From an uncultured Aquimarina sp. (lineage in GTDB: Bacteria; Bacteroidota; Bacteroidia; Flavobacteriales; Flavobacteriaceae): a stretch of 64,000 nt of DNA. Within the stretch, counting starts at the first letter, position 1; each line of letters begins with the position of its first letter. This document shows positions 1 to 64,000 of the stretch, in pieces. Under the pieces are notes generated by a model, which did no database searches, was not told the origin of the DNA, and saw nothing but the letters and a program-made list of their open reading frames with translations. The translations under genes and the position numbers were made by a program. The stretch is from contig NZ_CANMED010000002.1 of assembly GCF_947496855.1 (NCBI RefSeq), positions 62,001 to 126,000 on the forward strand, in the 5' to 3' direction.

Positions 1-2392
1 GTGCTTCATTATTACTTTTATCAAATGCATACACAAATACTTGATTCCAGTTAGAAGTATTCTTAAAATGAATATCGTAAGAAGGTAAATCACCAAATGT
101 ATAATTTCTAGTAATTACCTCCGATGCATTTCCATCAGCATCGTACGCTATCACTTTTAATTTGATTGGTTCACTATTGCTATTTCCAATGTCAAAAGAA
201 GTTATATACTTCATACTTGCTTGATTTGGCATTGATCCATCTAGAGTGTAATAAATTTCTACCCCGCCAATATCGGCAGTTGTTGAAGCTTCCATCTCTA
301 CAACAATAGCATCATCGTAATTTCCAGGATCTGGAGTAACAGTAAGCGTTACTTCATCACTACTATTAAACCCGCCGACATAAACATGTTGAATAGGCGT
401 CTTAAATACATTACCCTTAGTATCTACGACTTCTACGTAATAATCTACTAATACATCAGACAATCCCTTAATCTCCGCATAGCATAAATCTGCAATAGCC
501 GTTGGTTCTATAAAGAAATCGATTTCTGGATCTTGTGTTATATTTCCTTTAGGAAATTGTTTTTGGGTCATTGATTGGCTATTCCATGAACTTACACCTT
601 CTCCTCCCGAATATGTATCATTAATATTGTCAGAGATAGGATTCTTACCATCATTATCCGTTCTGTATTTTAATTCTACTGACGCCAATCCACTTACATC
701 ATAGGCAAATGTCCAAACATGAAAATCAGAAGTATTCTGAACTTCTTGATATGCATATATAGGTCCAAAACCTTTACCTCCTGGATTGTACGGAAAACGC
801 TGCGGTATAAATACAGAAGGTGCTGTATTATCTTGATTTGGTGTATCTCCTATTTCAGCTTTTGCATGTTCTATTGCAATATTACCTGCTAAAGTTTGCT
901 TTACTTCCATGTCAATTGCCTTTCCGTAATACATATAACCACTGGTCAAAGATGGTAAGAAAAAATGCCAAGCTTTTTCTGCATTAGAAGCTCCGAAAGA
1001 AGGGTCAATGACTTTAGCTATATCTACTCCATCACTATTGTCTTCTGCTGTTAATACATAATTTTCTGCAGCTGTAATTACAGCCCAGTTTCTAGCATCT
1101 TCTGTCCACCCATTAGGATTAAACTTATAGTCTACGGTATCATATAACGGCCATAGCCAATTAATAAATTGAGGATGACCCCAATCATTTGCTGCATTAA
1201 CCCAAGATCCATCTTCTACTTTTACAATATCATTTTCTGGAACTGGATAAGAATTTAAGAATTGCTGGATTGTAGTAGGGTCATACCCTTTAGAAGCTGC
1301 TGCATTAGCAAAACCAGGTACTGATTCCTGGTAATAGCTATCTCCACCTCCCCAAGCATTATCACCATCGTGAGCAAGTAGTACCATTGATGGTTGACTA
1401 GAATTACTAAAAGGAGCGATATTAGCATCGATTTCTCCTGTTCCCATAGAACTAAATCCATTCTGATAACTCAACAAATCCGCCATCGGAACTACATCCA
1501 TTTTATATGCTTGACCAGTTTCTGGATCAACATATTGTGCTTTGTGCGCTTGATAACAATATGGAGCGGCGAAAGTACCCCCTCTTCCATCAATCTGACC
1601 TTTCCACCAATTCTGACCATTTGTAGCTACTTTATCAGCTGCATTAGGCGGATCAATATTAACTCCAGATGTACCATAATCTAATGGATAATCGTTCAGC
1701 GTACGAGATAAATGGCTATTAGCAATAACAGACCACTGAAAACCTTCTTCTACCAAAACTTTAATAATTCTTTCCGAAAATGAACATTCTGCTGGCCAAA
1801 AACCTTTAGAATATTCACCTCCAAAAGTTTCTGTCATTATTAATTTATGAGTTTTTAATTCCATTCTCAAGGCTCGTTCACTTATTAATGGAGCTAAGGC
1901 ATGATGAAATGTAAATCCCGTAAGGTCCATCCTAGGCTGACCCCCGGATGTTTTCCAGTTTTTAGCTTCTATAAAATTATTTTCCCAACCTTGACTATAC
2001 CCCCAAACACCAGCATTTCCTAGACTGTTTACATTTTCTATTAGGCAACCTGAGTAATTAACTTGCGCTCCTCCATTAGGTAACCCTAATAATGTTTGTA
2101 CTGAGTTCTTGGGACCGTATTGATATGCTTTTACGCGATCATACTTTCCAAAAATCTCTTCCAAATTGTTTAGCGGATGGCTTATTCCATCCTCATATAT
2201 ATTCCATGAATCACCAGAAGTTTTTAAATTATGAGATTCTAAAACGGTCTGATAGCGATTTGGGTTTTCTTTACTTTTTTCCGGCCAATAATTCGGTTGT
2301 TGCATATGCCACAAATAAGAAGTGTGGACTTGTTGTGCTACTATGCCAGAATAGACAAATAGCAGTAGTAAAAATAAGTTAGTGTTTTTCAT
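1..2392 (-). CDS. Secreted GH57-family alpha-glucanase-like glycoside hydrolase (3' end outside window)
   Basis: The frame is open from the ATG at 2392 to the window edge (about 797 codons, no stop), so the C-terminus is missing. Residues 1-20 form a signal peptide ending in VAQQ. HMQQP at 29-33 matches GH57 conserved region 1, WPAEC at 199-203 carries the expected Glu nucleophile (E202), and HDGDNAWGG from 341 fits the region with the catalytic Asp. After about residue 690 there is a chitobiase-like Fn3 stretch (YYTLDGSMP) and then the start of a CBM25/26-like starch-binding module (FKNTSNWNQVFVYAF). GH57 enzymes act on alpha-glucans, so an extracellular starch or glycogen role is inferred. 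A T9SS sorting domain may lie beyond the edge. Family assignment is firm, substrate is not. Confidence 0.88.
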   Translation of the reverse strand, partial: MKNTNLFLLLLFVYSGIVAQQVHTSYLWHMQQPNYWPEKSKENPNRYQTVLESHNLKTSGDSWNIYEDGISHPLNNLEEIFGKYDRVKAYQYGPKNSVQTLLGLPNGGAQVNYSGCLIENVNSLGNAGVWGYSQGWENNFIEAKNWKTSGGQPRMDLTGFTFHHALAPLISERALRMELKTHKLIMTETFGGEYSKGFWPAECSFSERIIKVLVEEGFQWSVIANSHLSRTLNDYPLDYGTSGVNIDPPNAADKVATNGQNWWKGQIDGRGGTFAAPYCYQAHKAQYVDPETGQAYKMDVVPMADLLSYQNGFSSMGTGEIDANIAPFSNSSQPSMVLLAHDGDNAWGGGDSYYQESVPGFANAAASKGYDPTTIQQFLNSYPVPENDIVKVEDGSWVNAANDWGHPQFINWLWPLYDTVDYKFNPNGWTEDARNWAVITAAENYVLTAEDNSDGVDIAKVIDPSFGASNAEKAWHFFLPSLTSGYMYYGKAIDMEVKQTLAGNIAIEHAKAEIGDTPNQDNTAPSVFIPQRFPYNPGGKGFGPIYAYQEVQNTSDFHVWTFAYDVSGLASVELKYRTDNDGKNPISDNINDTYSGGEGVSSWNSQSMTQKQFPKGNITQDPEIDFFIEPTAIADLCYAEIKGLSDVLVDYYVEVVDTKGNVFKTPIQHVYVGGFNSSDEVTLTVTPDPGNYDDAIVVEMEASTTADIGGVEIYYTLDGSMPNQASMKYITSFDIGNSNSEPIKLKVIAYDADGNASEVITRNYTFGDLPSYDIHFKNTSNWNQVFVYAFDKSNNEA

Positions 2393-3085
2393 GAATCTTG
2401 TGTGTTAAATATATAATTGTATTATGCTGTTAACAGCATGTATATATTCCAAAAAACAACTATTACCTGCAAAGAAAGTTTTCCCAGATCTTACATTTGC
2501 AAACTACTTATAAATATTTCCGTATAATCGGTATCAAAAAATAATAACTAAAACTTTCGATTATATACAACTACATAATACTAAAAAGTATATCGCTGTT
2601 ATTTTATATCACATTTTTAAACTATCAATGAATCAAAAAATTAACTATTTAATAATGATATTTTCAAATGTAGGTAATTAAAAAAATTAATTTCTTATTC
2701 AATTGTTACGCAAACGATATAGTGTTAACAAAAAGAAAAGGTTCTCTAAAATTGTAACCTGAAAATTAAGAAAATCAAATCTTCAATAGATTAACAAAAG
2801 GAGAGCACGGATAAAAAGAACATTTTTATAACACTAATAAAATAGTAAAAGGAGTATGTTTTTTTTACAAATAAGGTATCAAGCAAAAGAACCAGTAACA
2901 AAAAACACTATTTATGATATAAGGAACTCTATACATGTTAAAACTGTTATATAAAATAGTAGCTGCTATTTTATATCGTTCAAAAACGAAATGCGACAAT
3001 CATGATTTGTTTACAGCACAAATCATAATCAGAATATATTTAATTTTCCATATAACCTTTTGAAAATCAAATACAAAATTACAAT
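2393..3085. other. AT-rich divergent intergenic region with two hairpins
   Basis: No plausible gene. Besides the palindrome near the GH57 start, two inverted repeats are visible: TATAAAATAG (2950-2959) with CTATTTTATA (2966-2975), and ATGATTTGT (3002-3010) with ACAAATCAT (3018-3026). They lie upstream of the DUF1206 gene and could be operators or leader hairpins. No clear TAnnTTTG box was identified. Confidence 0.4.
2424..2439. promoter_or_regulatory. 16-bp perfect palindrome upstream of GH57 gene
   Basis: ATGCTGTTAACAGCAT is a perfect palindrome lying 32 bp upstream of the GH57 start codon, where the core promoter is expected. This is the shape of an operator for a dimeric repressor. No regulator gene is adjacent, so the binding protein is unknown. 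Confidence 0.5.
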
Positions 3086-3859
3086 ATGGATAAAAAACTC
3101 AAAATAGTTGCCAGAGTAGGTTATGGTGCGAAGGGCTCGGTATACGCGCTAACAGGAATATTAGCCTTTATGACAGCATTCAACCTTGGAGGTCAAAAAG
3201 CAGGTAAATTACAAATAATTCAATTCTTAGAAGAGCAATCTTTTGGCAAGATAATCCTAGGGATTTTAGGAATTGGACTAATTTGCTATGCTGTTTGGAG
3301 GTTTATGCAAAGTCTTTCTGATCCAGAAGGAATTGGATCTGATAGCAAAGGAATTGCAAAAAGAATTAGCTTTTTCATAAGTGGCACTGTGTATTTAGCA
3401 TTGGGAATGTTTTCTATTATTGAAATTTTCAAAGATTCTAGTAGTAGAAAGAATTCTTCTAATTTCGGAGATTACTCAACACACATCTTTATAGCTATTG
3501 GAATTGCCTTAGCTATAAAAAGTATATATCAATTTATAAAGGTTTATAAAGGCGATTTTTTGAAAAAACTTAATATTTCCGAGATATCAAGTGTAACCAG
3601 AAAAAAAAATTTAAAACGGATTGGATATGCTGGATTAATTTCTCGCGGTATTGTTGTCGGAATTATAGCATATTTTTTTATTGAAGGAGGAATAAATACT
3701 TCATCCGCTTCAGAAGAAATGAAAGGAACTACAGAAGCTTTTTCTTTTATACAACAAAACACTTCTGGACCTTGGATTTTTGGATTAGTTGCCTTAGGTC
3801 TTATTTGTTATGGCATTTATATGTTCACTATAGCAAAGTTTAGATCTTTTGATGACTAA
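3086..3859 (+). CDS. DUF1206 family membrane protein
   Basis: 257 residues made of three similar two-helix units, as in DUF1206 proteins: each starts with a short amphipathic R/K-G-x-V-Y type segment (GYGAKGSVYALTGILAF; RISFFISGTVYLALGMF; IGYAGLISRGIVVGIIAYF) followed by a second helix ending in a GIxLxCYxxxxF-like pattern (LGIGLICYAVWRF; LVALGLICYGIYMF). About six transmembrane helices and no signal peptide beyond the first. The function of the family is unknown. It is monocistronic and ends at a strong bidirectional terminator. Confidence 0.85.
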   Translation: MDKKLKIVARVGYGAKGSVYALTGILAFMTAFNLGGQKAGKLQIIQFLEEQSFGKIILGILGIGLICYAVWRFMQSLSDPEGIGSDSKGIAKRISFFISGTVYLALGMFSIIEIFKDSSSRKNSSNFGDYSTHIFIAIGIALAIKSIYQFIKVYKGDFLKKLNISEISSVTRKKNLKRIGYAGLISRGIVVGIIAYFFIEGGINTSSASEEMKGTTEAFSFIQQNTSGPWIFGLVALGLICYGIYMFTIAKFRSFDD

Positions 3860-3895
3860 ATACAATTAACTAATGAAGAAAAAAACGAGAAAAAA

Positions 3896-3930
3896 AATTC
3901 CGTGCATTTCTCAACGCACGGAATTTTTAT
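3896..3930. terminator. Bidirectional terminator between DUF1206 gene and secDF
   Basis: AATTCCGTGC (3896-3905) pairs perfectly with GCACGGAATT (3916-3925), loop of 10, with a T-run on the right and an A-run on the left, so it can end transcripts from both convergent genes. Confidence 0.9.
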
Positions 3931-3948
3931 TATTAAACCAGAAGATGT

Positions 3949-6900
3949 TTACTCTTCAGTTTTCTTCTTTTCTTTTAGACCTACTTTCTTCACTGTATCA
4001 TACATTACAGGAGTTGCAATGAATAATGAAGAATACGTACCTACTAGCACACCAATAATTAATGAGAACATAAATCCTCTTAATGGCTCCGCAAAAATAA
4101 ATATCGCGATCAATACTAATAAGGTTGTTAATGACGTATTTAACGTACGCCCTAATGTGCTGTTTAATGCAGCATTAACGTTTTTATCTAATGACCAACC
4201 TGTATGTTCTGCGAGATATTCTCTAATTCTATCAAATACTACCACAGTATCATTCAATGAATACCCTACAACGGTCAATATAGCAGCAATAAATGCTTGA
4301 TCTATTTCCATATTAAATGGCATAAATTTCCATGTAAGAGAAAAGATCCCTAATACAACTAATACATCATGGAATACCGCGGCTACTGCACCTAAACTAA
4401 ACTGCCATCTTCTAAATCTGAATAAGATATATAAGAACACTACGATTAGTGATCCAATAACAGATATATAAGCAGCTTGCTGAATATCATCCGCAATTGT
4501 TGGTCCTACCTTCATAGAACGCATAATCCCTACTTGTTTATCCTCATCATCATTTGAGAATTCATCATAAGACATTCCCTCTGTTAAATAAGGTTTCAAT
4601 GCAGTAAATAATGAATTAGAAATCTCTGAATCAACCTCTTCACCGGTTTCATCTACCTTATATTTGGTTGTAATCTTTAATTGATTATCAGCGCCTAAGG
4701 TTTTTGCCTGCGCACTACCAAATTTAGCTACCAACACTTTTTCTACATCTGTAGGCACAACATCTTTAGCAAAACGAACTGTATATGATCTACCTCCAAC
4801 AAAATCAACACCTTCATCTAAACCTTGTGTAAACAGAGAACCTAAACCAGCTAATACAATAATAGCTGAAATACCGTATGCAATTTTTCTCTTTTTTAAG
4901 AAGTCAATATTTACATTCTTAAATAAATTCTTAGTTGCAGCTGTAGAAAATGCTAATTCTTTACCGTTTTTGCCATATCCATCAATAAATAATCGAGTAA
5001 TAAATATTGCTGTAAATAATGAAGTAAGAATACCTATTAATAAAGTAGTTGCAAATCCTTTAATCGGACCAGTACCAAAAAACAAAAGGATTAAACCAGT
5101 AAGACCAGTAGTAATGTTAGCATCTAGTATAGACGATAATGCGTTATTGAAACCGTCCTTGATCGCATCTACCTGGGATTTACCTTTAGCAAGTTCTTCT
5201 TTAATTCTTTCGAAGATAAGCACGTTTGCATCTACAGACATACCAATCGTTAATACAATACCCGCAATACCAGGTAATGTTAGTACCGCTTTTAACCCAG
5301 CTAATACTCCAAAAATAAATAAAATATTTACCACCAAAGCAACATCCGCAAAAGCCCCCGCCTTACCGTAATAAAAGATCATCCAGATTAAGATCAATAC
5401 CAATGCAATCCCAAAAGACATCACACCACTATCAATAGCTTCTTGCCCTAAAGACGGCCCTACTACTTCACTCTGAATAATATCCGCTGAAGCAGGTAAT
5501 TTACCAGCTCTCAAAACATTTGCTAAATCCTGTCCTTCTTCAACATCGAAGTCTCCAGAAATTTCACTTCTACCTCCTGTAATTGCCCCTTTAGAAACAC
5601 CTGGAGCAGAATACACAATATTATCTAACACAATAGCTATCTGGCCTCTGGTCTGAGAAGCTCTTCCGGTCATTTCTGCCCATTTCTTAGCTCCCTTACC
5701 ATCCATCTGCATGGTAACCACTACATTATTAATCTGATCATAGGTCTGGGCTGCATCTGTAATTACACCTCCACTTAATTCTGGAACATCATCACGATTC
5801 CCTTTTAATGCATATAAATCTACTCTTTCTCCTTCTTTTTCAGGCTTGCTCCAAGCGAACCTAGTATATCGCAAAGCTTGAGGCAATAAAGCTCTGATAT
5901 CTTTTCTTTCTAAATACTTATCAAACTGCTCTACATCCTTAAGCGCTACAGAAATCAACGCTCCAGGAACTGATGGAGGACCTGCTAAATCATTAATTGG
6001 ATTTACTTGTGATGCTATATCAGTAGAATCTTCAGAATCAGCCAATAACTTTTCGATCTCAGCATCTGCATCAGATTTTGTAGTATCTGCTTGAACAGTA
6101 TCTAATACTTTTTCTGAATCAGCAATTTCTGAAGCGGTAGTATCTTTTACTGCCGTTTCTTTAACCTCTTCTTTACCATCCTTAGCTTCTAATTCCTTTT
6201 TAAGCTTTTCATTCATTCTGTTTAGAAAAAGCCCAAGTTCCTGAGAACCTTCAACATCCCAAAACTCTAACTGAGCAGTACTTTGTAAAAGCTTCTTAAC
6301 ACGGTCTACATCTTTTGCTCCTGGCAATTCCACCAAAATACGACCGGACTCACCTAAACGCTGGATATTAGGTTGTGTAACTCCAAACTTATCAATACGC
6401 TTACGCAATACCTCGAATGCAGAAGTTACTGATTCATCTATCTTTCTTTTCAGAACAGGCTTTACTATATCATTAGTCATATCAAAAGTGATATCATCAC
6501 TTAAGTTCTTATTTGCGAAAATATCAGGTGACGCTAATTGTGCATCCGGAATTTTTTCGAACTCAATAAAGAAATCCTCTACATATGTATTCTGACTATT
6601 TTTCTGCGTTTCATCAGCTGCATCTAATGCCTGAACAAAAGCAGGGTTCTTAGATTTATTAGCTAACCCTTCTAAGATATCTCTTACTGAAATCTGAAGA
6701 ATCACATTGATTCCCCCTTTAAGGTCAAGTCCTTTATTAAGTTCTTTCCCTTTGGCATCATTGTAGCTAAAATTTGCAAAAATCGGATCCTTTCCTATAG
6801 AATCCAAGTAGCTTTTTTCTGCTGTTTCTCTTAATTTGGAAGCATCTGCCTCTGGATATTTTGCTAAGGCATAATTCTCAGCTTCCTTTTCTTTTGTATA

Positions 6901-6984
6901 TGTTAAATATGTAAACGATAATTGGTAAAGACATACCAATCCAAATAAAATCGCAAACACTCTAACAAGTCCTTTATTTTGCAT
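3949..6984 (-). CDS. secDF: Protein translocase subunit SecDF (fused)
   Basis: 1011 residues, the usual Bacteroidota SecD-SecF fusion. It uses the proton-motive force to help SecYEG finish protein export across the inner membrane. An N-terminal helix (FAILFGLVCLYQLSFTYL) is followed by the SecD head (LDLKGGINVILQI; RIDKFGVTQPNIQRLGES, then VELPGAKDVDRVKKLL), an acidic low-complexity insert around residues 240-330 (rich in E, D, T), the SecD membrane domain with IGMSVDANVLIFERIKEEL, and the SecF half (LDEGVDFVGGRSYTVRF; VGYSLNDTVVVFDRIRE). Start is the ATG at 6984. It lies downstream of a SecD-P1-like gene. Confidence 0.97.
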   Translation of the reverse strand: MQNKGLVRVFAILFGLVCLYQLSFTYLTYTKEKEAENYALAKYPEADASKLRETAEKSYLDSIGKDPIFANFSYNDAKGKELNKGLDLKGGINVILQISVRDILEGLANKSKNPAFVQALDAADETQKNSQNTYVEDFFIEFEKIPDAQLASPDIFANKNLSDDITFDMTNDIVKPVLKRKIDESVTSAFEVLRKRIDKFGVTQPNIQRLGESGRILVELPGAKDVDRVKKLLQSTAQLEFWDVEGSQELGLFLNRMNEKLKKELEAKDGKEEVKETAVKDTTASEIADSEKVLDTVQADTTKSDADAEIEKLLADSEDSTDIASQVNPINDLAGPPSVPGALISVALKDVEQFDKYLERKDIRALLPQALRYTRFAWSKPEKEGERVDLYALKGNRDDVPELSGGVITDAAQTYDQINNVVVTMQMDGKGAKKWAEMTGRASQTRGQIAIVLDNIVYSAPGVSKGAITGGRSEISGDFDVEEGQDLANVLRAGKLPASADIIQSEVVGPSLGQEAIDSGVMSFGIALVLILIWMIFYYGKAGAFADVALVVNILFIFGVLAGLKAVLTLPGIAGIVLTIGMSVDANVLIFERIKEELAKGKSQVDAIKDGFNNALSSILDANITTGLTGLILLFFGTGPIKGFATTLLIGILTSLFTAIFITRLFIDGYGKNGKELAFSTAATKNLFKNVNIDFLKKRKIAYGISAIIVLAGLGSLFTQGLDEGVDFVGGRSYTVRFAKDVVPTDVEKVLVAKFGSAQAKTLGADNQLKITTKYKVDETGEEVDSEISNSLFTALKPYLTEGMSYDEFSNDDEDKQVGIMRSMKVGPTIADDIQQAAYISVIGSLIVVFLYILFRFRRWQFSLGAVAAVFHDVLVVLGIFSLTWKFMPFNMEIDQAFIAAILTVVGYSLNDTVVVFDRIREYLAEHTGWSLDKNVNAALNSTLGRTLNTSLTTLLVLIAIFIFAEPLRGFMFSLIIGVLVGTYSSLFIATPVMYDTVKKVGLKEKKKTEE

Positions 6985-7210
6985 TGTTGTTTATTTTAGT
7001 CGAATCTTTCAAACAAATGATTATTACAATCACTCAAGACTCAACGATTACTAGTTTATTAATATTCTGTAATTAGAAAGCTCTGTCAAAATTTAGACAT
7101 TAGCTTTATTTAAAAGTTAAGAGTAGCACAAAGAGTTGAATGATCACTATTTGCTTTTAACTTTTAAAATCTTTTGGAATAAGGCGTTTTATAAAAAATC
7201 ACTTCCTTTA

Positions 7211-7834
7211 TTAGGAAATTGGCCCAGCTCTTACTTCTGGAATCTGATATGAAGTGTTACCTGTTGTTATAGCAATAGGTCTATTAATCTTTTGAGCCGT
7301 TTTCACCAATCTATTCATATGATTGGTGTGCGCGTCTTCTGCAAAGCCATATGTATATGAGCCAGATGCTCTATCTTGTTTTTGTTTTATCTGTAAAACA
7401 TAGATACCATTAAAATCAGTATTAATATCTGTTCCTGTCTGGATTTCATATACATTAAGACTGTAATCTGCTTCATTATTTTCTAAAGGGAATTTATCCG
7501 TATCCTCTTCATTCTGATCATAAAAAACGTGATCAAGCTCCACATTTTCTGTTTCAGCAAGTATTCTTTTTATGCTCGCTACATCTGCATCACTATAATA
7601 ACTAATTTTGAGCGTACCATTATGCAGTTCTTCGGATATTCTTGTGTTTTTAACTCCAATAGATTCTAATTGTTTTTTTACAATTGCAATCGCATTTTGA
7701 GCCTCTGCAGAAGTAACTTTGATATCAGTAAATTCTAGAACAATTTCCTGATTAGGTACAACGGTTTGCTGCTGCATTACCACAAGTAATGCGAAAGCAG
7801 TTATCAAAATCCTGAAGTACCATTCCTTCTTCAT
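7211..7834 (-). CDS. SecD P1-like periplasmic-anchored protein of unknown function
   Basis: 207 residues with a single N-terminal membrane anchor (WYFRILITAFALLVVM). The stretch KVTSAEAQNAIAIVKKQLES, then IGVKNTRI, and later SDADVASIKRIL aligns by eye with the SecD head domain of the adjacent SecDF (SVTSAFEVLRKRIDKFGVTQ, then PNIQRL and AKDVDRVKKLL), including the beta-alpha-beta order and the I/F-G-V-x-x-x-x-I core. It has no membrane domain of its own. It sits 226 bp upstream of secDF on the same strand and 176 bp downstream of mdh. A role as an accessory to SecDF is inference. The family name is not known to me. Confidence 0.6.
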   Translation of the reverse strand: MKKEWYFRILITAFALLVVMQQQTVVPNQEIVLEFTDIKVTSAEAQNAIAIVKKQLESIGVKNTRISEELHNGTLKISYYSDADVASIKRILAETENVELDHVFYDQNEEDTDKFPLENNEADYSLNVYEIQTGTDINTDFNGIYVLQIKQKQDRASGSYTYGFAEDAHTNHMNRLVKTAQKINRPIAITTGNTSYQIPEVRAGPIS

Positions 7835-7953
7835 GCCGCAAAGATAGAAAAATTAAAACGGCATTTCTAGAGTCTTTAAATAAATATATATTGGAAATTA
7901 AAAGTGATTAAGAAAAGTATAATTTGAATTATTAATAAATTATCACTTAAAAC

Positions 7954-7983
7954 AACAAAAGCCGCTTTATTGCGGCTTTTGTT
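7954..7983 (-). terminator. Terminator of mdh
   Basis: AACAAAAGCCGC (7954-7965) and GCGGCTTTTGTT (7972-7983) form a perfect 12-bp stem with a 6-nt loop just past the mdh stop at 8011. Confidence 0.9.
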
Positions 7984-8010
7984 ATATTATTTATAAAGAA
8001 TTGAAATATA

Positions 8011-8937
8011 TTATAGTTCTAATAATCCATTTGTTTTCTTAACTCCTTCTGCACTTTCTATAAGTTTTGCTTTTTCAGCCTCACTAAGTTCTATCTCCAC
8101 TATTTTCTCTATACCATTTCTGCCTAATACGACAGGTGCTCCGATACATAGATCATTTAGCCCATATTCACCCTCTAACAAAACTGAACAAGGGAAAATC
8201 TTTTTCTGGTCACAAGCAATAGCCTGAACTAAACCAGAAACCGCAGCTCCAGGTGCATACCAAGCAGATGTACCCAACAATCCAGTAAGTGTAGCTCCAC
8301 CAACTTTAGTATCAGCAGCAACTTGCTCTAAACGATCATCAGAGATAAATTCTGAAACTGGCACACTGTTTCTAGTTGCCAATCTTGTAAGTGGCACCAT
8401 ACCTTTATCACTATGTCCACCTATAACCATTCCATCAACATCAGAAATAGGAGCTCCTAATGCTTCTGCTAATCTGTATTTGAAACGAGCGCTATCTAAA
8501 GCACCACCCATACCGATAATTCTACTTTTAGGAAGATCCGTAGTTTTATGAACAAGATATGTCATCGTATCCATAGGATTACTTACTACAATGATAATTG
8601 CATTTGGAGAATGTTCGATCAAACTAGAAGAAACCGCTTTTACAATCCCAGCATTAATACCAATCAATTCTTCTCTAGTCATTCCTGGTTTACGAGGAAT
8701 ACCTGATGTAATTACAGCAATATCACTTCCTGCAGTTTTAGAATAATCATTGGTAGTTCCTGTAATTTTGGTATCAAATCCATTTAAAGAAGCCGTCTGC
8801 ATTAAGTCCATTGCTTTACCTTCTGCATATCCTTCTTTGATATCCAATAATACTACTTCTGAAGCAAAATCCTTAATGGCGATATACTCGGCGCAACTTG
8901 CACCTACTGCACCAGCTCCTACTACTGTAACTTTCAT
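8011..8937 (-). CDS. mdh: Malate dehydrogenase (NAD)
   Basis: 308 residues, LDH-like MDH of the type common in Bacteroidota. It interconverts malate and oxaloacetate in the TCA cycle. The nucleotide-binding loop GAGAVG is at residues 7-12, D32 at the end of the second strand favours NAD over NADP, the substrate-binding loop has RKPGMTREEL (82-91), SNPMD is at 119-123, and the catalytic His is H175 in GGHSDKGMVP. Length and start (ATG at 8937) are normal. It has its own terminator downstream. Confidence 0.97.
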   Translation of the reverse strand: MKVTVVGAGAVGASCAEYIAIKDFASEVVLLDIKEGYAEGKAMDLMQTASLNGFDTKITGTTNDYSKTAGSDIAVITSGIPRKPGMTREELIGINAGIVKAVSSSLIEHSPNAIIIVVSNPMDTMTYLVHKTTDLPKSRIIGMGGALDSARFKYRLAEALGAPISDVDGMVIGGHSDKGMVPLTRLATRNSVPVSEFISDDRLEQVAADTKVGGATLTGLLGTSAWYAPGAAVSGLVQAIACDQKKIFPCSVLLEGEYGLNDLCIGAPVVLGRNGIEKIVEIELSEAEKAKLIESAEGVKKTNGLLEL

Positions 8938-9044
8938 TATCTCTATATATTTTTGATTACTATTTACTTACTTATTGAATTTCTTCAATATTAGCGCGAA
9001 AATACAAATTCTTTAAGGATTTTGTTTGTGAATTCTTAGTTAAA

Positions 9045-10046
9045 TTACCAACCAAAATTCAATCCAATAGAAAGGTTTTGATAGTTCTGAAGTGTATAAT
9101 CTAAGTTAGCTCTGAAGAATCCTAATTTCACATTTGCACCAATAGTTGCCTTAAGACCTGAGGTTTTATTATCTACAGAAATGGGATCTTCTACAGTTTG
9201 TGAAGCTAAAGGTCCATTTTGCACTCTATATGTACCCAAAATATCCGCTGTACTATTTCCTGTATAATACCCAAACCCACCATAAAAATTAAATTTAGGA
9301 AGTTTTGTAGAAATAATACCACTCACCAACCAGGAATTAGATTTTAATCGTATTTCCTGATCGTCTCCATCTATTCCACTATCTGCAGCAAAATCATAAA
9401 ACCCTCTTACACTGGTATATCCTATTAATCCAGAAAACCTAAATGGAAGTCTTTTCCAGGAAAAAATCCAATCGGTTAGCTCGTGCTGTACAGCTAGTCC
9501 ATAAAGAAAAACTTTTGTATTTTCCCTTACGGCAATTTTAGGCAAAAACCTTGCTTTAATCTCTGTACTTCTTGATACACCCATAGAGGCTTGAAGAAAA
9601 CCTGTAGGCGTTATATTAACTTCTTTATCTCCAATCCCATCAGGAAGTGTCACTTCTACTTGTCCTAATTGACCTTGATCCAACACAACAACAATATCTC
9701 CTCGATCACCCCCAAAAGCATTTGCAACCACTTGACTATCTGGTCCTTCTCTAAAATCTACACCATCATATTCTGCTGTATTAAGAATGAATGATTGCTT
9801 ATCCTCTCTTACAAAAGACAGATTACCAATAAAACCAACTTCAAAACGCCACAATTTCTTAACCTTAGCCGTTTTATACCAACCATTAGACATGCCATTC
9901 ACTAATGCTTCTCCAGCAGGAGCGAAGTAATCTGTACTGAAACGTTGTGCGTTTTCTATACCTAATTCTAGTAATTGATCTACATTGGTTTGGGCATATG
10001 ACATCTTAATTAAAAGCATCATAAAAAGTAGTATCGCTTTTTTCAT
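9045..10046 (-). CDS. DUF6588-type outer membrane protein
   Basis: The upstream in-frame ATG at 10070 would give 341 residues, but the ATG at 10046 yields a clean signal peptide (KKAILLFMMLLIKMSYAQ), so that start is preferred (333 residues). The mature protein begins with a short helix, then repeated beta-strand patterns and ends in SIGLNFGW, with an aromatic C-terminus typical of outer membrane barrels. The N-terminal YFAPAGEALVNGMSNGWY motif recalls the flavobacterial DUF6588 family. Function unknown. It lies between gyrB and mdh but with a terminator upstream, so it is probably transcribed alone. Confidence 0.7.
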   Translation of the reverse strand: MKKAILLFMMLLIKMSYAQTNVDQLLELGIENAQRFSTDYFAPAGEALVNGMSNGWYKTAKVKKLWRFEVGFIGNLSFVREDKQSFILNTAEYDGVDFREGPDSQVVANAFGGDRGDIVVVLDQGQLGQVEVTLPDGIGDKEVNITPTGFLQASMGVSRSTEIKARFLPKIAVRENTKVFLYGLAVQHELTDWIFSWKRLPFRFSGLIGYTSVRGFYDFAADSGIDGDDQEIRLKSNSWLVSGIISTKLPKFNFYGGFGYYTGNSTADILGTYRVQNGPLASQTVEDPISVDNKTSGLKATIGANVKLGFFRANLDYTLQNYQNLSIGLNFGW

Positions 10047-10171
10047 CTGTTTGTATGTATTGTTATTCAATAATCAGATGGAATTCACATAGCTAAATAT
10101 TCGAACAACATCGAAATGCTTTAGCATGCTCATTTCATAAGATTTGGGTTTTTATAGGCGCAACAATATAT

Positions 10172-10204
10172 AAAAAAATCCGCTATACAGTGTACAACGG
10201 ATTT
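10172..10204 (-). terminator. Probable terminator of gyrB
   Basis: AAATCCG (10176-10182) and CGGATTT (10198-10204) flank a 15-nt loop, with an A-run on the left that reads as a T-run in the leftward transcript leaving gyrB. Confidence 0.65.
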
Positions 10205-10233
10205 CATTCTAAATTATTTAGTAACACTTATTA

Positions 10234-12686
<2,453 letters not shown>

Positions 12687-13826
12687 ATGAAAACTAAAAA
12701 TTTAATGAATTTCGGTAAAGCTGCTTTCATCTGCTTAGGGCTTTTAGCAAGCTCTTGTACGAACGAAGATTTTGAAGAGTCAGAACAAATTGACAATATC
12801 CAACTAGAAAAAAAATCTTTTCTTGGGGAAGCTATATATGTAGAGTCCATTGGTAATGGGGAATATATTGCTGGTGATGTGATCTATAATGAAAGCATGT
12901 TCGACAATGGTGATTTTGATTTTAATTCTGTTCCTGGAGAAGTTGAAAAACTAGGACTAGCTCCTGGAGTAACAAAATGGCCTAATAACACAATTATCTA
13001 TGTTTTAAGTAGTAATTTAACTTCTAACCAAAGACAGGTTACTCTAGAATCTATAGAGCAATGGTCTTCTAAAACTAATATCAAGTTTAAAGAACGAACG
13101 AATGAAAGCTATTATGTTACCATTAGAAATAATGGAGACAATTGTAATTGTGCAAATGCTAGTTTAGGAGTTCAAGGAACTAGAGGAACTATTAATATGG
13201 GAGTTAGAACTGGAACTGGAGTTATGACCCACGAGATAGGACATACACTTGGATACTTACACGAACAAAATAGAAGCGATAGAGATCAATTTGTACGAAT
13301 TTTCCCTGAAAACATACAAAATGGTGCTATCAGTCAATTTAGAATTAGTAGTAACTCTGTAAACCCTGGGGCTTTTGATGTACAATCTATAATGATTTAC
13401 AGTAGTTTTACATTTAGTAAGAACGGACAACCAGTAATGCTTGAATTAGATGGAACTCGTATTCCTTTTAACGGTAGACTATCTGCTGGAGATATTGCTG
13501 GCACTAATTTACTATACCCTGGTGGAGATGGCGGTGGTGATGGAAACGATATATGCGAAGGAATTGAAGAATGGTCTCGTAACATTCGATACAATGTAGG
13601 CGATAAAGTTACTTACCAAGGATTTCTATATGAAAGAGATTTTAATAGCTGGAATCAGATTGGGAAGTGTGGTGATACCCAAACAGCAGATATTTGTGAA
13701 GGTATTGACGCTTACAGCAGTAACAGGAATTATTCTCCTGGTAATCAGGTAACGTACAACGGTTCTTTATACACACTACAAGACAATAGAAGATGGTCTA
13801 ACCAAGGTCGTTGCGGAAGTAATTAA
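12687..13826 (+). CDS. Astacin-like (M12A) zinc metalloprotease lipoprotein with two chitin-binding-type modules
   Basis: 379 residues. A lipoprotein signal peptide (FICLGLLASSC) ends at Cys24. The zinc site HEIGHTLGYLHEQNRSDRD starts at His182, matching HExxHxxGxxHE, and SIMIYSS fits the Met-turn SIMHY with Ile-Tyr in place of His-Tyr spacing. After a GGDGGGDGND linker there are two repeats of a CBM5/12-like fold (W-x-x-x-x-x-Y-x-x-G-x-x-V-x-Y-x-G-x-L-Y), each ending near a GRCG or GKCG. An extracellular flavastacin-like protease, probably targeted to polysaccharide or chitinous material (inference). It ends at a strong bidirectional terminator. Confidence 0.9.
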   Translation: MKTKNLMNFGKAAFICLGLLASSCTNEDFEESEQIDNIQLEKKSFLGEAIYVESIGNGEYIAGDVIYNESMFDNGDFDFNSVPGEVEKLGLAPGVTKWPNNTIIYVLSSNLTSNQRQVTLESIEQWSSKTNIKFKERTNESYYVTIRNNGDNCNCANASLGVQGTRGTINMGVRTGTGVMTHEIGHTLGYLHEQNRSDRDQFVRIFPENIQNGAISQFRISSNSVNPGAFDVQSIMIYSSFTFSKNGQPVMLELDGTRIPFNGRLSAGDIAGTNLLYPGGDGGGDGNDICEGIEEWSRNIRYNVGDKVTYQGFLYERDFNSWNQIGKCGDTQTADICEGIDAYSSNRNYSPGNQVTYNGSLYTLQDNRRWSNQGRCGSN

Positions 13827-13856
13827 ACTATATTGTTCCAATAAAATTATACAAAA

Positions 13857-13885
13857 AAAACCCTGAGAAATTTTCTCAGGGTTTT
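13857..13885. terminator. Bidirectional terminator between astacin gene and asnB
   Basis: AAAACCCTGAGAAA is followed almost directly by its reverse complement TTTCTCAGGGTTTT, with A/T runs on both sides, so it serves both convergent genes. Confidence 0.9.
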
Positions 13886-13952
13886 CACATCTCAATTAAC
13901 TCAACTTTCAGCGACTCAAGCTGAAATCTTTAAATTTCTTCGATATACTATT

Positions 13953-15638
13953 TTATTGAACAACTTCTCCTAATAGGTAAGCATCATCATGAACATTTGC
14001 CACTGCTCTCCCACTTGGGTCATTCATATTCTTAAAAGCCTCATCCCATTCTAAAGCAATTTTTGTACTGCATGCCACAGATGGCTCTTGTGGAACACTT
14101 AATGCTGCAGCATCACTAGGAAAATGACCTTCGAATATAGTTCTGTAATAAAATTCTTCTTTATTTTGTGGTGTTTGAATCGGGAACCTGAAATGCGCAT
14201 TTGACATTTGTTCATCTGTCACTTCCGTCTCTACCACCTCTTTTAATGTATCAATCCAACTATACCCTACTCCATCAGAGAATTGTTCTTTTTGTCTCCA
14301 AGCTACACTTTCTGGTAAATAAGATTCAAAAGCTTTACGAATTACCCACTTCTCCATTCGTTCTCCATTAATCATTTTATCCTGTGGATTAATACGCATT
14401 GCGACATCCATGAATTCTTTATCCAAAAAAGGGACTCTTCCTTCTATTCCCCAAGCTGCCAAAGATTTATTAGCTCGTAAACAGTCATACATATGAAGTT
14501 TATCCAATTTACGAACTGTTTCCTCGTGAAACTCTTGTGCATTCGGTGCTTTATGGAAATACAGGTAACCACCAAAAATTTCATCCGCACCTTCACCAGA
14601 AAGAACCATTTTCACTCCCATAGATTTTATCACCCTAGCCATCAAATACATCGGCGTTGATGCTCTAATCGTAGTAATATCATATGTTTCTAAGTTATAA
14701 ATTACATCCTTAATAGCATCTAACCCTTCCTGAATAGTAAATTTGATCTCATGATGTATTGTTCCTATATGATCAGCCACTTTTTGTGCAGCAGCAAGAT
14801 CTGGCGACCCTTCTAACCCTACAGAAAAAGAATGTAATTGTGGCCACCAGGCTTCTTTGGTATCACCCGATTCCACTCTTTTCTCAGAGTATTTCTTAGC
14901 TATCGCTGATGTCACTGAAGAATCTAAACCTCCAGATAACAATACTCCATATGGCACATCAGACATTAGTTGCCTATGTACAGCAGCTTCTAGAGCATCT
15001 CTTAATTCATCAATACTTGTTTCGTTATCTTTTACCGCATCAAAATCCGACCAATCTCTGATATACCATTTTGTTAATTCTCCACTCTTACTATCTAAGT
15101 AATGTCCTGGTGGAAACAATTCTATCTTAGCACAAACTCCTTCTAAAGCTTTTAACTCTGATGCCACATAAAAAGTCCCATTTTGATCCCAACCCATATA
15201 TAAGGGGATAACACCCATATGATCCCTCGCAATTAAATATGAATCTTTCTCTGCATCATAAAGTGCAAACGCAAAAATACCGTTTAGATCATCTAAAAAA
15301 TCAGTCCCCTTCTCCTTATATAAAGCTAAAATAACTTCGCAATCAGACTCCGTTTGAAAACTATATTTACCTTCAAACTCCTTACGGATTTCCCCGTGAT
15401 TATATATCTCACCATTAGCTGCTAACACTAACTTCTTGTCCTCGCTAAACAAAGGTTGTTTACCCGATACAGGATCAACTATTGCCAATCTTTCATGAGC
15501 CAAGATTGCTTTTTCATCAGAATAAATACCACTCCAATCTGGACCTCTATGACGTATCCTCTTTGACATCTCTAATAACTGAGGTCTTAACACCTCTGCT
15601 TTTTCTTTTAATTCAAAAGCGCAAACTATTCCACACAT
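13953..15638 (-). CDS. asnB: Asparagine synthetase B (glutamine-hydrolysing)
   Basis: A longer frame reaches 15677, but the ATG at 15638 places Cys at position 2 (MCGIV), the obligatory N-terminal nucleophile of class II glutamine amidotransferases, so this start is certain. The enzyme makes asparagine from aspartate, ATP and glutamine. The glutaminase half shows RHRGPDWSG, NGEIYNH and SESDCEVI-like TESDCEV; the synthetase half has the PP-loop SGGLDSS near residue 234, and VLSGEGADEIFGGYLYF. 561 residues, normal length. Convergent with the astacin gene, sharing its terminator. Confidence 0.96.
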   Translation of the reverse strand: MCGIVCAFELKEKAEVLRPQLLEMSKRIRHRGPDWSGIYSDEKAILAHERLAIVDPVSGKQPLFSEDKKLVLAANGEIYNHGEIRKEFEGKYSFQTESDCEVILALYKEKGTDFLDDLNGIFAFALYDAEKDSYLIARDHMGVIPLYMGWDQNGTFYVASELKALEGVCAKIELFPPGHYLDSKSGELTKWYIRDWSDFDAVKDNETSIDELRDALEAAVHRQLMSDVPYGVLLSGGLDSSVTSAIAKKYSEKRVESGDTKEAWWPQLHSFSVGLEGSPDLAAAQKVADHIGTIHHEIKFTIQEGLDAIKDVIYNLETYDITTIRASTPMYLMARVIKSMGVKMVLSGEGADEIFGGYLYFHKAPNAQEFHEETVRKLDKLHMYDCLRANKSLAAWGIEGRVPFLDKEFMDVAMRINPQDKMINGERMEKWVIRKAFESYLPESVAWRQKEQFSDGVGYSWIDTLKEVVETEVTDEQMSNAHFRFPIQTPQNKEEFYYRTIFEGHFPSDAAALSVPQEPSVACSTKIALEWDEAFKNMNDPSGRAVANVHDDAYLLGEVVQ

Positions 15639-15896
15639 ATTTTTCTTTTCTATTAATTGAGAAGTCAAATATGGCATTATAGTTACATTATTTAAACATA
15701 AAAGCCATTATTAGTTACAAATTTAAATAAAAAAAATACTATTAGTTTCAAAAAATAACTACAAACATTAAAAATACATACTAAAACTATCAACTTGTTA
15801 TTTAACTCTTTTAACAGAATTTAATGAGAGGATTAACATTTCCCATGTATGTTCCTATATATCTTTACGACAATTAAGAAAATAAAATCACGAATT

Positions 15897-16430
15897 ATGA
15901 AAAAATCACTCTTACTGGCAGTTATAATGTTTTTAGGAACTGTAACTAGCATGAATGCTCAGAAATTTGCAGGAATGCAGAAAAGCCCAACAGATATTTC
16001 TTATGCAAAAGCTGATAGGAATGCTAAACCTGATATCAAGGTAATTTATAGCAGACCACAGAAAAAAGGAAGAACTATGTTAGGTGATAAGGTTCCTTAC
16101 GGGAAAGTTTGGAGAACAGGGGCTGATGAAGCTACTGAAATAAAACTTTTTAAGGACACGAAATTAGGCGATGGAGTAGTAAAAGCCGGAACTTATTCTT
16201 TGTTTACAATACCTGGAGAAAAAGAATGGACCATCATTTTAAACTCTGATCTGGACGTATGGGGCGCCTATACTTATGATGAAAGTAAAGATGTAGCCAG
16301 AATTAAAGTTCCAGTAGGAAAAGGTGACGAATTAGAAGCGTTTTCTATTGCTTTCAAAAAAGTAGATAAAGGATATCACATGGTACTAGGATGGGAAACG
16401 ACTAGATTAGAAGTTCCTTTCTACAACTAA
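15897..16430 (+). CDS. DUF2911 family exported protein
   Basis: The first in-frame ATG is at 15849, but the ATG at 15897 gives a standard signal peptide (KKSLLLAVIMFLGTVTSMNA), so it is chosen (177 residues). The mature part has the DUF2911 signatures IKVIYSRPQKKGRTMLG, PYGKVWRTGADEATEI, and the GTYSLFTIPGEKEWTIILN strand pair. A small secreted or periplasmic beta protein of unknown function that is common in Bacteroidota. It ends at a terminator that separates it from the leftward small-peptide cluster. Confidence 0.85.
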   Translation: MKKSLLLAVIMFLGTVTSMNAQKFAGMQKSPTDISYAKADRNAKPDIKVIYSRPQKKGRTMLGDKVPYGKVWRTGADEATEIKLFKDTKLGDGVVKAGTYSLFTIPGEKEWTIILNSDLDVWGAYTYDESKDVARIKVPVGKGDELEAFSIAFKKVDKGYHMVLGWETTRLEVPFYN

Positions 16431-16456
16431 ATCGATAACATACTAAACTAAAAGTA

Positions 16457-16494
16457 AAACGAGGTTAAAATCAATTAACCTCGTTTCTATTTTT
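16457..16494. terminator. Terminator after DUF2911 gene
   Basis: AAACGAGGTTAA (16457-16468) pairs perfectly with TTAACCTCGTTT (16475-16486), 6-nt loop, followed by a T-rich tail. It can also stop leftward transcripts from the peptide gene at 16545. Confidence 0.9.
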
Positions 16495-16544
16495 TTAATT
16501 TACCTTTTGACTAAAAAGGTATAATTATTTCACTGAAATAATAA

Positions 16545-16643
16545 CTATCTGTGAATAGCGTTACTAGACGCTCCTGGTAATTCTTTAAGAAAGTCCATGA
16601 CAATCCTAAAAGTTAATCTGAATTTAGTGTAAAATAGCCCCAT
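16545..16643 (-). CDS. Small peptide, 32 aa, copy 1 of a three-member family
   Basis: ATG at 16643, TAG ending at 16545, 32 codons. It aligns without gaps with two other 32-codon ORFs at 16907-17005 and 17461-17559. Shared residues in all three are M1, F4, Y5, F18, K20, E21, L22, P23, A25, S26, S27 and I30. The tail is FLKELPGASSNAIHR. Compared with copy 2, 10 of the 11 differing codons in this tail are synonymous, which shows selection on the peptide. It starts MGLFYT, has a basic middle (KFRLTFR) and no signal peptide or double-glycine leader. A weak -7 box (TATATTG, 16668-16674) lies upstream. Function unknown. Confidence 0.72.
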   Translation of the reverse strand: MGLFYTKFRLTFRIVMDFLKELPGASSNAIHR

Positions 16644-16667
16644 AATATTTCCAATTTAATTGTTTAC

Positions 16668-16674
16668 AATATAA
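16668..16674 (-). promoter_or_regulatory. Possible -7 box of peptide copy 1
   Basis: Reads TATATTG on the minus strand, one T short of the TAnnTTTG consensus, 25 bp upstream of the ATG, with TTTTG about 20 nt further upstream. Confidence 0.35.
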
Positions 16675-16906
16675 CACCTAAAAGATTCAAAATCAACATT
16701 TTTAACAAAATACGTAAGTACTTTTAGACGTAGAGTAATGTTTGATCGATTAAAGACGTGAATTTCATTTATACTAGTAAAATCAATTCCTACATTTTCA
16801 TCGTGTTTTCTAGCAAACGATATAAATTTATTTTTGACTAAACGACAACATTACTATTCTTTCCCTTTCTAAGTTAGTCACTTTAAATTAACATCTACCA
16901 ATTTGA

Positions 16907-17005
16907 TTACCTATGGATAGCATTACTACTAGCAGAAGGCAATTCCTTCAAAAAATTCATTAATGCTTTAGCATCTATTGTCATCATACCGTAAAATAAT
17001 TTCAT
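16907..17005 (-). CDS. Small peptide, 32 aa, copy 2 of a three-member family
   Basis: ATG at 17005, TAA ending at 16907, 32 codons. It begins MKLFYG and ends FLKELPSASSNAIHR, identical to copy 1 in 14 of the last 15 residues while most third codon positions differ. A perfect Bacteroidota -7 box, TATATTTG, lies at 17039-17032, 27 nt upstream of the start, giving a leader of about 20 nt. Three AGACATAA repeats (17092, 17113, 17121) lie about 53 bp upstream of that box. The residues form a likely amphipathic helix in the middle followed by a small-residue turn. No known family recognised. Confidence 0.78.
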   Translation of the reverse strand: MKLFYGMMTIDAKALMNFLKELPSASSNAIHR

Positions 17006-17031
17006 AATTGTTTGATTTTTAATTTGTTATG

Positions 17032-17039
17032 CAAATATA
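17032..17039 (-). promoter_or_regulatory. -7 box of peptide copy 2
   Basis: TATATTTG on the minus strand, a perfect TAnnTTTG, 27 nt before the ATG at 17005. Confidence 0.65.
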
Positions 17040-17381
17040 AATCGCTATTTGATATGATTAAAAAAAATTAACATATAGAAATTCAAATTTTAGACATAAA
17101 ATCATCTATATCAGACATAAAGACATAATCAGATATCTTTATGTTAAATTATGAAGAATTATCCTACAGGCAAGAATACGAAACAAGGGGATTTATACCC
17201 CTGTTTTTTAAGCTATTAAGAGTCAACATTATTCCTAAAGAAAGATATTAGATTAAAACATACCATTTGTGAACGCCAAATACACGTCATAAACATTAGA
17301 AGATTTTGAATTTTGAGAATTTATCAATTATTCCTAAATAACAGAGTAATTAAAAAAATGTAGAATAGTAAAGTACATATA

Positions 17382-17412
17382 AAAAGGGATTATCTGAATG
17401 ATAATCCCTTTT
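17382..17412. terminator. Terminator downstream of peptide copy 3
   Basis: AAAAGGGATTATC (17382-17394) and GATAATCCCTTTT (17400-17412) form a perfect 13-bp stem with a 5-nt loop. It lies 49 bp past the stop of copy 3 and separates it from copies 1 and 2, so the copies look like separate transcription units. Confidence 0.85.
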
Positions 17413-17460
17413 ACAATTTTATGAAATACATAGAATTTGGGTTTTATGTATTATAAATAA

Positions 17461-17559
17461 TTAATGTCTTATTACATGGCTTGAAGCAGAAGGCAATTCC
17501 TTAATAAAGCTTATAACAGACTTAAATTGCGAACTTAAAATAGTGTAAAAATTTCTCAT
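17461..17559 (-). CDS. Small peptide, 32 aa, copy 3 of a three-member family
   Basis: ATG at 17559, TAA ending at 17461, again exactly 32 codons. Starts MRNFYT and ends FIKELPSASSHVIRH, the most diverged copy but with the same length and the same invariant positions as copies 1 and 2. It has its own perfect -7 box TATATTTG (17620-17613) 54 nt upstream and a strong terminator downstream. It lies about 280 bp downstream of the end of queE, which is on the same strand. Unknown function; candidates are a secreted signal, a bacteriocin or a small membrane-active peptide, none supported beyond size and repetition. Confidence 0.72.
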   Translation of the reverse strand: MRNFYTILSSQFKSVISFIKELPSASSHVIRH

Positions 17560-17612
17560 AGTATCTTGTTTTAGATTATTTACATAAAATTAACAACTAC
17601 TTTAATGATTAT

Positions 17613-17620
17613 CAAATATA
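17613..17620 (-). promoter_or_regulatory. -7 box of peptide copy 3
   Basis: TATATTTG on the minus strand, identical to the box of copy 2, 54 nt upstream of the ATG at 17559. Confidence 0.6.
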
Positions 17621-17838
17621 TATGTTAAAAAATATTTATTTTTGACAAAAAAACGCGTAACATCGATTAAAAACTACTAACGAAAAAAGACCAATCAAAT
17701 CTAGTAGTCTTATTCTTACTTTTAATAACATGGAACAAAGGAATATTCCCCTTATTTCTATGGCTAAACCGTAAATTACTGAAAATCAATTTTTTAATTG
17801 TCTTAAAAAACTAAAAAACCGTAATCAAAATATGTTAA

Positions 17839-18468
17839 TTAAGGAATATTCAGGTACTTATGAGTCTGTAATGACACCTTCCATTTAGGATTTTCCATTA
17901 CATAATTTACTATTAATGGAATTATCTTATCTCTAACACTCCATTCAGGTTGTAGATACAACACACAATTGTCAGAAACTTGTGCTGCTTGTTCTTCTGC
18001 AAAATCAAAATCACTTTTATTGTAGATAATGCACTTTAGCTCATGAGCTTCACTATATATTTCCTGTTTAGGAAGTTTTACTTTTTTTGGTGACAGACAT
18101 ATCCAATCCCAATGACCAGTTAGTGGATACGCGCCTGATGTTTCGATATGGGTTTTAGCACCTTTCTTTTTTAACCCTTTGGTTAGCTCTGTCATATCCC
18201 AAGTCAATGGTTCTCCGCCTGTAACAACCACTACATTACTATATTTTACTGCATTCTCCACAATAATATCCGTTGTAGTAGGTGGATGCAACTCTGCGTT
18301 CCAGCTCTCTTTTACATCACACCAATGACATCCAACATCACAGCCACCAATTCTTACAAAATAAGCAGCAGTACCTTTATGATACCCTTCTCCTTGTATG
18401 GTATAAAATTCTTCCATAAGCGGAAGCATCTTACCCTCATTCACCAATTTCTCTGTACTTTCTTGCAT
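17839..18468 (-). CDS. queE: 7-carboxy-7-deazaguanine synthase
   Basis: 209 residues. A small radical SAM enzyme that turns 6-carboxytetrahydropterin into 7-carboxy-7-deazaguanine in queuosine biosynthesis. EEFYTIQGEGYHKGTAAYFV is the QueE start motif, CDVGCHWC (near residues 43-50) is the Cx3Cx2C cluster-binding motif, VVVTGGEPLTW is the SAM-binding GGEP motif, and HIETSGAY follows. C-terminal LQPEWS fits the family. The preferred start is the ATG at 18468. No other queuosine gene is adjacent. Confidence 0.95.
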   Translation of the reverse strand: MQESTEKLVNEGKMLPLMEEFYTIQGEGYHKGTAAYFVRIGGCDVGCHWCDVKESWNAELHPPTTTDIIVENAVKYSNVVVVTGGEPLTWDMTELTKGLKKKGAKTHIETSGAYPLTGHWDWICLSPKKVKLPKQEIYSEAHELKCIIYNKSDFDFAEEQAAQVSDNCVLYLQPEWSVRDKIIPLIVNYVMENPKWKVSLQTHKYLNIP

Positions 18469-18603
18469 AAGGCTGCAAAGGTAGATAATAAATTACGAAA
18501 GATGAATGACGAATTACGAATCTTAAAATAAGATTACTTAGTCCTAAAATTTACATAGAATTTGATTTTAAATAAAATACAAAATCCAAATTGTATGTAA
18601 ATT

Positions 18604-19059
18604 TTATTCAGACCTGACTGCTACACATTCTATTTCGATCTTTGCTCCTACTGCTAAACCTTTAGCCGCAAAGGTAGTTCTCGCCGGTTTTTGAGGAAAG
18701 TAGGTCTTATAAATCTCATTAAACGCAGCAAAATCTTTTATGTCCGCAAGTATAACTGTACACTTAACCACATTATTCATCTCCATATCATGCTGCTTTA
18801 GAACGGCTTTAATATTTTCAAGAGTTTGTTTTGTTTCCTCTGCGATACCTCCAACTACTAATTTACGTGTTGAATGATCCATTCCTATCTGACCAGAAAG
18901 AAAATATAAATCTCCCACTTGTACAGCATCAGAAAATGGAGCATTAACCTTCTTAGGTTCATGAGTATTATGAAAAATGATGGGAGTTTTAGAATCAGAA
19001 CTATTATTACAGCTAAACAAAAAGGCAACAAAAATTATTAATAAATATATCTTTTTCAT
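18604..19059 (-). CDS. RidA/YjgF-family protein with lipoprotein signal
   Basis: 151 residues. The C-terminal 120 are a complete RidA domain: PFSDAVQVGDLYFLSGQIG, ETKQTLENIKAVLKQHDM, PARTTFAAKGLAVGAKIEIE with the conserved Arg that binds the imine substrate carboxylate and the Glu near the end. RidA proteins deaminate reactive 2-imino acids in the cytoplasm. Here a lipoprotein signal peptide (YLLIIFVAFLFSCNN) precedes the domain, so the protein should be anchored in the periplasm or outer membrane, which is unusual. Divergent from the HerA-like gene. Confidence 0.88.
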   Translation of the reverse strand: MKKIYLLIIFVAFLFSCNNSSDSKTPIIFHNTHEPKKVNAPFSDAVQVGDLYFLSGQIGMDHSTRKLVVGGIAEETKQTLENIKAVLKQHDMEMNNVVKCTVILADIKDFAAFNEIYKTYFPQKPARTTFAAKGLAVGAKIEIECVAVRSE

Positions 19060-19218
19060 TATATAAGGAGGTTAATGATTTATAACACATAAAAATAAAC
19101 TATAATTTTCCACAGCTCTACTTATTGATTTAAAAATTATAAATTTACCCAAAACAAAATCACATTCATTTCGATAGAATACGTAAGATTCCTATTTTTA
19201 TCAAAATTTATATCAACT

Positions 19219-20754
19219 ATGAGTAGTAATCAGGATTTTTTTGATCATATAAATAAAGGATATACTACCAAAGGTGATTTTATCGCCTTAGGTGCAGCAA
19301 TGCATAATGGAGAGACCGTAACAAATGCTCACGTCAAGATTCCACTGAAAACATTAAATAGACATGGACTTATTGCGGGCGCTACTGGAACCGGTAAAAC
19401 TAAAACATTACAAGTTCTTGCAGAGAATCTAAGTGAAAAAGGCATCCCCGTTCTTCTTATGGATATCAAAGGAGATCTTAGTGGAATAGCAGCCGCTAGT
19501 CCAGGTCATCCAAAAATTAATGACCGACATGAAAAAATAGGAATTCCATTCACAGCAAAAGATTTTCCCGTAGAAATTCTTTCATTATCAGAACAAGATG
19601 GAGTTCGACTTAGAGCAACTGTAAGTGAATTCGGCCCAGTTTTGTTTTCCAGAATACTAGATGTCACTGAAACACAAGCTGGTATTATTTCTATTATTTT
19701 TAAATATTGTGATGATAACAAATTACCATTATTAGATTTAAAAGATCTAAAAAAGGTACTTCAGTTCGCGACTCGTGAGGGGAAATCAGCATTAGAAAAA
19801 GATTATGGAAGAATTTCTACAGCATCTACAGGTTCTATACTTCGTAAAATAGTAGCGTTAGAACAACAAGGAGCAGATGCATTTTTTGGAGAACGATCTT
19901 TTGATGTACAAGACTTATGCAGAGTTGATGATGATGGTAGAGGCTTTATAAACATCTTAAGATTAACGGATATCCAAGATAGACCAAAACTATTTTCTAC
20001 ATTTATGCTTAGTCTTCTGGCGGAGGTATATAGTACGTTTCCGGAACAAGGAGATAGCGGAAGACCTGAATTGATAATTTTCCTGGATGAGGCACATTTG
20101 ATATTTAAGCAAGCTTCTAATGCTCTTATGGATCAGATAGAAAGTATTGTAAAGTTAATACGATCTAAAGGGGTTGGTCTTTATTTTGTTACCCAGAATC
20201 CCACAGATGTGCCAGATGGTATTTTAGGTCAATTAGGACTAAAGGTACAGCATGCGCTAAGAGCTTTTACAGCAAAGGATCGTAAGGCTATTAAACTTAC
20301 GGCAGAAAACTATCCAATTTCTGAATATTATGATACTAAAGAAATACTAACATCGTTAGGTATTGGAGAAGCTTTGGTATCGGCTCTTGATGAAAAAGGT
20401 CGTCCAACACCACTTGCAGCAACTATGCTAAGAGCACCAATGAGTAGGATGGATATCCTTTCGGAAACTGAATTAAAAAAATTATTAAAAAAATCTACAC
20501 TTTCTAAGAAATATAATGAAGATATTGATAGAGAAAGTGCCTATGAAATTCTTAATAAAAAAATAGAAAAAGCTGAAGCTGAAGAAGCCAAAGCCGCTGC
20601 GAAAAAAGAACGAGAAAAACTAAATCGAAAATCATCAAATTCGCGTTCAGGAAGTAGAAGATCCAGTACTACCGAAAAAGCTGTCATCAAAGTATTGACA
20701 AGTGCTACCTTTATTAGAGGAGCTTTGGGAGTTCTAAATAAATTATTACGCTAA
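19219..20754 (+). CDS. HerA-like ATPase (DUF853 helicase-like)
   Basis: 511 residues. A FtsK/HerA superfamily P-loop ATPase of the DUF853 type. Walker A GATGTGKT at residues 54-61, Walker B LIIFLDEAHLIF near 290, then a conserved SKGVGLYFVTQNPTDVPDGI segment with a sensor Gln. The C-terminal 80 residues are a charged coiled coil (KKIEKAEAEEAKAAAKKERE) and a Ser/Arg-rich stretch before a short hydrophobic end. No NurA nuclease gene lies next to it, so a DNA-end-processing role is not supported by context. The family's function in bacteria is poorly defined. Confidence 0.9.
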   Translation: MSSNQDFFDHINKGYTTKGDFIALGAAMHNGETVTNAHVKIPLKTLNRHGLIAGATGTGKTKTLQVLAENLSEKGIPVLLMDIKGDLSGIAAASPGHPKINDRHEKIGIPFTAKDFPVEILSLSEQDGVRLRATVSEFGPVLFSRILDVTETQAGIISIIFKYCDDNKLPLLDLKDLKKVLQFATREGKSALEKDYGRISTASTGSILRKIVALEQQGADAFFGERSFDVQDLCRVDDDGRGFINILRLTDIQDRPKLFSTFMLSLLAEVYSTFPEQGDSGRPELIIFLDEAHLIFKQASNALMDQIESIVKLIRSKGVGLYFVTQNPTDVPDGILGQLGLKVQHALRAFTAKDRKAIKLTAENYPISEYYDTKEILTSLGIGEALVSALDEKGRPTPLAATMLRAPMSRMDILSETELKKLLKKSTLSKKYNEDIDRESAYEILNKKIEKAEAEEAKAAAKKEREKLNRKSSNSRSGSRRSSTTEKAVIKVLTSATFIRGALGVLNKLLR

Positions 20755-20798
20755 ATACAACACAAATCTTTGTTTAACCTTAGGATAATTAACTTATT

Positions 20799-21365
20799 AT
20801 GTCTAAAAAAATCAGTTGCCTTTTACTTATTTGTATAACGTTATTAAGTTGTAAGAATGACAAAAAGCAAGACCCTTTCGAAATTTCTTATAATCGAATA
20901 GGAAAATTAACCAATACAATAAAAATAAATCAATTAGATTCGATTTACGCAAGTGATTCTATTGTGAAAATGTCTAAAAACAGTCAATACTTAAGTGTTT
21001 CTAACACGATTGAAATTTATGAAAAAGGTGGAGTAAAACTATTAGCAATAGAACCCAGAGAAGAGAACAATCCAACATCTGTTATCGAAAGTGTTCAGAT
21101 TATCGATCCGAGATATAAAACTGTATCAGGATTATCGGTGGATGGAGTTTTTAAAGATATTAAAGACAATTACAGTATTACCAAAATTAGTAATACACTG
21201 AGTGCTGCAGTCATCTTTGTTGATAGCATACAAGCATCCATAACCATTGACAAAAAAGAATTGCCGAGCGAACTTAAGTTTAATACTGATAAAAAAATTG
21301 ATGCTTCCCAAATACCTGACTCTGCAACAATTAAGTATTTTATAATCAACTGGGATGCGAATTAA
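20799..21365 (+). CDS. Hypothetical lipoprotein
   Basis: 188 residues. Signal peptide with lipobox CLLLICITLLSCKND. The mature part is rich in beta strands and includes ISYNRIGKLTNTIKINQLDS and NTIEIYEKGGVKLLAIEPRE. No domain recognised. It starts 45 bp after the HerA-like gene and ends 19 bp before a cupin gene, so the four genes 19219-22588 are probably one operon. Confidence 0.7.
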   Translation: MSKKISCLLLICITLLSCKNDKKQDPFEISYNRIGKLTNTIKINQLDSIYASDSIVKMSKNSQYLSVSNTIEIYEKGGVKLLAIEPREENNPTSVIESVQIIDPRYKTVSGLSVDGVFKDIKDNYSITKISNTLSAAVIFVDSIQASITIDKKELPSELKFNTDKKIDASQIPDSATIKYFIINWDAN

Positions 21366-21383
21366 ATTCTGACCATTAGTCCT

Positions 21384-21752
21384 ATGAGTAAGAAATATCA
21401 AATTCAGAAATCACCATTTGTAGTGCCTACCACAGATGGAAAAATAATTGAAGAACATTTTGGAAAAGCAACTGACGGTAATTCTCAAGTTAGCATTGCT
21501 CATATGATCGTACCACCCGGCTGGAGCGAACCATTCCAAACACCTGAATTTGATGAATACACTTATGTAATTCGTGGAAAAAAACAGTTTATAATAGATG
21601 GTGAAAAGGTAGTTCTAGAATCTGGGCAATCGATTAAAATCGAAAAAAACACAAGAATTCAATATGCGAACCCTTTCGAATCATCATGCGAGTATATTGC
21701 GATTTGCCTTCCTGCATTTTCTATAGAGTCTGTACATAGAGAAGAATTATGA
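21384..21752 (+). CDS. Cupin-domain protein
   Basis: 122 residues forming one cupin barrel: the first motif is degenerate (GWSEPFQTPEFDEYTYVIRG has E and Y where metal-binding His pairs are usual), followed by KKQFIIDGEKVVLESGQSIKI and the second motif region TRIQYANPFESSCEY. Because metal ligands are incomplete, a binding rather than enzymatic role is possible. The stop overlaps the start of the next gene by 4 bp (ATGA), indicating translational coupling with the hydrolase. Confidence 0.8.
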   Translation: MSKKYQIQKSPFVVPTTDGKIIEEHFGKATDGNSQVSIAHMIVPPGWSEPFQTPEFDEYTYVIRGKKQFIIDGEKVVLESGQSIKIEKNTRIQYANPFESSCEYIAICLPAFSIESVHREEL

Positions 21753-22588
21753 AGGAAAAGTTAAAAAAGTACATCCCGATTTTCATTGGAAAACAACTTT
21801 TACTTCTGTTTTTTTTTAATAAGAAAAAGGCGTTACAGAAAGCATATATTTTATTCTCCACACCACTAAAAGGAAAAATATTACCAGATCAGGAATACTT
21901 TCTGGAAGAAGCAGAAGATGAAGTTATTTCTGTAGATGGAAATTATCTACAAACCTATCGTTGGCCTAATATGGGAGAAACTATACTAATGGTACATGGA
22001 TGGGATAGTAATAGTCATCGATGGAAAACACTTATAGAAAAACTACATCAACAAAACTATAACATCATAGCTTTTGATGCGCCTGCACACGGTAATTCTT
22101 CTGGTAAAACACTTAGCGTTCCTTTATATGCACAATGTCTCCAAAAAATAGTAGAGCTGTATCGACCTAATTACATTATTGGTCATTCTGTTGGCGGAAT
22201 GACCACTATATTTCATCAATTTAAGTTTCCAAATCCAGAAATAGAAAAGTTAGTAGTACTAGCGCCTCCAACAGAATTGTCTGTTATAATGGAAGGCTAT
22301 CAAAAAACATTAAAGCTTTCTGATAAATTCATGGAAGCATTAAGTCAGTATTTCAAAAATCAATTTGGCTTTCATTTTGAAGAATTTTCTATTGCAGCGT
22401 TTGCAAAAAGCATAAAGCATCCCGGATTACTGATACATGACAAATACGATGAAATAGCTCCATATTCTGGCGCAGAGAAGATCCACAAAAACTGGAGTAA
22501 TGTGAAATTCATTACAACAGAAAATTTTGGGCACTCTTTATTCTTTGATGAAGTCGATGATATGATTATTGATTTTGTAAAGAAATAA
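21749..22588 (+). CDS. Alpha/beta hydrolase
   Basis: 279 residues. Alpha/beta hydrolase fold: MVHGWDSNSHRW (oxyanion region), FDAPAHGNSSG, nucleophile elbow IIGHSVGGM with the catalytic Ser, an acid in IHDKYDEIAP, and the catalytic His in NFGHSLFFDEVD. An N-terminal hydrophobic stretch (IPIFIGKQLLLLFFF) may anchor it to the membrane. Substrate unknown. Last gene of the probable operon. Confidence 0.85.
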   Translation: MKEKLKKYIPIFIGKQLLLLFFFNKKKALQKAYILFSTPLKGKILPDQEYFLEEAEDEVISVDGNYLQTYRWPNMGETILMVHGWDSNSHRWKTLIEKLHQQNYNIIAFDAPAHGNSSGKTLSVPLYAQCLQKIVELYRPNYIIGHSVGGMTTIFHQFKFPNPEIEKLVVLAPPTELSVIMEGYQKTLKLSDKFMEALSQYFKNQFGFHFEEFSIAAFAKSIKHPGLLIHDKYDEIAPYSGAEKIHKNWSNVKFITTENFGHSLFFDEVDDMIIDFVKK

Positions 22589-22763
22589 TCAACCTTGCTA
22601 AAATTACTATGGTATAAGAGTATAGAAACTTTTTGTCATTTTTATTTATTGTAGTAAGTATAATTTCTTAATATAAAATGATAAAACCTATTGTATAGTA
22701 ACCCTACATACATCAGGCAACATATACATTATAAAACAAATCGTTAGTCACATAGATTTTTCG

Positions 22764-23588
22764 TCAATATTTTACCGTGTAGTTAAATCCAATTCCGACC
22801 GTATTTGATTTTGTCCATTCCCCTTGGCTTGTATATCTATACACCATAGTATTTCCCAATAGTCCAGCTGAAAAGAACAACTTCTCCTCAGGTTTTTGAT
22901 TTTCCAATAATTCAATTGTAGAGTAGAAATCTTCTTCCACAACTATATTGTATTCTTTAAGGTCTAAGGTAAATTGTCCTTCTTTTACATTAACTGAGAA
23001 TATTATATCCTCTTTGATTATTTTCTCGTAAGGTAAACCGTCTTTTAAACTATAGAAATTCAATCTAAATTTCACTTTTTCGCTCGTATTTGATACAACG
23101 TTAGTGTGAAATTTTTTAACATAGGTTGGGCTATCTTTAATTTTTATTTTTATTCCGACTTCGTTTCCAGCTACAGCGTTATTAAATGCCCCTCTCATCT
23201 TTTTAGATTTGGTCTTATTCCCAAGTATTTTTTTCTTCAGTTTTTTGTTTATAACCACAACTTCATTCAATTCCGTGACTTTAGGTAGAAGTCCAATAAT
23301 TGAATTTGCTTTCAATATTGCTACAAATTCCTTTGCTATCATAGACTTTGATTGATAGCCGATAGATGATAATTTTATTGTGTCATTCATTAAGTCCAAC
23401 GGTATTTCGAGTTCAAATTTACCTTCCTCGGTTGAGAGCGTTCCCTTATCCTTTTCCACAATTCCAATATTCACATAAGAAATTGGTTGCCCTGTTTCTG
23501 AGTCCTTCAAGATTCCCACTACCGAATTCTGCGCAAAAAGAGAAAGATTAATAAGGAGAAATAAAATACTGATTTTGATTTTTTTCAT
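22764..23588 (-). CDS. Exported carboxypeptidase-regulatory-like domain protein
   Basis: 274 residues. Signal peptide (ISILFLLINLSLFAQ), then a CarboxypepD_reg-like beta sandwich (VVGILKDSETGQPISYVNIG, later STEEGKFELEIP). The rest is beta-rich and contains no barrel large enough for a TonB receptor. Two similar-type proteins are encoded at 61637-62395 and 62539-63327. Such stand-alone proteins are very common in flavobacteria and have no assigned function. Confidence 0.75.
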   Translation of the reverse strand: MKKIKISILFLLINLSLFAQNSVVGILKDSETGQPISYVNIGIVEKDKGTLSTEEGKFELEIPLDLMNDTIKLSSIGYQSKSMIAKEFVAILKANSIIGLLPKVTELNEVVVINKKLKKKILGNKTKSKKMRGAFNNAVAGNEVGIKIKIKDSPTYVKKFHTNVVSNTSEKVKFRLNFYSLKDGLPYEKIIKEDIIFSVNVKEGQFTLDLKEYNIVVEEDFYSTIELLENQKPEEKLFFSAGLLGNTMVYRYTSQGEWTKSNTVGIGFNYTVKY

Positions 23589-23954
23589 TTATTAATTTTC
23601 CTAAATGACTGGATTAATTTTGAAATATTTCAAGAGTATGATAATTTGTATTAATCCCAACTAATTTTTTTAAAGAATTGAATATATCGGTATTTTCAAT
23701 TTACTTTTTTGATTTTTGCTCGTTCATCCAAATACCTGATTGTATTTTTGGCATTGCGCCTAACAAAAGTATAACGGATAGTAAACTCCTTTTACATTTT
23801 AAATTTTTCAGTTTTAGATTTATTCTACAACCTATTTATAGTTCTTCTTACAGAAAACGACATTTCACTCATTGATAGGTGTAGTTTACTCATTTATGGT
23901 TTTACAAAAACCATATACCTCATAGATTCGCTGAACTTCAAAAACATAAAAATC
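23589..23954. other. Divergent intergenic region
   Basis: 366 bp between two divergent genes. A 65-codon Phe/Ile-rich frame at 23678-23875 has the composition of random AT-rich DNA and is not supported. No clear regulatory motif seen. Confidence 0.3.
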
Positions 23955-24968
23955 ATGAAAAATAAAATCTACATTCTGTTACTATTGATATCTTCATCTA
24001 TCAATGCCCAAATAAGAGGAAATGCAGCTACTATTTCCAAACGAAATACCATTACTACAGAAGAATTAGTAAATCCTTCTATTTACTTAGACGAAACGCA
24101 AAAGTTTGATCAAAAAAACTTAGTACCTAACCCAACAATAACAATTGATGTCCGAATATTAAACAATATCGTTGCTGATTCTTACACTGCGATTTTTAAT
24201 ATCACTCAAATCGGAAAAACATCTGAAGAAACAAACAATCTTATGGAAGATAGAGTGGATAAAATAAAGGGGGAACTAACAGCTAATGGTATTTTAGAAG
24301 AAAACATTACTATAGATTTGATATCATTCGTACCTACATATGAAACTGTGGTAGAAAAAAAGTTGTTCAGCACAAAATACAACGAAGTTCCTAAAGGTTT
24401 TGAATTACAACAAAATATTCATATTAAATTCAATAAGATAAATCAATTTCAAAAAATACTTTCTACCTGTGCAAAAAATGAGATATACAATCTTGTAAAA
24501 GTTGATTATTTTATAAATAACATAGAAACCGTATATAGTGGATTACGTTCAGAGATATTAAAAACCTTAAAAGAAAAACAACAATTTTACAAAGATGTAG
24601 GCTTTGACCTATCTCTATATCAACCTACTATTGCAGACACTAAGTATTGTCACTTTCCTAAAGAATTCTACGCAAGCTATCAAGCATTTCATAGTATTTC
24701 TTTTGAATCACTTAATCAAACACAAGGAGTTCAAAAAACAAAAAAACAAACCACTTATTATTATGATCCTATTTCCTATAAAAACTATGATATGGTTATA
24801 AATCCAGAAATATTAGAACCCGTTGTACAAATAGGTATGGACATAAAATTACAATATACACCAAAACCAAAGGAAGAAAAACCAATAGAAAAAGAAATTA
24901 CAAAACCTAAATACTTTATAGTATCTCCAAACGGAAACATAGATATTAAAAAATTAGAATTGAACTAG
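23955..24968 (+). CDS. Exported SIMPL-like (DUF541-like) protein
   Basis: 337 residues. Signal peptide (IYILLLLISSSINAQ). The middle resembles a SIMPL/DUF541 fold: strand ITIDVRILNNIVADSYTAIF, helix EETNNLMEDRVDKIKGELTA, then NGILEENITID, and FELQQNIHIKFNKINQFQKI, the pattern of two helices packed on a sheet. The C-terminal 50 residues are proline/lysine rich (TPKPKEEKPIEKE) and probably disordered. Function unknown; assignment is by pattern only. Confidence 0.6.
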   Translation: MKNKIYILLLLISSSINAQIRGNAATISKRNTITTEELVNPSIYLDETQKFDQKNLVPNPTITIDVRILNNIVADSYTAIFNITQIGKTSEETNNLMEDRVDKIKGELTANGILEENITIDLISFVPTYETVVEKKLFSTKYNEVPKGFELQQNIHIKFNKINQFQKILSTCAKNEIYNLVKVDYFINNIETVYSGLRSEILKTLKEKQQFYKDVGFDLSLYQPTIADTKYCHFPKEFYASYQAFHSISFESLNQTQGVQKTKKQTTYYYDPISYKNYDMVINPEILEPVVQIGMDIKLQYTPKPKEEKPIEKEITKPKYFIVSPNGNIDIKKLELN

Positions 24969-25021
24969 AAAACACCGTAAAATAGTAACCATAAAAGAGG
25001 CCTTACAATGTGATCTTCAAT

Positions 25022-25052
25022 TTTGAAACCATAAAATTTATAACCACCTTTG
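25022..25052 (+). promoter_or_regulatory. Promoter of rluF-like gene
   Basis: TTTG (25022-25025), 19 nt, then CACCTTTG (25045-25052), a good match to TTTG-N19-TAnnTTTG. It ends only 4 nt before the GTG start, so the mRNA should be leaderless or nearly so. Confidence 0.55.
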
Positions 25053-25056
25053 CATT

Positions 25057-25923
25057 GTGGAAAATTCTAATCTTACAAGACTTAATAAATTCCTTAGCGA
25101 AGTTGGATACTGCTCTCGAAGAGAAGCGGATAAATTGATAGACCAAGGTCGGGTAACTATTAACGGCGAAGTACCCGAAATGGGTACAAAAGTTGCTCCG
25201 GAAGATGAAGTTCGGGTTGATGGTGAAGTCATTAATAAGCCCAAAGAAAAACACGTATATCTCGCTTTTCATAAACCAATTGGGATCGTCTGTACCACCG
25301 CTCAAAACGAAAAGGATAATATTGTTGATTACATCAATTATCCGAAACGTATTTTCCCTATTGGTCGATTAGATAAACCCAGTGAAGGCCTGATTTTACT
25401 AACAAGTGATGGAGATATCGTAAATAAGATACTAAGAGCCAGAAATAATCACGAAAAGGAATATATTGTTACTGTAAACAAATTAATCAGTCCTCAATTT
25501 ATTAAAAGAATGGGAAATGGTATTCCCATTTTAGATACGGTAACTCGTAAATGTGAAGTTGAACAGATCAATAAATATGATTTTAGAATCATACTTACTC
25601 AAGGCTTAAATAGACAGATTCGAAGAATGTGTGAGTATCTAGGATATGAAGTAATACGACTGAAAAGAATTCGTATTATGAATATCAGTTTAGATACTCC
25701 GATGGGTGATTGGCGATACTTAACTGAAAAAGAATTACAGCTTATCAATGCTGATGTTGGAGATTCTAGCAAAACTGAAGAAGCTTCACAAATTGAAGAA
25801 AAACAGAAAAAAACGAAACAAGCTCCGAAACGTTTTAATACAAAAAGCAACATTAAACGAAATCCTTCTTCTAGAAATACTACAGGATCACAAAAGAGAA
25901 AACGAAGTGATAGAAACCGCTAA
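25057..25923 (+). CDS. rluF: 23S rRNA pseudouridine synthase, RluF-type
   Basis: 288 residues. An S4 RNA-binding domain ([20 protein letters not shown]) is followed by the RsuA/RluF catalytic domain: [20 protein letters not shown] with the catalytic Asp in [13 protein letters not shown], and [16 protein letters not shown], the RluF signature. The C-terminal 50 residues are basic and low in complexity. Translation begins at GTG (25057); no ATG is available before the S4 domain. Modification of U2604 is known for E. coli RluF and is inferred here. Confidence 0.9.
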
Positions 25924-25933
25924 ATAATAACAC

Positions 25934-26359
25934 ATGGAAAAACTCTCTCCTTTTCACCTAGCGATCCCCGTCGACAATTTAGATCTTGCCAGAGATTTTT
26001 ATAATAATATACTAGAACTAAATGAAGGTCGAAGTAGTGATCACTGGGTAGACTTTAACTTTTTTGGTCATCAACTAGTAATACATTACAAGCAAAAATT
26101 AGATGCAGATACTAAACATCATAATAGTGTTGATGGAAAAGAAGTACCTGTGCCCCATTTCGGTATCATTTTAGAATGGGAAATATGGCAAAATTTTGCT
26201 AATATGCTTTCGGAAAAAAATGTGAAATTCGTAATTGAGCCCTATATAAGATTTAAAGGAGAAATTGGAGAACAAGCAACTATGTTTTTTTATGATCCTT
26301 GTGGAAATGCGCTCGAATTTAAATCGTTTAAAGATTCATCTCAGATTTTTTTGAAATAG
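25934..26359 (+). CDS. VOC (glyoxalase/bleomycin-resistance) family protein
   Basis: 141 residues with two beta-alpha-beta-beta-beta modules: FHLAIPVDNLDLARDFYNNI with the first His ligand, HQLVIHYKQ, VPHFGIILEW, and the C-terminal MFFYDPCGNALEFKSF with the final Glu ligand. VOC proteins use this site for dioxygenase, isomerase or resistance functions, and the substrate cannot be told here. It starts 10 bp after the rluF-like gene and is probably co-transcribed. Confidence 0.88.
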   Translation: MEKLSPFHLAIPVDNLDLARDFYNNILELNEGRSSDHWVDFNFFGHQLVIHYKQKLDADTKHHNSVDGKEVPVPHFGIILEWEIWQNFANMLSEKNVKFVIEPYIRFKGEIGEQATMFFYDPCGNALEFKSFKDSSQIFLK

Positions 26360-26506
26360 TATTATGATAAATTCAGAATACGACACCTTAATTTTAATAA
26401 ACAATAGTTAAAAACATACTTTTTTTCATTTAAAAGAGTAAAATGTTAAAGGTTTACTACAAATTCTTATTATATTCTGCCCCAATTAGAATACAACAAA
26501 AATAAA

Positions 26507-27448
26507 ATGGATTTTATACAGCCCCTAAAGTATGGTGTACCTCTGTTTCTGATACTTATTGTAGTAGAATTAGCTTACAGTAAAAACCACCACGAGCATA
26601 AAAATTTATATAATTGGAAAGATTTATCCGCAAGTTTCACGATGGGTCTTGGGTCAGCATTTTTAGGCCCTTTACTTAAAACTGTTTTTTCGGTAGTTCT
26701 ATTCACGTTTATGTATAACCTTTTTAATCCAGAAATTGATGGTGTTCGCACTAATATTATGGGTTGGAAGTCTTTTGGCTATGCTTGGTATGTTTGGTTA
26801 TTATGTCAATTAGCAGATGATTTTACATATTATTGGTTTCATAGACAAAATCACATGGTAAGAGCGCTCTGGGCTGCTCATATTGTGCATCATTCATCCG
26901 ACAACTTTAATCTTGGAACAGCTGTCCGTAATGGTTGGTTCACTCTTTTATACAAACCTTTATTTTATATGTGGATGCCCATCATAGGGTTTCCTCCAGA
27001 AATGGTTATTGTTTGTCTTGGTATAGAAGCATTATGGCAGTTTCAATTACATTCTGTATTTATTCCTAAAATGGGATTTATAGAAAAGATTTTCAACACA
27101 CATACAATGCATCAGGTACACCATGCCAAGAATGTAGAATATATGGATAAAAATCACGGAGGATTTCTAAATATTTTTGATAAGATATTCGGAACTTGGA
27201 AAGAACTAGACGACGATATTGAAGTACAATATGGAGTGACACACGCTCCAAAATCTTATAACCCATGGGTCATTCTTACACATGAGTATAAAGATATTTG
27301 GAGTGATACCAAAAAATCTAAAAACTGGTATCATAAGTTTATGTATATTTTTGGCCCTCCGGGATGGAGTCATGACGGTAGCACACTCACTGTAAAACAA
27401 ATGCAGAAAGAACTCGAATTGGAGAAACGTATGAGCGTGGAATCGTAA
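26507..27448 (+). CDS. Sterol desaturase / fatty acid hydroxylase family protein
   Basis: 313 residues, integral membrane di-iron enzyme. Four hydrophobic segments and the eight-His pattern: HRQNH (HxxxH), HIVHHSS (HxxHH), and HTMHQVHHAKN (HxxxxxHH type). The family hydroxylates or desaturates sterols, fatty acids or carotenoids; the substrate here is unknown. It ends 31 bp before the aldehyde dehydrogenase gene, which suggests a shared lipid or aldehyde pathway. Confidence 0.9.
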   Translation: MDFIQPLKYGVPLFLILIVVELAYSKNHHEHKNLYNWKDLSASFTMGLGSAFLGPLLKTVFSVVLFTFMYNLFNPEIDGVRTNIMGWKSFGYAWYVWLLCQLADDFTYYWFHRQNHMVRALWAAHIVHHSSDNFNLGTAVRNGWFTLLYKPLFYMWMPIIGFPPEMVIVCLGIEALWQFQLHSVFIPKMGFIEKIFNTHTMHQVHHAKNVEYMDKNHGGFLNIFDKIFGTWKELDDDIEVQYGVTHAPKSYNPWVILTHEYKDIWSDTKKSKNWYHKFMYIFGPPGWSHDGSTLTVKQMQKELELEKRMSVES

Positions 27449-27479
27449 TTCATTTCTATAGCAACTCTATATTCTGGTT

Positions 27480-28844
27480 ATGAATTATCAAGAAATCATT
27501 AATACTCAAAATGCTTTTTATAACACAAACGCTACTAAAGACATACCGTTTAGAGTTAAAGAATTAAAGCGTTTAAAAAGTATTTTACAGAAAAACGAGG
27601 GACTACTATATCAGGCTATTTATCGTGATTTTAAAAAATCGAAATACGAAACCTACACTACAGAATTAGCTATCATTTATCATGAGATTGATCTTGCATT
27701 GGTAAATATCAAGAAATGGTCTAAGAAGAAAAGCGTTTCTACTGGATTAGCCAACCTTCCAGCAAGAAGTTATATTATGCCAGAACCCTTTGGGACTGTT
27801 TTAGTAATGGGCGCTTGGAATTATCCTTATCAACTATCAATAGTTCCAGCGATAGCTGCAATAGCTGCGGGTTGTACAGTTATTCTTAAACCTAGTGAGA
27901 TCCCATCAAATTCTTCTTCTGTAATGGCTAAGATTATAAGTGAAAATTTTGACCCTAAGTTTTTTAAAGTAATTGAAGGAGGTGTAAAAGAGACTACAGA
28001 ATTATTAAAGGTCAAATTTGATAAAATATTCTTTACCGGAAGTATTCAAGTAGGTAAAATCATCTATCAGGCCGCTGCCAAACATCTTACTCCAGTTACG
28101 TTGGAATTAGGTGGTAAAAGTCCTGCTATCGTTACTAAAGATGTTAATATTGATATGACTGCCAAACGTTTAGTTTGGGCTAAATTTTTAAACACTGGTC
28201 AGACCTGCATTGCTCCAGACTATATCATGGTCGAGTCTTCGGTACAAGATGAACTGTTACTAGCTATTAAAAAACACATAGAAAGTGCTGATTATAAAAT
28301 AGAGAATCAAAATTATACTCAAATTGTAAATCAAAAAAACTTTGAACGCTTGCAAAATTTTATTGAAAAAGATAAAATATACTATGGAGGCCACTGCGAT
28401 GCTGATAATAGAATCATATCCCCTACAGTTATGAGTGGAGTTACATTCTCGGACAAAGTAATGCAAGAAGAAATTTTTGGCCCTATTCTCCCTGTTTTAT
28501 CCTTTGACAACATAGATAAAGCCATTGCCGATATTAAAACATTATCAAAACCTTTATCCTGTTATATTTTCACTAAAAACAAAGTAGTAAAAAACAAAAT
28601 CTTAAATGAAATATCATTTGGTGGTGGAGCAGTAAACGATGCCGTTATGCATTTTATGGAACAAAACCTCCCATTTGGAGGTGTTGGAGATAGCGGTATG
28701 GGTAATTACCATGGTAAAGCAGGATTCGAAACATTCTCTCACTACAAAAGTATTTTGCAAAAATCCTTTTTAATAGAATTAAATCTTAAATACTCGCCTT
28801 ATACAAGTTCTAAGTTAAAATGGTTGAAGAGGCTTATTGGGTAA
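27480..28844 (+). CDS. Aldehyde dehydrogenase (NAD(P)-dependent, class 3-like)
   Basis: 454 residues, short ALDH of the class 3/fatty aldehyde type. MGAWNYPYQLSIVPAIAAIA is the cofactor fold, LELGGKSPAI carries the general base Glu, NTGQTCIAPDY the catalytic Cys, and EEIFGPILPVL is the second family motif. The C-terminal LNLKYSPYTSSKLKWLKRL may associate with membranes. The last 240 bp of the gene, including the stop and the last codons of a convergent kmo, are repeated at 32770-33009. Likely oxidises aliphatic aldehydes (inference). Confidence 0.93.
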   Translation: MNYQEIINTQNAFYNTNATKDIPFRVKELKRLKSILQKNEGLLYQAIYRDFKKSKYETYTTELAIIYHEIDLALVNIKKWSKKKSVSTGLANLPARSYIMPEPFGTVLVMGAWNYPYQLSIVPAIAAIAAGCTVILKPSEIPSNSSSVMAKIISENFDPKFFKVIEGGVKETTELLKVKFDKIFFTGSIQVGKIIYQAAAKHLTPVTLELGGKSPAIVTKDVNIDMTAKRLVWAKFLNTGQTCIAPDYIMVESSVQDELLLAIKKHIESADYKIENQNYTQIVNQKNFERLQNFIEKDKIYYGGHCDADNRIISPTVMSGVTFSDKVMQEEIFGPILPVLSFDNIDKAIADIKTLSKPLSCYIFTKNKVVKNKILNEISFGGGAVNDAVMHFMEQNLPFGGVGDSGMGNYHGKAGFETFSHYKSILQKSFLIELNLKYSPYTSSKLKWLKRLIG

Positions 28845-28848
28845 TACT
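28609..28848. repeat. 240-bp direct repeat, left copy (3' end of aldehyde dehydrogenase)
   Basis: Matches 32770-33009 at an exact offset of 4161 bp, no gaps, 8 mismatches by my reading, all at third codon positions and all synonymous. The repeat also covers the last four codons and the stop of a convergent kmo (reads SITQ-stop on the minus strand). Confidence 0.95.
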
Positions 28849-28851
28849 ATT

Positions 28852-31503
28852 TTAAAAGCTAAAATCAACTGATAAAATAAAATAGCGAGGAATCAAGTTA
28901 CTTTGATAGACTGTAGTTGAAAAATCAGAATTCTCTATTTGTTCAAAAACTCTGTTATCCAATAAATTCTTACCAATAAAACGACCAGATATCCATTTAA
29001 TATTTTTTGGCTTATATTTTAGACTAAAATCCAAAAAAGAAAAATCTTGATTTCTCCTTATATTAGGTTTAAAATAATCATAGGTAAAGGTAAATAACCA
29101 ACCTTTGGCCGGTCTTATTATGGTTTTAAAAGAATTTTTAATCGAATTATTACTATTAGATGACTGATCCATTATAGAAAATTCGGTAGATGTATATGTG
29201 AAAAAATTCTGGAAATTAATTGGTATTCTAAAAGCCGTCTTAGCAAATATTTTCCCGGTGTAATTAGTAAACTCACCATCTCTTAATTCTGATTGATTTA
29301 CTAAATTCTTAAATTCAGAAATCGCATAGGATGAAGATAATTTAAATGTTGTTTGCATAAATCTAAGGTATCTTTCTATGGATCCATTTATAAACCAGCT
29401 ATCTAAATTTATCGGAGATTGAAAAAAAGTAATACTTGTATAATTAGGGTTAATCTCTAGATTAGATAAATATGAATTCTCATTTCTTGAATACCCTACA
29501 ATTGCTGTCGCTTCTATATTATTAAATAAATCATTTAACCTATATGCTAGATTATAACTTTGATTTTTTTGAAGTTCTAATGACAAACTATTATTTTGAA
29601 TCGTCCTATTATTGGTTAACACTCCATTAGAAAACAAATAATTTTCTTCTGGTGTTATTTGTTCATAGTTTCCGGAAAAATTTAATTTAGAGACTTTATT
29701 GATAGTATACAGCACTTTTAAGGAAGGTTCTAAGATAAAAGATTGATTTCTCTTATTTAATTGCTCAGAAATAACATTATCAATTTTTTGATCTATATAT
29801 CTAAAAAACACAGAAGGTTCAATTTTCCAAATATTATTTTCGTAAGCTCCTGATACTAAAGAAAAATAATTAGTTTTGTGATATTCGAAATTGTTTTCAA
29901 AATTTTCAACTATTACATTATTCTCTTTTAAAAATGATTGATATGGGTTTTCATTGTGATCTACCCCTATGGTCCACGCGTACTTTAGTGCTCTTTTTCT
30001 TCCTAACAAAACCATGCGATTCTGAAATGTTTCTTTTCTATATTCACTAAATTGATTGTATTGATTAGTTATATTTTGGTCAGAAAAAAAATTACCAACT
30101 GTATTAAAGTTTTGCGGTGTATTATTTCTAGAATACATAGAAACATATTGCAAGGCATTTGTTTTATTAAGCTTATAAGTAAATCGTAAATTACTTTGTA
30201 ATAAAAAATCCTCAGATATCAGTCCAGTAGCCGCTGGATTGGCTTGATTTCGTATAAAATTATTTTGGGTACGTCGATCGCTTTTACTTATTGAAGTCTT
30301 TAATTCCAATAATGATTTTCTTGTAGTATTCATTACAAATTCCAAATCTAACCCTTTTGCTTCTGGCTTTTGAGTAATTTGATTTACATCTGTATAATTA
30401 AACGTATCTTCTGACGTGAAAAAAGTATTCTGAAATTGCTCTTCTTTAAAAACCTCATCTTTTAGATAGTTTACATTCGCTTTTATCCGTGCCTTTTTAG
30501 AAAACTTATATAAAACGTTGTAACTTCCTTGATAAGCTTCGTCAATTTTAGATCGTTTAATTCCTAAAATATTTTGAATAGGGCTCTCATTGATAACCTT
30601 TTTACTAAAAACATCACTTTGATCATCTTCATTGACACTAAAAACAGCGTCTGATACATCATCAAACAAAGTGTAATTTCCTGTATTACTAAAAGAGAAC
30701 ACTCCAAAAGATTTAAGTTTAGCTGACACTCCTATCAAGGTCGTTGTTATATCTGCATAGGATTTATCGCCATATCCATAACCAACATCTGAAGTTCCTG
30801 AATAATCTGTTTTATTTTTCTTAAGCTTTAAATTTAGTGCTACTGCATTAGAATTCTCAATCTCTTTAAGTAAAGGATTTTTAGAATAATTCTCTATGGC
30901 TTCAATTTGGTCTACCATATCTATAGAAATATTCTTAGTACCAATCCTATATTTATTTCCAAACAAATCGTCTCCATCCAGATTTACAGCAGATACTTCT
31001 TTTCCTTTGTAGCTGATTTTACCATTAGGAGCTACTTCTACACCTGGTAATTTATTAAGAACATCTTCTACTTTACGTTCCGTACCATCTTTATACTTCT
31101 CTACATTAAAAACAACAGTATCTTTTTTAACATTAAATTTCTTACGATCCGAAATAATAACTTCTTCTAACTGCGTTGTTTTTGGGTATAAAATAAAATT
31201 AAACGTATATGTCTTGTTTATAGCTGGATCAACAATACTGTCCACAACCTTTTCATAATTAAGCGCGTTGATCTCCAGGTACACTACTGAATTATACTTT
31301 TTTTTAAAAGTATAATTCAGTACTCCACTTACATTAGTTAAAAAGAACTCAGATATTTCCGAAGTTTTTTTATCCGTTTTTATAAGAATACTGGCATTGG
31401 AAACTATATCCCCAGAATATTCTTTTATATTACCTTTTATTTTCTGGGCATGTAATCCGTAAGAAATAAGTACGAAGAAAATTAATATTTTATTCAATTT
31501 CAC
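28852..31503 (-). CDS. TonB-dependent-receptor-like outer membrane protein with CarboxypepD_reg domain
   Basis: The longest frame starts with TTG at 31524; the in-frame GTG at 31503 gives a typical signal peptide (KLNKILIFFVLISYGLHAQ) and is preferred (883 residues). A regulatory-like sandwich comes first (IKGNIKEYSGDIVSNASILI), then a plug-like segment (VEDVLNKLPGVEVAPNGKIS, GKEVSAVNLDGDDLFG, MVDQIEAIENYSKNP), then a large beta barrel ending in YFILSVDFSF with a terminal Phe. It is paired with a GLPGLI gene, a frequent flavobacterial arrangement. Its stop lies 3 bp from the left direct repeat. Substrate unknown. Confidence 0.85.
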   Translation of the reverse strand: MKLNKILIFFVLISYGLHAQKIKGNIKEYSGDIVSNASILIKTDKKTSEISEFFLTNVSGVLNYTFKKKYNSVVYLEINALNYEKVVDSIVDPAINKTYTFNFILYPKTTQLEEVIISDRKKFNVKKDTVVFNVEKYKDGTERKVEDVLNKLPGVEVAPNGKISYKGKEVSAVNLDGDDLFGNKYRIGTKNISIDMVDQIEAIENYSKNPLLKEIENSNAVALNLKLKKNKTDYSGTSDVGYGYGDKSYADITTTLIGVSAKLKSFGVFSFSNTGNYTLFDDVSDAVFSVNEDDQSDVFSKKVINESPIQNILGIKRSKIDEAYQGSYNVLYKFSKKARIKANVNYLKDEVFKEEQFQNTFFTSEDTFNYTDVNQITQKPEAKGLDLEFVMNTTRKSLLELKTSISKSDRRTQNNFIRNQANPAATGLISEDFLLQSNLRFTYKLNKTNALQYVSMYSRNNTPQNFNTVGNFFSDQNITNQYNQFSEYRKETFQNRMVLLGRKRALKYAWTIGVDHNENPYQSFLKENNVIVENFENNFEYHKTNYFSLVSGAYENNIWKIEPSVFFRYIDQKIDNVISEQLNKRNQSFILEPSLKVLYTINKVSKLNFSGNYEQITPEENYLFSNGVLTNNRTIQNNSLSLELQKNQSYNLAYRLNDLFNNIEATAIVGYSRNENSYLSNLEINPNYTSITFFQSPINLDSWFINGSIERYLRFMQTTFKLSSSYAISEFKNLVNQSELRDGEFTNYTGKIFAKTAFRIPINFQNFFTYTSTEFSIMDQSSNSNNSIKNSFKTIIRPAKGWLFTFTYDYFKPNIRRNQDFSFLDFSLKYKPKNIKWISGRFIGKNLLDNRVFEQIENSDFSTTVYQSNLIPRYFILSVDFSF

Positions 31504-31529
31504 AAACCTATTATTAGGTAACAATTTTA

Positions 31530-32348
31530 TTAATAAAGACTAATTTTCTCTAATTCTTCTATTGTACCTTCAGGAATATCGATAAGCATTCTGGTAAAAA
31601 AATATTCGCCATTTTCCAAATCAATATTAACAGTTCCGCCGCTAGCAGCCATAATTTCTGCGATTTTTTGTGATTTTTTTATTTTTGATTCTACTACACA
31701 TTTATTCATGAATTTTTGATATTCTTCATAATTCATTACATTATTTTCTTTAAAAAACCCTTTAGCTGTTTTAAATAGTGTGTCAGTACTCAAGTGTTCT
31801 ATCTTCAATAATTTAACAGTACAATATCCTTTACTTTCTTTTGCTTCAACTACCAATCCTGGTAAACCATCCAACTTTAATGGTCCATAAATGACTGGAA
31901 TATCTAATGTAAACCAAACAGTATAATTTCTACCATTTACCTCAACCAAAGCTTCTTGGCAATTATATTGATTGATTCTTTTTGAAGCGCCAGTCAATTT
32001 CCAATCAAGGGTATCCTTGTTTAATTTATACGCTGTTCCTTTTCGTGATTCTGGATATGGTATCCTTATATAAGAATACTCGTGATTAGTGTATAAAAAA
32101 GTAGCTAATTCATCATTCACAACACTATGTGAAGGATCTCCATTTTCCAAATAAACAAACCCTGACTCTCTATCATCCAGAATTTTGAAAACACTCTCAT
32201 TTTCATTTATTATCAACCTACTTTCTAATGAAACATTATCTTTATCTATAAACTCATAAGTAACCATATAATTTTGTTGAGCTACCATCTCTTTACAAAA
32301 AAACATACTTAAAATAACCAATTGTACTACTATATATTTAACTTTCAT
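31530..32348 (-). CDS. GLPGLI family protein
   Basis: 272 residues. Signal peptide (VVQLVILSMFFCKEMVAQ), then the family pattern: VTYEFIDKDN start strand, the YRIPYP-like central region, WKLTGASKRINQYNCQEA, and the naming motif in LKLDGLPGLVVEAKESKG. The family occurs next to receptor-like outer membrane proteins and its role is unknown. It lies 26 bp upstream of the receptor-like gene on the same strand, so the two form an operon inside the repeat-flanked cassette. Confidence 0.9.
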   Translation of the reverse strand: MKVKYIVVQLVILSMFFCKEMVAQQNYMVTYEFIDKDNVSLESRLIINENESVFKILDDRESGFVYLENGDPSHSVVNDELATFLYTNHEYSYIRIPYPESRKGTAYKLNKDTLDWKLTGASKRINQYNCQEALVEVNGRNYTVWFTLDIPVIYGPLKLDGLPGLVVEAKESKGYCTVKLLKIEHLSTDTLFKTAKGFFKENNVMNYEEYQKFMNKCVVESKIKKSQKIAEIMAASGGTVNIDLENGEYFFTRMLIDIPEGTIEELEKISLY

Positions 32349-32419
32349 TTTATATTATCTATAATGATTCTAATATTTAATTCAAAAAATTCATCTAAAA
32401 CATTAAAAAGGAATTAAAA

Positions 32420-32449
32420 ATAGATGTGGATTAAATAACCCACATCTAT
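32420..32449 (-). terminator. Terminator of the small exported peptide gene
   Basis: ATAGATGTGG (32420-32429) and CCACATCTAT (32440-32449) form a perfect 10-bp stem, with a T-rich tail in the leftward direction. It lies between the 61-aa gene and the GLPGLI gene and could also attenuate read-through into it. Confidence 0.75.
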
Positions 32450-32461
32450 ATAGCTTAAGAA

Positions 32462-32647
32462 TTAACGTTTAAAAGCTTCATAAACTGCCCTAGCGTTTCC
32501 ACAGTTATTACCTGAATCACACATTGTAACAGTTCGATATGTGCAACAACGACTTTCATCAATATCATTTTCTGCTGCATCAGATTTAACTGTTGTAAAA
32601 CTCATCATTGTTCCAGCTACAAATAGCCCTAAAAATACTTTTTTCAT
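32462..32647 (-). CDS. Small exported Cys-rich peptide
   Basis: 61 residues. A signal peptide (KKVFLGLFVAGTMMSFTTV) precedes a mature part of about 38 residues with four cysteines (RCCTYRTV, MCDSGNNC). No family recognised; similar small Cys-containing NVEALA-like exported peptides occur in Bacteroidota but identity cannot be claimed. It is the first gene of the repeat-flanked cassette, upstream of GLPGLI and receptor-like genes. Confidence 0.65.
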   Translation of the reverse strand: MKKVFLGLFVAGTMMSFTTVKSDAAENDIDESRCCTYRTVTMCDSGNNCGNARAVYEAFKR

Positions 32648-32769
32648 GTTTAAAAAGTTTAAAAATTAATAAAATGATTTAAAATTATCCAATGGGATAA
32701 CATATATACGTGTCTTAACATTTAAATATGTTACCTCTAAAAATCAAATAATTTTAAAATGAGTATAAA

Positions 32770-33005
32770 AAATATCATTTGGAGGCGGCGCAGTAAACGA
32801 TGCGGTTATGCACTTTATGGAACAAAACCTCCCATTTGGAGGTGTTGGAGATAGCGGTATGGGTAATTACCATGGTAAAGCAGGATTCGAAACATTCTCC
32901 CATTATAAAAGTATTTTGCAAAAATCCTTTTTAATAGAATTAAATCTTAAATACTCGCCTTATACAAGTTCTAAGTTAAAATGGTTGAAGAGGCTTATTG
33001 GGTAA
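32770..33005 (+). pseudogene. 3' fragment of aldehyde dehydrogenase gene
   Basis: Encodes only the last 78 or so residues of the aldehyde dehydrogenase at 27480-28844 (FGGGAVNDAVMHFMEQNLP onwards) and lacks the NAD fold and catalytic Cys, so it cannot be a functional enzyme. Its end overlaps the last codons of kmo, as the intact gene presumably did before the cassette arrived. Confidence 0.9.
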
Positions 33006-33009
33006 TACT
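32770..33009. repeat. 240-bp direct repeat, right copy
   Basis: Second copy of 28609-28848, offset 4161 bp. The eight differences (gga/ggt, ggc/ggt, ggc/gga, gcg/gcc, cac/cat, tcc/tct, cat/cac, tat/tac) are all silent in the aldehyde dehydrogenase frame. They fall in the first 140 bp; the last 100 bp are identical. Confidence 0.95.
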
Positions 33010-34368
33010 TTTAGTATTGATCTTATAAATATCTAAGCGGTTTATAATTTCTTGCGCTACCTCATCAGTATCCCAAATACTCTCAATATTTTCTAACTGC
33101 ATAACCTCATCCATAACCTTGGCCTGTTGCTCACCAATATCCAGTGCCTCAGCATAAGGTCTATTAGTAAATGTTACTCTAGTATAAAGTGGAATCCATT
33201 TATCAGGGTGTTTTTCAGAAAATCGCTTTTCTATTTTCTTTCTTAGAATAAACTCAGAATTAGCAGTTTTACTGCTCATTTCCATAAAGTTACGATAAGA
33301 AAGTTCGGCAATAGCATCAGCATTTGGTTTTCTCGCTTCTTGATATTTTTCAAAAACTTCTTGCCAACTACCACCCTTATATGCTTCTATAATATCGTCT
33401 AGAACAGAAATATCCTCAAAACCAGCATTGATCCCTTGTCCATAAAATGGAACAATCGCGTGAGCAGAATCTCCAACCAAAGCTACTTTATCCCAATACG
33501 TCCAAGGATAACATTTCATGGTAACCAAAGCACTAGTAGGATTATTTTTAAAATCTTTAAGCAAAGTAGGCATGAAGTCTATGGTATCAGGAAAATAGCG
33601 CTTCCAGAATTCTATTATTTCGGCATCATTGGTTAAAAGCTCAAAAGAATTTTCGCCTTTATGAGGCATAAATAAGGTACACGTAAAACTACCATCTAAG
33701 TTTGGTAATGCAATTAACATAAACTTCCCTCTTGGCCATATATGCAATGAGTTTTTATCTAATTTATGTGTTCCATCAGCATTAGCAGGGATACCAAGTT
33801 CTTTATACCCTGCATCCAGAAAATCTTGAGAATAATCAAATCCACTTCTTCTCTGCATTTTATGCCTCACTCTTGAGAATGCACCATCACAACCAAAAAT
33901 CATATCATATTGATACTCTTTCCATTCGCCTTTTTCCGTTTCTCCTGTGTATATTTTAGCTTCGGGTAAGCTTACATCCCATACTTTTTCATTAAATCTG
34001 AATATAACACCTGATTCCTCCGCTAGTGTAATCATTTTACGGTTTAATACTCCTCTCGAAATAGAATAGATAGCCTCTCCTTCTTTACCATAATACTGAT
34101 GATATTCAGATTGACCATTAACGTGCATGGTTCTTTTATCCATTGGAATCGCAAGTTTTCTGATTTCTTGTCCTATACCAACTCTATCTAATGCTTTCCA
34201 ACCTCGAACAGACATGGCAAGATTAATAGAACGACCGCTAAATTGGATTTGTCTAATATCTGGCCTTCTATCAAACACTGTGACTTGGTGGTTACGTTTT
34301 CTTAGATAAATTGCTAATAGTGAACCAGCTAAACCACTTCCTACTATAGCTATGTTTTTTGTTTGCAT
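32995..34368 (-). CDS. kmo: Kynurenine 3-monooxygenase
   Basis: 457 residues. FAD-dependent aromatic hydroxylase converting kynurenine to 3-hydroxykynurenine in tryptophan degradation. Residues 6-40 hold the dinucleotide fold (IAIVGSGLAGSLLAIYLRKR), then FSGRSINLAMSVRGWKAL with the KMO substrate-site Arg, GCDGAFSRVR, and VALVGDSAHAIVPFYGQGINAGFED (second FAD motif, in two overlapping parts). C-terminal YTRVTFTNRPYAEA fits KMO. Kynureninase, the next enzyme, is encoded at 45463-46749 on the same strand. The 3' end overlaps the duplicated aldehyde dehydrogenase fragment. Confidence 0.95.
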   Translation of the reverse strand: MQTKNIAIVGSGLAGSLLAIYLRKRNHQVTVFDRRPDIRQIQFSGRSINLAMSVRGWKALDRVGIGQEIRKLAIPMDKRTMHVNGQSEYHQYYGKEGEAIYSISRGVLNRKMITLAEESGVIFRFNEKVWDVSLPEAKIYTGETEKGEWKEYQYDMIFGCDGAFSRVRHKMQRRSGFDYSQDFLDAGYKELGIPANADGTHKLDKNSLHIWPRGKFMLIALPNLDGSFTCTLFMPHKGENSFELLTNDAEIIEFWKRYFPDTIDFMPTLLKDFKNNPTSALVTMKCYPWTYWDKVALVGDSAHAIVPFYGQGINAGFEDISVLDDIIEAYKGGSWQEVFEKYQEARKPNADAIAELSYRNFMEMSSKTANSEFILRKKIEKRFSEKHPDKWIPLYTRVTFTNRPYAEALDIGEQQAKVMDEVMQLENIESIWDTDEVAQEIINRLDIYKINTKSITQ

Positions 34369-34385
34369 ACTTTCTTAATGATTCC

Positions 34386-34449
34386 AGTTTGTCAAAGTAT
34401 GAAAAGGAACTAAATCATAAGATCCGAGTCTTAATGTCCTTGACAAACT
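34386..34449. promoter_or_regulatory. Spaced inverted repeat upstream of kmo
   Basis: AGTTTGTCAA (34386-34395) and TTGACAAACT (34440-34449), perfect 10-bp arms 44 bp apart, right upstream of the kmo start. The left arm overlaps a possible -7 box (ATACTTTG in the leftward direction). It may be an operator pair. Confidence 0.35.
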
Positions 34450-34521
34450 AGCTCCCTATAATCTAGAGCTTATGCAAACATTAAAACCTTCAACAAATGT
34501 AAAAAAATTATCAAAGAATTG

Positions 34522-35322
34522 TTACTTAAATACTTTAATCGCGAACAGTAATGGAAATAATTTATCAGAACTCTCAAACATTCCACTTTTATTCGCTTTC
34601 AAATTAGGAAAAATATTATAAGGAGATTCGTCATATTCTCTAAGATATTCAATGGTTAACCCTGCCTCGGACAATGCTGAAATAACTTCTCCCAAACCAT
34701 GATTCCAACCATATTCTTTACTGATCATCTTAGAACTCGTATCGGCATATGTACCTTCATACTCCTCATAAATAGTTTCTTTCTGGTGATACCCGTATTT
34801 AATCATAGGTATTTCTTCAAGGTAGTCAAACATCCATACAATGGGATGGAACTCCACCATATAAAAAGAACCTCCCGTTTTCAATCTCTCGGCAATCATT
34901 CTACCCCAAGGTTTTAAATCTGGTAACCATCCAATAACACCATAACTTGTAAATACGATATCAAACTGATCTTTTACATGATGAGAAGTATCCAAAACAT
35001 TACAACAGACAAAATCAGCATCTAGCTGTAATTCTGTAGTTAATTGTTTTGCCAATTCGACACCTTTTTCGGAAAGATCTACACCGGTGCATTTTGCTCC
35101 CATCCTACTCCAACTTAATGTATCTTGACCAAAATGACATTGTAAATGTAATAATGATTTCCCGGAAACATCTCCTAATGCTTCTAATTCAAATTTCTTT
35201 AATGAAGTCTCACCTTTTTTAAATAATTCTAAATCATAAAAATCGCTAGATGCATGAATTGCTACTTTCTCATTCCAGGTTGCCGCGTTGGTTTTAAAAT
35301 GCTTTTGAAATTCCTTAGACAT
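34522..35322 (-). CDS. Class I SAM-dependent methyltransferase
   Basis: The frame extends to a GTG at 35325; the ATG at 35322 is the likely start (266 residues). Motif I is LLHLQCHFGQDTLSWSRMGA, with motif II CTGVDLSEKGVELA, then FVCCNVLDT and FDIVFTSYGVIGWLPDLKPW. Small-molecule methyltransferase with unknown substrate. Located 154 bp upstream of kmo on the same strand. Confidence 0.88.
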   Translation of the reverse strand: MSKEFQKHFKTNAATWNEKVAIHASSDFYDLELFKKGETSLKKFELEALGDVSGKSLLHLQCHFGQDTLSWSRMGAKCTGVDLSEKGVELAKQLTTELQLDADFVCCNVLDTSHHVKDQFDIVFTSYGVIGWLPDLKPWGRMIAERLKTGGSFYMVEFHPIVWMFDYLEEIPMIKYGYHQKETIYEEYEGTYADTSSKMISKEYGWNHGLGEVISALSEAGLTIEYLREYDESPYNIFPNLKANKSGMFESSDKLFPLLFAIKVFK

Positions 35323-35511
35323 CACTCTCTTATTTAAAGGTTTCTAAATATAACTAATCATTATTAATCTTACCTCATTATTCACTTTTTGATAAAAAAA
35401 TCATAAAATATTAGCATTTAATTTTATATAAGTCAAACTTTATAAAAACCTTAAGATTTCTAATCATTGTAAGTGTTGCAAGGAGCTTTTTAATTACCTA
35501 ATTTTAAATTA

Positions 35512-36900
35512 ATGAAACTTACCACACAAAACCTCCAACAAGTCCCAGAGTTTATTCAGGTCCCAGATGATCAATTACGCTGGTTAATTGACAAATCCTA
35601 TATAGAAGTTTTAAAACAAGGTGAGTATCTTTTTCGGAAAGGTGATTCTATTGATAAGCTATTTATTGTTCTGGAAGGAAAGATTGAAATTAAAGTAGAA
35701 CAAAATGGGAACTATAAGCACGTAGCGTTAATGGATACCAATCAAATCGGTGGATTACTGCCTTTTTCAAGAGCTAGTTCAGCCTTAGGCTTTGGAGAAG
35801 TACTGGAAAATAGTGAGGTTTTAGTCCTTGAAAAATCCTGTTTCAAAGAAATGATCTCCAATCATTATGAGCTTACCGAAGCATTGGTACATAAAATGAC
35901 GTCTCGAGTCAGAGAATTTACCAAAGATAATGTCCAGGCAGAAAAAATGATGTCACTAGGAAAATTATCCGCTGGATTAGCACATGAGCTTAATAATCCT
36001 GCTTCTGCCATGGTACGAAGTGCCAAAGCGCTAAAACAACATCTAGGTAATGTTCCTGAAAAGTTCAAAAGAATAGTTTCTATTAGAGCTACAGATCAAG
36101 AAATTGATATTATCAATACTATCCTTTTTGAAAAATTAAATAATCGCCCAGAAAATAATATGAAACTTACTGAGCGAAATGAAAAAGAAGATGAACTAGA
36201 AGAATGGCTTGAAGATCATGGGGTAGATAATGGCTATGAACTGACAGAAACGCTTTTAGATTTTTGTATGGATATTCTAGCAATGGAAGAGATTCTTGAA
36301 GCGACTGGTTCGGAAAATTTTCCTCACGCTATAGAATGGATTGAAAATGTGTTAACCACAGAAAAAATGGTTGATGAAATAGATGAAGCTTCTGGTAGGA
36401 TATCTAATCTGGTAGGTTCTATCAAAAGTTACACACACATGGATCGTGCTCCCGAAAAAATCACTACAGATATTCATATTGGTCTAAAGAGTACACTTAT
36501 CATGCTTAACCATAAACTGAAAAAGAAAAACATATCTTTAGAAAAAGATTTTCAAGAGAATCTTCCTGAGGCAAAGATTTTTGTTAGTGAAATTAATCAG
36601 GTCTGGACCAATCTAATTGACAATGCAATTGACGCTATGGAACACTCAGGAGTTTTGAAGATAAAAACGTCTAAAGATCAAAAATTCTTAAAAGTAGATA
36701 TTATTGACAATGGAGAGGGAATCCCAGAAGAACATCTGAACAATATTTTTGATCCTTTTTTCACTACCAAAGCTATTGGAAAAGGTACGGGAATGGGACT
36801 AGAAGTAGTACAAAGAATCATTAATCAACATGAAGGTAATATTTCGGTGAAATCTAAAAAAGGAGAAACAACATTTACCGTTTGTTTACCAATTACTTAA
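35512..36900 (+). CDS. Cyclic-nucleotide-binding-domain sensor histidine kinase
   Basis: 462 residues, soluble. Residues 1-125 are a CRP-type cNMP-binding domain ([38 protein letters not shown]). The dimerisation region has the H-box [20 protein letters not shown] with His near 162, followed by a long helical insert, and the HATPase domain has [13 protein letters not shown] (N-box), [20 protein letters not shown] and GTGMGLEVV. There is no transmembrane segment. It heads an operon with an aldo/keto reductase, a response regulator fused to thioredoxin reductase, and a UBP zinc finger protein. The fused regulator is the likely phospho-acceptor (inference). Confidence 0.93.
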
Positions 36901-36908
36901 TTAAAACA

Positions 36909-37745
36909 ATGAAAACAATAACTAATATAAAAGGAACATTCCGATTACACAACGGAATAGGTATGCCGTATTTTGGACTCGGAGTGTATTTATCTGATAA
37001 TGATCAAGAAGTAGTTGATGCTGTTCAATGGGCTTTGGATGCCGGATATCGCCATATTGACACGGCAAGTATTTATAAAAACGAAGAAGGCGTTGGGAGA
37101 GCCATACATCAAAGTAATGTATCTAGAGAAGAGATTTTTGTAGTAAGCAAAGTCTGGAATTCAGATCAAGGATATGAATCAACTCTTAAAGCTTTTGATA
37201 AAAGTCTTGAAAGATTACAGCTAGATTACCTAGACCTATATTTGATTCATTGGCCGGTTGAAGGGAAGTATATTGAAACCTGGAAAGCATTAGAAAAACT
37301 CTATAAGGATGGAAAAATAAAAGCTATAGGTGTTAGCAATTTTATGCAACACCATCTAGAAAACCTTATGGAAAATTCAGAAATAACGCCAATGGTCAAT
37401 CAAATGGAATTTCATCCATATCTGGTCCAACAGGATTTGATTGATTTCTGCAATAAACATAAAATTCAGTACGAAGCTTGGTCCCCTATGATGCAAGGAA
37501 AGATTTTTAAGCTTTCAATATTAGATGATTTAGCAAAAAAATATAATAAGACTATCGCCCAAATTGTCTTGCGATGGAATTTACAAAAAGGAGTTGTAAC
37601 CATACCTAAATCTGCTAAAAAAGAAAGAATTATATCTAATGCTGATCTTTTTGATTTTGAATTATCTCCGAAAGATGTTTCTTATATTGATTCTCTAGAT
37701 AAGAATCAAAGAACTGGACCAGATCCTGATAACTTTGATTTTTAA
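36909..37745 (+). CDS. Aldo/keto reductase
   Basis: The open frame starts at 36882 and overlaps the kinase gene, but the ATG at 36909 gives the usual N-terminus (TFRLHNGIGMPYFGLGVY), so it is chosen (278 residues). NADPH-dependent reductase of the AKR5/2,5-diketo-gluconate reductase type: DAGYRHIDTASIYKNEEGVG with the catalytic Asp and Tyr, FVVSKVWN with Lys, YLIHWPVEGKY with His, and KSAKKERIISNADLFDF for NADPH. Second gene of the signalling/redox operon, 8 bp after the kinase stop. Confidence 0.92.
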   Translation: MKTITNIKGTFRLHNGIGMPYFGLGVYLSDNDQEVVDAVQWALDAGYRHIDTASIYKNEEGVGRAIHQSNVSREEIFVVSKVWNSDQGYESTLKAFDKSLERLQLDYLDLYLIHWPVEGKYIETWKALEKLYKDGKIKAIGVSNFMQHHLENLMENSEITPMVNQMEFHPYLVQQDLIDFCNKHKIQYEAWSPMMQGKIFKLSILDDLAKKYNKTIAQIVLRWNLQKGVVTIPKSAKKERIISNADLFDFELSPKDVSYIDSLDKNQRTGPDPDNFDF

Positions 37746-37767
37746 TCTGTTTTAAATTAAAAAAACA

Positions 37768-39432
37768 ATGAAAAAGCCTATTATATTCGCCCTTGATGAT
37801 GACCCACAAGTATTGCGTGCTGTAACTCGAGATTTAAAATCCGAGTATCGAAAAGAATATAGGGTTATGAGTACAGAATCTGCCAATGACGCCTTAGAAG
37901 CTTTAGAGGATTTAAAAAAGAAAAATGAGGCTGTTGCTTTATTTCTTGTAGATCAAAGGATGCCCGAAATGCTAGGAGTGGAATTTCTAAAAAAAGCTAA
38001 ACATTTTTTCCCTAACGCTAAAAAAGTACTTTTAACAGCATATTCTGATACCGATGCAGCTATTAGAGCTATTAATGATGTACAGCTAGATTATTATCTT
38101 ACCAAACCATGGAATCCACCAGAAGAAAGACTATATCCTACACTAAATGATTTATTAGATACTTGGCAAATAAATTTTCAACCAGAGTTTGATGGTATAA
38201 AAGTGATCGGTTATCAATATTCTCCAAAATCTCATGACATTAAAGACTTTTTATCCGGAAATTTATTTCCCTTTCAATGGTTGGATGCTGAAATCAGTGA
38301 TAAGGCCAAAGAAATTATTGAACTACATAAACTTACACCAACCGATCTCCCTGTAATTTCATTACAAGATGGTAAATGTTATAAAAATCCTGATATAATA
38401 GAGCTAGCTACTGCATTGGGTTTAAATGCCCATCCACAAGATAATCTATATGATGTAGTAATTATTGGAGCAGGACCATCGGGATTAGCAGCGGCAGTTT
38501 ATGGTGGATCTGAGGGGCTAAAAACGTTACTCATTGAGAAACACGCACCCGGAGGACAAGCTGGTACCAGCTCCAGAATAGAGAATTATCTTGGATTTCC
38601 TAATGGATTAACTGGGCAGGAATTGACGCATCGTGCAATTACACAAGCTAAACGATTTGGGATAGAATTTCTGTCTCCTCAAGAAGTTACTTCTATTACG
38701 GAAAAAGATGGGTATAAAAGTATATTGCTCGGAAATGGTGAATGTATTAGCGCTAAAAGTGTGGTTATCACTACTGGTGTAAACTACAGAAAACTTGAAG
38801 CTGAAGGTGTAGAAAATTATACTGGAGCAGGTATTTATTATGGTTCATCTATGACTGAAGCACAAGCTTGCACTAATAAAAAAGTATATATTGTAGGCGG
38901 TGGAAATTCTGCAGGCCAGTCTGCCGTTTATCTTTCTAAGTTTGCTAAAAACGTTTTCATCTCAGTTCGCAAAAAGGATCTTACAAGCAGTATGTCTAGC
39001 TATCTTATTGATCAAATTGATGCTATTGACAATATTACGTTATTAGGCAACACTAATGTTACCAAAGCTATCGGAGAAAACGAAAGACTTACTTCTTTAG
39101 AACTAACTGATAGCATTACTTCTGAAACTAGAATATTAGATGCAGACGCCTTATTCATTTTTATAGGTGCAAAACCTTATACAGATTGGATCGCATTGGA
39201 TATCATTAAAAATGAAAGAGGTTTTATAGAAACCGGAAGGGATCTTAATAGACATGCCGATTTTAAAAAGATTTGGAAAAAAGATCGTGAACCTTTCCTA
39301 CTGGAAACCTGCAGTCCGGGTATCTTTGCCTCTGGAGATGTACGAGCTGGTGCAATGAATCGGGTAGCATCTGCTGTTGGCGAAGGTGCAATGGCCATAA
39401 AATTTGTACACGAATATTTAGCAGAAATATAG
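37768..39432 (+). CDS. Response regulator receiver fused to thioredoxin-disulfide-reductase-like flavoprotein
   Basis: 554 residues. The N-terminal 130 residues are a receiver domain: FALDDDPQVLR (acidic pocket), LFLVDQRMPEMLGVEFL with phospho-acceptor Asp, KVLLTAYSDTDAAI, DYYLTKPW with the conserved Lys. A linker domain (140-225) leads to a pyridine nucleotide-disulfide oxidoreductase: VVIIGAGPSGLAAAVYGGSE, EKHAPGGQAGTSSRIENYLG, VYIVGGGNSAGQSAVYLSKF, GIFASGDVRAGAMNRVASAV. The usual CxxC of TrxB is replaced by a region with no CxxC (EAQACTNKK follows at a different place), so classical thioredoxin reduction is doubtful. Phosphorylation may control a flavin reductase. Confidence 0.93.
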   Translation: MKKPIIFALDDDPQVLRAVTRDLKSEYRKEYRVMSTESANDALEALEDLKKKNEAVALFLVDQRMPEMLGVEFLKKAKHFFPNAKKVLLTAYSDTDAAIRAINDVQLDYYLTKPWNPPEERLYPTLNDLLDTWQINFQPEFDGIKVIGYQYSPKSHDIKDFLSGNLFPFQWLDAEISDKAKEIIELHKLTPTDLPVISLQDGKCYKNPDIIELATALGLNAHPQDNLYDVVIIGAGPSGLAAAVYGGSEGLKTLLIEKHAPGGQAGTSSRIENYLGFPNGLTGQELTHRAITQAKRFGIEFLSPQEVTSITEKDGYKSILLGNGECISAKSVVITTGVNYRKLEAEGVENYTGAGIYYGSSMTEAQACTNKKVYIVGGGNSAGQSAVYLSKFAKNVFISVRKKDLTSSMSSYLIDQIDAIDNITLLGNTNVTKAIGENERLTSLELTDSITSETRILDADALFIFIGAKPYTDWIALDIIKNERGFIETGRDLNRHADFKKIWKKDREPFLLETCSPGIFASGDVRAGAMNRVASAVGEGAMAIKFVHEYLAEI

Positions 39433-39433
39433 T

Positions 39434-39715
39434 ATGGGATTTGGAACTAAGACTTGTAGTCATCTCGAAAATTTAGATACTAAGGACATCAAAAAAGACG
39501 AAAGTTATAAATGTGCAGAATGTATAAAAACAGGAGAGAGTTGGGTTCACCTTAGAACCTGTCAGGAATGCGGAGTTACTCTATGTTGCGATTCTTCACC
39601 TAATAAACATGCTAGCAATCATTATGCTGAACACGAACACCCTGTAGTAACCTCTGCTGAACCCAATGAAAAATGGGCGTGGTGTTATGAACATAAGACT
39701 TTTAAGAAATATTAA
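39434..39715 (+). CDS. UBP-type zinc finger protein
   Basis: 93 residues. One ZnF-UBP domain: CSHLENLD with the first Cys-His pair, YKCAECIKTGESWVHLRTCQ, then ECGVTLCC, HASNHYAEHEHPVVTS, and the C-terminal WAWCYEH. In eukaryotes this fold binds the C-terminus of ubiquitin; bacterial stand-alone copies are known mostly next to redox and signalling genes and have no proven ligand. It starts 1 bp after the stop of the fused regulator-reductase, so co-translation is likely. Confidence 0.9.
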   Translation: MGFGTKTCSHLENLDTKDIKKDESYKCAECIKTGESWVHLRTCQECGVTLCCDSSPNKHASNHYAEHEHPVVTSAEPNEKWAWCYEHKTFKKY

Positions 39716-40111
39716 AGCTCATAATCCAACTAATTACCTGTAAATTTGATCTTTAGATGAAATAATTAGACTTTTTATAACATATTTTGTAATTGTTAAT
39801 CCTTAAATTAGTAGAAAATTATAAAGATCACAAAGTGATCTAAACTTACAGAATTAATTCACTTTGTAATTTATTACTTTTTAAAACACATCTATATCTG
39901 TAATTTTTTAAAATAAATAACGGCGTATAGTTTATAGTAAGAAAAGTACTTTGAATTATTGTTTTTTCAATTCACTTCCAATAATCTAGGGAAGTATTGA
40001 CAAGTAAGAAGGAAAAAGAGACCTTTTAATTTACATATTTTTGCCCCAACTTTGTAGTGTAATAAATTGATTTACTAAACACGAAACTAATTTCGGGTAA
40101 AAAACACAGAT
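39716..40111. other. Intergenic region with hairpin and regulated promoter
   Basis: About 395 bp without a gene. GATCAC (39826-39831) and GTGATC (39835-39840) make a short hairpin after the UBP gene. The right half holds the direct-repeat operator and -7 box listed separately. Confidence 0.4.
39988..40054 (+). promoter_or_regulatory. Direct-repeat operator and promoter, site A
   Basis: AGGGAA (39988) and AAGGAA (40009) are 21 bp apart, with TTGACAAGT (39997-40005) between. The -7 box CAACTTTG (40047-40054) has its TTTG exactly 52 bp from the G of GACAAGT. The same layout occurs at 41046-41112 and 41305-41371. Confidence 0.65.
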
Positions 40112-40585
40112 ATGAAAACTTTATATAACAACATCACGGGATTATTAACATTGGCTTTTTTTATCACAATTTTTTCCGGGCATTCACAGGATAAAGTATA
40201 CAAAACTCAATTGGAAACTGTATACCTCAAAAACACCAAAGAAGTAGTTTATAAAAACACTTTTAGCAACTATAATGAAAGTTTAATCGCTTCCAATGAA
40301 ATTAATTTTAAAAAAGAAATAAAAATTTTGAAGGGAAAAAATAACTCTTTACTTTTTGTTTCAAATAAAAATAATATAGAGTTAATCACAGCTTCATATC
40401 TGAAAACCATACGCAAAGCAGCAAATAGAAGTAGAGATACAGAAGCATTTCAGACTTTTCTAATAAACAATTTACCACAGTTATCCCATCAATTCGTTAT
40501 TGATAATAATCTTAAAGAATTGTATTTTATATCTAGAAAAGATACCTTTAATGGGAAGATAGACGCGTTACCCAGCGTTCTATAA
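40112..40585 (+). CDS. Hypothetical exported protein
   Basis: 157 residues with a signal peptide (LLTLAFFITIFSGHSQ) and a beta-rich, lysine- and asparagine-rich mature part (YKTQLETVYLKNTKEVVYKN). No domain recognised. It is transcribed from the direct-repeat promoter A and followed at 28 bp by a DoxX gene, with a terminator after that, so the two probably form an operon. Confidence 0.65.
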   Translation: MKTLYNNITGLLTLAFFITIFSGHSQDKVYKTQLETVYLKNTKEVVYKNTFSNYNESLIASNEINFKKEIKILKGKNNSLLFVSNKNNIELITASYLKTIRKAANRSRDTEAFQTFLINNLPQLSHQFVIDNNLKELYFISRKDTFNGKIDALPSVL

Positions 40586-40613
40586 TAAAAAACACAAACT
40601 CTAACATACTAAA

Positions 40614-40985
40614 ATGAAGAATGCCTTACCCCTGGTATTGAGGATAATTGTTGCTATTATTCTCATCCAAACCCTTAGATTTAAATTTACTGCACATCCA
40701 GATAGTGTCTATATCTTTTCTAAAGTTGGGTTGGAGCCCTACGGTAGAATAGTCATCGGAATTGCAGAATTAATAGCTGGTGTTTTAATACTAATCCCCA
40801 AAACTGTTTGGATTGGAGCTACATTAACATTAGGTGTTATTGGTGGTGCCATCTTTATGCATATTACAAAATTAGGAATCGAAATTAATGATGATGGAGG
40901 AGTTTTATTCATAACTGCGATGTTAACTTTTATTCTTAGTGCTATAATATTGTGGATTAAAAGAAAAGAAATTAAGTTTTTCTAA
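40614..40985 (+). CDS. DoxX-like family membrane protein
   Basis: 123 residues with four transmembrane helices (LVLRIIVAIILIQTLRFKF; PYGRIVIGIAELIAGVLILI; TVWIGATLTLGVIGGAIFMH; LFITAMLTFILSAIILWI). The helix-2 motif GIAELIAGVLILIP and the helix-3 GAxxxLGVxxGAxxMH are typical of DoxX-like proteins, which are linked to redox and oxidative stress in several bacteria. Last gene before a strong terminator. Confidence 0.85.
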   Translation: MKNALPLVLRIIVAIILIQTLRFKFTAHPDSVYIFSKVGLEPYGRIVIGIAELIAGVLILIPKTVWIGATLTLGVIGGAIFMHITKLGIEINDDGGVLFITAMLTFILSAIILWIKRKEIKFF

Positions 40986-41013
40986 ATAAAAAAACATAAA
41001 ATATAAGATTTTT

Positions 41014-41041
41014 AAAACCTCCTTACTTTGGAGGTTTTTTT
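41014..41041 (+). terminator. Terminator after DoxX-like gene
   Basis: AAAACCTCC (41014-41022) and GGAGGTTTT (41030-41038), 7-nt loop, followed by T residues. Confidence 0.9.
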
Positions 41042-41045
41042 GTGT

Positions 41046-41112
41046 AAGGAAAAATCGACAAGTCTTAGGGAAAAACCAACATTCCAAAAACCTCTTCATT
41101 CATTCATCTTTG
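41046..41112 (+). promoter_or_regulatory. Direct-repeat operator and promoter, site B
   Basis: AAGGAA (41046) and AGGGAA (41067), 21 bp apart, TCGACAAGT between (41055-41063), and -7 box CATCTTTG (41105-41112), TTTG 52 bp from GACAAGT. Upstream of the 53-codon ORF at 41139. Confidence 0.7.
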
Positions 41113-41138
41113 TACTGTTAATTTAAAACAATATAAAA

Positions 41139-41300
41139 ATGATAACTAATAATAAATCAATATTCAATTTAATTGAAATTTTCCGTCAAGGAAAAAGACG
41201 AATCGTAAACACCCTAAATGCAAAAGCACATTGTGATCAGAGCAGTCATCACGATTTTTATTGTGATGCGGAAACATCCTATATACAAACTCAAAAATAA
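41139..41300 (+). CDS. Small hypothetical protein, 53 aa
   Basis: ATG at 41139, stop ending at 41300. Basic N-terminal half (FRQGKRRIVNTLNAKAH) and a His/Cys-containing second half (HCDQSSHHDFYCD) that could bind metal. No family recognised. Support comes from its own copy of the shared regulated promoter 27 bp upstream and from a complete frame between that promoter and the next regulated promoter. It is possible that the transcript acts as RNA instead. Confidence 0.5.
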   Translation: MITNNKSIFNLIEIFRQGKRRIVNTLNAKAHCDQSSHHDFYCDAETSYIQTQK

Positions 41301-41304
41301 TAGA

Positions 41305-41371
41305 AGGGAAAAATTGACAAGTTGTAGGGAAGAACGAACATTTTAGAATCAATATTCCCATCGCATCTTTG
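41305..41371 (+). promoter_or_regulatory. Direct-repeat operator and promoter, site C
   Basis: AGGGAA (41305) and AGGGAA (41326), 21 bp apart, TTGACAAGT between (41314-41322), and -7 box CATCTTTG (41364-41371), TTTG 52 bp from GACAAGT. Upstream of the AhpD-like gene. Confidence 0.7.
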
Positions 41372-41414
41372 CCTTGTCAAGTTAAAAGACAATTAAAACA
41401 AAAAATATAAACTA

Positions 41415-41436
41415 ATCCTGAAAATAAATTCAGGAT
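41415..41436 (+). promoter_or_regulatory. Leader hairpin before AhpD-like gene
   Basis: ATCCTGAA (41415-41422) pairs with TTCAGGAT (41429-41436). It sits in the leader and covers the first in-frame ATG (41435), leaving the ATG at 41453 free, which helps decide the start. Confidence 0.45.
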
Positions 41437-41452
41437 GCTAAAAACAATAATT

Positions 41453-42001
41453 ATGGCAACATTTAATGTACCCACAAGAGAAGAAGTAAATACTACAAAT
41501 CAAGGAATTTTTGACAACCTTAATAACGCATTGGGTTTTGTACCAAATTTATTTGCAACCTATGCACATAGTGAAACTGCTTTAGAAAACTATCTAAATT
41601 TATCAAACGCAAAGACTTCATTAAAAGCTAAAGAAAAAGAAGTTGTAAACCTAGCGGTAAGTCAAGTAAACAATTGTATCTACTGTTTATCAGCACATAC
41701 AGCTATTGGAAAAATGAACGGTTTTACTGATGAACAAATATTAGAACTAAGAGCAGGAAATGCTTCTTTTGATGGAAAACTAGACGCTTTAGCAAAATTA
41801 GCTAAGAACATTACCGAGAACAGAGGTCGTACAGATCAAGATATTGTAGATAATTTCTTTGCTGCTGGGTATGATAAAGGAAGTTTAATAGATACAATTG
41901 TACTAGTAGGAGATAAAACAATTTCTAACTATATCCACAGCACTACACAAGTTTCTGTAGATTTTCCAGTTGCTCAACCACTAGAAACGGCAACTGCATA
42001 A
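41453..42001 (+). CDS. Carboxymuconolactone decarboxylase family (AhpD-like) protein
   Basis: 182 residues from the ATG at 41453 (an ATG at 41435 is buried in a leader hairpin). A peroxidase-related AhpD-fold: AKEKEVVNLAVSQVNNCIYC followed by LSAHTAIG, giving the redox CxxC with the downstream His that marks AhpD-like disulfide reductases. The N-terminal FDNLNNALGFVPNLFATYAH and C-terminal half fit the carboxymuconolactone decarboxylase family. Probably in peroxide defence (inference). Co-transcribed with the cupredoxin-like gene 54 bp downstream, from promoter C. Confidence 0.92.
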   Translation: MATFNVPTREEVNTTNQGIFDNLNNALGFVPNLFATYAHSETALENYLNLSNAKTSLKAKEKEVVNLAVSQVNNCIYCLSAHTAIGKMNGFTDEQILELRAGNASFDGKLDALAKLAKNITENRGRTDQDIVDNFFAAGYDKGSLIDTIVLVGDKTISNYIHSTTQVSVDFPVAQPLETATA

Positions 42002-42055
42002 ATAATATCAAAAATTAATTTAAACAAAAACCATTAACATATAAATTTTAAAATC

Positions 42056-42424
42056 ATGAAAAAGTTAATCACATTATTCACATTTATTTTTGCAATTACA
42101 TTAAGTATATCAGCACAAGAAGTAAAAACAGTTTCTTTAGAGCAAACTAAAGGAGAGTTTACTCAGAAACAAGTTACCTTATCAGAAGGAAGTTATGTTT
42201 TTAATATCTCTAACAACAACTCTGGAACCGATGTAGGTTTTGTATTAGTACCAGCAGGAAAAGACGCTTCAGATCCTAAAAACCATATTCAGACAGCATA
42301 TGTAACCAAAGTAGTTGCAGAAGGAAAAACAGAAAGCTCTAAGACAGTAACATTACAAAAAGGAGAATATAATTACTTCTGTCCTTTAAATAAAACTCCA
42401 CAATATAAATTGATTGTAGAGTAA
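42056..42424 (+). CDS. Cupredoxin-like exported protein
   Basis: 122 residues. Signal peptide (LITLFTFIFAITLSISAQ). The mature part has cupredoxin-like strands: QVTLSEGSYVFNISNNNSGT, DVGFVLVP, TVTLQKGEYNYFCPLNKTPQ. A single Cys near the C-terminus (YFCPLN) matches the blue-copper Cys position, but the usual downstream His and Met are not evident (FCPLNKTPQYKL), so copper binding is uncertain. Follows the AhpD-like gene in one operon and ends before a strong terminator. Confidence 0.8.
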   Translation: MKKLITLFTFIFAITLSISAQEVKTVSLEQTKGEFTQKQVTLSEGSYVFNISNNNSGTDVGFVLVPAGKDASDPKNHIQTAYVTKVVAEGKTESSKTVTLQKGEYNYFCPLNKTPQYKLIVE

Positions 42425-42443
42425 TTACCCCAAAACAATTTAT

Positions 42444-42470
42444 AAAAGCTTCCATAATTAGGAAGCTTTT
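42444..42470 (+). terminator. Terminator after cupredoxin-like gene
   Basis: AAAAGCTTCC (42444-42453) and GGAAGCTTTT (42461-42470), 7-nt loop. A second palindrome, CGATAAAAT (42481-42489) with ATTTTATCG (42493-42501), follows directly. Confidence 0.85.
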
Positions 42471-42508
42471 ATATTATACTCGATAAAATACAATTTTATC
42501 GAAACCCT

Positions 42509-42545
42509 AAAACCTTGTTAATTCAATTTAGCAAGGTTTTTGTTT
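42509..42545 (+). terminator. Second hairpin before the 42575 lipoprotein gene
   Basis: AAAACCTTG (42509-42517) and CAAGGTTTT (42532-42540), 14-nt loop, followed by T residues. Either a backup terminator or a leader hairpin for the next gene. Confidence 0.55.
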
Positions 42546-42574
42546 TCTATATTTTAGCCAAAAACCAACTCAAG

Positions 42575-43288
42575 ATGAAAAATATCATACTACTATCCAT
42601 ATTTTCTTTATTGATCTTTGCTTGTAAACAAGTGACAAAAAAGGAGTATAAAGATGAAGGTGATACGGAAATAGAAATCACTGAGAGTGTTAAAAGTAAA
42701 ATCCCCACTACTGCCGAATCCATTGCAAATGCTAATGGCTTTGAACATTGGAAAAAGGTGAAAGAAATAAAATTCACTTTTAATGTAGATCGAGATAGTG
42801 CTCATTACGAACGTTCTTGGAGTTGGAAGCCGCAAAAAAATGAGATTACTTTAACCACTGCAAAAGACACCATCTCCTATAATAGATCACAAATAGATAG
42901 CACTTCATTAAAAATCGATCAAGGCTTCATTAATGATAAATACTGGTTATTAGCTCCCTTTAATTTAGTTTGGGATAAAGACAGTTTCACATCAGAACAT
43001 GAGGCAAAAGCGGTTGCCCCTATAAGCGCAAAAGAAATGCAAAAATTTACTATTGTTTATAAAAATGAAGGAGGTTATACTCCTGGAGATGCCTATGATT
43101 TTTATTTTCAAGGTGATTTTAAAATAAAAGAATGGGTCTTTAGAGAAAAAAATAAACAAGAGCCTTCATTAATTACTTCTTGGGAAGGTTATGAAAATTT
43201 CAACGGGATCAAAATTGCAAAAACGCGTAACCGTAATGAAGGTAACTGGAAACTTCATTTCACCAATATTGAAGTTGTTATCGACTAA
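42575..43288 (+). CDS. Hypothetical lipoprotein
   Basis: The frame opens at 42515 inside a hairpin; the ATG at 42575 gives a lipoprotein signal (NIILLSIFSLLIFACKQ), so it is chosen (237 residues). The mature part reads like a bacterial outer-membrane lipoprotein-sorting or LolA-like sheet: EIKFTFNVDRDSAHYERSWS, QGDFKIKEWVFREKNKQEP, GYENFNGIKIAKTRNRNEGN. No firm family. Convergent with the MFS gene. Confidence 0.7.
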   Translation: MKNIILLSIFSLLIFACKQVTKKEYKDEGDTEIEITESVKSKIPTTAESIANANGFEHWKKVKEIKFTFNVDRDSAHYERSWSWKPQKNEITLTTAKDTISYNRSQIDSTSLKIDQGFINDKYWLLAPFNLVWDKDSFTSEHEAKAVAPISAKEMQKFTIVYKNEGGYTPGDAYDFYFQGDFKIKEWVFREKNKQEPSLITSWEGYENFNGIKIAKTRNRNEGNWKLHFTNIEVVID

Positions 43289-43307
43289 TTCTAGATTTTA
43301 TTTTACA

Positions 43308-44471
43308 TCATTTAGAAACTCTTTTAGAAATTAGGAATGTAACTATTAATGCAATTATTGTTGCTATTAACAAAGCGGTAAAACTAAGTTTTAAACTATC
43401 GATTTTGGACAGTAGTCCCAAAAATGGAGGGCTAATTAAAAAACCTAAATAACCGAAACCAGCCACAAAAGATATTCCTTCTGCAGAAGAAACTCCTTTG
43501 GTTTTTCCGGCCAATCTAAACAACTCTGGTATAATTACTGAAAACCCTAGACCTACTAATCCAAACCCAGTTACAGTTAGTAGTAATGTAGTACTTAATA
43601 CTGCAAAAAAACCAAATGCACTTATTAAACAACCACTAATAATAATCATAAACGATCCAAAATGCTTGCTTACTGCATCTCCAAAAAAACGGCCTAAGGT
43701 CATCATCACAGAAAAAGCGACAAAACCAAATCCGGAAATTTTCTCTGAAGAAACGTTTACAACATCTTGCATATAGAGTTTACTCCAATGTTCTATGGCG
43801 CCTTCGCTACCCATCACTAAAAAAGCAATAATCGTAAGTCCAAACAATGGTTTTATGAGTTTTAAATCGAAAGACTTTTTTGATCCTTTTTCCTTTTTTC
43901 CTTTTATAGATATATACTCTTTACAAACTAAAATATTTGTTACAATTACAAATATTGTAGCACACAGCATATGTAATAGTGGAATATGAAAATATATAAT
44001 TAAAAAACTCCCAATACCAGCACCAATAACTCCGCCTAAACTAAAAAAGCCATGAGATGCTGACATAATATGAATATCATCTTCTTGTTCAATATCCGAT
44101 ACCAGAGCATTCATTGCTATATCCGTCAAGCAAGCGAATAAACCAACTACAAATAAGACGATACACAATAGTAAATAACTTGGAGCTATTATAGGCATAA
44201 GAAATAATAAAGAAAATAGTATAATACCAATAATTGTTACCTTACCTACTCCAAGTTTTTCTATGATCAAAGAAGATAAAGGAATCATTACTAATGTACC
44301 TAGTGCAAAACAAAAAAGTGCAACACCCAATTGTGCATCATCAATTAATAATTTTGTTCTCACTGCAGGAATATATAATACCCAAGTACCGGTCATAATA
44401 TTTAATGATGCAAAAACCCAAGCCGGCCCAAAGTATCGTAATCTTGTAATAATTAGATATAAAGAATTCAA
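43308..44471 (-). CDS. MFS transporter
   Basis: 387 residues with about 12 transmembrane helices in two halves; ALFCFALGTLVMIPLSSLII and the SASHGFFSLGGVIGAGIGSF segment resemble the FucP/YfkF-like sugar or small-molecule MFS groups. The start codon is TTG (44471); the first in-frame ATG would delete helix 1 (WVFASLNIMTGTWVLYI), so TTG is likely real. Divergent from an AraC-family regulator gene, which probably controls it. Confidence 0.88.
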   Translation of the reverse strand: MNSLYLIITRLRYFGPAWVFASLNIMTGTWVLYIPAVRTKLLIDDAQLGVALFCFALGTLVMIPLSSLIIEKLGVGKVTIIGIILFSLLFLMPIIAPSYLLLCIVLFVVGLFACLTDIAMNALVSDIEQEDDIHIMSASHGFFSLGGVIGAGIGSFLIIYFHIPLLHMLCATIFVIVTNILVCKEYISIKGKKEKGSKKSFDLKLIKPLFGLTIIAFLVMGSEGAIEHWSKLYMQDVVNVSSEKISGFGFVAFSVMMTLGRFFGDAVSKHFGSFMIIISGCLISAFGFFAVLSTTLLLTVTGFGLVGLGFSVIIPELFRLAGKTKGVSSAEGISFVAGFGYLGFLISPPFLGLLSKIDSLKLSFTALLIATIIALIVTFLISKRVSK

Positions 44472-44597
44472 AGTGTGTTATTTAACATATTTATTATATA
44501 TCAAAATTAGTTACAAAAAACACCTCCATATTAACACAAAATATTCTAATACTAAGGTAAACTATTCATGTTTATAAAATTAATTATATAAATATGG

Positions 44598-44605
44598 TAA
44601 TTTTG
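44598..44605 (+). promoter_or_regulatory. -7 box of araC-family gene
   Basis: TAATTTTG, a perfect TAnnTTTG, ends 4 nt before the ATG at 44610, so the mRNA would be leaderless or nearly so. Confidence 0.45.
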
Positions 44606-44609
44606 TTTT

Positions 44610-45458
44610 ATGAAGTTATCATACGAACAAATTTATCTGGAACAATCAACATCTTTGAAAATAGAAAGCTACACCAAAGATTCGCTTTGCAATGAAGTGA
44701 ATTGGCATTTACATGCAGAATATGAAATAGTATTTATTAGAAACGGTAACGGAATAATTCAAGTTGAATCAAATATTGAAAAATATCAAGATGGGTTATT
44801 GATCTTTCTAGGACCAAACATGCCTCATATGCCTTTTGGAAATAAGGATTTAGAAGATAACGTAGAAGTTGTTATTCAATTTAATGAAAGTTTTATCAAA
44901 GAAAAATTAAATCATTTCCCGGAATTCTACGTCATTCTGGAATTTATTCGAAAATCACCCAAAGGTTGTCTTTTTTCTAAAGTGACTAAAGAAAAACTCT
45001 CGGACTCCTTTTTAAAAATTTCAAACCAAAATAACGTAGAGAAATTATTAAACCTTATGCATATTCTATATAATCTCTCTATTTCTAATTATAGAACACC
45101 CATTGTAAAGTCTAATTATCTTGAAATTGATAAAACGGCTTTACCAAGAATATCGAAGGTTTTTGATTTTGTAAATAAGAATTACGCCAAAAAAATTCAA
45201 TCTAAAACTATTGCTCAACAATTAGGATTGACTACGAATTCATTTTGCCGAATGTTTAAATCGGCTACAAATAAAAGTTTTATTAGCTTCCTAAATGAAT
45301 TTAGAATCAAAAAAGCGCAGGAACATTTCGAAAACAAGAATATTTCTATCTCTGAAGTTCTATATCAATGTGGATTTAATGACCCCTCTTATTTTTGCAA
45401 ACAATTTAGAAAATATACCGGTGTTTCTCCTTCTAGATACATCAAGGAATTAAACTAA
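44610..45458 (+). CDS. AraC family transcriptional regulator
   Basis: 282 residues. N-terminal cupin-like sensor (NWHLHAEYEIVFIRNGNGII) and C-terminal double helix-turn-helix: IAQQLGLTTNSFCRMFKSAT and ISISEVLYQCGFNDPSYFCK followed by QFRKYTGVSPSRYIKE. Divergent from the MFS transporter and convergent with kynU (4 bp apart). It probably regulates the transporter; the ligand is unknown. Confidence 0.92.
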   Translation: MKLSYEQIYLEQSTSLKIESYTKDSLCNEVNWHLHAEYEIVFIRNGNGIIQVESNIEKYQDGLLIFLGPNMPHMPFGNKDLEDNVEVVIQFNESFIKEKLNHFPEFYVILEFIRKSPKGCLFSKVTKEKLSDSFLKISNQNNVEKLLNLMHILYNLSISNYRTPIVKSNYLEIDKTALPRISKVFDFVNKNYAKKIQSKTIAQQLGLTTNSFCRMFKSATNKSFISFLNEFRIKKAQEHFENKNISISEVLYQCGFNDPSYFCKQFRKYTGVSPSRYIKELN

Positions 45459-45462
45459 AGAA

Positions 45463-46749
45463 TCACTCTTCTTTCTTTAGTTTAATTCCTTGTTTAAGGA
45501 CTTGACCAAATTCATACATATCTTCATACGAACAATAAAAAGGAGCTGGTGCTAATCTAATTACATTAGGTTCTCTCCAATCTGTAATTACCCCGTTCTC
45601 CATCAAATAATCAAATAATTTCCTACCTTCTCCATGAAGAAAAACAGAGAGCTGTGTTCCTCGTTCTTCTTGATTTGAGGGAGTAATAATTTCAAAAGAA
45701 CTATCCACCTCTTCATCAATTGACTTTAGAACAAACTCTAAATACGCTACGATCAGGTTTCGCTTTTCTATTAACAAATCCATACCAACCGCATCAAATA
45801 ATTCTAATGAGGCCAAATAGGGAGCTAAAGATAAGATAGGGGCATTACTCAATTGCCAAGCATCTGCATTAGGCATAGGTTCGAACTCAGGTTTCATCAA
45901 AAACCTAGATTCCTTTTTAGTTCCCCACCAACCTTCGAAACGAGGAATGTCTTTTCTGTCATGAAACCGCTCATTTATAAAGCATCCCGAAGCATTTCCA
46001 GGACCGCTGTTCATATATTTATAACTACACCAAGATGCAAAATCCACATCCCAATCATGAAGTTTTAGCTCAATATTACCAGCTCCGTGTGCAAGATCCC
46101 AGCCTACAAATGCTCCTATCTTATGACCTGCTTGGGTTATAGTTTTCATATCGAAAACCTGACCAGTATAATAATTAACTCCACCTATTAGAATTAATGC
46201 ACACTCCTCACCTACACTTTGGACTGTAGACAAAATATCTTCTATTCTAAAATTATGTTCTCCTTTTCGTTTTTTAATTTCTACAATAGCATCATTCGGA
46301 TCGTATCCGTGAAACCGAACCTGACTTTGCAACATATATTGATCACTAGGGAACGCTTTTTCCTCACAGATGATTTTATATCGTTTCTTGGTTGGTCTGT
46401 AAAATGAAACCATCAATAAATGAAGATTTACTGTTAGCGTATTCATCACAGTAATCTCGGAAGGTTTAGCCCCTACTATCTTACTTAACGGCTTTGCCAT
46501 ACGCTCATGATAATCCCACCAAGACTTATCCGCATAAAAGTGCCCTTCTACTGCAAGTTCAGCCCAATCCTTCATTACATCATCTACATACTTCTTGGTA
46601 TTTTTAGGCTGAAGTCCTAAAGAATTTCCTGTAAAATATATTACTTGCTTATCATTAACTTTTGGAAAAAGAAACTGATCTCTATATGACTTTAACGGGT
46701 CTTGTTGATCTAATTTCTTAGCAAACTCTCTACTATTTTCGAATTGCAT
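45463..46749 (-). CDS. kynU: Kynureninase
   Basis: A frame reaches a TTG at 46767, but that codon lies inside a consensus -7 box, so the ATG at 46749 is chosen (428 residues). PLP enzyme that cleaves kynurenine or 3-hydroxykynurenine to (3-hydroxy)anthranilate and alanine. IYFTGNSLGLQPKNT is the N-terminal signature, GWDLAHGAGN holds the Asp that pairs with the PLP nitrogen, and WCSYKYMNSGPG carries the PLP Lys. C-terminal WREPNVIRLAPAPFYCSYED is typical. Works after KMO (32995-34368). Confidence 0.96.
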   Translation of the reverse strand: MQFENSREFAKKLDQQDPLKSYRDQFLFPKVNDKQVIYFTGNSLGLQPKNTKKYVDDVMKDWAELAVEGHFYADKSWWDYHERMAKPLSKIVGAKPSEITVMNTLTVNLHLLMVSFYRPTKKRYKIICEEKAFPSDQYMLQSQVRFHGYDPNDAIVEIKKRKGEHNFRIEDILSTVQSVGEECALILIGGVNYYTGQVFDMKTITQAGHKIGAFVGWDLAHGAGNIELKLHDWDVDFASWCSYKYMNSGPGNASGCFINERFHDRKDIPRFEGWWGTKKESRFLMKPEFEPMPNADAWQLSNAPILSLAPYLASLELFDAVGMDLLIEKRNLIVAYLEFVLKSIDEEVDSSFEIITPSNQEERGTQLSVFLHGEGRKLFDYLMENGVITDWREPNVIRLAPAPFYCSYEDMYEFGQVLKQGIKLKKEE

Positions 46750-46764
46750 TTTTGAGTTTTGATT

Positions 46765-46772
46765 CAAAAGTA
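46765..46772 (-). promoter_or_regulatory. -7 box of kynU
   Basis: TACTTTTG on the minus strand, a perfect TAnnTTTG, ending 15 nt before the ATG at 46749. Confidence 0.6.
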
Positions 46773-46865
46773 CATATTAGAACCGAGATTATATAATATT
46801 TTAAAAACCTCCCCGAAAATATGGGGAAAATTACCTTATAATTATTATATTCATATCAACCAAGT

Positions 46866-46886
46866 TTATACTAAAACAAAGTATAA
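46866..46886. promoter_or_regulatory. Inverted repeat upstream of GG-leader peptide gene
   Basis: TTATACT (46866-46872) and AGTATAA (46880-46886), 7 nt apart, about 70 bp before the ATG at 46956. Confidence 0.3.
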
Positions 46887-46955
46887 TTTACAGACATAAA
46901 TCCTGAGTGTCTCTAAATGTTCGGGTATACAATATCATCATAAACTCACATTCTA

Positions 46956-47123
46956 ATGAAAGAATTAAAAAAATTAAACGGTGTAAAAAAAATTAGTAAA
47001 ACAGCACAAAAAGAAGTTGTTGGAGGATGCCCTACACATGGCGGAGGATCTTCTGGTTGCCCCCATGGAATGTGCGGACAAATCATTTTTCCTGGACCAG
47101 ATTTTTTATGTGTTGAATGTTAG
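46956..47123 (+). CDS. Double-glycine-leader Cys-rich peptide (bacteriocin-like)
   Basis: 55 residues. The leader (KELKKLNGVKKISKTAQKE) ends in VVGG, a classic double-glycine site for a peptidase-containing ABC exporter. The core of 31 residues has five cysteines and is Gly/Pro rich (CPTHGGGSSGCPHGMCG, then FLCVEC). Bacteroidota encode many such GG-leader peptides of unknown activity. No exporter or immunity gene is adjacent. It is followed by a terminator that overlaps the end of the convergent TPR gene. Confidence 0.75.
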   Translation: MKELKKLNGVKKISKTAQKEVVGGCPTHGGGSSGCPHGMCGQIIFPGPDFLCVEC

Positions 47124-47154
47124 ATTTTTCAATTCATAATTAAGAAAACACCGG

Positions 47155-47193
47155 ATTGCAGTGGTTAACTTTACAGCTACTGCAATTTTTTTA
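47155..47193 (+). terminator. Terminator of GG-leader peptide gene
   Basis: ATTGCAGT (47155-47162) and ACTGCAAT (47179-47186), followed by seven T. It overlaps the 3' end of the convergent gene ending at 47177. Confidence 0.75.
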
Positions 47194-47989
47194 ATAAATT
47201 ATGTGCTTTATTAAAATTATAGTTTTGCTTGTCCTTAAGAATAATTTCTAAAACTTTTACTGCAGCATCTTTCTGATCTTGTTTTAAATATACTAACGCT
47301 TTATACCAATATCCTTTAGATTGATCAATTGTATTGGAATTTATTATTTGATCAAAATAGGAAATCGCTTCTGTATATTTATCAAGTTCCAACGCAGAAA
47401 GTCCTGAATATATTAACACAGACGGTAAAAGTTTATTTTTACCTTTAATATATTCTTTAAACAAAATATAACTCTCATCATATTTCTTTTGTTCAAATAA
47501 TTGTTGCCCTTTTGCCAATTGACTTTCATCACTTCTACTCGTAAGAGAAGGCAAATCCTTCCATTGATTATATTCTGCATATAAATCCTGAGAAGAATTA
47601 CTAGAACTCACGGTATATAACACCACAAATATTGCTACTGAAGCGGCAGCTAGTATCGAAAAAAACAACCTATTCTTCAAAAAAGAAGTATTATTTTTCT
47701 GATAATTGGTTTGAACTTTAGCAATTGTATCTTCTAATTCTTTAGCTTCCGCACTCCTAAAATAATTTTCTACTTCTTTTACTTCCTCTATATCAGGAGT
47801 AAAGGAATCGTTGATCCAAGCAGACTCATCCATCTGAGCAAACAACTCTTCGTGTATCTTGAATTCTTTTAATAACTCAGGATCATTTTGTAATAATTGC
47901 TCAAACAGCGTTCTATCCTCGGCAGAAAGTTCGTCTCTGAGGTACGCATCGATTTGATCATGATATGTTGAGTCGTGGTTAGTATCCAT
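47177..47989 (-). CDS. Membrane-anchored TPR protein, probable anti-sigma partner
   Basis: 270 residues. N-terminal IDAYLRDELSAEDRTLFEQL followed by LQNDPELLKEF resembles the zinc-free anti-sigma N-domain of Bacteroidota (helices contacting the sigma factor). One transmembrane helix (RLFFSILAAASVAIFVVLYTV) near residues 107-127 separates it from a periplasmic TPR region (AKGQQLFEQKKYDESYILFK; LEKYTEAISYFDQII; YWYKALVYLKQDQKDAAVKV). It starts 2 bp after the sigma factor gene. Anti-sigma role is inferred from order, topology and domain layout. Confidence 0.8.
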   Translation of the reverse strand: MDTNHDSTYHDQIDAYLRDELSAEDRTLFEQLLQNDPELLKEFKIHEELFAQMDESAWINDSFTPDIEEVKEVENYFRSAEAKELEDTIAKVQTNYQKNNTSFLKNRLFFSILAAASVAIFVVLYTVSSSNSSQDLYAEYNQWKDLPSLTSRSDESQLAKGQQLFEQKKYDESYILFKEYIKGKNKLLPSVLIYSGLSALELDKYTEAISYFDQIINSNTIDQSKGYWYKALVYLKQDQKDAAVKVLEIILKDKQNYNFNKAHNLLKKLQ

Positions 47990-47991
47990 TA

Positions 47992-48549
47992 TTATATCAG
48001 ATTTTTAAATCGTTCATCGGATTTTACATTTTTTATAAGCTTTGCTTTACACTTAAAAACACGCTGCCTAGCAACAGTTTCCGAAGAATATGACAATTGA
48101 ACTACGATATCTGCATAAGACACTTTTTTCAGAAACAGCATTAATACCTCCTTACAATTATCTGATAATTTTTCCAATTTTTCTTTAAACAATTCCCATC
48201 GTTCTTGTTCGAGTAAAGCATAGGCCATATCCGATTCTTCACTTACCAGTTCCTTTACTTCCGTATTTGTTACCCGTTTTCTTTTATTTAATTCTCTACG
48301 CCATAAATTTTTGCACGCGGTAAACATATAAGCTTCAAAAGTAGAATTGATAGTTTTTAAAGCTCTGCATCTAATTCTAGCAGAAATCTGCATCAATACT
48401 TTCTGAAAAATATCCTCTGCATCCATCTGTTGCCCCTTATTATGGAGTACAAATTTTAAGCATTTAGGAAAGAAATTAGTATAAATATCTGTAATGACTT
48501 TTTCATCAGATTGTAATATTCCATCAATAAAATACTCATTATTCTTCAT
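47992..48549 (-). CDS. ECF-type RNA polymerase sigma factor
   Basis: 185 residues. Region 2: VITDIYTNFFPKCLKFVLHN and AEDIFQKVLMQISAR, then AYMFTACKNLWRRELNKRKR. Region 4: LSDNCKEVLMLFLKKVSYAD followed by IVVQLSYSSETVARQRVFKC, a helix-turn-helix. It is divergent from a lipoprotein gene whose upstream region carries GGGTAACA-N14-GAACTAC, and the same element precedes two more lipoprotein genes in the locus, which makes them likely targets of this sigma factor (inference). Partner gene follows at 2 bp. Confidence 0.92.
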   Translation of the reverse strand: MKNNEYFIDGILQSDEKVITDIYTNFFPKCLKFVLHNKGQQMDAEDIFQKVLMQISARIRCRALKTINSTFEAYMFTACKNLWRRELNKRKRVTNTEVKELVSEESDMAYALLEQERWELFKEKLEKLSDNCKEVLMLFLKKVSYADIVVQLSYSSETVARQRVFKCKAKLIKNVKSDERFKNLI

Positions 48550-48575
48550 TAATTATATGCTAAAATCTTTGATCT

Positions 48576-48604
48576 GGGTAACAAAGCTAATTATTTTGAA
48601 CTAC
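48576..48604 (+). promoter_or_regulatory. ECF-type promoter, copy 1
   Basis: GGGTAACA (48576-48583), 14 nt, GAACTAC (48598-48604). Upstream of the lipoprotein gene at 48675 and next to the divergent sigma factor gene. Confidence 0.7.
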
Positions 48605-48674
48605 AGTATGAAAACTATTTATCATAAGGTTTTCAAAACAATCAAATATTAATATTTTTAAACAAATTTAAGTT

Positions 48675-49112
48675 ATGAGAAAAATTGCACACATTCTTTT
48701 AGCAGGAATGTTTTTGTTCCTATTGCAAAATTGTTCAGATGATGAGCTGGAAATTTTTGAAGAAAACACGGAATTAACAGAAGAATTTAATGGAAAATCA
48801 AGGAGTGGTGATGAAGGGCCTATGTTCGAAGGATGTGAAATTGAATATACGTTTAACAATCCATATCTAACCCCTGCTGAAAAAGCAGTAATTCGAAACT
48901 CCTATGGTTTTGTTATATCCTATATAGTTGTAGATTACGATACAGAAATATGGTATGTGGATTGTATTAATTATTATGATTATAACAATTTGAATCCAGG
49001 TTGTGATTTTGATGGATGTTATACTATACAAAGCTGTCCTAGAGATGGTTGTGGATCTGGCGGTACTAGACCAAAAGATCCAATAGAAGACCCTTTTGAT
49101 GATGACGAATAA
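48675..49112 (+). CDS. Small lipoprotein, paralog 1
   Basis: 145 residues. Lipoprotein signal (HILLAGMFLFLLQNCSDDE). Paralog of the gene at 49615: both have an E-rich linker (EENTELTEEF / EENQKITEEF), IEYTFNNPYLTPAEKAVIRN / IVYIFNDPTITPSEKEIIRK, a conserved EIWYVDC / EIWFVNC, and end in RDGCGSGG followed by a PKDPxEDPxxD acidic tail. Six cysteines in the mature part. No known family. Preceded by the ECF-type promoter element. Confidence 0.75.
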   Translation: MRKIAHILLAGMFLFLLQNCSDDELEIFEENTELTEEFNGKSRSGDEGPMFEGCEIEYTFNNPYLTPAEKAVIRNSYGFVISYIVVDYDTEIWYVDCINYYDYNNLNPGCDFDGCYTIQSCPRDGCGSGGTRPKDPIEDPFDDDE

Positions 49113-49614
49113 TAAAACCCTATGGATCTTAAAAAATAATCATAACCATCTTCTTCACACGACGAAGATGGTGATAGAAACAAAACACTTAAAATTGAGA
49201 AATTCTCAAAAAAGCTAAGCCTTCAAATGAATGCATAGTTAAGAATGGCCACTAATCAAGTGAAATACTCTTATCTAAATAAATAATCCCCTTATCTCCA
49301 TATTATAGGCTCAGCAAAATATTACTAATAAGATAAGTAGTTCTAACAAATAAAGTTTATACATTATATCTATAAAGATGTGACATTAAAAATCGTCAAT
49401 TCAACAAAGCAGGCAGTTCTTTTTATATCTATATTCTTTTTAAAAAACTAATTTGTTTTCTTGAACATTTAAAATCACTTACAATATCTCCCTAAATAAA
49501 TCCCAGAATTTATCCAATATTACGTGCTAATTTGGGTAACAAAATCCATTATTCAGAACTACTATATGACATCAAGTTCTTAAACAATTATTAAATTTTT
49601 AATAAGTCATCATC
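49113..49614. other. Intergenic region between lipoprotein paralogs
   Basis: About 500 bp with no gene. ACCATCTTC (49145-49153) and GAAGATGGT (49164-49172) form a hairpin just after the first lipoprotein gene, possibly a weak terminator without a T-run. The right end holds ECF-type promoter copy 2. Confidence 0.4.
49534..49562 (+). promoter_or_regulatory. ECF-type promoter, copy 2
   Basis: GGGTAACA (49534-49541), 14 nt, GAACTAC (49556-49562), identical in both boxes and spacing to copies 1 and 3. Confidence 0.7.
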
Positions 49615-50064
49615 ATGAAAAAAACCACGTATCTTATATTAATCGGATGTTTTTTATTACTCATTCAAAGCTGTTCTGTCGATGAACAAGAAGTTCTTGA
49701 AGAAAATCAAAAAATAACAGAAGAATTTACTAGTAAAACAGAAGAAGCTACCACCACTGATAGTTCTGCTTTTAGGATTTGTCAGATTGTATATATCTTT
49801 AATGATCCTACCATAACTCCTTCAGAAAAAGAGATTATTAGGAAATGGTATCATAACAATTACTTTGCCATTTATGATTATACTGTGATTAGTTATTATA
49901 AAGAAATATGGTTTGTTAATTGTCAGGATTTTGATGATTATTATGAAGACAATCCCAATTGTGATACGGATGGTTGTTATAGCTGCGTGCGAGATGGTTG
50001 TGGATCTGGTGGTTCAAAGCCTAAGGATCCAGTGGAAGATCCTCTAGAAGACAGTCGACATTAG
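49615..50064 (+). CDS. Small lipoprotein, paralog 2
   Basis: 149 residues. Lipoprotein signal (YLILIGCFLLLIQSCSVDE). Close paralog of the 145-residue protein at 48675, with the same tripartite layout: acidic linker, a helix-strand core with paired cysteines (FRICQIVY, WFVNCQDF, NCDTDGCYSC), and the tail RDGCGSGGSKPKDPVEDP. Preceded by the same ECF-type promoter element. Function unknown; a cell-surface role is likely from the lipobox. Confidence 0.75.
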   Translation: MKKTTYLILIGCFLLLIQSCSVDEQEVLEENQKITEEFTSKTEEATTTDSSAFRICQIVYIFNDPTITPSEKEIIRKWYHNNYFAIYDYTVISYYKEIWFVNCQDFDDYYEDNPNCDTDGCYSCVRDGCGSGGSKPKDPVEDPLEDSRH

Positions 50065-50952
50065 CTTTCATTTATTATATCTTAGTAAGGGTTGATTTTT
50101 ATTTAAAAAAGACTTTCCCTACTTTTCGAGATTCCCACTATATAAATTTGTATAATGCACCCATTGTGTATTTAGAAACTAATACTATGAAAACATCCAT
50201 TCGAGTGATTTCTCATAATGAAACGGAGAAAACTGGACTTCGATATATTCATTAGAACTATTTAGAACAGTTTTGATCCAGAATTCTATTCTCAACCTTT
50301 ACTGGAGTTTACATTTCGTCTTTAAATCGAGGCATTCTCATAAATTAATTTCAAATTCAAAACATCTAAATATACAATGGATTATAAATTGATTAATAGA
50401 ATAAGTTTAAATATAAAATAATTGAGGTCAGTAGCTAGTCACGTATATTCTATTTAATCTAAAAATCAATGAAATAAAATTGGTTTCTCTGTCAGTTCGA
50501 GCGGAGTCCAGAACAGTTCATTTCTAAAAACAGGCTTCGACTCCGCTCAGCCTGACATTACTGTCACAAATTTTATATAAAGTAAGTATCTACTGACCTC
50601 TATGAAATAAATTTATAATAACCATACTATTCCAAATTTAATACAAAACTTTGAAATCAAATTTATACTTTTAATCAAATTAAGGTAGTTCAAGACATTA
50701 AGGTTTTTATCAATATTACTATTTAGTATTACTTCATTATAATGGTAGTCGAAAAACTGGAAAAGAAGTAACACTAATAAAAACAATGTATTTTGCTAAG
50801 TGCTATATTTATAATATAAATCCTATTGAAACTTCAATGATTCTTGCATACAGATGATGAAAAGTTTCATAGTCCTAAATAAAAATCCCTTTTTACAACC
50901 CAAATAAGGGATGAAACTACTTGTATTATTATTTATTGTTTAACAAATAAGA
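50065..50952. other. Long intergenic region before CHAT gene
   Basis: About 890 bp. No supported gene; a 22-codon frame at 50188 has no support. It contains the MITE-like element at 50424-50600. The CHAT gene promoter must lie to the right; a lone GTAGTTC near 50686 is the reverse complement of the ECF -10 box but has no partner -35 box. Confidence 0.4.
50424..50600. repeat. MITE-like element with nested inverted repeats
   Basis: Outer ends GAGGTCAGTAG (50424-50434) and CTACTGACCTC (50590-50600) are perfect 11-bp inverted repeats. Inside, TGTCAGTTCGAGCGGAGTC (50490-50508) and GACTCCGCTCAGCCTGACA (50539-50557) pair at 16 of 19 positions. The inner G+C-rich palindrome looks like dispersed palindromic repeats seen in flavobacterial genomes. 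About 177 bp, no coding capacity. Confidence 0.7.
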
Positions 50953-53637
50953 TTGTATAAAAATTTGAAAGTCAAGTATAATAACAGATTTATCATTTTA
51001 TTCTCATTACTATTTATGATACTTGGTGTCCGAGCACAAAAACGTTCAGCAGCATTTTATGAAATTGTAGGTGCTAAAAATTATACGGATACTGACAAAA
51101 AATCTGAAATTGAAATTTTGTTAAAAAAACACATGAAAAACAAAGATTCTTTGCAATACGGAATTGATTTAACTGCTTTTTCATATTGGCTTTATAATCA
51201 TGGATATTTCTACGAAAGCATTTCGAAATCGGAGAAAGCAGTTGACTTTTATAAAACTTATGCGCCCTATAACAAGAAACTTCATATAGGTAATCTTAGA
51301 ATATTAGGAAGGTCATATTCAAACACTAAAGATTATACTAACTCTAATCGCGCATACTTTGAAATTATTAAATTAAAAAACACAAATGGCGGGTTTGGTG
51401 TAGCATATCAAAACATTGCAGAAAACTATCAAGCAGAGGGTAATTTCCATACTGCCTCTTCTTATTACGAAAAAGCCATTGAAGAATTTAATAAAGAAAA
51501 AAAAGACAGAAAGTTGTTTAATACGATCATAAATTCATCCATAAATTATCAAAAAATTTTAGATGATAAAAGTATTAAAAAAGGAATAGCACAGCTGAAA
51601 ACACTAGATTCCTTAAAGTCTAAAGTAAATTTTGATCTCTATGACGAATTTTTAATAAATGAAACACTTGGAAATCTGCACAATTATGAAAATCTATTTG
51701 ATACATATATTTGTCTTCCTTACTATAAAAAAGCACTTTCAGTTGCTAAAAAATTAAAAAACAATCGACTCATTTCTTCTGTTTACAGGAACATTGGTAA
51801 TATTTACTATAAAGTTAATAACGATTCTGCTCTATTTTATTTTAACGAAGCTCTAAAACCTACTTATAACAACATTGTACAAACTGCTCGAATTCATTAT
51901 ATGATAGGGCTTACTAATGTTGATAAAAAAAAATACAACCGAGCTTATGAATCCTTCAGTAAATCATTGTATACATTAAGATCAAAACAACAAACAACTT
52001 ACTCAACAGATAAGTCCTTACACATATCAATTCTTAAACAATTATCAATTAGCTTAATAAAAAAATATGAAAATGCTGAAGCATCAAAAAAATACATTGA
52101 AGAGGCACTTACATATTTAAAAGAAGCAGATGAGCTAATTGATTTAATTAAACTAGAAAATACCCATAGAGCATCCAAATTATTTTGGAGAGAACAAGCA
52201 TCTGATCTTTATATCAATTTGGTCAAAATTTATCAATTATTGAACGATCCTAAATCAGCTTACTTTTATTTAGAAAAAAATAAGGCTTTGTTATTGCTAG
52301 AAGACTTGACAGAGGAACGTTCTAAAGATTTTTTTAACATTCCAGAACACATCGTACAAAGAGAGCGATTATTAAAGCGAAAAATTGCAAAAGCTCAAAA
52401 CGACTTAGATCTTTCTGAGAAAGACCAGGGCGAATCAATTATCCTTTTTGATAAAAAAGAAGAATATGAGCAATTTATCGATTCACTTAGATATACATAT
52501 CCCAAATATTATCAATCCAAAAACAACACCAATATCGTTTCTTTTAAACAGACAATTAAAGAAGCAAAAAGAAGAAATGCTACTTTTATTCATTATATCC
52601 TTAATGATGATGTAGGATATGTACTAGTTATTGCAGAAAACAAACAACTACTATATCCGTTGGATAGTGTTTCTGTTATTCGAGATCAAACAAATACATT
52701 TAAGGAGTTTATTTCTAAACCTTTTTATGATAAAAAAGATCAAAGAGATTTTAATAGCATCAGTAAAGAATTATCTAACAAACTACTTCCTGATGATTTG
52801 ATAAACAATAACATAATCATTGTTCCTGATCAAAACTTACAAAGCCTTCCTTTTGAAGCTTTAATTAAAAAGGATGGGGAATATCTAATTGAAGATTACA
52901 ATATAAGTTACGCCTACTCTATTTCTTTTCTACAGCAAAACAAGGACTTAAAACGGACTTATCAAAAGGAACTTTTAGGTTTTGCTCCTATCGAATATAC
53001 CTCTTTACCTACGCTTCCTAATAGCGATAAAGAAGTAAATACAATTACACAGAGGTTCGAAAGTGATATTTTATTACATCAAAAAGCTTCCAAAAAAAAT
53101 CTGGTAAACTCATTACCAAACTATAAAATAATTCATCTTTCCGCACATGCAAATGCCAATGATTCGATTACTCCTTGGATAGCAACAAGCACAAACAATA
53201 TTACTCTTAATGACATTTATAGCACTAAAAACAATGCGGAACTCGTAACCTTAAGTGCCTGTAACACTTCTTTAGGGAAATTACAAAAAGGAGAAGGTGT
53301 TATGAGTCTTGCTCGTGGTTTTTTTAATACTGGTGCTAATAGTGTAATCTCCACCTTATGGAAAGCGGATGATAAATCTACGCAAGAAATCATTACAGGT
53401 TTTTATACATATCTAAAAAAAGGGAAATCAAAACCTAAAGCACTGAGACAGGCCAAACTTGACTATCTAAAGAATCACTCATTAAGTGAAGTTTCACCTT
53501 ACTATTGGTCTTCTCTTGTTTTAATCGGAAACCCTGAACCCCTATACCCATCAATGAATGCTTGGTATATTCTTATTGGAGTCCTAATTTCTTCTCTTAT
53601 TATATTTCTTATTTATAAAAAAATTGCAAAAAAATAA
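50953..53637 (+). CDS. TPR-CHAT domain protein (caspase-like protease fold)
   Basis: About 894 residues. A signal or anchor peptide (FIILFSLLFMILGVRAQ) is followed by many TPR-like repeats (GNLRILGRSYSNTKDYTNSN; AYQNIAENYQAEGNFHTASS; IYRNIGNI-type; IHYMIGLTNVDKKKYNRAY), then a CHAT domain with catalytic His in IHLSAHAN (near residue 730) and Cys in TLSACNTSLG (near 770), GEGVMSLARGFFNTGANSVI, and a C-terminal membrane helix (WYILIGVLISSLIIFLIY). No ATG is available: TTG at 50953 or TTG at 50965 must be used. CHAT proteins are caspase-like peptidases or scaffolds. Its neighbours are the ECF locus and lipoproteins. Confidence 0.9.
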   Translation: MYKNLKVKYNNRFIILFSLLFMILGVRAQKRSAAFYEIVGAKNYTDTDKKSEIEILLKKHMKNKDSLQYGIDLTAFSYWLYNHGYFYESISKSEKAVDFYKTYAPYNKKLHIGNLRILGRSYSNTKDYTNSNRAYFEIIKLKNTNGGFGVAYQNIAENYQAEGNFHTASSYYEKAIEEFNKEKKDRKLFNTIINSSINYQKILDDKSIKKGIAQLKTLDSLKSKVNFDLYDEFLINETLGNLHNYENLFDTYICLPYYKKALSVAKKLKNNRLISSVYRNIGNIYYKVNNDSALFYFNEALKPTYNNIVQTARIHYMIGLTNVDKKKYNRAYESFSKSLYTLRSKQQTTYSTDKSLHISILKQLSISLIKKYENAEASKKYIEEALTYLKEADELIDLIKLENTHRASKLFWREQASDLYINLVKIYQLLNDPKSAYFYLEKNKALLLLEDLTEERSKDFFNIPEHIVQRERLLKRKIAKAQNDLDLSEKDQGESIILFDKKEEYEQFIDSLRYTYPKYYQSKNNTNIVSFKQTIKEAKRRNATFIHYILNDDVGYVLVIAENKQLLYPLDSVSVIRDQTNTFKEFISKPFYDKKDQRDFNSISKELSNKLLPDDLINNNIIIVPDQNLQSLPFEALIKKDGEYLIEDYNISYAYSISFLQQNKDLKRTYQKELLGFAPIEYTSLPTLPNSDKEVNTITQRFESDILLHQKASKKNLVNSLPNYKIIHLSAHANANDSITPWIATSTNNITLNDIYSTKNNAELVTLSACNTSLGKLQKGEGVMSLARGFFNTGANSVISTLWKADDKSTQEIITGFYTYLKKGKSKPKALRQAKLDYLKNHSLSEVSPYYWSSLVLIGNPEPLYPSMNAWYILIGVLISSLIIFLIYKKIAKK

Positions 53638-53645
53638 ATTTTTCT

Positions 53646-53674
53646 GGGTAACAGAACAATTCTTCTTGAACTAC
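53646..53674 (+). promoter_or_regulatory. ECF-type promoter, copy 3
   Basis: GGGTAACA (53646-53653), 14 nt, GAACTAC (53668-53674). It lies 9 bp after the CHAT stop and upstream of the lipoprotein gene at 53760. Confidence 0.7.
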
Positions 53675-53759
53675 TCTATGAAACCTCATTCGCGAAGAGT
53701 AGACAAAAACTTGATTGTCATTAAATGTTCAAGAGTACGAAACACAAAATTCAGAAATT

Positions 53760-55064
53760 ATGAATAATCACAAATTAAAAATTTTATATATTTTTATACT
53801 TGTTACTTTTTTTACAGCCTGTAATAAAGATGAAATTAATGAAGGATTAACAGATCAAGAAAGTGAAATTACACAAAATGAAAATTTAGTATCCAAAGAT
53901 CAACTGGGATTAGAAGTCGCAAAAAACTTAGCAAAAAATTTAAAAAATGTAGAGTTAAGGGATTTCATTAAGACCAAAGCCTTAGAAGCTTTTGATGGAG
54001 ATTACAATTTTTTAATTGAAACTTCAAAAAATGAAAATATCACCAATAAAAAGAGTGGGCAACAAATACTTTTTTCGAATTTTCTTTCTGAAGGAGATAT
54101 TAATGATTCATCAAAAAAGAGCAGTACAACTTCTCAACTAATGAATGCTATTAAAGTAAACTATCCATTATTACAGATTGCATTACCAGAATTTGATAAT
54201 CATAAAGTAGCAGAATGGGATATAGAATCATCAATACCGCTAGTTGCTTATCTTCCTTTACGTATTAAAGATGATATTATACCTGCTTATGATGTAGAAG
54301 GAAACTATTATCAACTTAGTGCCTCTACACCACCAGAAAATTTAGTTATTGTAGTAAAACAGAATGAAAGAGTAACAGTTCTAGATAAAAGCACTAAAAA
54401 TAGATCAAACATATTTGATGACTGCGAAATCATCGCGCCTGCATTTCATCAAAATGACACCAATGAGTATCATTTTACAGATGATCTTATAAATCAGTCC
54501 AATCTGTGTTCTGGTGGAGGTGGATCTGGTGGAGGTGGATCTGGCGACAATGGATGTGATAGAGACAGAAAATCAACCAAAGACCGATTAAATAAATTAA
54601 AATTTAATTCTATGCCTTCCTTTAGAGAAGTTGCAGAATGGCATGACGGAGCTCTAGAGATAGAAGTTACCGCTTTTTTTGGTATTTCAGAAGACAGTGA
54701 AGTTAGCGTTACAAAACCGTTTCGAGGCTCAAGAGGTCAATTCAAAAACTGTAGCGTATTTAATTGTAATCCAGAATGGTTTGATTTATTCAACACTGAA
54801 ATTTATACTTGGGACAAGGATACTTATGGAGATAAGATGTTATATGTATGGATTGAAAAAGATGGAGGAGGTGAATTAGAATTGGATTTAAAATTAGAAT
54901 TCTCAACTAAAATCAAAGGAGTTGACATTAAAATCAAACCAGAATTCAAAATAACATTTGAAGATGATGAAATAGGCCAATCAATTATCGAATATTGTGA
55001 CAATACGGATGGAGACGGTTACACCTACAGTACGGGTTTAATGAAATTTCAGGTTAAGCAATAA
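53760..55064 (+). CDS. Large lipoprotein with Gly-Ser linker
   Basis: The frame opens with TTG at 53715, but the ATG at 53760 gives a lipoprotein signal (LKILYIFILVTFFTACNKDE), so it is chosen (434 residues). The N-terminal half is helical and acidic with LLQIALPEFDNHKVAEWDIE and PLVAYLPLRIKDDIIPAYDV; a natural GGGGSGGGGS linker near residue 255 leads to a beta-rich C-terminal domain (LRFNSMPSFREV-like, WHDGALEIEVTAFFGISEDS; GELELDLKLEFSTKIKG). Similar N-domains with a PAYDVEGN motif occur in flavobacterial surface proteins, but no family is named. Third gene with the ECF-type promoter. Confidence 0.75.
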   Translation: MNNHKLKILYIFILVTFFTACNKDEINEGLTDQESEITQNENLVSKDQLGLEVAKNLAKNLKNVELRDFIKTKALEAFDGDYNFLIETSKNENITNKKSGQQILFSNFLSEGDINDSSKKSSTTSQLMNAIKVNYPLLQIALPEFDNHKVAEWDIESSIPLVAYLPLRIKDDIIPAYDVEGNYYQLSASTPPENLVIVVKQNERVTVLDKSTKNRSNIFDDCEIIAPAFHQNDTNEYHFTDDLINQSNLCSGGGGSGGGGSGDNGCDRDRKSTKDRLNKLKFNSMPSFREVAEWHDGALEIEVTAFFGISEDSEVSVTKPFRGSRGQFKNCSVFNCNPEWFDLFNTEIYTWDKDTYGDKMLYVWIEKDGGGELELDLKLEFSTKIKGVDIKIKPEFKITFEDDEIGQSIIEYCDNTDGDGYTYSTGLMKFQVKQ

Positions 55065-55111
55065 CCAAACTAAGAATAGATTCCACTAATAAATTAATTT
55101 CTAAAAACTTG

Positions 55112-55155
55112 ATAAGCTCTTTACTCAATAATAAGGGTAAAGAGCTTATTTTTTA
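55112..55155 (+). terminator. Terminator after large lipoprotein gene
   Basis: ATAAGCTCTTTAC (55112-55124) and GTAAAGAGCTTAT (55137-55149), perfect 13-bp stem, 12-nt loop, T-rich tail. Confidence 0.9.
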
Positions 55156-55174
55156 GTTACCAAATTATAAAACG

Positions 55175-55259
55175 TTTAGTTTTGTGAAAAAAGTAAAAAA
55201 TCTTGTACTTCATACCAGAAACATTAGATATCTACTTAGTAAACCATACAGAAAAATAA
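55175..55259 (+). pseudogene. Vestigial 5' end of O-methyltransferase gene
   Basis: TAGTTTTG (55177-55184) matches the -7 box TAGCTTTG (55700-55707) of the O-methyltransferase gene, and the frame 55203-55259 (TTG start) encodes FIPETLDIYLVNHTEK before a stop, against FIPEKLDTYVINHTEK in the intact protein. It is a decayed duplicate of the promoter and first 18 codons, placed left of the GG-leader peptide gene. Confidence 0.75.
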
Positions 55260-55387
55260 ACAAAGTTATGATAACAATTAACCATAAAACCCTGTTAATC
55301 AAATAATATTCCGTATTTTAAGGAAATAATAAACTTTGGAATCTCTATAAAAGATCCCGAAAAAAATATTTCTTAAAATCAATACAC

Positions 55388-55597
55388 ATGAAAAAAAGTA
55401 TCTTAAAATTACGAGGAGCTGAAGAATTAACTAAAAATGAACAAAAATCTATTAACGGAGGGCGCCTAAGACCTTCTGGTAACTGTGGAGGTCGTGGAGA
55501 CATCGAATGTTGTGGAACTGCAAATTGGCAATGTGGAACAGATGATCACTGTGATGGAGGAATTCTAATAGGCAATCAAACTTGTGGTTGTTTTTAA
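55388..55597 (+). CDS. Double-glycine-leader Cys-rich peptide (bacteriocin-like)
   Basis: 69 residues. Leader SILKLRGAEELTKNEQKSIN ends in a GG site; this L-T-K-N-E-Q-K-S-I-N-G-G pattern is the typical Bacteroidota GG-leader. The core of about 44 residues has seven cysteines (GNCGGRGDIECCG, WQCGTDDHC, QTCGCF). No exporter in the window. It is flanked on the left by a vestige of the O-methyltransferase 5' end and on the right by the intact gene, which suggests it arrived with a small duplication. Has its own terminator. Confidence 0.8.
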   Translation: MKKSILKLRGAEELTKNEQKSINGGRLRPSGNCGGRGDIECCGTANWQCGTDDHCDGGILIGNQTCGCF

Positions 55598-55617
55598 ACT
55601 TCTTTAAAATACAATTG

Positions 55618-55650
55618 AAGCCAGGATAAAGAATTATTCTGGCTTTTTTT
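55618..55650 (+). terminator. Terminator of GG-leader peptide gene
   Basis: AAGCCAG (55618-55624) and CTGGCTT (55639-55645), 14-nt loop, followed by a T-run. Confidence 0.85.
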
Positions 55651-55699
55651 ATATAGTGCAATAATATCAAATAAAACCCTACTTTCTTTCATAAACTTT

Positions 55700-55707
55700 T
55701 AGCTTTG
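55700..55707 (+). promoter_or_regulatory. -7 box of O-methyltransferase gene
   Basis: TAGCTTTG, a perfect TAnnTTTG, 17 nt before the ATG at 55725; a similar box (TAGTTTTG) survives in the vestigial copy at 55177. Confidence 0.6.
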
Positions 55708-55724
55708 CAAAAAAAGTTTGACTC

Positions 55725-56366
55725 ATGCATTTCATACCTGAGAAACTAGATACTTATGTAATAAATCACACAGAAAAAGAACCTGAATTATTACAACAGC
55801 TAACTAGAGAAACCTATCAAAAAATATTACAACCACGTATGCTTAGTGGTCCCTATCAAGGTCGCGTATTAAGTATACTTTCTAAATTAATTAATCCCAA
55901 AAACATTTTAGAAATAGGAACCTACACAGGGTATTCTGCTTTATGTTTATCTGAGGGAATAAAAAAAGATGGTGTTTTACATACGATTGATATTAACGAA
56001 GAACTAGAAGATTTTCAGCGTAAATATTTTGATCTTTCTCCTTATGGTAATCAGATACACCAACATATTGGTGATGCAACTGAGATTATTCCAAATCTGG
56101 ATATAAAATTTGATTTAGTTTTTATTGATGCTGATAAGCCAAATTATTCAACTTATTTTGAATTAATAATCAACAAAATCAACTCAGGTGGTATTATTTT
56201 ATCCGACAACGTTCTTTGGAGTGGAAAAGTGATTGAAGATGTTGCCGAAGATGACCTTTCTACCAAAGCACTTTTAGCTTATAACAAATTACTTGTAGAA
56301 GACAAACGTATAGAAACGGTATTATTACCAATTAGGGATGGATTAACAATTAGTAGAGTTATATAA
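55725..56366 (+). CDS. O-methyltransferase (class I SAM-dependent, YrrM/COMT-like)
   Basis: 213 residues. Motif I ILEIGTYTGYSALCLSEGI, the acidic residue HTIDINEELEDF, QHIGDATEIIPNLDIKFDLV followed by FIDADKPNYSTYFE, and GGIILSDNVLWSGKV, the metal-binding DNVL(W) of cation-dependent O-methyltransferases. It probably methylates a catechol-like substrate or a tRNA precursor (YrrM/TrmR relatives modify tRNA U34), which cannot be decided here. Its 5' end is partly duplicated upstream. Confidence 0.92.
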   Translation: MHFIPEKLDTYVINHTEKEPELLQQLTRETYQKILQPRMLSGPYQGRVLSILSKLINPKNILEIGTYTGYSALCLSEGIKKDGVLHTIDINEELEDFQRKYFDLSPYGNQIHQHIGDATEIIPNLDIKFDLVFIDADKPNYSTYFELIINKINSGGIILSDNVLWSGKVIEDVAEDDLSTKALLAYNKLLVEDKRIETVLLPIRDGLTISRVI

Positions 56367-56391
56367 CCTAGCTTTATACTTAAAAACGTAA

Positions 56392-56425
56392 TAAAAAAAG
56401 TGGAATCTCTAAAGACCCCACTTCT
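56392..56425. terminator. Bidirectional hairpin between O-methyltransferase and subtilase genes
   Basis: AAGTGG (56398-56403) and CCACTT (56418-56423) with further TCT/AGA pairing inside, A-run on the left. Confidence 0.55.
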
Positions 56426-56461
56426 TACATGTATTAGTAACTACAATTGCTAATTCACTTA

Positions 56462-57955
56462 TTATTGTACCGCTTTCAATGCATCTATATTTCCATAACC
56501 AAACTTACTATTACGATTAGGGTAAAACTCTCCAGCTCTTTTTAATTTATCCAATACTTGTGCTCTAGACATATTAGGGTTACGTGACCAAACTAATGCT
56601 GCAATACCTGCTGTCATAGCTGTTGCTACAGAAGATCCTCCAACATAAGATTGCGCGCCATTATTAAACCCTAATACCGGTACGGTTCTACTAGTATTAC
56701 TAGCTCTCTGCATAATAATCGTGAAATCAATTTTATTACCATCGTGACAAATATCACAACGATTGTATCCATTATCTTTTAATCCTGTTATAGCAACGGT
56801 TTCGCTCATACTTGCTGGAAATATAACACCATACCAATTTGTAAAAGTAGTGGAAGTTCCACCAGCTGCCATGATCATTTTACCTTTTCCATATGCATAT
56901 TTTACAGCATCTTTTACATTACCGATTGACCAAGGATATCCAACAGACATCGAAATTATTTTAACATCACTTCTATTTCCTAGTGCTTTTAGTGCATTAC
57001 TTACTCCTTTACGCTCGTGATAATCGTTTAAAACAACATCTTCAGTACCTCTATAGGCTACCAAATTGGAATTGTATGCAACACCAACTGGCATAAAATC
57101 ATTATTACGTGGAGAAGCTATAGCAGATGCCATCTGAGTTCCGTGACCGCATCTATCATTAGGACCATCAACATTATTAGACCACCACCAAGGTGAATCA
57201 ATAAATGTCCCAAAACGTTGTACAGATCTTCCATTAGAAGCGCCATCATTAAATCCGTTTCCTAAAAGATTTTGGTTCGCAGATAAGCCAGTATCTATAA
57301 GACCAACTGTAATTCCAGCTCCAGTACTAAGGTTCCAAGCATCATCAATATTATGATTTTTATAATTCCAAGGTAATCTTGCATTAGGAGAAATTACACT
57401 ATAATCACCACTATTGATTGATTGTCCGCTTTGAGAGCAACCAGCAGACTTTTGTTGTACTTCTTCCTTAAGGTAGAATCCATATCCATTAGGCTCAAGG
57501 TAACGAATGTTATCCATTGCTTTTAATTCTACAATCGTTTCCAGTTTCGTAACCTTTAGATCTAAAACATTCAATATACCATCTTCTGATACCTGAACAT
57601 TGGAACGTGTAGTTCCTTCTATACCTTGTACAGTATTATATATATCTTCAATAACATTGTCTAATCTAGGAGATCGCCGAGTTCCATCAATAAAACTTTC
57701 TCCTTCTTCACCAAAACCGATTGTTAAGACTTCGCCACCATGCATAACCGCACTATATAATATATGTGCAGAAGCATCTTTAGTCCAATCTAAATCACCA
57801 TTTTGCTTAAGTTGTTTTTCTATGAAAGCGTTTATTTCTTCAACGGAGAGAATTTTTTGAGATTCTGAACTTTCATCAATAATTTCGGTGGAATCTTCTT
57901 TAGAACATGATAGAACAAGAAAAAGTCCTAAAACTAGCGTAATAATTTTTTTCAT
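56462..57955 (-). CDS. Subtilisin-like serine protease (S8), lipoprotein
   Basis: 497 residues. Lipobox in LVLGLFLVLSCSKEDS. After a propeptide (to about residue 190) the S8 domain has the catalytic Asp in VGLIDTGLS, His in DRCGHGTQMASAIA and Ser in YVGGSSVATAMTAGIAALVW, with the oxyanion Asn region MAAGGTSTTF where the usual Asn is not evident. Exported, surface- or periplasm-anchored protease of the lantibiotic-leader-peptidase or fervidolysin-like group. A 13-bp inverted repeat lies in its leader. Confidence 0.9.
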   Translation of the reverse strand: MKKIITLVLGLFLVLSCSKEDSTEIIDESSESQKILSVEEINAFIEKQLKQNGDLDWTKDASAHILYSAVMHGGEVLTIGFGEEGESFIDGTRRSPRLDNVIEDIYNTVQGIEGTTRSNVQVSEDGILNVLDLKVTKLETIVELKAMDNIRYLEPNGYGFYLKEEVQQKSAGCSQSGQSINSGDYSVISPNARLPWNYKNHNIDDAWNLSTGAGITVGLIDTGLSANQNLLGNGFNDGASNGRSVQRFGTFIDSPWWWSNNVDGPNDRCGHGTQMASAIASPRNNDFMPVGVAYNSNLVAYRGTEDVVLNDYHERKGVSNALKALGNRSDVKIISMSVGYPWSIGNVKDAVKYAYGKGKMIMAAGGTSTTFTNWYGVIFPASMSETVAITGLKDNGYNRCDICHDGNKIDFTIIMQRASNTSRTVPVLGFNNGAQSYVGGSSVATAMTAGIAALVWSRNPNMSRAQVLDKLKRAGEFYPNRNSKFGYGNIDALKAVQ

Positions 57956-58284
57956 ATTAGTATAAATTAATGAGTTTGTGTGTTATTGATTTTTTTAAGG
58001 CAGCTATTCCTTAAAAAAATCAAATAATTATCATTTAGTTAATTTCTTGTCTAATTTATTAAATATAATCTAAATATTAATACATTATATTGAAAGAATC
58101 TTAAAAAAATTATCGTTATTATGCTTGCATAAGACTAAAAAACAGTGCCAAATACTAATGTTTATAAGGGTTTTACAGAAAAAGACTACAAAAGAAGATT
58201 GCCTTAAAAAAGACGTGATTTTTTTAAAAAAAGTAAAAAAGAGAATTTAATTTATGGAAATGACAAAATTAACAATGTATAAGA
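57956..58284. other. Intergenic region between subtilase and tatA
   Basis: About 330 bp, both genes leftward. GATTTTTTTAAGG (57988-58000) and CCTTAAAAAAATC (58009-58021) form a perfect 13-bp inverted repeat 33 bp upstream of the subtilase start. It could be a leader hairpin or operator, or the terminator of tatA. No gene seen. Confidence 0.5.
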
Positions 58285-58578
58285 TTAAAATTTACGTTTT
58301 ACAGGACCCGTAACGTTTTCGATATCCTTTTTTACTTGAGTTATTTCTTTTTTGATATCAGATGTAATAGAAGTAGGTATGTCGGTATCAATACCATGCT
58401 TTTCTGCACTTTTAGTAATTTCGGATTTAATATCGTTAGTCGCATCCTTTACAATACGCATTCCCTTACCCAAACCTCGGGCAATTTCTGGTATTTTATC
58501 GGCACCAAAAACCATTACCAATATAAATACTATAAAGGCGATCTCTGTTCCGCTTATGAATAATGGTAATATGATCAT
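58285..58578 (-). CDS. tatA: Sec-independent translocase TatA/E family protein
   Basis: 97 residues. A short N-terminal segment and one helix (GTEIAFIVFILVMVFGADKI), the hinge PEIARGLGKGMRIVKDAT and a charged amphipathic helix follow, as in TatA/TatE. Part of the twin-arginine pore for folded proteins. The longer-than-usual N-terminus MIILPLFISG is common in Bacteroidota. tatC is not nearby. Confidence 0.92.
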   Translation of the reverse strand: MIILPLFISGTEIAFIVFILVMVFGADKIPEIARGLGKGMRIVKDATNDIKSEITKSAEKHGIDTDIPTSITSDIKKEITQVKKDIENVTGPVKRKF

Positions 58579-58613
58579 AACACTGCAAATATAACTACAA
58601 TAATGTACAGAAA

Positions 58614-58641
58614 AAAGCCGTTCGCAATCACGAACGGCTTT
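58614..58641 (-). terminator. Terminator of M1 peptidase gene
   Basis: AAAGCCGTTCG (58614-58624) and CGAACGGCTTT (58631-58641), 6-nt loop, A-run on the left that is a T-run in the leftward transcript. Confidence 0.9.
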
Positions 58642-58667
58642 AATTTATAATTTAAAGGTTTTTTAAC

Positions 58668-60980
58668 TTATTGTCCTTTTACTTTATTTTTAAATTTATC
58701 AAACTTACCCAGTTTCTTATTCTGAGGCCAGCTATTGTTTGAAGTATCTATATCTGCTGTTTCCTGGTTAGGATCCACCAGAATCTTAGCAATTGCTTTC
58801 TCTGAAGCTATGGCTCTTTTAACCGCTGCATCATTCTTTCTCCAAATTTCTGCAGGATACGTTACTGTTTCTGAAGTTCCGTCTTCATAGGTATACTCTA
58901 CTATTAAAGGCATCACTAAACCTCCAGGTTTTTCGAAAGTAATTTCATAGAAATACTTCGGTTCTTTAATCATTTCTCTCTCCTGAACTGAAAAATTATC
59001 TATTAAGTATTCTTTTAATGTTTTCGCATTATCTATAATGTTACCATTCTTCTTAATAGCCTCATATTCCTCACTTCCTTCTTCTACCATAAATACTAAT
59101 TGACCAAAGTCTTCAACCTTAGCTCCTCTGGCAGCAGCAAAATCCTTTGCTCTTTGGTTTGGCTCTTTAGAAACTACGAATTTCTTCACTTCTTTTACAC
59201 CGATATCGGTGTAATCTGTTGTATAAAACCATCCTCTCCAGAACCAATCTAAATCTACTGCAGACGCATCTTCCATTGTTCTAAAGAAATCTTCTGGTGT
59301 AGGATGCTTAAACATCCATCTCTGAGAATATGTTCTAAATGAATAGTCAAAAAGATCTCTACCCATTACAGTTTCTCTAAGAATATTTAATCCAGTAGCC
59401 GGTTTGGAGTATGCATTAGAACCGAATTGATGGATATTATTAGATTGTGACATAATAGGTGAAATAAAACTCTGATCACCACTCATATAAGGCACAATTT
59501 TAGGCGCAGGACCTCTTCTTGATGGGTATTTTTTTAAAGGTTTGATCGCATCAGGATACCACTCTCCGAAATCTTGTTCAGCTACATACTGTACAAATGT
59601 ATTAAGACCTTCATCCATCCAAGTCCATTGACGTTCATCACTATTAACGATCATTGGGAAAAAATTGTGTCCTACTTCGTGAATAATCACACTCATCATT
59701 CCAAATTTTGTACGATCACTAAATTTTCCTTTTTCATCAGGTCTTCCATAATTCCAGCAAATCATTGGATATTCCATACCTTGATTCTTAGCGTGCACAG
59801 AGATCGCTTTATGGTAAGGATAATCAAATGTCATTCTACTGTACGATTTTAAAGTACTCGCTACGGCTTTAGTTGACCAATCTTCCCATAAAGGGTTTCC
59901 TTCTTTCGGATACATAGAAACAGCCATGACATCTTTTCCACCGATCTTAACCGCCATCATATCCCAAATAAATCTTCTAGATGTTGCAAATCCAAAATCA
60001 CGAACATTTTTAGCACTTAATTTCCAAGTTTTTTTGCTTTCAGAAAATGTTTTTTCTTTTGCTTCAGCTTCTTTCTGGGTAACTATAAGTACAGGGTTAT
60101 CATATGATTTTTTCGCTTTATCATAACGATTCATCATTTCTTTAGTAAATACTTCTTTTCTATTTACCAATACCCCGGTTCCATCTAAGATATGATCCGA
60201 AGGAACTGTAATATTTACATCAAAATCTCCAAATGGAAGTGCGAATTCTCCTCTACCCCAAAATTGATGATTCTGCCAACCTTCTACATCATTATAAACT
60301 GCCATCCTTGGATAAAACTGTGCAATTACATATGCTCTATTACCATCTTCAAACTCTTCATAACCTGATCTACCTCTACCATTAACGTGATCATTGATGT
60401 TATACCACCAATCTATTGAGAATACAAATTTCCCGCCAGCCGCTAAGTCTTTCGGCATCTCCACGCGCATCATTGTCCTATTAATCGTGTATTGTAAAGG
60501 TTTACCTGAAGCGTCTTTAACTGCTGTGATATTAAATCCACCATCAAAAGGTTGCCCCAGATATTTACCAACAAATCCATTTGGAGCATCTGCCATATCT
60601 ACGCCTCCTGGTTGAATTAATGGAGATTTAGATTCTCTAGATCTCATATTTTGATCCAACTGTACCCATAAAAATTCTAAATTATCAGGAGAATTGTTGG
60701 TATATGTTATAGTTTCTTTACCAGTAAGCTTTTTGTTTTTATCATCAAGCTCAATATCCATTTTATAGTCTGCCTGTTGTTGATAATATGCAGACCCAGG
60801 AGCTCCGGAAGCAGTTCTGTACATATTAGGAGTTGCAAACTCATCATACATCTGCTTAAATTTGTTCTGATTTGTATGCCCCAACTCGCGAGTTTGTTCG
60901 CTTTCATTTTTATTTTGCGCATACAATCCTGTGGCAGAAACAAAAAAAGTAACTGAAAGGATAAAAAGTATTTTTTTCAT
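58668..60980 (-). CDS. M1 family metallopeptidase (aminopeptidase N-like)
   Basis: 770 residues. Signal peptide (ILFILSVTFFVSATGLYAQ). The zinc site HEVGHNFF near residue 433 is followed 18 residues later by WMDEGLNTF with the third zinc ligand Glu. The usual exopeptidase GxMEN motif appears as NQGMEYPMICW, with the family's Glu kept. The N-terminal beta sandwich contains LTGKETITYTNNSPDNLEFL. It is a large exported peptidase of the type found in many flavobacteria, likely in peptide degradation. Confidence 0.92.
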   Translation of the reverse strand: MKKILFILSVTFFVSATGLYAQNKNESEQTRELGHTNQNKFKQMYDEFATPNMYRTASGAPGSAYYQQQADYKMDIELDDKNKKLTGKETITYTNNSPDNLEFLWVQLDQNMRSRESKSPLIQPGGVDMADAPNGFVGKYLGQPFDGGFNITAVKDASGKPLQYTINRTMMRVEMPKDLAAGGKFVFSIDWWYNINDHVNGRGRSGYEEFEDGNRAYVIAQFYPRMAVYNDVEGWQNHQFWGRGEFALPFGDFDVNITVPSDHILDGTGVLVNRKEVFTKEMMNRYDKAKKSYDNPVLIVTQKEAEAKEKTFSESKKTWKLSAKNVRDFGFATSRRFIWDMMAVKIGGKDVMAVSMYPKEGNPLWEDWSTKAVASTLKSYSRMTFDYPYHKAISVHAKNQGMEYPMICWNYGRPDEKGKFSDRTKFGMMSVIIHEVGHNFFPMIVNSDERQWTWMDEGLNTFVQYVAEQDFGEWYPDAIKPLKKYPSRRGPAPKIVPYMSGDQSFISPIMSQSNNIHQFGSNAYSKPATGLNILRETVMGRDLFDYSFRTYSQRWMFKHPTPEDFFRTMEDASAVDLDWFWRGWFYTTDYTDIGVKEVKKFVVSKEPNQRAKDFAAARGAKVEDFGQLVFMVEEGSEEYEAIKKNGNIIDNAKTLKEYLIDNFSVQEREMIKEPKYFYEITFEKPGGLVMPLIVEYTYEDGTSETVTYPAEIWRKNDAAVKRAIASEKAIAKILVDPNQETADIDTSNNSWPQNKKLGKFDKFKNKVKGQ

Positions 60981-61041
60981 TAGAGTGTAATTGTGTTAAG
61001 TAATAAATCGCAAAATAGTTGTTTTTTAAAAGTTTAATGAT

Positions 61042-61548
61042 TTATTCACTAAACTTTAACATGCCTTTATCCTTTTCTTTTTCAAGGATAAGGCTTTTAC
61101 GTTTTTTTCCTTTTTTCACGTGTACAATATTCTGTTGTTCATCAAAAAAGCCCATCAAAACTTGATTAGAAATCGTTATTATTTCTAATGAAGGAACATT
61201 CTCTACTTCTAAATAACATAGCACAAGATCATTATCATATTCTTTTCCGATATAATTAAAAAACACTTCTTGACCATTAACAGTAATGGATAATTTTTGG
61301 TTTAAATATGTGCTCAAATATTGATCTACCTTAGCTTCTTGTTTTTCTGAAACTAATTCTATGTTTTCATCATATCGCTTCCTAAACACTTCCTCAATAT
61401 CATCGATAAAAATTCTTGAGATTATTTGCAGTGACTTTTCTTCTTTATTGTATTCTATTTGAGTAACACTGACATAAAATTTATGAATCACCGCAAAAGA
61501 GCTTAGAAAAACCAGAAGTATAGGTAGAATGAATAGTAATTTCTTCAA
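61042..61548 (-). CDS. DUF6702 family protein
   Basis: 168 residues. The start codon is TTG (61548), supported because the next residues give a standard KKLLFILPILLVFLSSFAV signal peptide. The mature part begins HKFYVSVTQIEYNKEEKSLQ and FIDDIEEVFRKRYDE, with a C-terminal strand pair GFFDEQQNIVHVKKGKK; this matches the flavobacterial DUF6702 pattern. It lies 61 bp upstream of the M1 peptidase gene on the same strand, so an operon is probable. Function unknown. Confidence 0.8.
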   Translation of the reverse strand: MKKLLFILPILLVFLSSFAVIHKFYVSVTQIEYNKEEKSLQIISRIFIDDIEEVFRKRYDENIELVSEKQEAKVDQYLSTYLNQKLSITVNGQEVFFNYIGKEYDNDLVLCYLEVENVPSLEIITISNQVLMGFFDEQQNIVHVKKGKKRKSLILEKEKDKGMLKFSE

Positions 61549-61636
61549 TGTATTATAATTTAAGAGATGGTAAATGTACTATTTTGACATAAAATATTGT
61601 GCCAAAAGCACCTTATTATCTAAAAAGGATTGTTTA

Positions 61637-62395
61637 TTAATCAATTTCTTTATGTGTTCTGTAAAGTTTCGCTTTTTCTTGAAAGAACTCTAGCAACGAT
61701 AATTTTTTTGTATTCTCTAATAAGTTTTCGAAATACTCATCTTCTGCACAATAGTAAATAAAATCAGAGATTAACGTTTCTGGTATTCCCAAATCCTTTG
61801 TAAAAAAAACTATTCCAAATGAGGCTTCCCCCTTTTGAATCAGTCTATCTAAATCTTGAAGGGCTTTTATCTTTTTTAGTTTTTTTAATGTCCCATTTAA
61901 ATAGTTGAGCGGTCGATCAATAATACCTGATTTTGCAGTATAGATTTTTCTTTCTATTTGTGTTGGCTGTTTTATATCTCTGAATGGCAAGCCTAAACTT
62001 TTATTATTTACAAAAGGTTTAATTTCTATATGCTTTGTATCCTTATCTATATTTCCTGAAAGATTTATATTACTCACATTTACTTCTTCAAGCTTACGAA
62101 TAACTGGATTCAACTTTACTTGAAAATTGTCATTTTCCAAGTCGTCACCCTTAACTAAAATGGAAATCACCTCATATTGAACTGAAGAAAAAATTATCGA
62201 ATCATTAACAGCTGCTGGTATTTCGAAATTACCTCTCTGATCATTTGTGGCTCCTATTTTCTTAGTATAATTCACAATATTAATTGCAAAACCTTCCAAA
62301 GAGTCCGCTATAACAATACCTTTTAGTTTTTGAGATTGACCAAAAGCATTTACTAAAAAGAAAAAATAAAACAAAACTGGTAATCCTCTAGCCAT
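61637..62395 (-). CDS. Exported carboxypeptidase-regulatory-like protein, paralog 1
   Basis: The frame reaches 62425, but the ATG at 62395 gives the signal peptide (ARGLPVLFYFFFLVNAFGQ), so it is chosen (252 residues). A CarboxypepD_reg-like sandwich follows (LKGIVIADSLEGFAINIVNY, later GATNDQRGNFEIPAA), then a shared region with VIRKLEEVNVSNINLSGNID, and a helical C-terminus. A paralog at 62539-63327 has the same length and layout (VLLDEVIVTPYDLLGNVSI at the same place). Unknown function. Confidence 0.75.
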   Translation of the reverse strand: MARGLPVLFYFFFLVNAFGQSQKLKGIVIADSLEGFAINIVNYTKKIGATNDQRGNFEIPAAVNDSIIFSSVQYEVISILVKGDDLENDNFQVKLNPVIRKLEEVNVSNINLSGNIDKDTKHIEIKPFVNNKSLGLPFRDIKQPTQIERKIYTAKSGIIDRPLNYLNGTLKKLKKIKALQDLDRLIQKGEASFGIVFFTKDLGIPETLISDFIYYCAEDEYFENLLENTKKLSLLEFFQEKAKLYRTHKEID

Positions 62396-62538
62396 ATACT
62401 GAATTAGTTTTATGACTAAAATCAAAAGGAAAACTTTATACCATTAGTTTTATTTAGATAAATGAATTCTTGGGACTTCGTCACATCACCACAAAAGACG
62501 AAGAGAAACCAAAAATGTTGCGATTTCAATACCCAAAT

Positions 62539-63327
62539 TTATTTACGCCCCTTATATTCTTTGCTTTGTGAAACCAGAAATTCTATCAAATTAAGTTCAT
62601 TTCCTTCTTCTAGATATGATTTATTAAGCCCGTTTTCTTCTGCAAAAAATATAAAATCATTAATCTGATCCATTTCTAAGGCTAAATTTGTTTTAAAAAA
62701 TTCATCATTATATATATTTCGAACTTGAACATCTATATCCATTGGCTTTTTACTATCCTTTTTATCTTTATCCTGAAAAACAACCTTAAAGAGATTGACA
62801 AAATTAAGTCCATAAATCATCCTATCCTCTAAAAACACTTTGTTCTCTAATTCAGAAAGTTCATCTGCTGTCCAATCGTAATCCGTATCGTTAATCCTAG
62901 CAGATGTTAATTTAGCAACTTCATCAATTCCGCTATCCTCTACACCAATTTTTTTTACATCAATGGAGACATTTCCTAACAAATCATAAGGTGTTACGAT
63001 TACTTCGTCCAAAAGATTTACAGATTCATTTAAGAAAATATTCAACCTTTTATTATCTAAAACTCCTTTATCAATCAACACCACGAATTTCTGATATTGC
63101 ATAGCTATAATCTCTATTTTATCGTTGGCACCAACACTGATTCTAAAATCACCTTTATTATCAGTAATAGTTCCTTTTTTAGTAGTAAGATTATATACAA
63201 CTACCCCTTCTACATCATCCCCTATTGGCGCACTAATGCGTCCATCAATCATAACTCTAGAGGTAATCTGTGCAAAGGAAAAACTAAGTGCACAGCATAT
63301 AAAAAGTAAGGATAATTTCATTTTCAT
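62539..63327 (-). CDS. Exported carboxypeptidase-regulatory-like protein, paralog 2
   Basis: 262 residues. Signal peptide (LSLLFICCALSFSFAQ), regulatory sandwich (VVVYNLTTKKGTITDNKGDF), then NLLDEVIVTPYDLLGNVSI and a helical acidic C-terminus with FIFFAEENGLNKSYLEEGNE. The paralog at 61637 has FIYYCAEDEYFENLLENTKK at the same place. Tandem duplicate pair, probably one transcription unit of unknown function. Divergent from peptidase E. Confidence 0.78.
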   Translation of the reverse strand: MKMKLSLLFICCALSFSFAQITSRVMIDGRISAPIGDDVEGVVVYNLTTKKGTITDNKGDFRISVGANDKIEIIAMQYQKFVVLIDKGVLDNKRLNIFLNESVNLLDEVIVTPYDLLGNVSIDVKKIGVEDSGIDEVAKLTSARINDTDYDWTADELSELENKVFLEDRMIYGLNFVNLFKVVFQDKDKKDSKKPMDIDVQVRNIYNDEFFKTNLALEMDQINDFIFFAEENGLNKSYLEEGNELNLIEFLVSQSKEYKGRK

Positions 63328-63437
63328 AGTAAGCTGAATTAAATTTGTTTTTATTGAAGATACTACATTTTTTCAATATGCTGAGAAGATTTCTTTATAA
63401 GAAAACGTTAAACTACCTTTACTAAAAAAACAACTTC

Positions 63438-64000
63438 ATGCAAAACTGTTTAATAGCCAGCACCTCTACTATTCACGGAAGTGGTCCATTAGAGTATTTA
63501 TCTGAAGCTTTAATTGAGCTTTTTACTAATTCTGATGAAATACTATTTATTCCTTATGCTCGCCCTGGAGGAATTTCTCTTGATGAATATACTATTGGTG
63601 TTAATAATATTTTTAAGAAAATAAATAAAAAAATACTTGGTATACATATGTTTTCTAATACTGTAGAAGCTTTTAAAAACACACAAGGTATTTTTACGGG
63701 TGGAGGAAATACATTTCTTCTGGTGGATCAATTATACCGAAATAACGTATTAGAACCTCTTAAAAAAGCAATAAATTCTGGAGTACCCTATTTAGGGACC
63801 AGTGCTGGTAGCAATATATGTGGGCTGACTATGCAAACTACGAATGATATGCCTATTGTGCACCCATCTAGTCTTAAAACTTTAGGAATTATACCTTTTA
63901 ATATAAACGCACACTATCTGGATCCCGATCCCAATTCTACACATAAAGGTGAAACCAGAGAAACACGTATCAAAGAGTTTCATACGATAAACCCACAACC
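63438..64000 (+). CDS. pepE: Peptidase E (alpha-aspartyl dipeptidase), 3' end outside window
   Basis: Open frame from the ATG at 63438 to the window edge (187 codons, no stop), encoding most of a PepE of about 230 residues. FIPYARPGG is the N-terminal strand-loop, FTGGGNTFLLVDQLY the conserved Gly-rich loop, YLGTSAGSNI carries the nucleophilic Ser of S51 peptidases, and NAHYLDPDPNSTHKGETRET the catalytic His region. It hydrolyses dipeptides with N-terminal aspartate in the cytoplasm. Confidence 0.92.
   Translation, partial: MQNCLIASTSTIHGSGPLEYLSEALIELFTNSDEILFIPYARPGGISLDEYTIGVNNIFKKINKKILGIHMFSNTVEAFKNTQGIFTGGGNTFLLVDQLYRNNVLEPLKKAINSGVPYLGTSAGSNICGLTMQTTNDMPIVHPSSLKTLGIIPFNINAHYLDPDPNSTHKGETRETRIKEFHTINPQ

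Follow-up and report, generated by a model that had tools for sequence, protein, structure and literature searches.

Three 32-codon genes in an intergenic array of an uncultured Aquimarina sp. belong to a peptide family that is spread through the genome, through the genus, and thinly through the Flavobacteriaceae. Its members are stand-alone microproteins, mostly of about 32 residues, in which a cationic amphipathic helix is followed by a tail that is fixed at the free C-terminus. The paralogues occupy unrelated intergenic sites, singly or in tandem, and stand behind different promoters.

Three related 32-codon ORFs lie in a region without long genes

The window, a stretch of 64,000 nucleotides that was analysed as a whole, contains a segment without any long gene (16431-17838), flanked by a convergent DUF2911 gene and by a radical SAM gene that we take to be QueE-like. 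A sequence-only reading of this DNA had claimed that the segment hides three minus-strand ORFs of 32 codons, which align without gaps around 12 invariant residues, and that 11 of the last 15 codons differ between copies 1 and 2, 10 of them silently. All three ORFs were found where they had been placed, the alignment with its 12 invariant residues was reproduced, and a recount of the codons returned the same figures:

16545..16643, minus strand, copy 1, 32 codons plus stop, MGLFYTKFRLTFRIVMDFLKELPGASSNAIHR; the most conserved member, with 41 copies of the copy-1 type examined
16907..17005, minus strand, copy 2, 32 codons plus stop, MKLFYGMMTIDAKALMNFLKELPSASSNAIHR
17461..17559, minus strand, copy 3, 32 codons plus stop, MRNFYTILSSQFKSVISFIKELPSASSHVIRH

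Copy 3 ends in SSHVIRH rather than SSNAIHR. Seventeen in-frame ATGs in the window sit exactly 32 codons before a stop, and against this background the pairwise identities among copies 1-3 are 19, 15, and 14. The best eight pairs of 32-codon frames listed include four others with 6 identities and one unrelated pair, the minus-strand stretches at 28712 and 32873, which are alike at 27/32 residues and are perhaps part of a larger duplicated gene.

The peptides are under selection and carry initiation signals

The excess of silent change between copies 1 and 2 had been read as a sign of peptide-level selection, and the wider comparison bears this out. In simple pairwise counts without tree correction, silent change dominates in the copy-1 type (pN 0.054, pS 0.496; 37 distinct coding sequences), in copy-2-like genes (0.164 and 0.626; 41 sequences), and in the others (0.288 and 0.598; 51 sequences). 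Upstream of the start, adenine occupies positions -11, -12, and -13 in fractions of 0.88, 0.84, and 0.78 of 188 distinct members, whereas the control set, 2070 ORFs with 28-36 codons, gives 0.33-0.38, and the first ATGs of 461 long ORFs give 0.48-0.52. These upstream adenines match the positive determinants of initiation, at -3, -6, -12, and -13, that are given for ribosome profiling of F. johnsoniae in PMC6847099.

Codons 1-5 of copy 1 (16629-16643, ATGGGGCTATTTTAC) are almost fixed across 37 distinct copy-1 genes, at silent sites too, suggesting that a constraint at the RNA or DNA level may overlap the start. The same near-fixation would be expected if the copies were conserved noncoding DNA or RNA elements whose ORFs had arisen by chance, a reading that we find scarcely credible: elsewhere silent changes dominate, the frame, the stop position, and the initiation context are kept across genera, and there is no Rfam match at gathering scores. 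Judged by these features, the three tiny genes look like real small peptides that are translated and selected.

The family extends through the genome and the genus

A profile built from copies 1-3 recovered ten members from the source genome at E < 0.01, namely the three array copies, one pair, and five singles. Among 52 genomes of the genus, all but one (51) have some match at E up to 1, and in 44 the best E is < 1e-10. Three of the remaining eight carry a divergent member (E 4e-7 to 2e-6) and one a readable member at E 0.06; four have no member at E up to 0.1, two of them being < 90% complete. The array position itself was located across genomes with the DUF2911 neighbour as query, which gave 80 loci. 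One to six copies are present in 40/42 Aquimarina or Aquimarina-like loci (two of the 40 being Bacteroidia or Flavobacteriaceae assemblies), the other two loci reaching a contig edge just past DUF2911. The remaining 38 loci have no copy; they are from Dokdonia or from further records that are for the most part flavobacterial, and include short contigs. Homologues of the tail that the sequence-only reading had singled out are thus abundant in related genomes by either route. One array copy (L099 8067) has no start codon and is probably decaying; together with the four genus genomes without a member, this suggests that the family is dispensable in places.

Outside Aquimarina the family thins out. 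Of 249 sampled Flavobacteriaceae genomes, 31 match at E up to 0.01, and 23 of these, including two Aquimarina, show a clean match over the full tail. The matches in the other eight (G073, G075, G094, G120, G202, G203, G205, G268) were not accepted as members because of internal stops or short partial matches, and hits in G352, G531, and G570 from a search of the order were rejected on the same grounds. Earlier profile searches, each at its own stated cut-off, gave matches in at least 6 genomes among 299 of the family (including two Aquimarina), at least 5 of 395 genomes of the order, and at least 3 of 296 of the phylum; 5 of 99 relatives of G052 and, with a broader profile, at least 18 of 239 family genomes have one. 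A class-wide search yielded at least 2 of 330 genomes, both Flavobacteriaceae, the second of which carries a tandem triple and two singles. The wide searches scored the best 20-33 first-look candidates per genome, making these counts lower bounds, and their genome samples overlap, such that the hits are not frequencies. MKTLKEFLNKKLSKWNEKLVEYAKASSYAIHR and MKKILHYVQVRLERWYPILEEYGRASSYAIHR are examples of divergent members from outside the genus. At four non-Aquimarina loci (L150, L278, L280, L282) the peptide adjoins the same gene, presumably that of ribosomal protein L21.

An amphipathic helix ends in a conserved free C-terminus

The tail typically reads [AG]-[SCA]-x-[YNH]-A-[ILM]-[HRNQ]-[RKH]-stop (ASSYAIHR-like). 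Across 163 loci (1.77 Mb), matches at E up to 0.01 run to the last codon before the stop in 227/229 cases with the broadest profile, and in 195/201 and 222/228 cases with two others. By the same threshold the reversed DNA of these loci gave 0 matches with all three profiles, a control that speaks to specificity alone, as the loci were chosen for holding matches and include the sequences from which the profiles were built. The genus-search matches listed, to E of about 2e-9, lie in open frames of at most 91 codons, giving no sign of the tail as a tag on larger proteins. A length of 32 was found for 140/160 distinct Aquimarina peptides, counted with a script that favoured a 32-giving start where one existed, and for 19 of 35 other peptides, three of the 35 being divergent members of the genus.

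Residues 3-21 of 142 distinct 32-mers are amphipathic, with a mean moment of 0.42 versus 0.23 in shuffled sequences, a peak at 100 degrees, and a mean Eisenberg hydrophobicity of 0.23; the mean charge of these peptides is +3.5. The 35 others have a helical moment of 0.45 versus 0.25 shuffled and a charge of +5.4. AlphaFold predicts a single helix over residues 2-31 that runs through the tail (pLDDT 77, pTM 0.33), with the least confidence over the tail. By eye, no leader was seen on the peptides. Cationic, amphipathic, and by that inspection leaderless, they share the traits of phenol-soluble modulins and leaderless bacteriocins, which are short, leaderless, and amphipathic and occur in several tandem copies; the C-terminus is conserved here rather than the helix, and the genes lie at unlinked sites behind different promoters, with no exporter gene seen beside the copies. 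SpoVM of Bacillus, a short amphipathic helix of sporulation, resembles the peptides in being a short helix that would be expected on a membrane surface, although it belongs to another phylum and we claim no sequence relationship.

The tail is conserved more than the helix. Residues F18, L22, P23, A25, and A29 are near-invariant in Aquimarina, and in array members the first three are invariant and A25 and A29 nearly so, whereas in the N-terminal helix, by reading, the hydrophobic pattern is better preserved than the individual residues. This set of fixed positions resembles a specific protein contact and, with the net charge of about +3.5, would suit a soluble inhibitor or adaptor that binds a ribosome, protease, or kinase without any membrane step. 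Retention of the hydrophobic pattern over the residues is instead what lipid contact would predict, and we regard a purely soluble role as rather unlikely.

Array and non-array members stand behind different promoters

The following elements surround the array copies:

17032..17039, minus strand, -7 box TATATTTG of copy 2, 26 nt before the ATG
17613..17620, minus strand, -7 box TATATTTG of copy 3, 53 nt before the ATG
17088..17120, minus strand, direct repeat TTATGTCT...TTATGTCTAAAA, 21 bp apart, upstream of copy 2
16722..16752, minus strand, related repeat TAATCGATCAAA...CTACGTCTAAAA upstream of copy 1
17639..17668, minus strand, similar, weaker element (AATCGAT...TTTTGTCAAAAA) upstream of copy 3, by reading
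16456..16487, minus strand, terminator-like hairpin after copy 1, present on both strands and shared with the convergent DUF2911 gene
17181..17206, minus strand, terminator-like hairpin between copies 3 and 2
17382..17412, minus strand, hairpin about 50 nt downstream of copy 3, placed on the plus strand only by one scan and on the minus strand by another

The -7 box, of the Bacteroidota type, that was said to be common to copies 2 and 3 was found upstream of both, and copy 1 of the source genome has a degenerate one only. Across genomes, the TANNTTTG -7 element precedes 40/40 copy-2-type and 28/41 copy-1-type genes, with about 4 expected in each from mononucleotide shuffles, and 16/55 other array copies (5.4 expected) and 15/58 non-array copies (3.2 expected) by the same measure. 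In the copy-1 and copy-2 types, the median distance from box to ATG is 26 nt and the leader is short and A-rich. About 90 nt before the ATG, TTATRTCTAAAA occurs with at most 1 mismatch in 32/41 copy-1 genes (0.7 expected) and 30/40 copy-2 genes (0.3 expected), preceded at both copies, by reading, by a related half 21 bp away; it is found at 3/55 other array copies and 2/58 non-array copies. The idea that each copy has its own promoter is clearly borne out by the orthologue groups of copies 1 and 2, but less so by copy 1 of the source genome with its degenerate box. A regulon built on the direct repeat was considered and set aside: the source genome has 243 matches with at most 3 mismatches versus 293 for a backwards control, and with no such enrichment a regulator of this site is unsupported outside the array.

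Between 16000 and 18000 there are 7 terminator-like hairpins (on both strands, partly overlapping) versus 0.5 expected. The proposed bounding of the cluster by hairpins agrees with this excess and with the hairpin between copies 3 and 2; the 250 nt that follow copy 2 show no terminator-like hairpin, however, leaving a separate copy-2 transcript unsupported. Hairpins occur within 220 nt downstream of 59/138 array members and 28/58 others, versus 0 and 1 in shuffles; the 138 array hits include a start-less L094 hit far from the array (13.6 bits) that is probably due to chance.

Members outside the array are preceded by other signals. The published sigma-54 consensus is TGGCACN5-7TTGCT (PMC12316311). 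Sigma-54-type sites with at least 9/11 positions were found at 13/76 distinct non-array members (9/54 mostly Aquimarina, 4/22 from outside), versus 0.16 expected in shuffles and about 0.5 by the rate in window tiles (6/984), and at 0/112 array members. RpoN is present in 18/20 genomes checked. Proximity of rpoN to a peptide gene, seen in G005 and G007, was discarded as a lead as it was not seen in G035. Both a TANNTTTG box within 90 nt and a sigma-54-type site are lacking at 33/54 distinct non-array members, which leaves most promoters of this set unassigned. Seven loci (L143, L163, L167, L174, L176, L178, L184) have variants of GGGTGTTTTCCCCCATTGCG just upstream of the -7 region, another promoter type, and in an MNHFY-like subgroup (L155, L159, L160, L162, L164, L168, L179, L180, L186) the gene is preceded by repeated TTATTAACA-like boxes.

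These upstream regions bear on whether the genes could encode toxins of type I toxin-antitoxin systems. Ldr, Ibs, and Fst are type I toxins encoded by small multi-copy ORFs in intergenic arrays, and the genes described here are likewise small, multi-copy, in part tandem, and separated by long intergenic gaps. Their leader in the copy-1 and copy-2 types is short and A-rich (the 26 nt median given above) rather than long and structured, some members have sigma-54-type promoters, and the peptides are amphipathic rather than membrane-spanning, their Eisenberg value being too low for a typical membrane span. We consider a toxin role very improbable.

The gene neighbourhood holds no constant partner

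Orthologues of the peptide genes hold fixed intergenic positions. Where it is visible, the downstream neighbour is convergent at 36/41 non-array Aquimarina loci and runs in the same direction at 5, at a distance of 179-868 nt; outside the genus, the peptide precedes a same-direction gene by 33 and 68 nt in L151 and L152. A leader peptide of transcription attenuation was rejected on this arrangement, given the convergent neighbours and an array that is itself convergent with DUF2911.

When the genes within 5 kb at 50 loci were clustered, no partner gene recurred at most sites. The clusters included synteny groups, presumably with rplU-like, lipoprotein, and methyltransferase genes, and some big, widespread families, each seen at two to four unrelated sites: sigma factors, L-PSP, peptidases, two-component proteins, and EamA-like permeases. 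Related small lipoprotein-like genes adjoin the peptide in three genomes (L274:5071-6657, L277:6162-6698, and L284:3141-3638), and the one tested had no Pfam match. Beside one copy, a 90-codon ORF (L183:2436-2708) looks by eye like a natural-product precursor with a double-glycine leader. At the same 50 loci, by clustering and by eye with some neighbours annotated, no dedicated exporter or immunity gene was obvious beside the copies, though an exporter may be encoded farther away, and no modification enzyme recurred by eye among 106 nearest neighbours listed, few of them annotated.

The sequence-only reading had likened the peptides to pheromones, bacteriocins, or small membrane-active peptides. 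Cationic amphipathic helices fit the membrane-active part of that idea, while no dedicated exporter, immunity, or modification gene stood out beside the copies by clustering and by eye. Secreted, leaderless, bacteriocin- or surfactant-like peptides, with the tail serving export or self-recognition, would account for the absence of a leader by eye, for the charge and amphipathicity, and for tandem, multi-copy genes; a permease that we take to be EamA-like lies near 5 loci, 3 of them in one synteny group. None of the dedicated genes expected of such a system stands out in the neighbourhoods, as far as they are annotated, and the tail is the more conserved part; moreover, antagonistic peptides tend to diversify, whereas copy 1 is under strong purifying selection. 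We judge this account unlikely, though deserving of some weight.

A related possibility is an inter- or intracellular signal: a receptor would read the last eight residues after their release from the helix, which would act as their carrier. Phr, PapR, and SHP are Gram-positive precursors of C-terminal pheromones, and the likeness lies in a short ORF whose functional part would be its last residues, in keeping with a fixed part that is the free C-terminus. Six sites have two-component genes near the copy (L146, L149, L151, L170, L185, and L296), and at L146 and L298 a cyclic-nucleotide-binding gene is nearby; these cases were picked by eye from the 50 loci, without a base rate. Unlike those precursors, the peptides have no visible signal sequence and no constant adjoining receptor gene, no single receptor family being present at most sites, and the tail is nearly alike across genera, which argues against strain specificity. 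A released signal therefore seems to us doubtful, more so than a soluble adaptor.

The family is nearly absent from databases

The claim that the peptides belong to no known family holds, with no significant match in Pfam, NCBIfam, PADLOC, or the PDB. PADLOC, Pfam, and NCBIfam matched 0/34 members at E up to 0.01, members of the first and third alignments gave a few chance-level database hits (best 0.027), and the Aquimarina profile reached a best E of 1.4 against the PDB. One of 34 members had a weak PHROGs match, to phrog_37960, on residues 1-29 of a lysine-rich peptide and not covering the tail. A tblastn search of a phage collection with two members returned none at E up to 1, a plasmid search with one member returned none, and viral contigs held no instance of one exact degenerate motif. 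Among 5.8 billion predicted proteins, three query peptides retrieved 2, 4, and 1 proteins in a search that needs shared 5-residue words; two of these seven hits are named, as 'hypothetical protein', one of the two being from Gilvibacter. This scarcity is probably due to ORFs that lie near the length limits of gene callers. Among the papers listed for small peptides and small ORFs of Aquimarina and for small proteins of Bacteroidetes and Flavobacteriaceae, none dealt with the family, nor did any listed for the letters of the tail, a search that was swamped by unrelated words.

A possible shared partner for many inputs

A constant free C-terminus on variable helices, expressed from different promoters at unlinked sites, suggests many inputs and one partner. 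We tentatively favour a model, in our estimate somewhat short of an even chance, in which different signals express interchangeable peptides that act on one shared partner recognising the C-terminus. Each regulatory input would express one peptide, through sigma-54 with an enhancer-binding protein, through the primary sigma factor helped by an activator that binds the 21-bp direct repeats, or through others. The helix would rest against a hydrophobic surface such as the membrane, while the constant tail would bind the candidate partner and change its activity, such that copies would differ in timing and helix face and not in target. Secreted or membrane-disrupting peptides could have such an amphipathic helix too, which counts against this model. 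So do the degenerate box of copy 1, the lack of a terminator-like hairpin after copy 2 and the hairpins at only 59/138 array members, the many non-array members with neither promoter signal, the direct repeat that is not enriched in the genome, the signs that the family is dispensable in places, and the AlphaFold helix that runs on through the tail. A bolder version, in which a flavobacterial signalling network is written in a free C-terminus, with many promoters, interchangeable carrier helices, one conserved receptor, and about ten inputs in Aquimarina, is speculative and on balance improbable.

Taken together, the analysis describes an overlooked family with about ten genes per Aquimarina genome that is hardly represented among predicted proteins. 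As its C-terminus is constant on varied helices and behind varied promoters, a shared target is directly testable, and the family invites work on the regulatory targets of small proteins in Bacteroidota, also of those behind sigma-54-type promoters.
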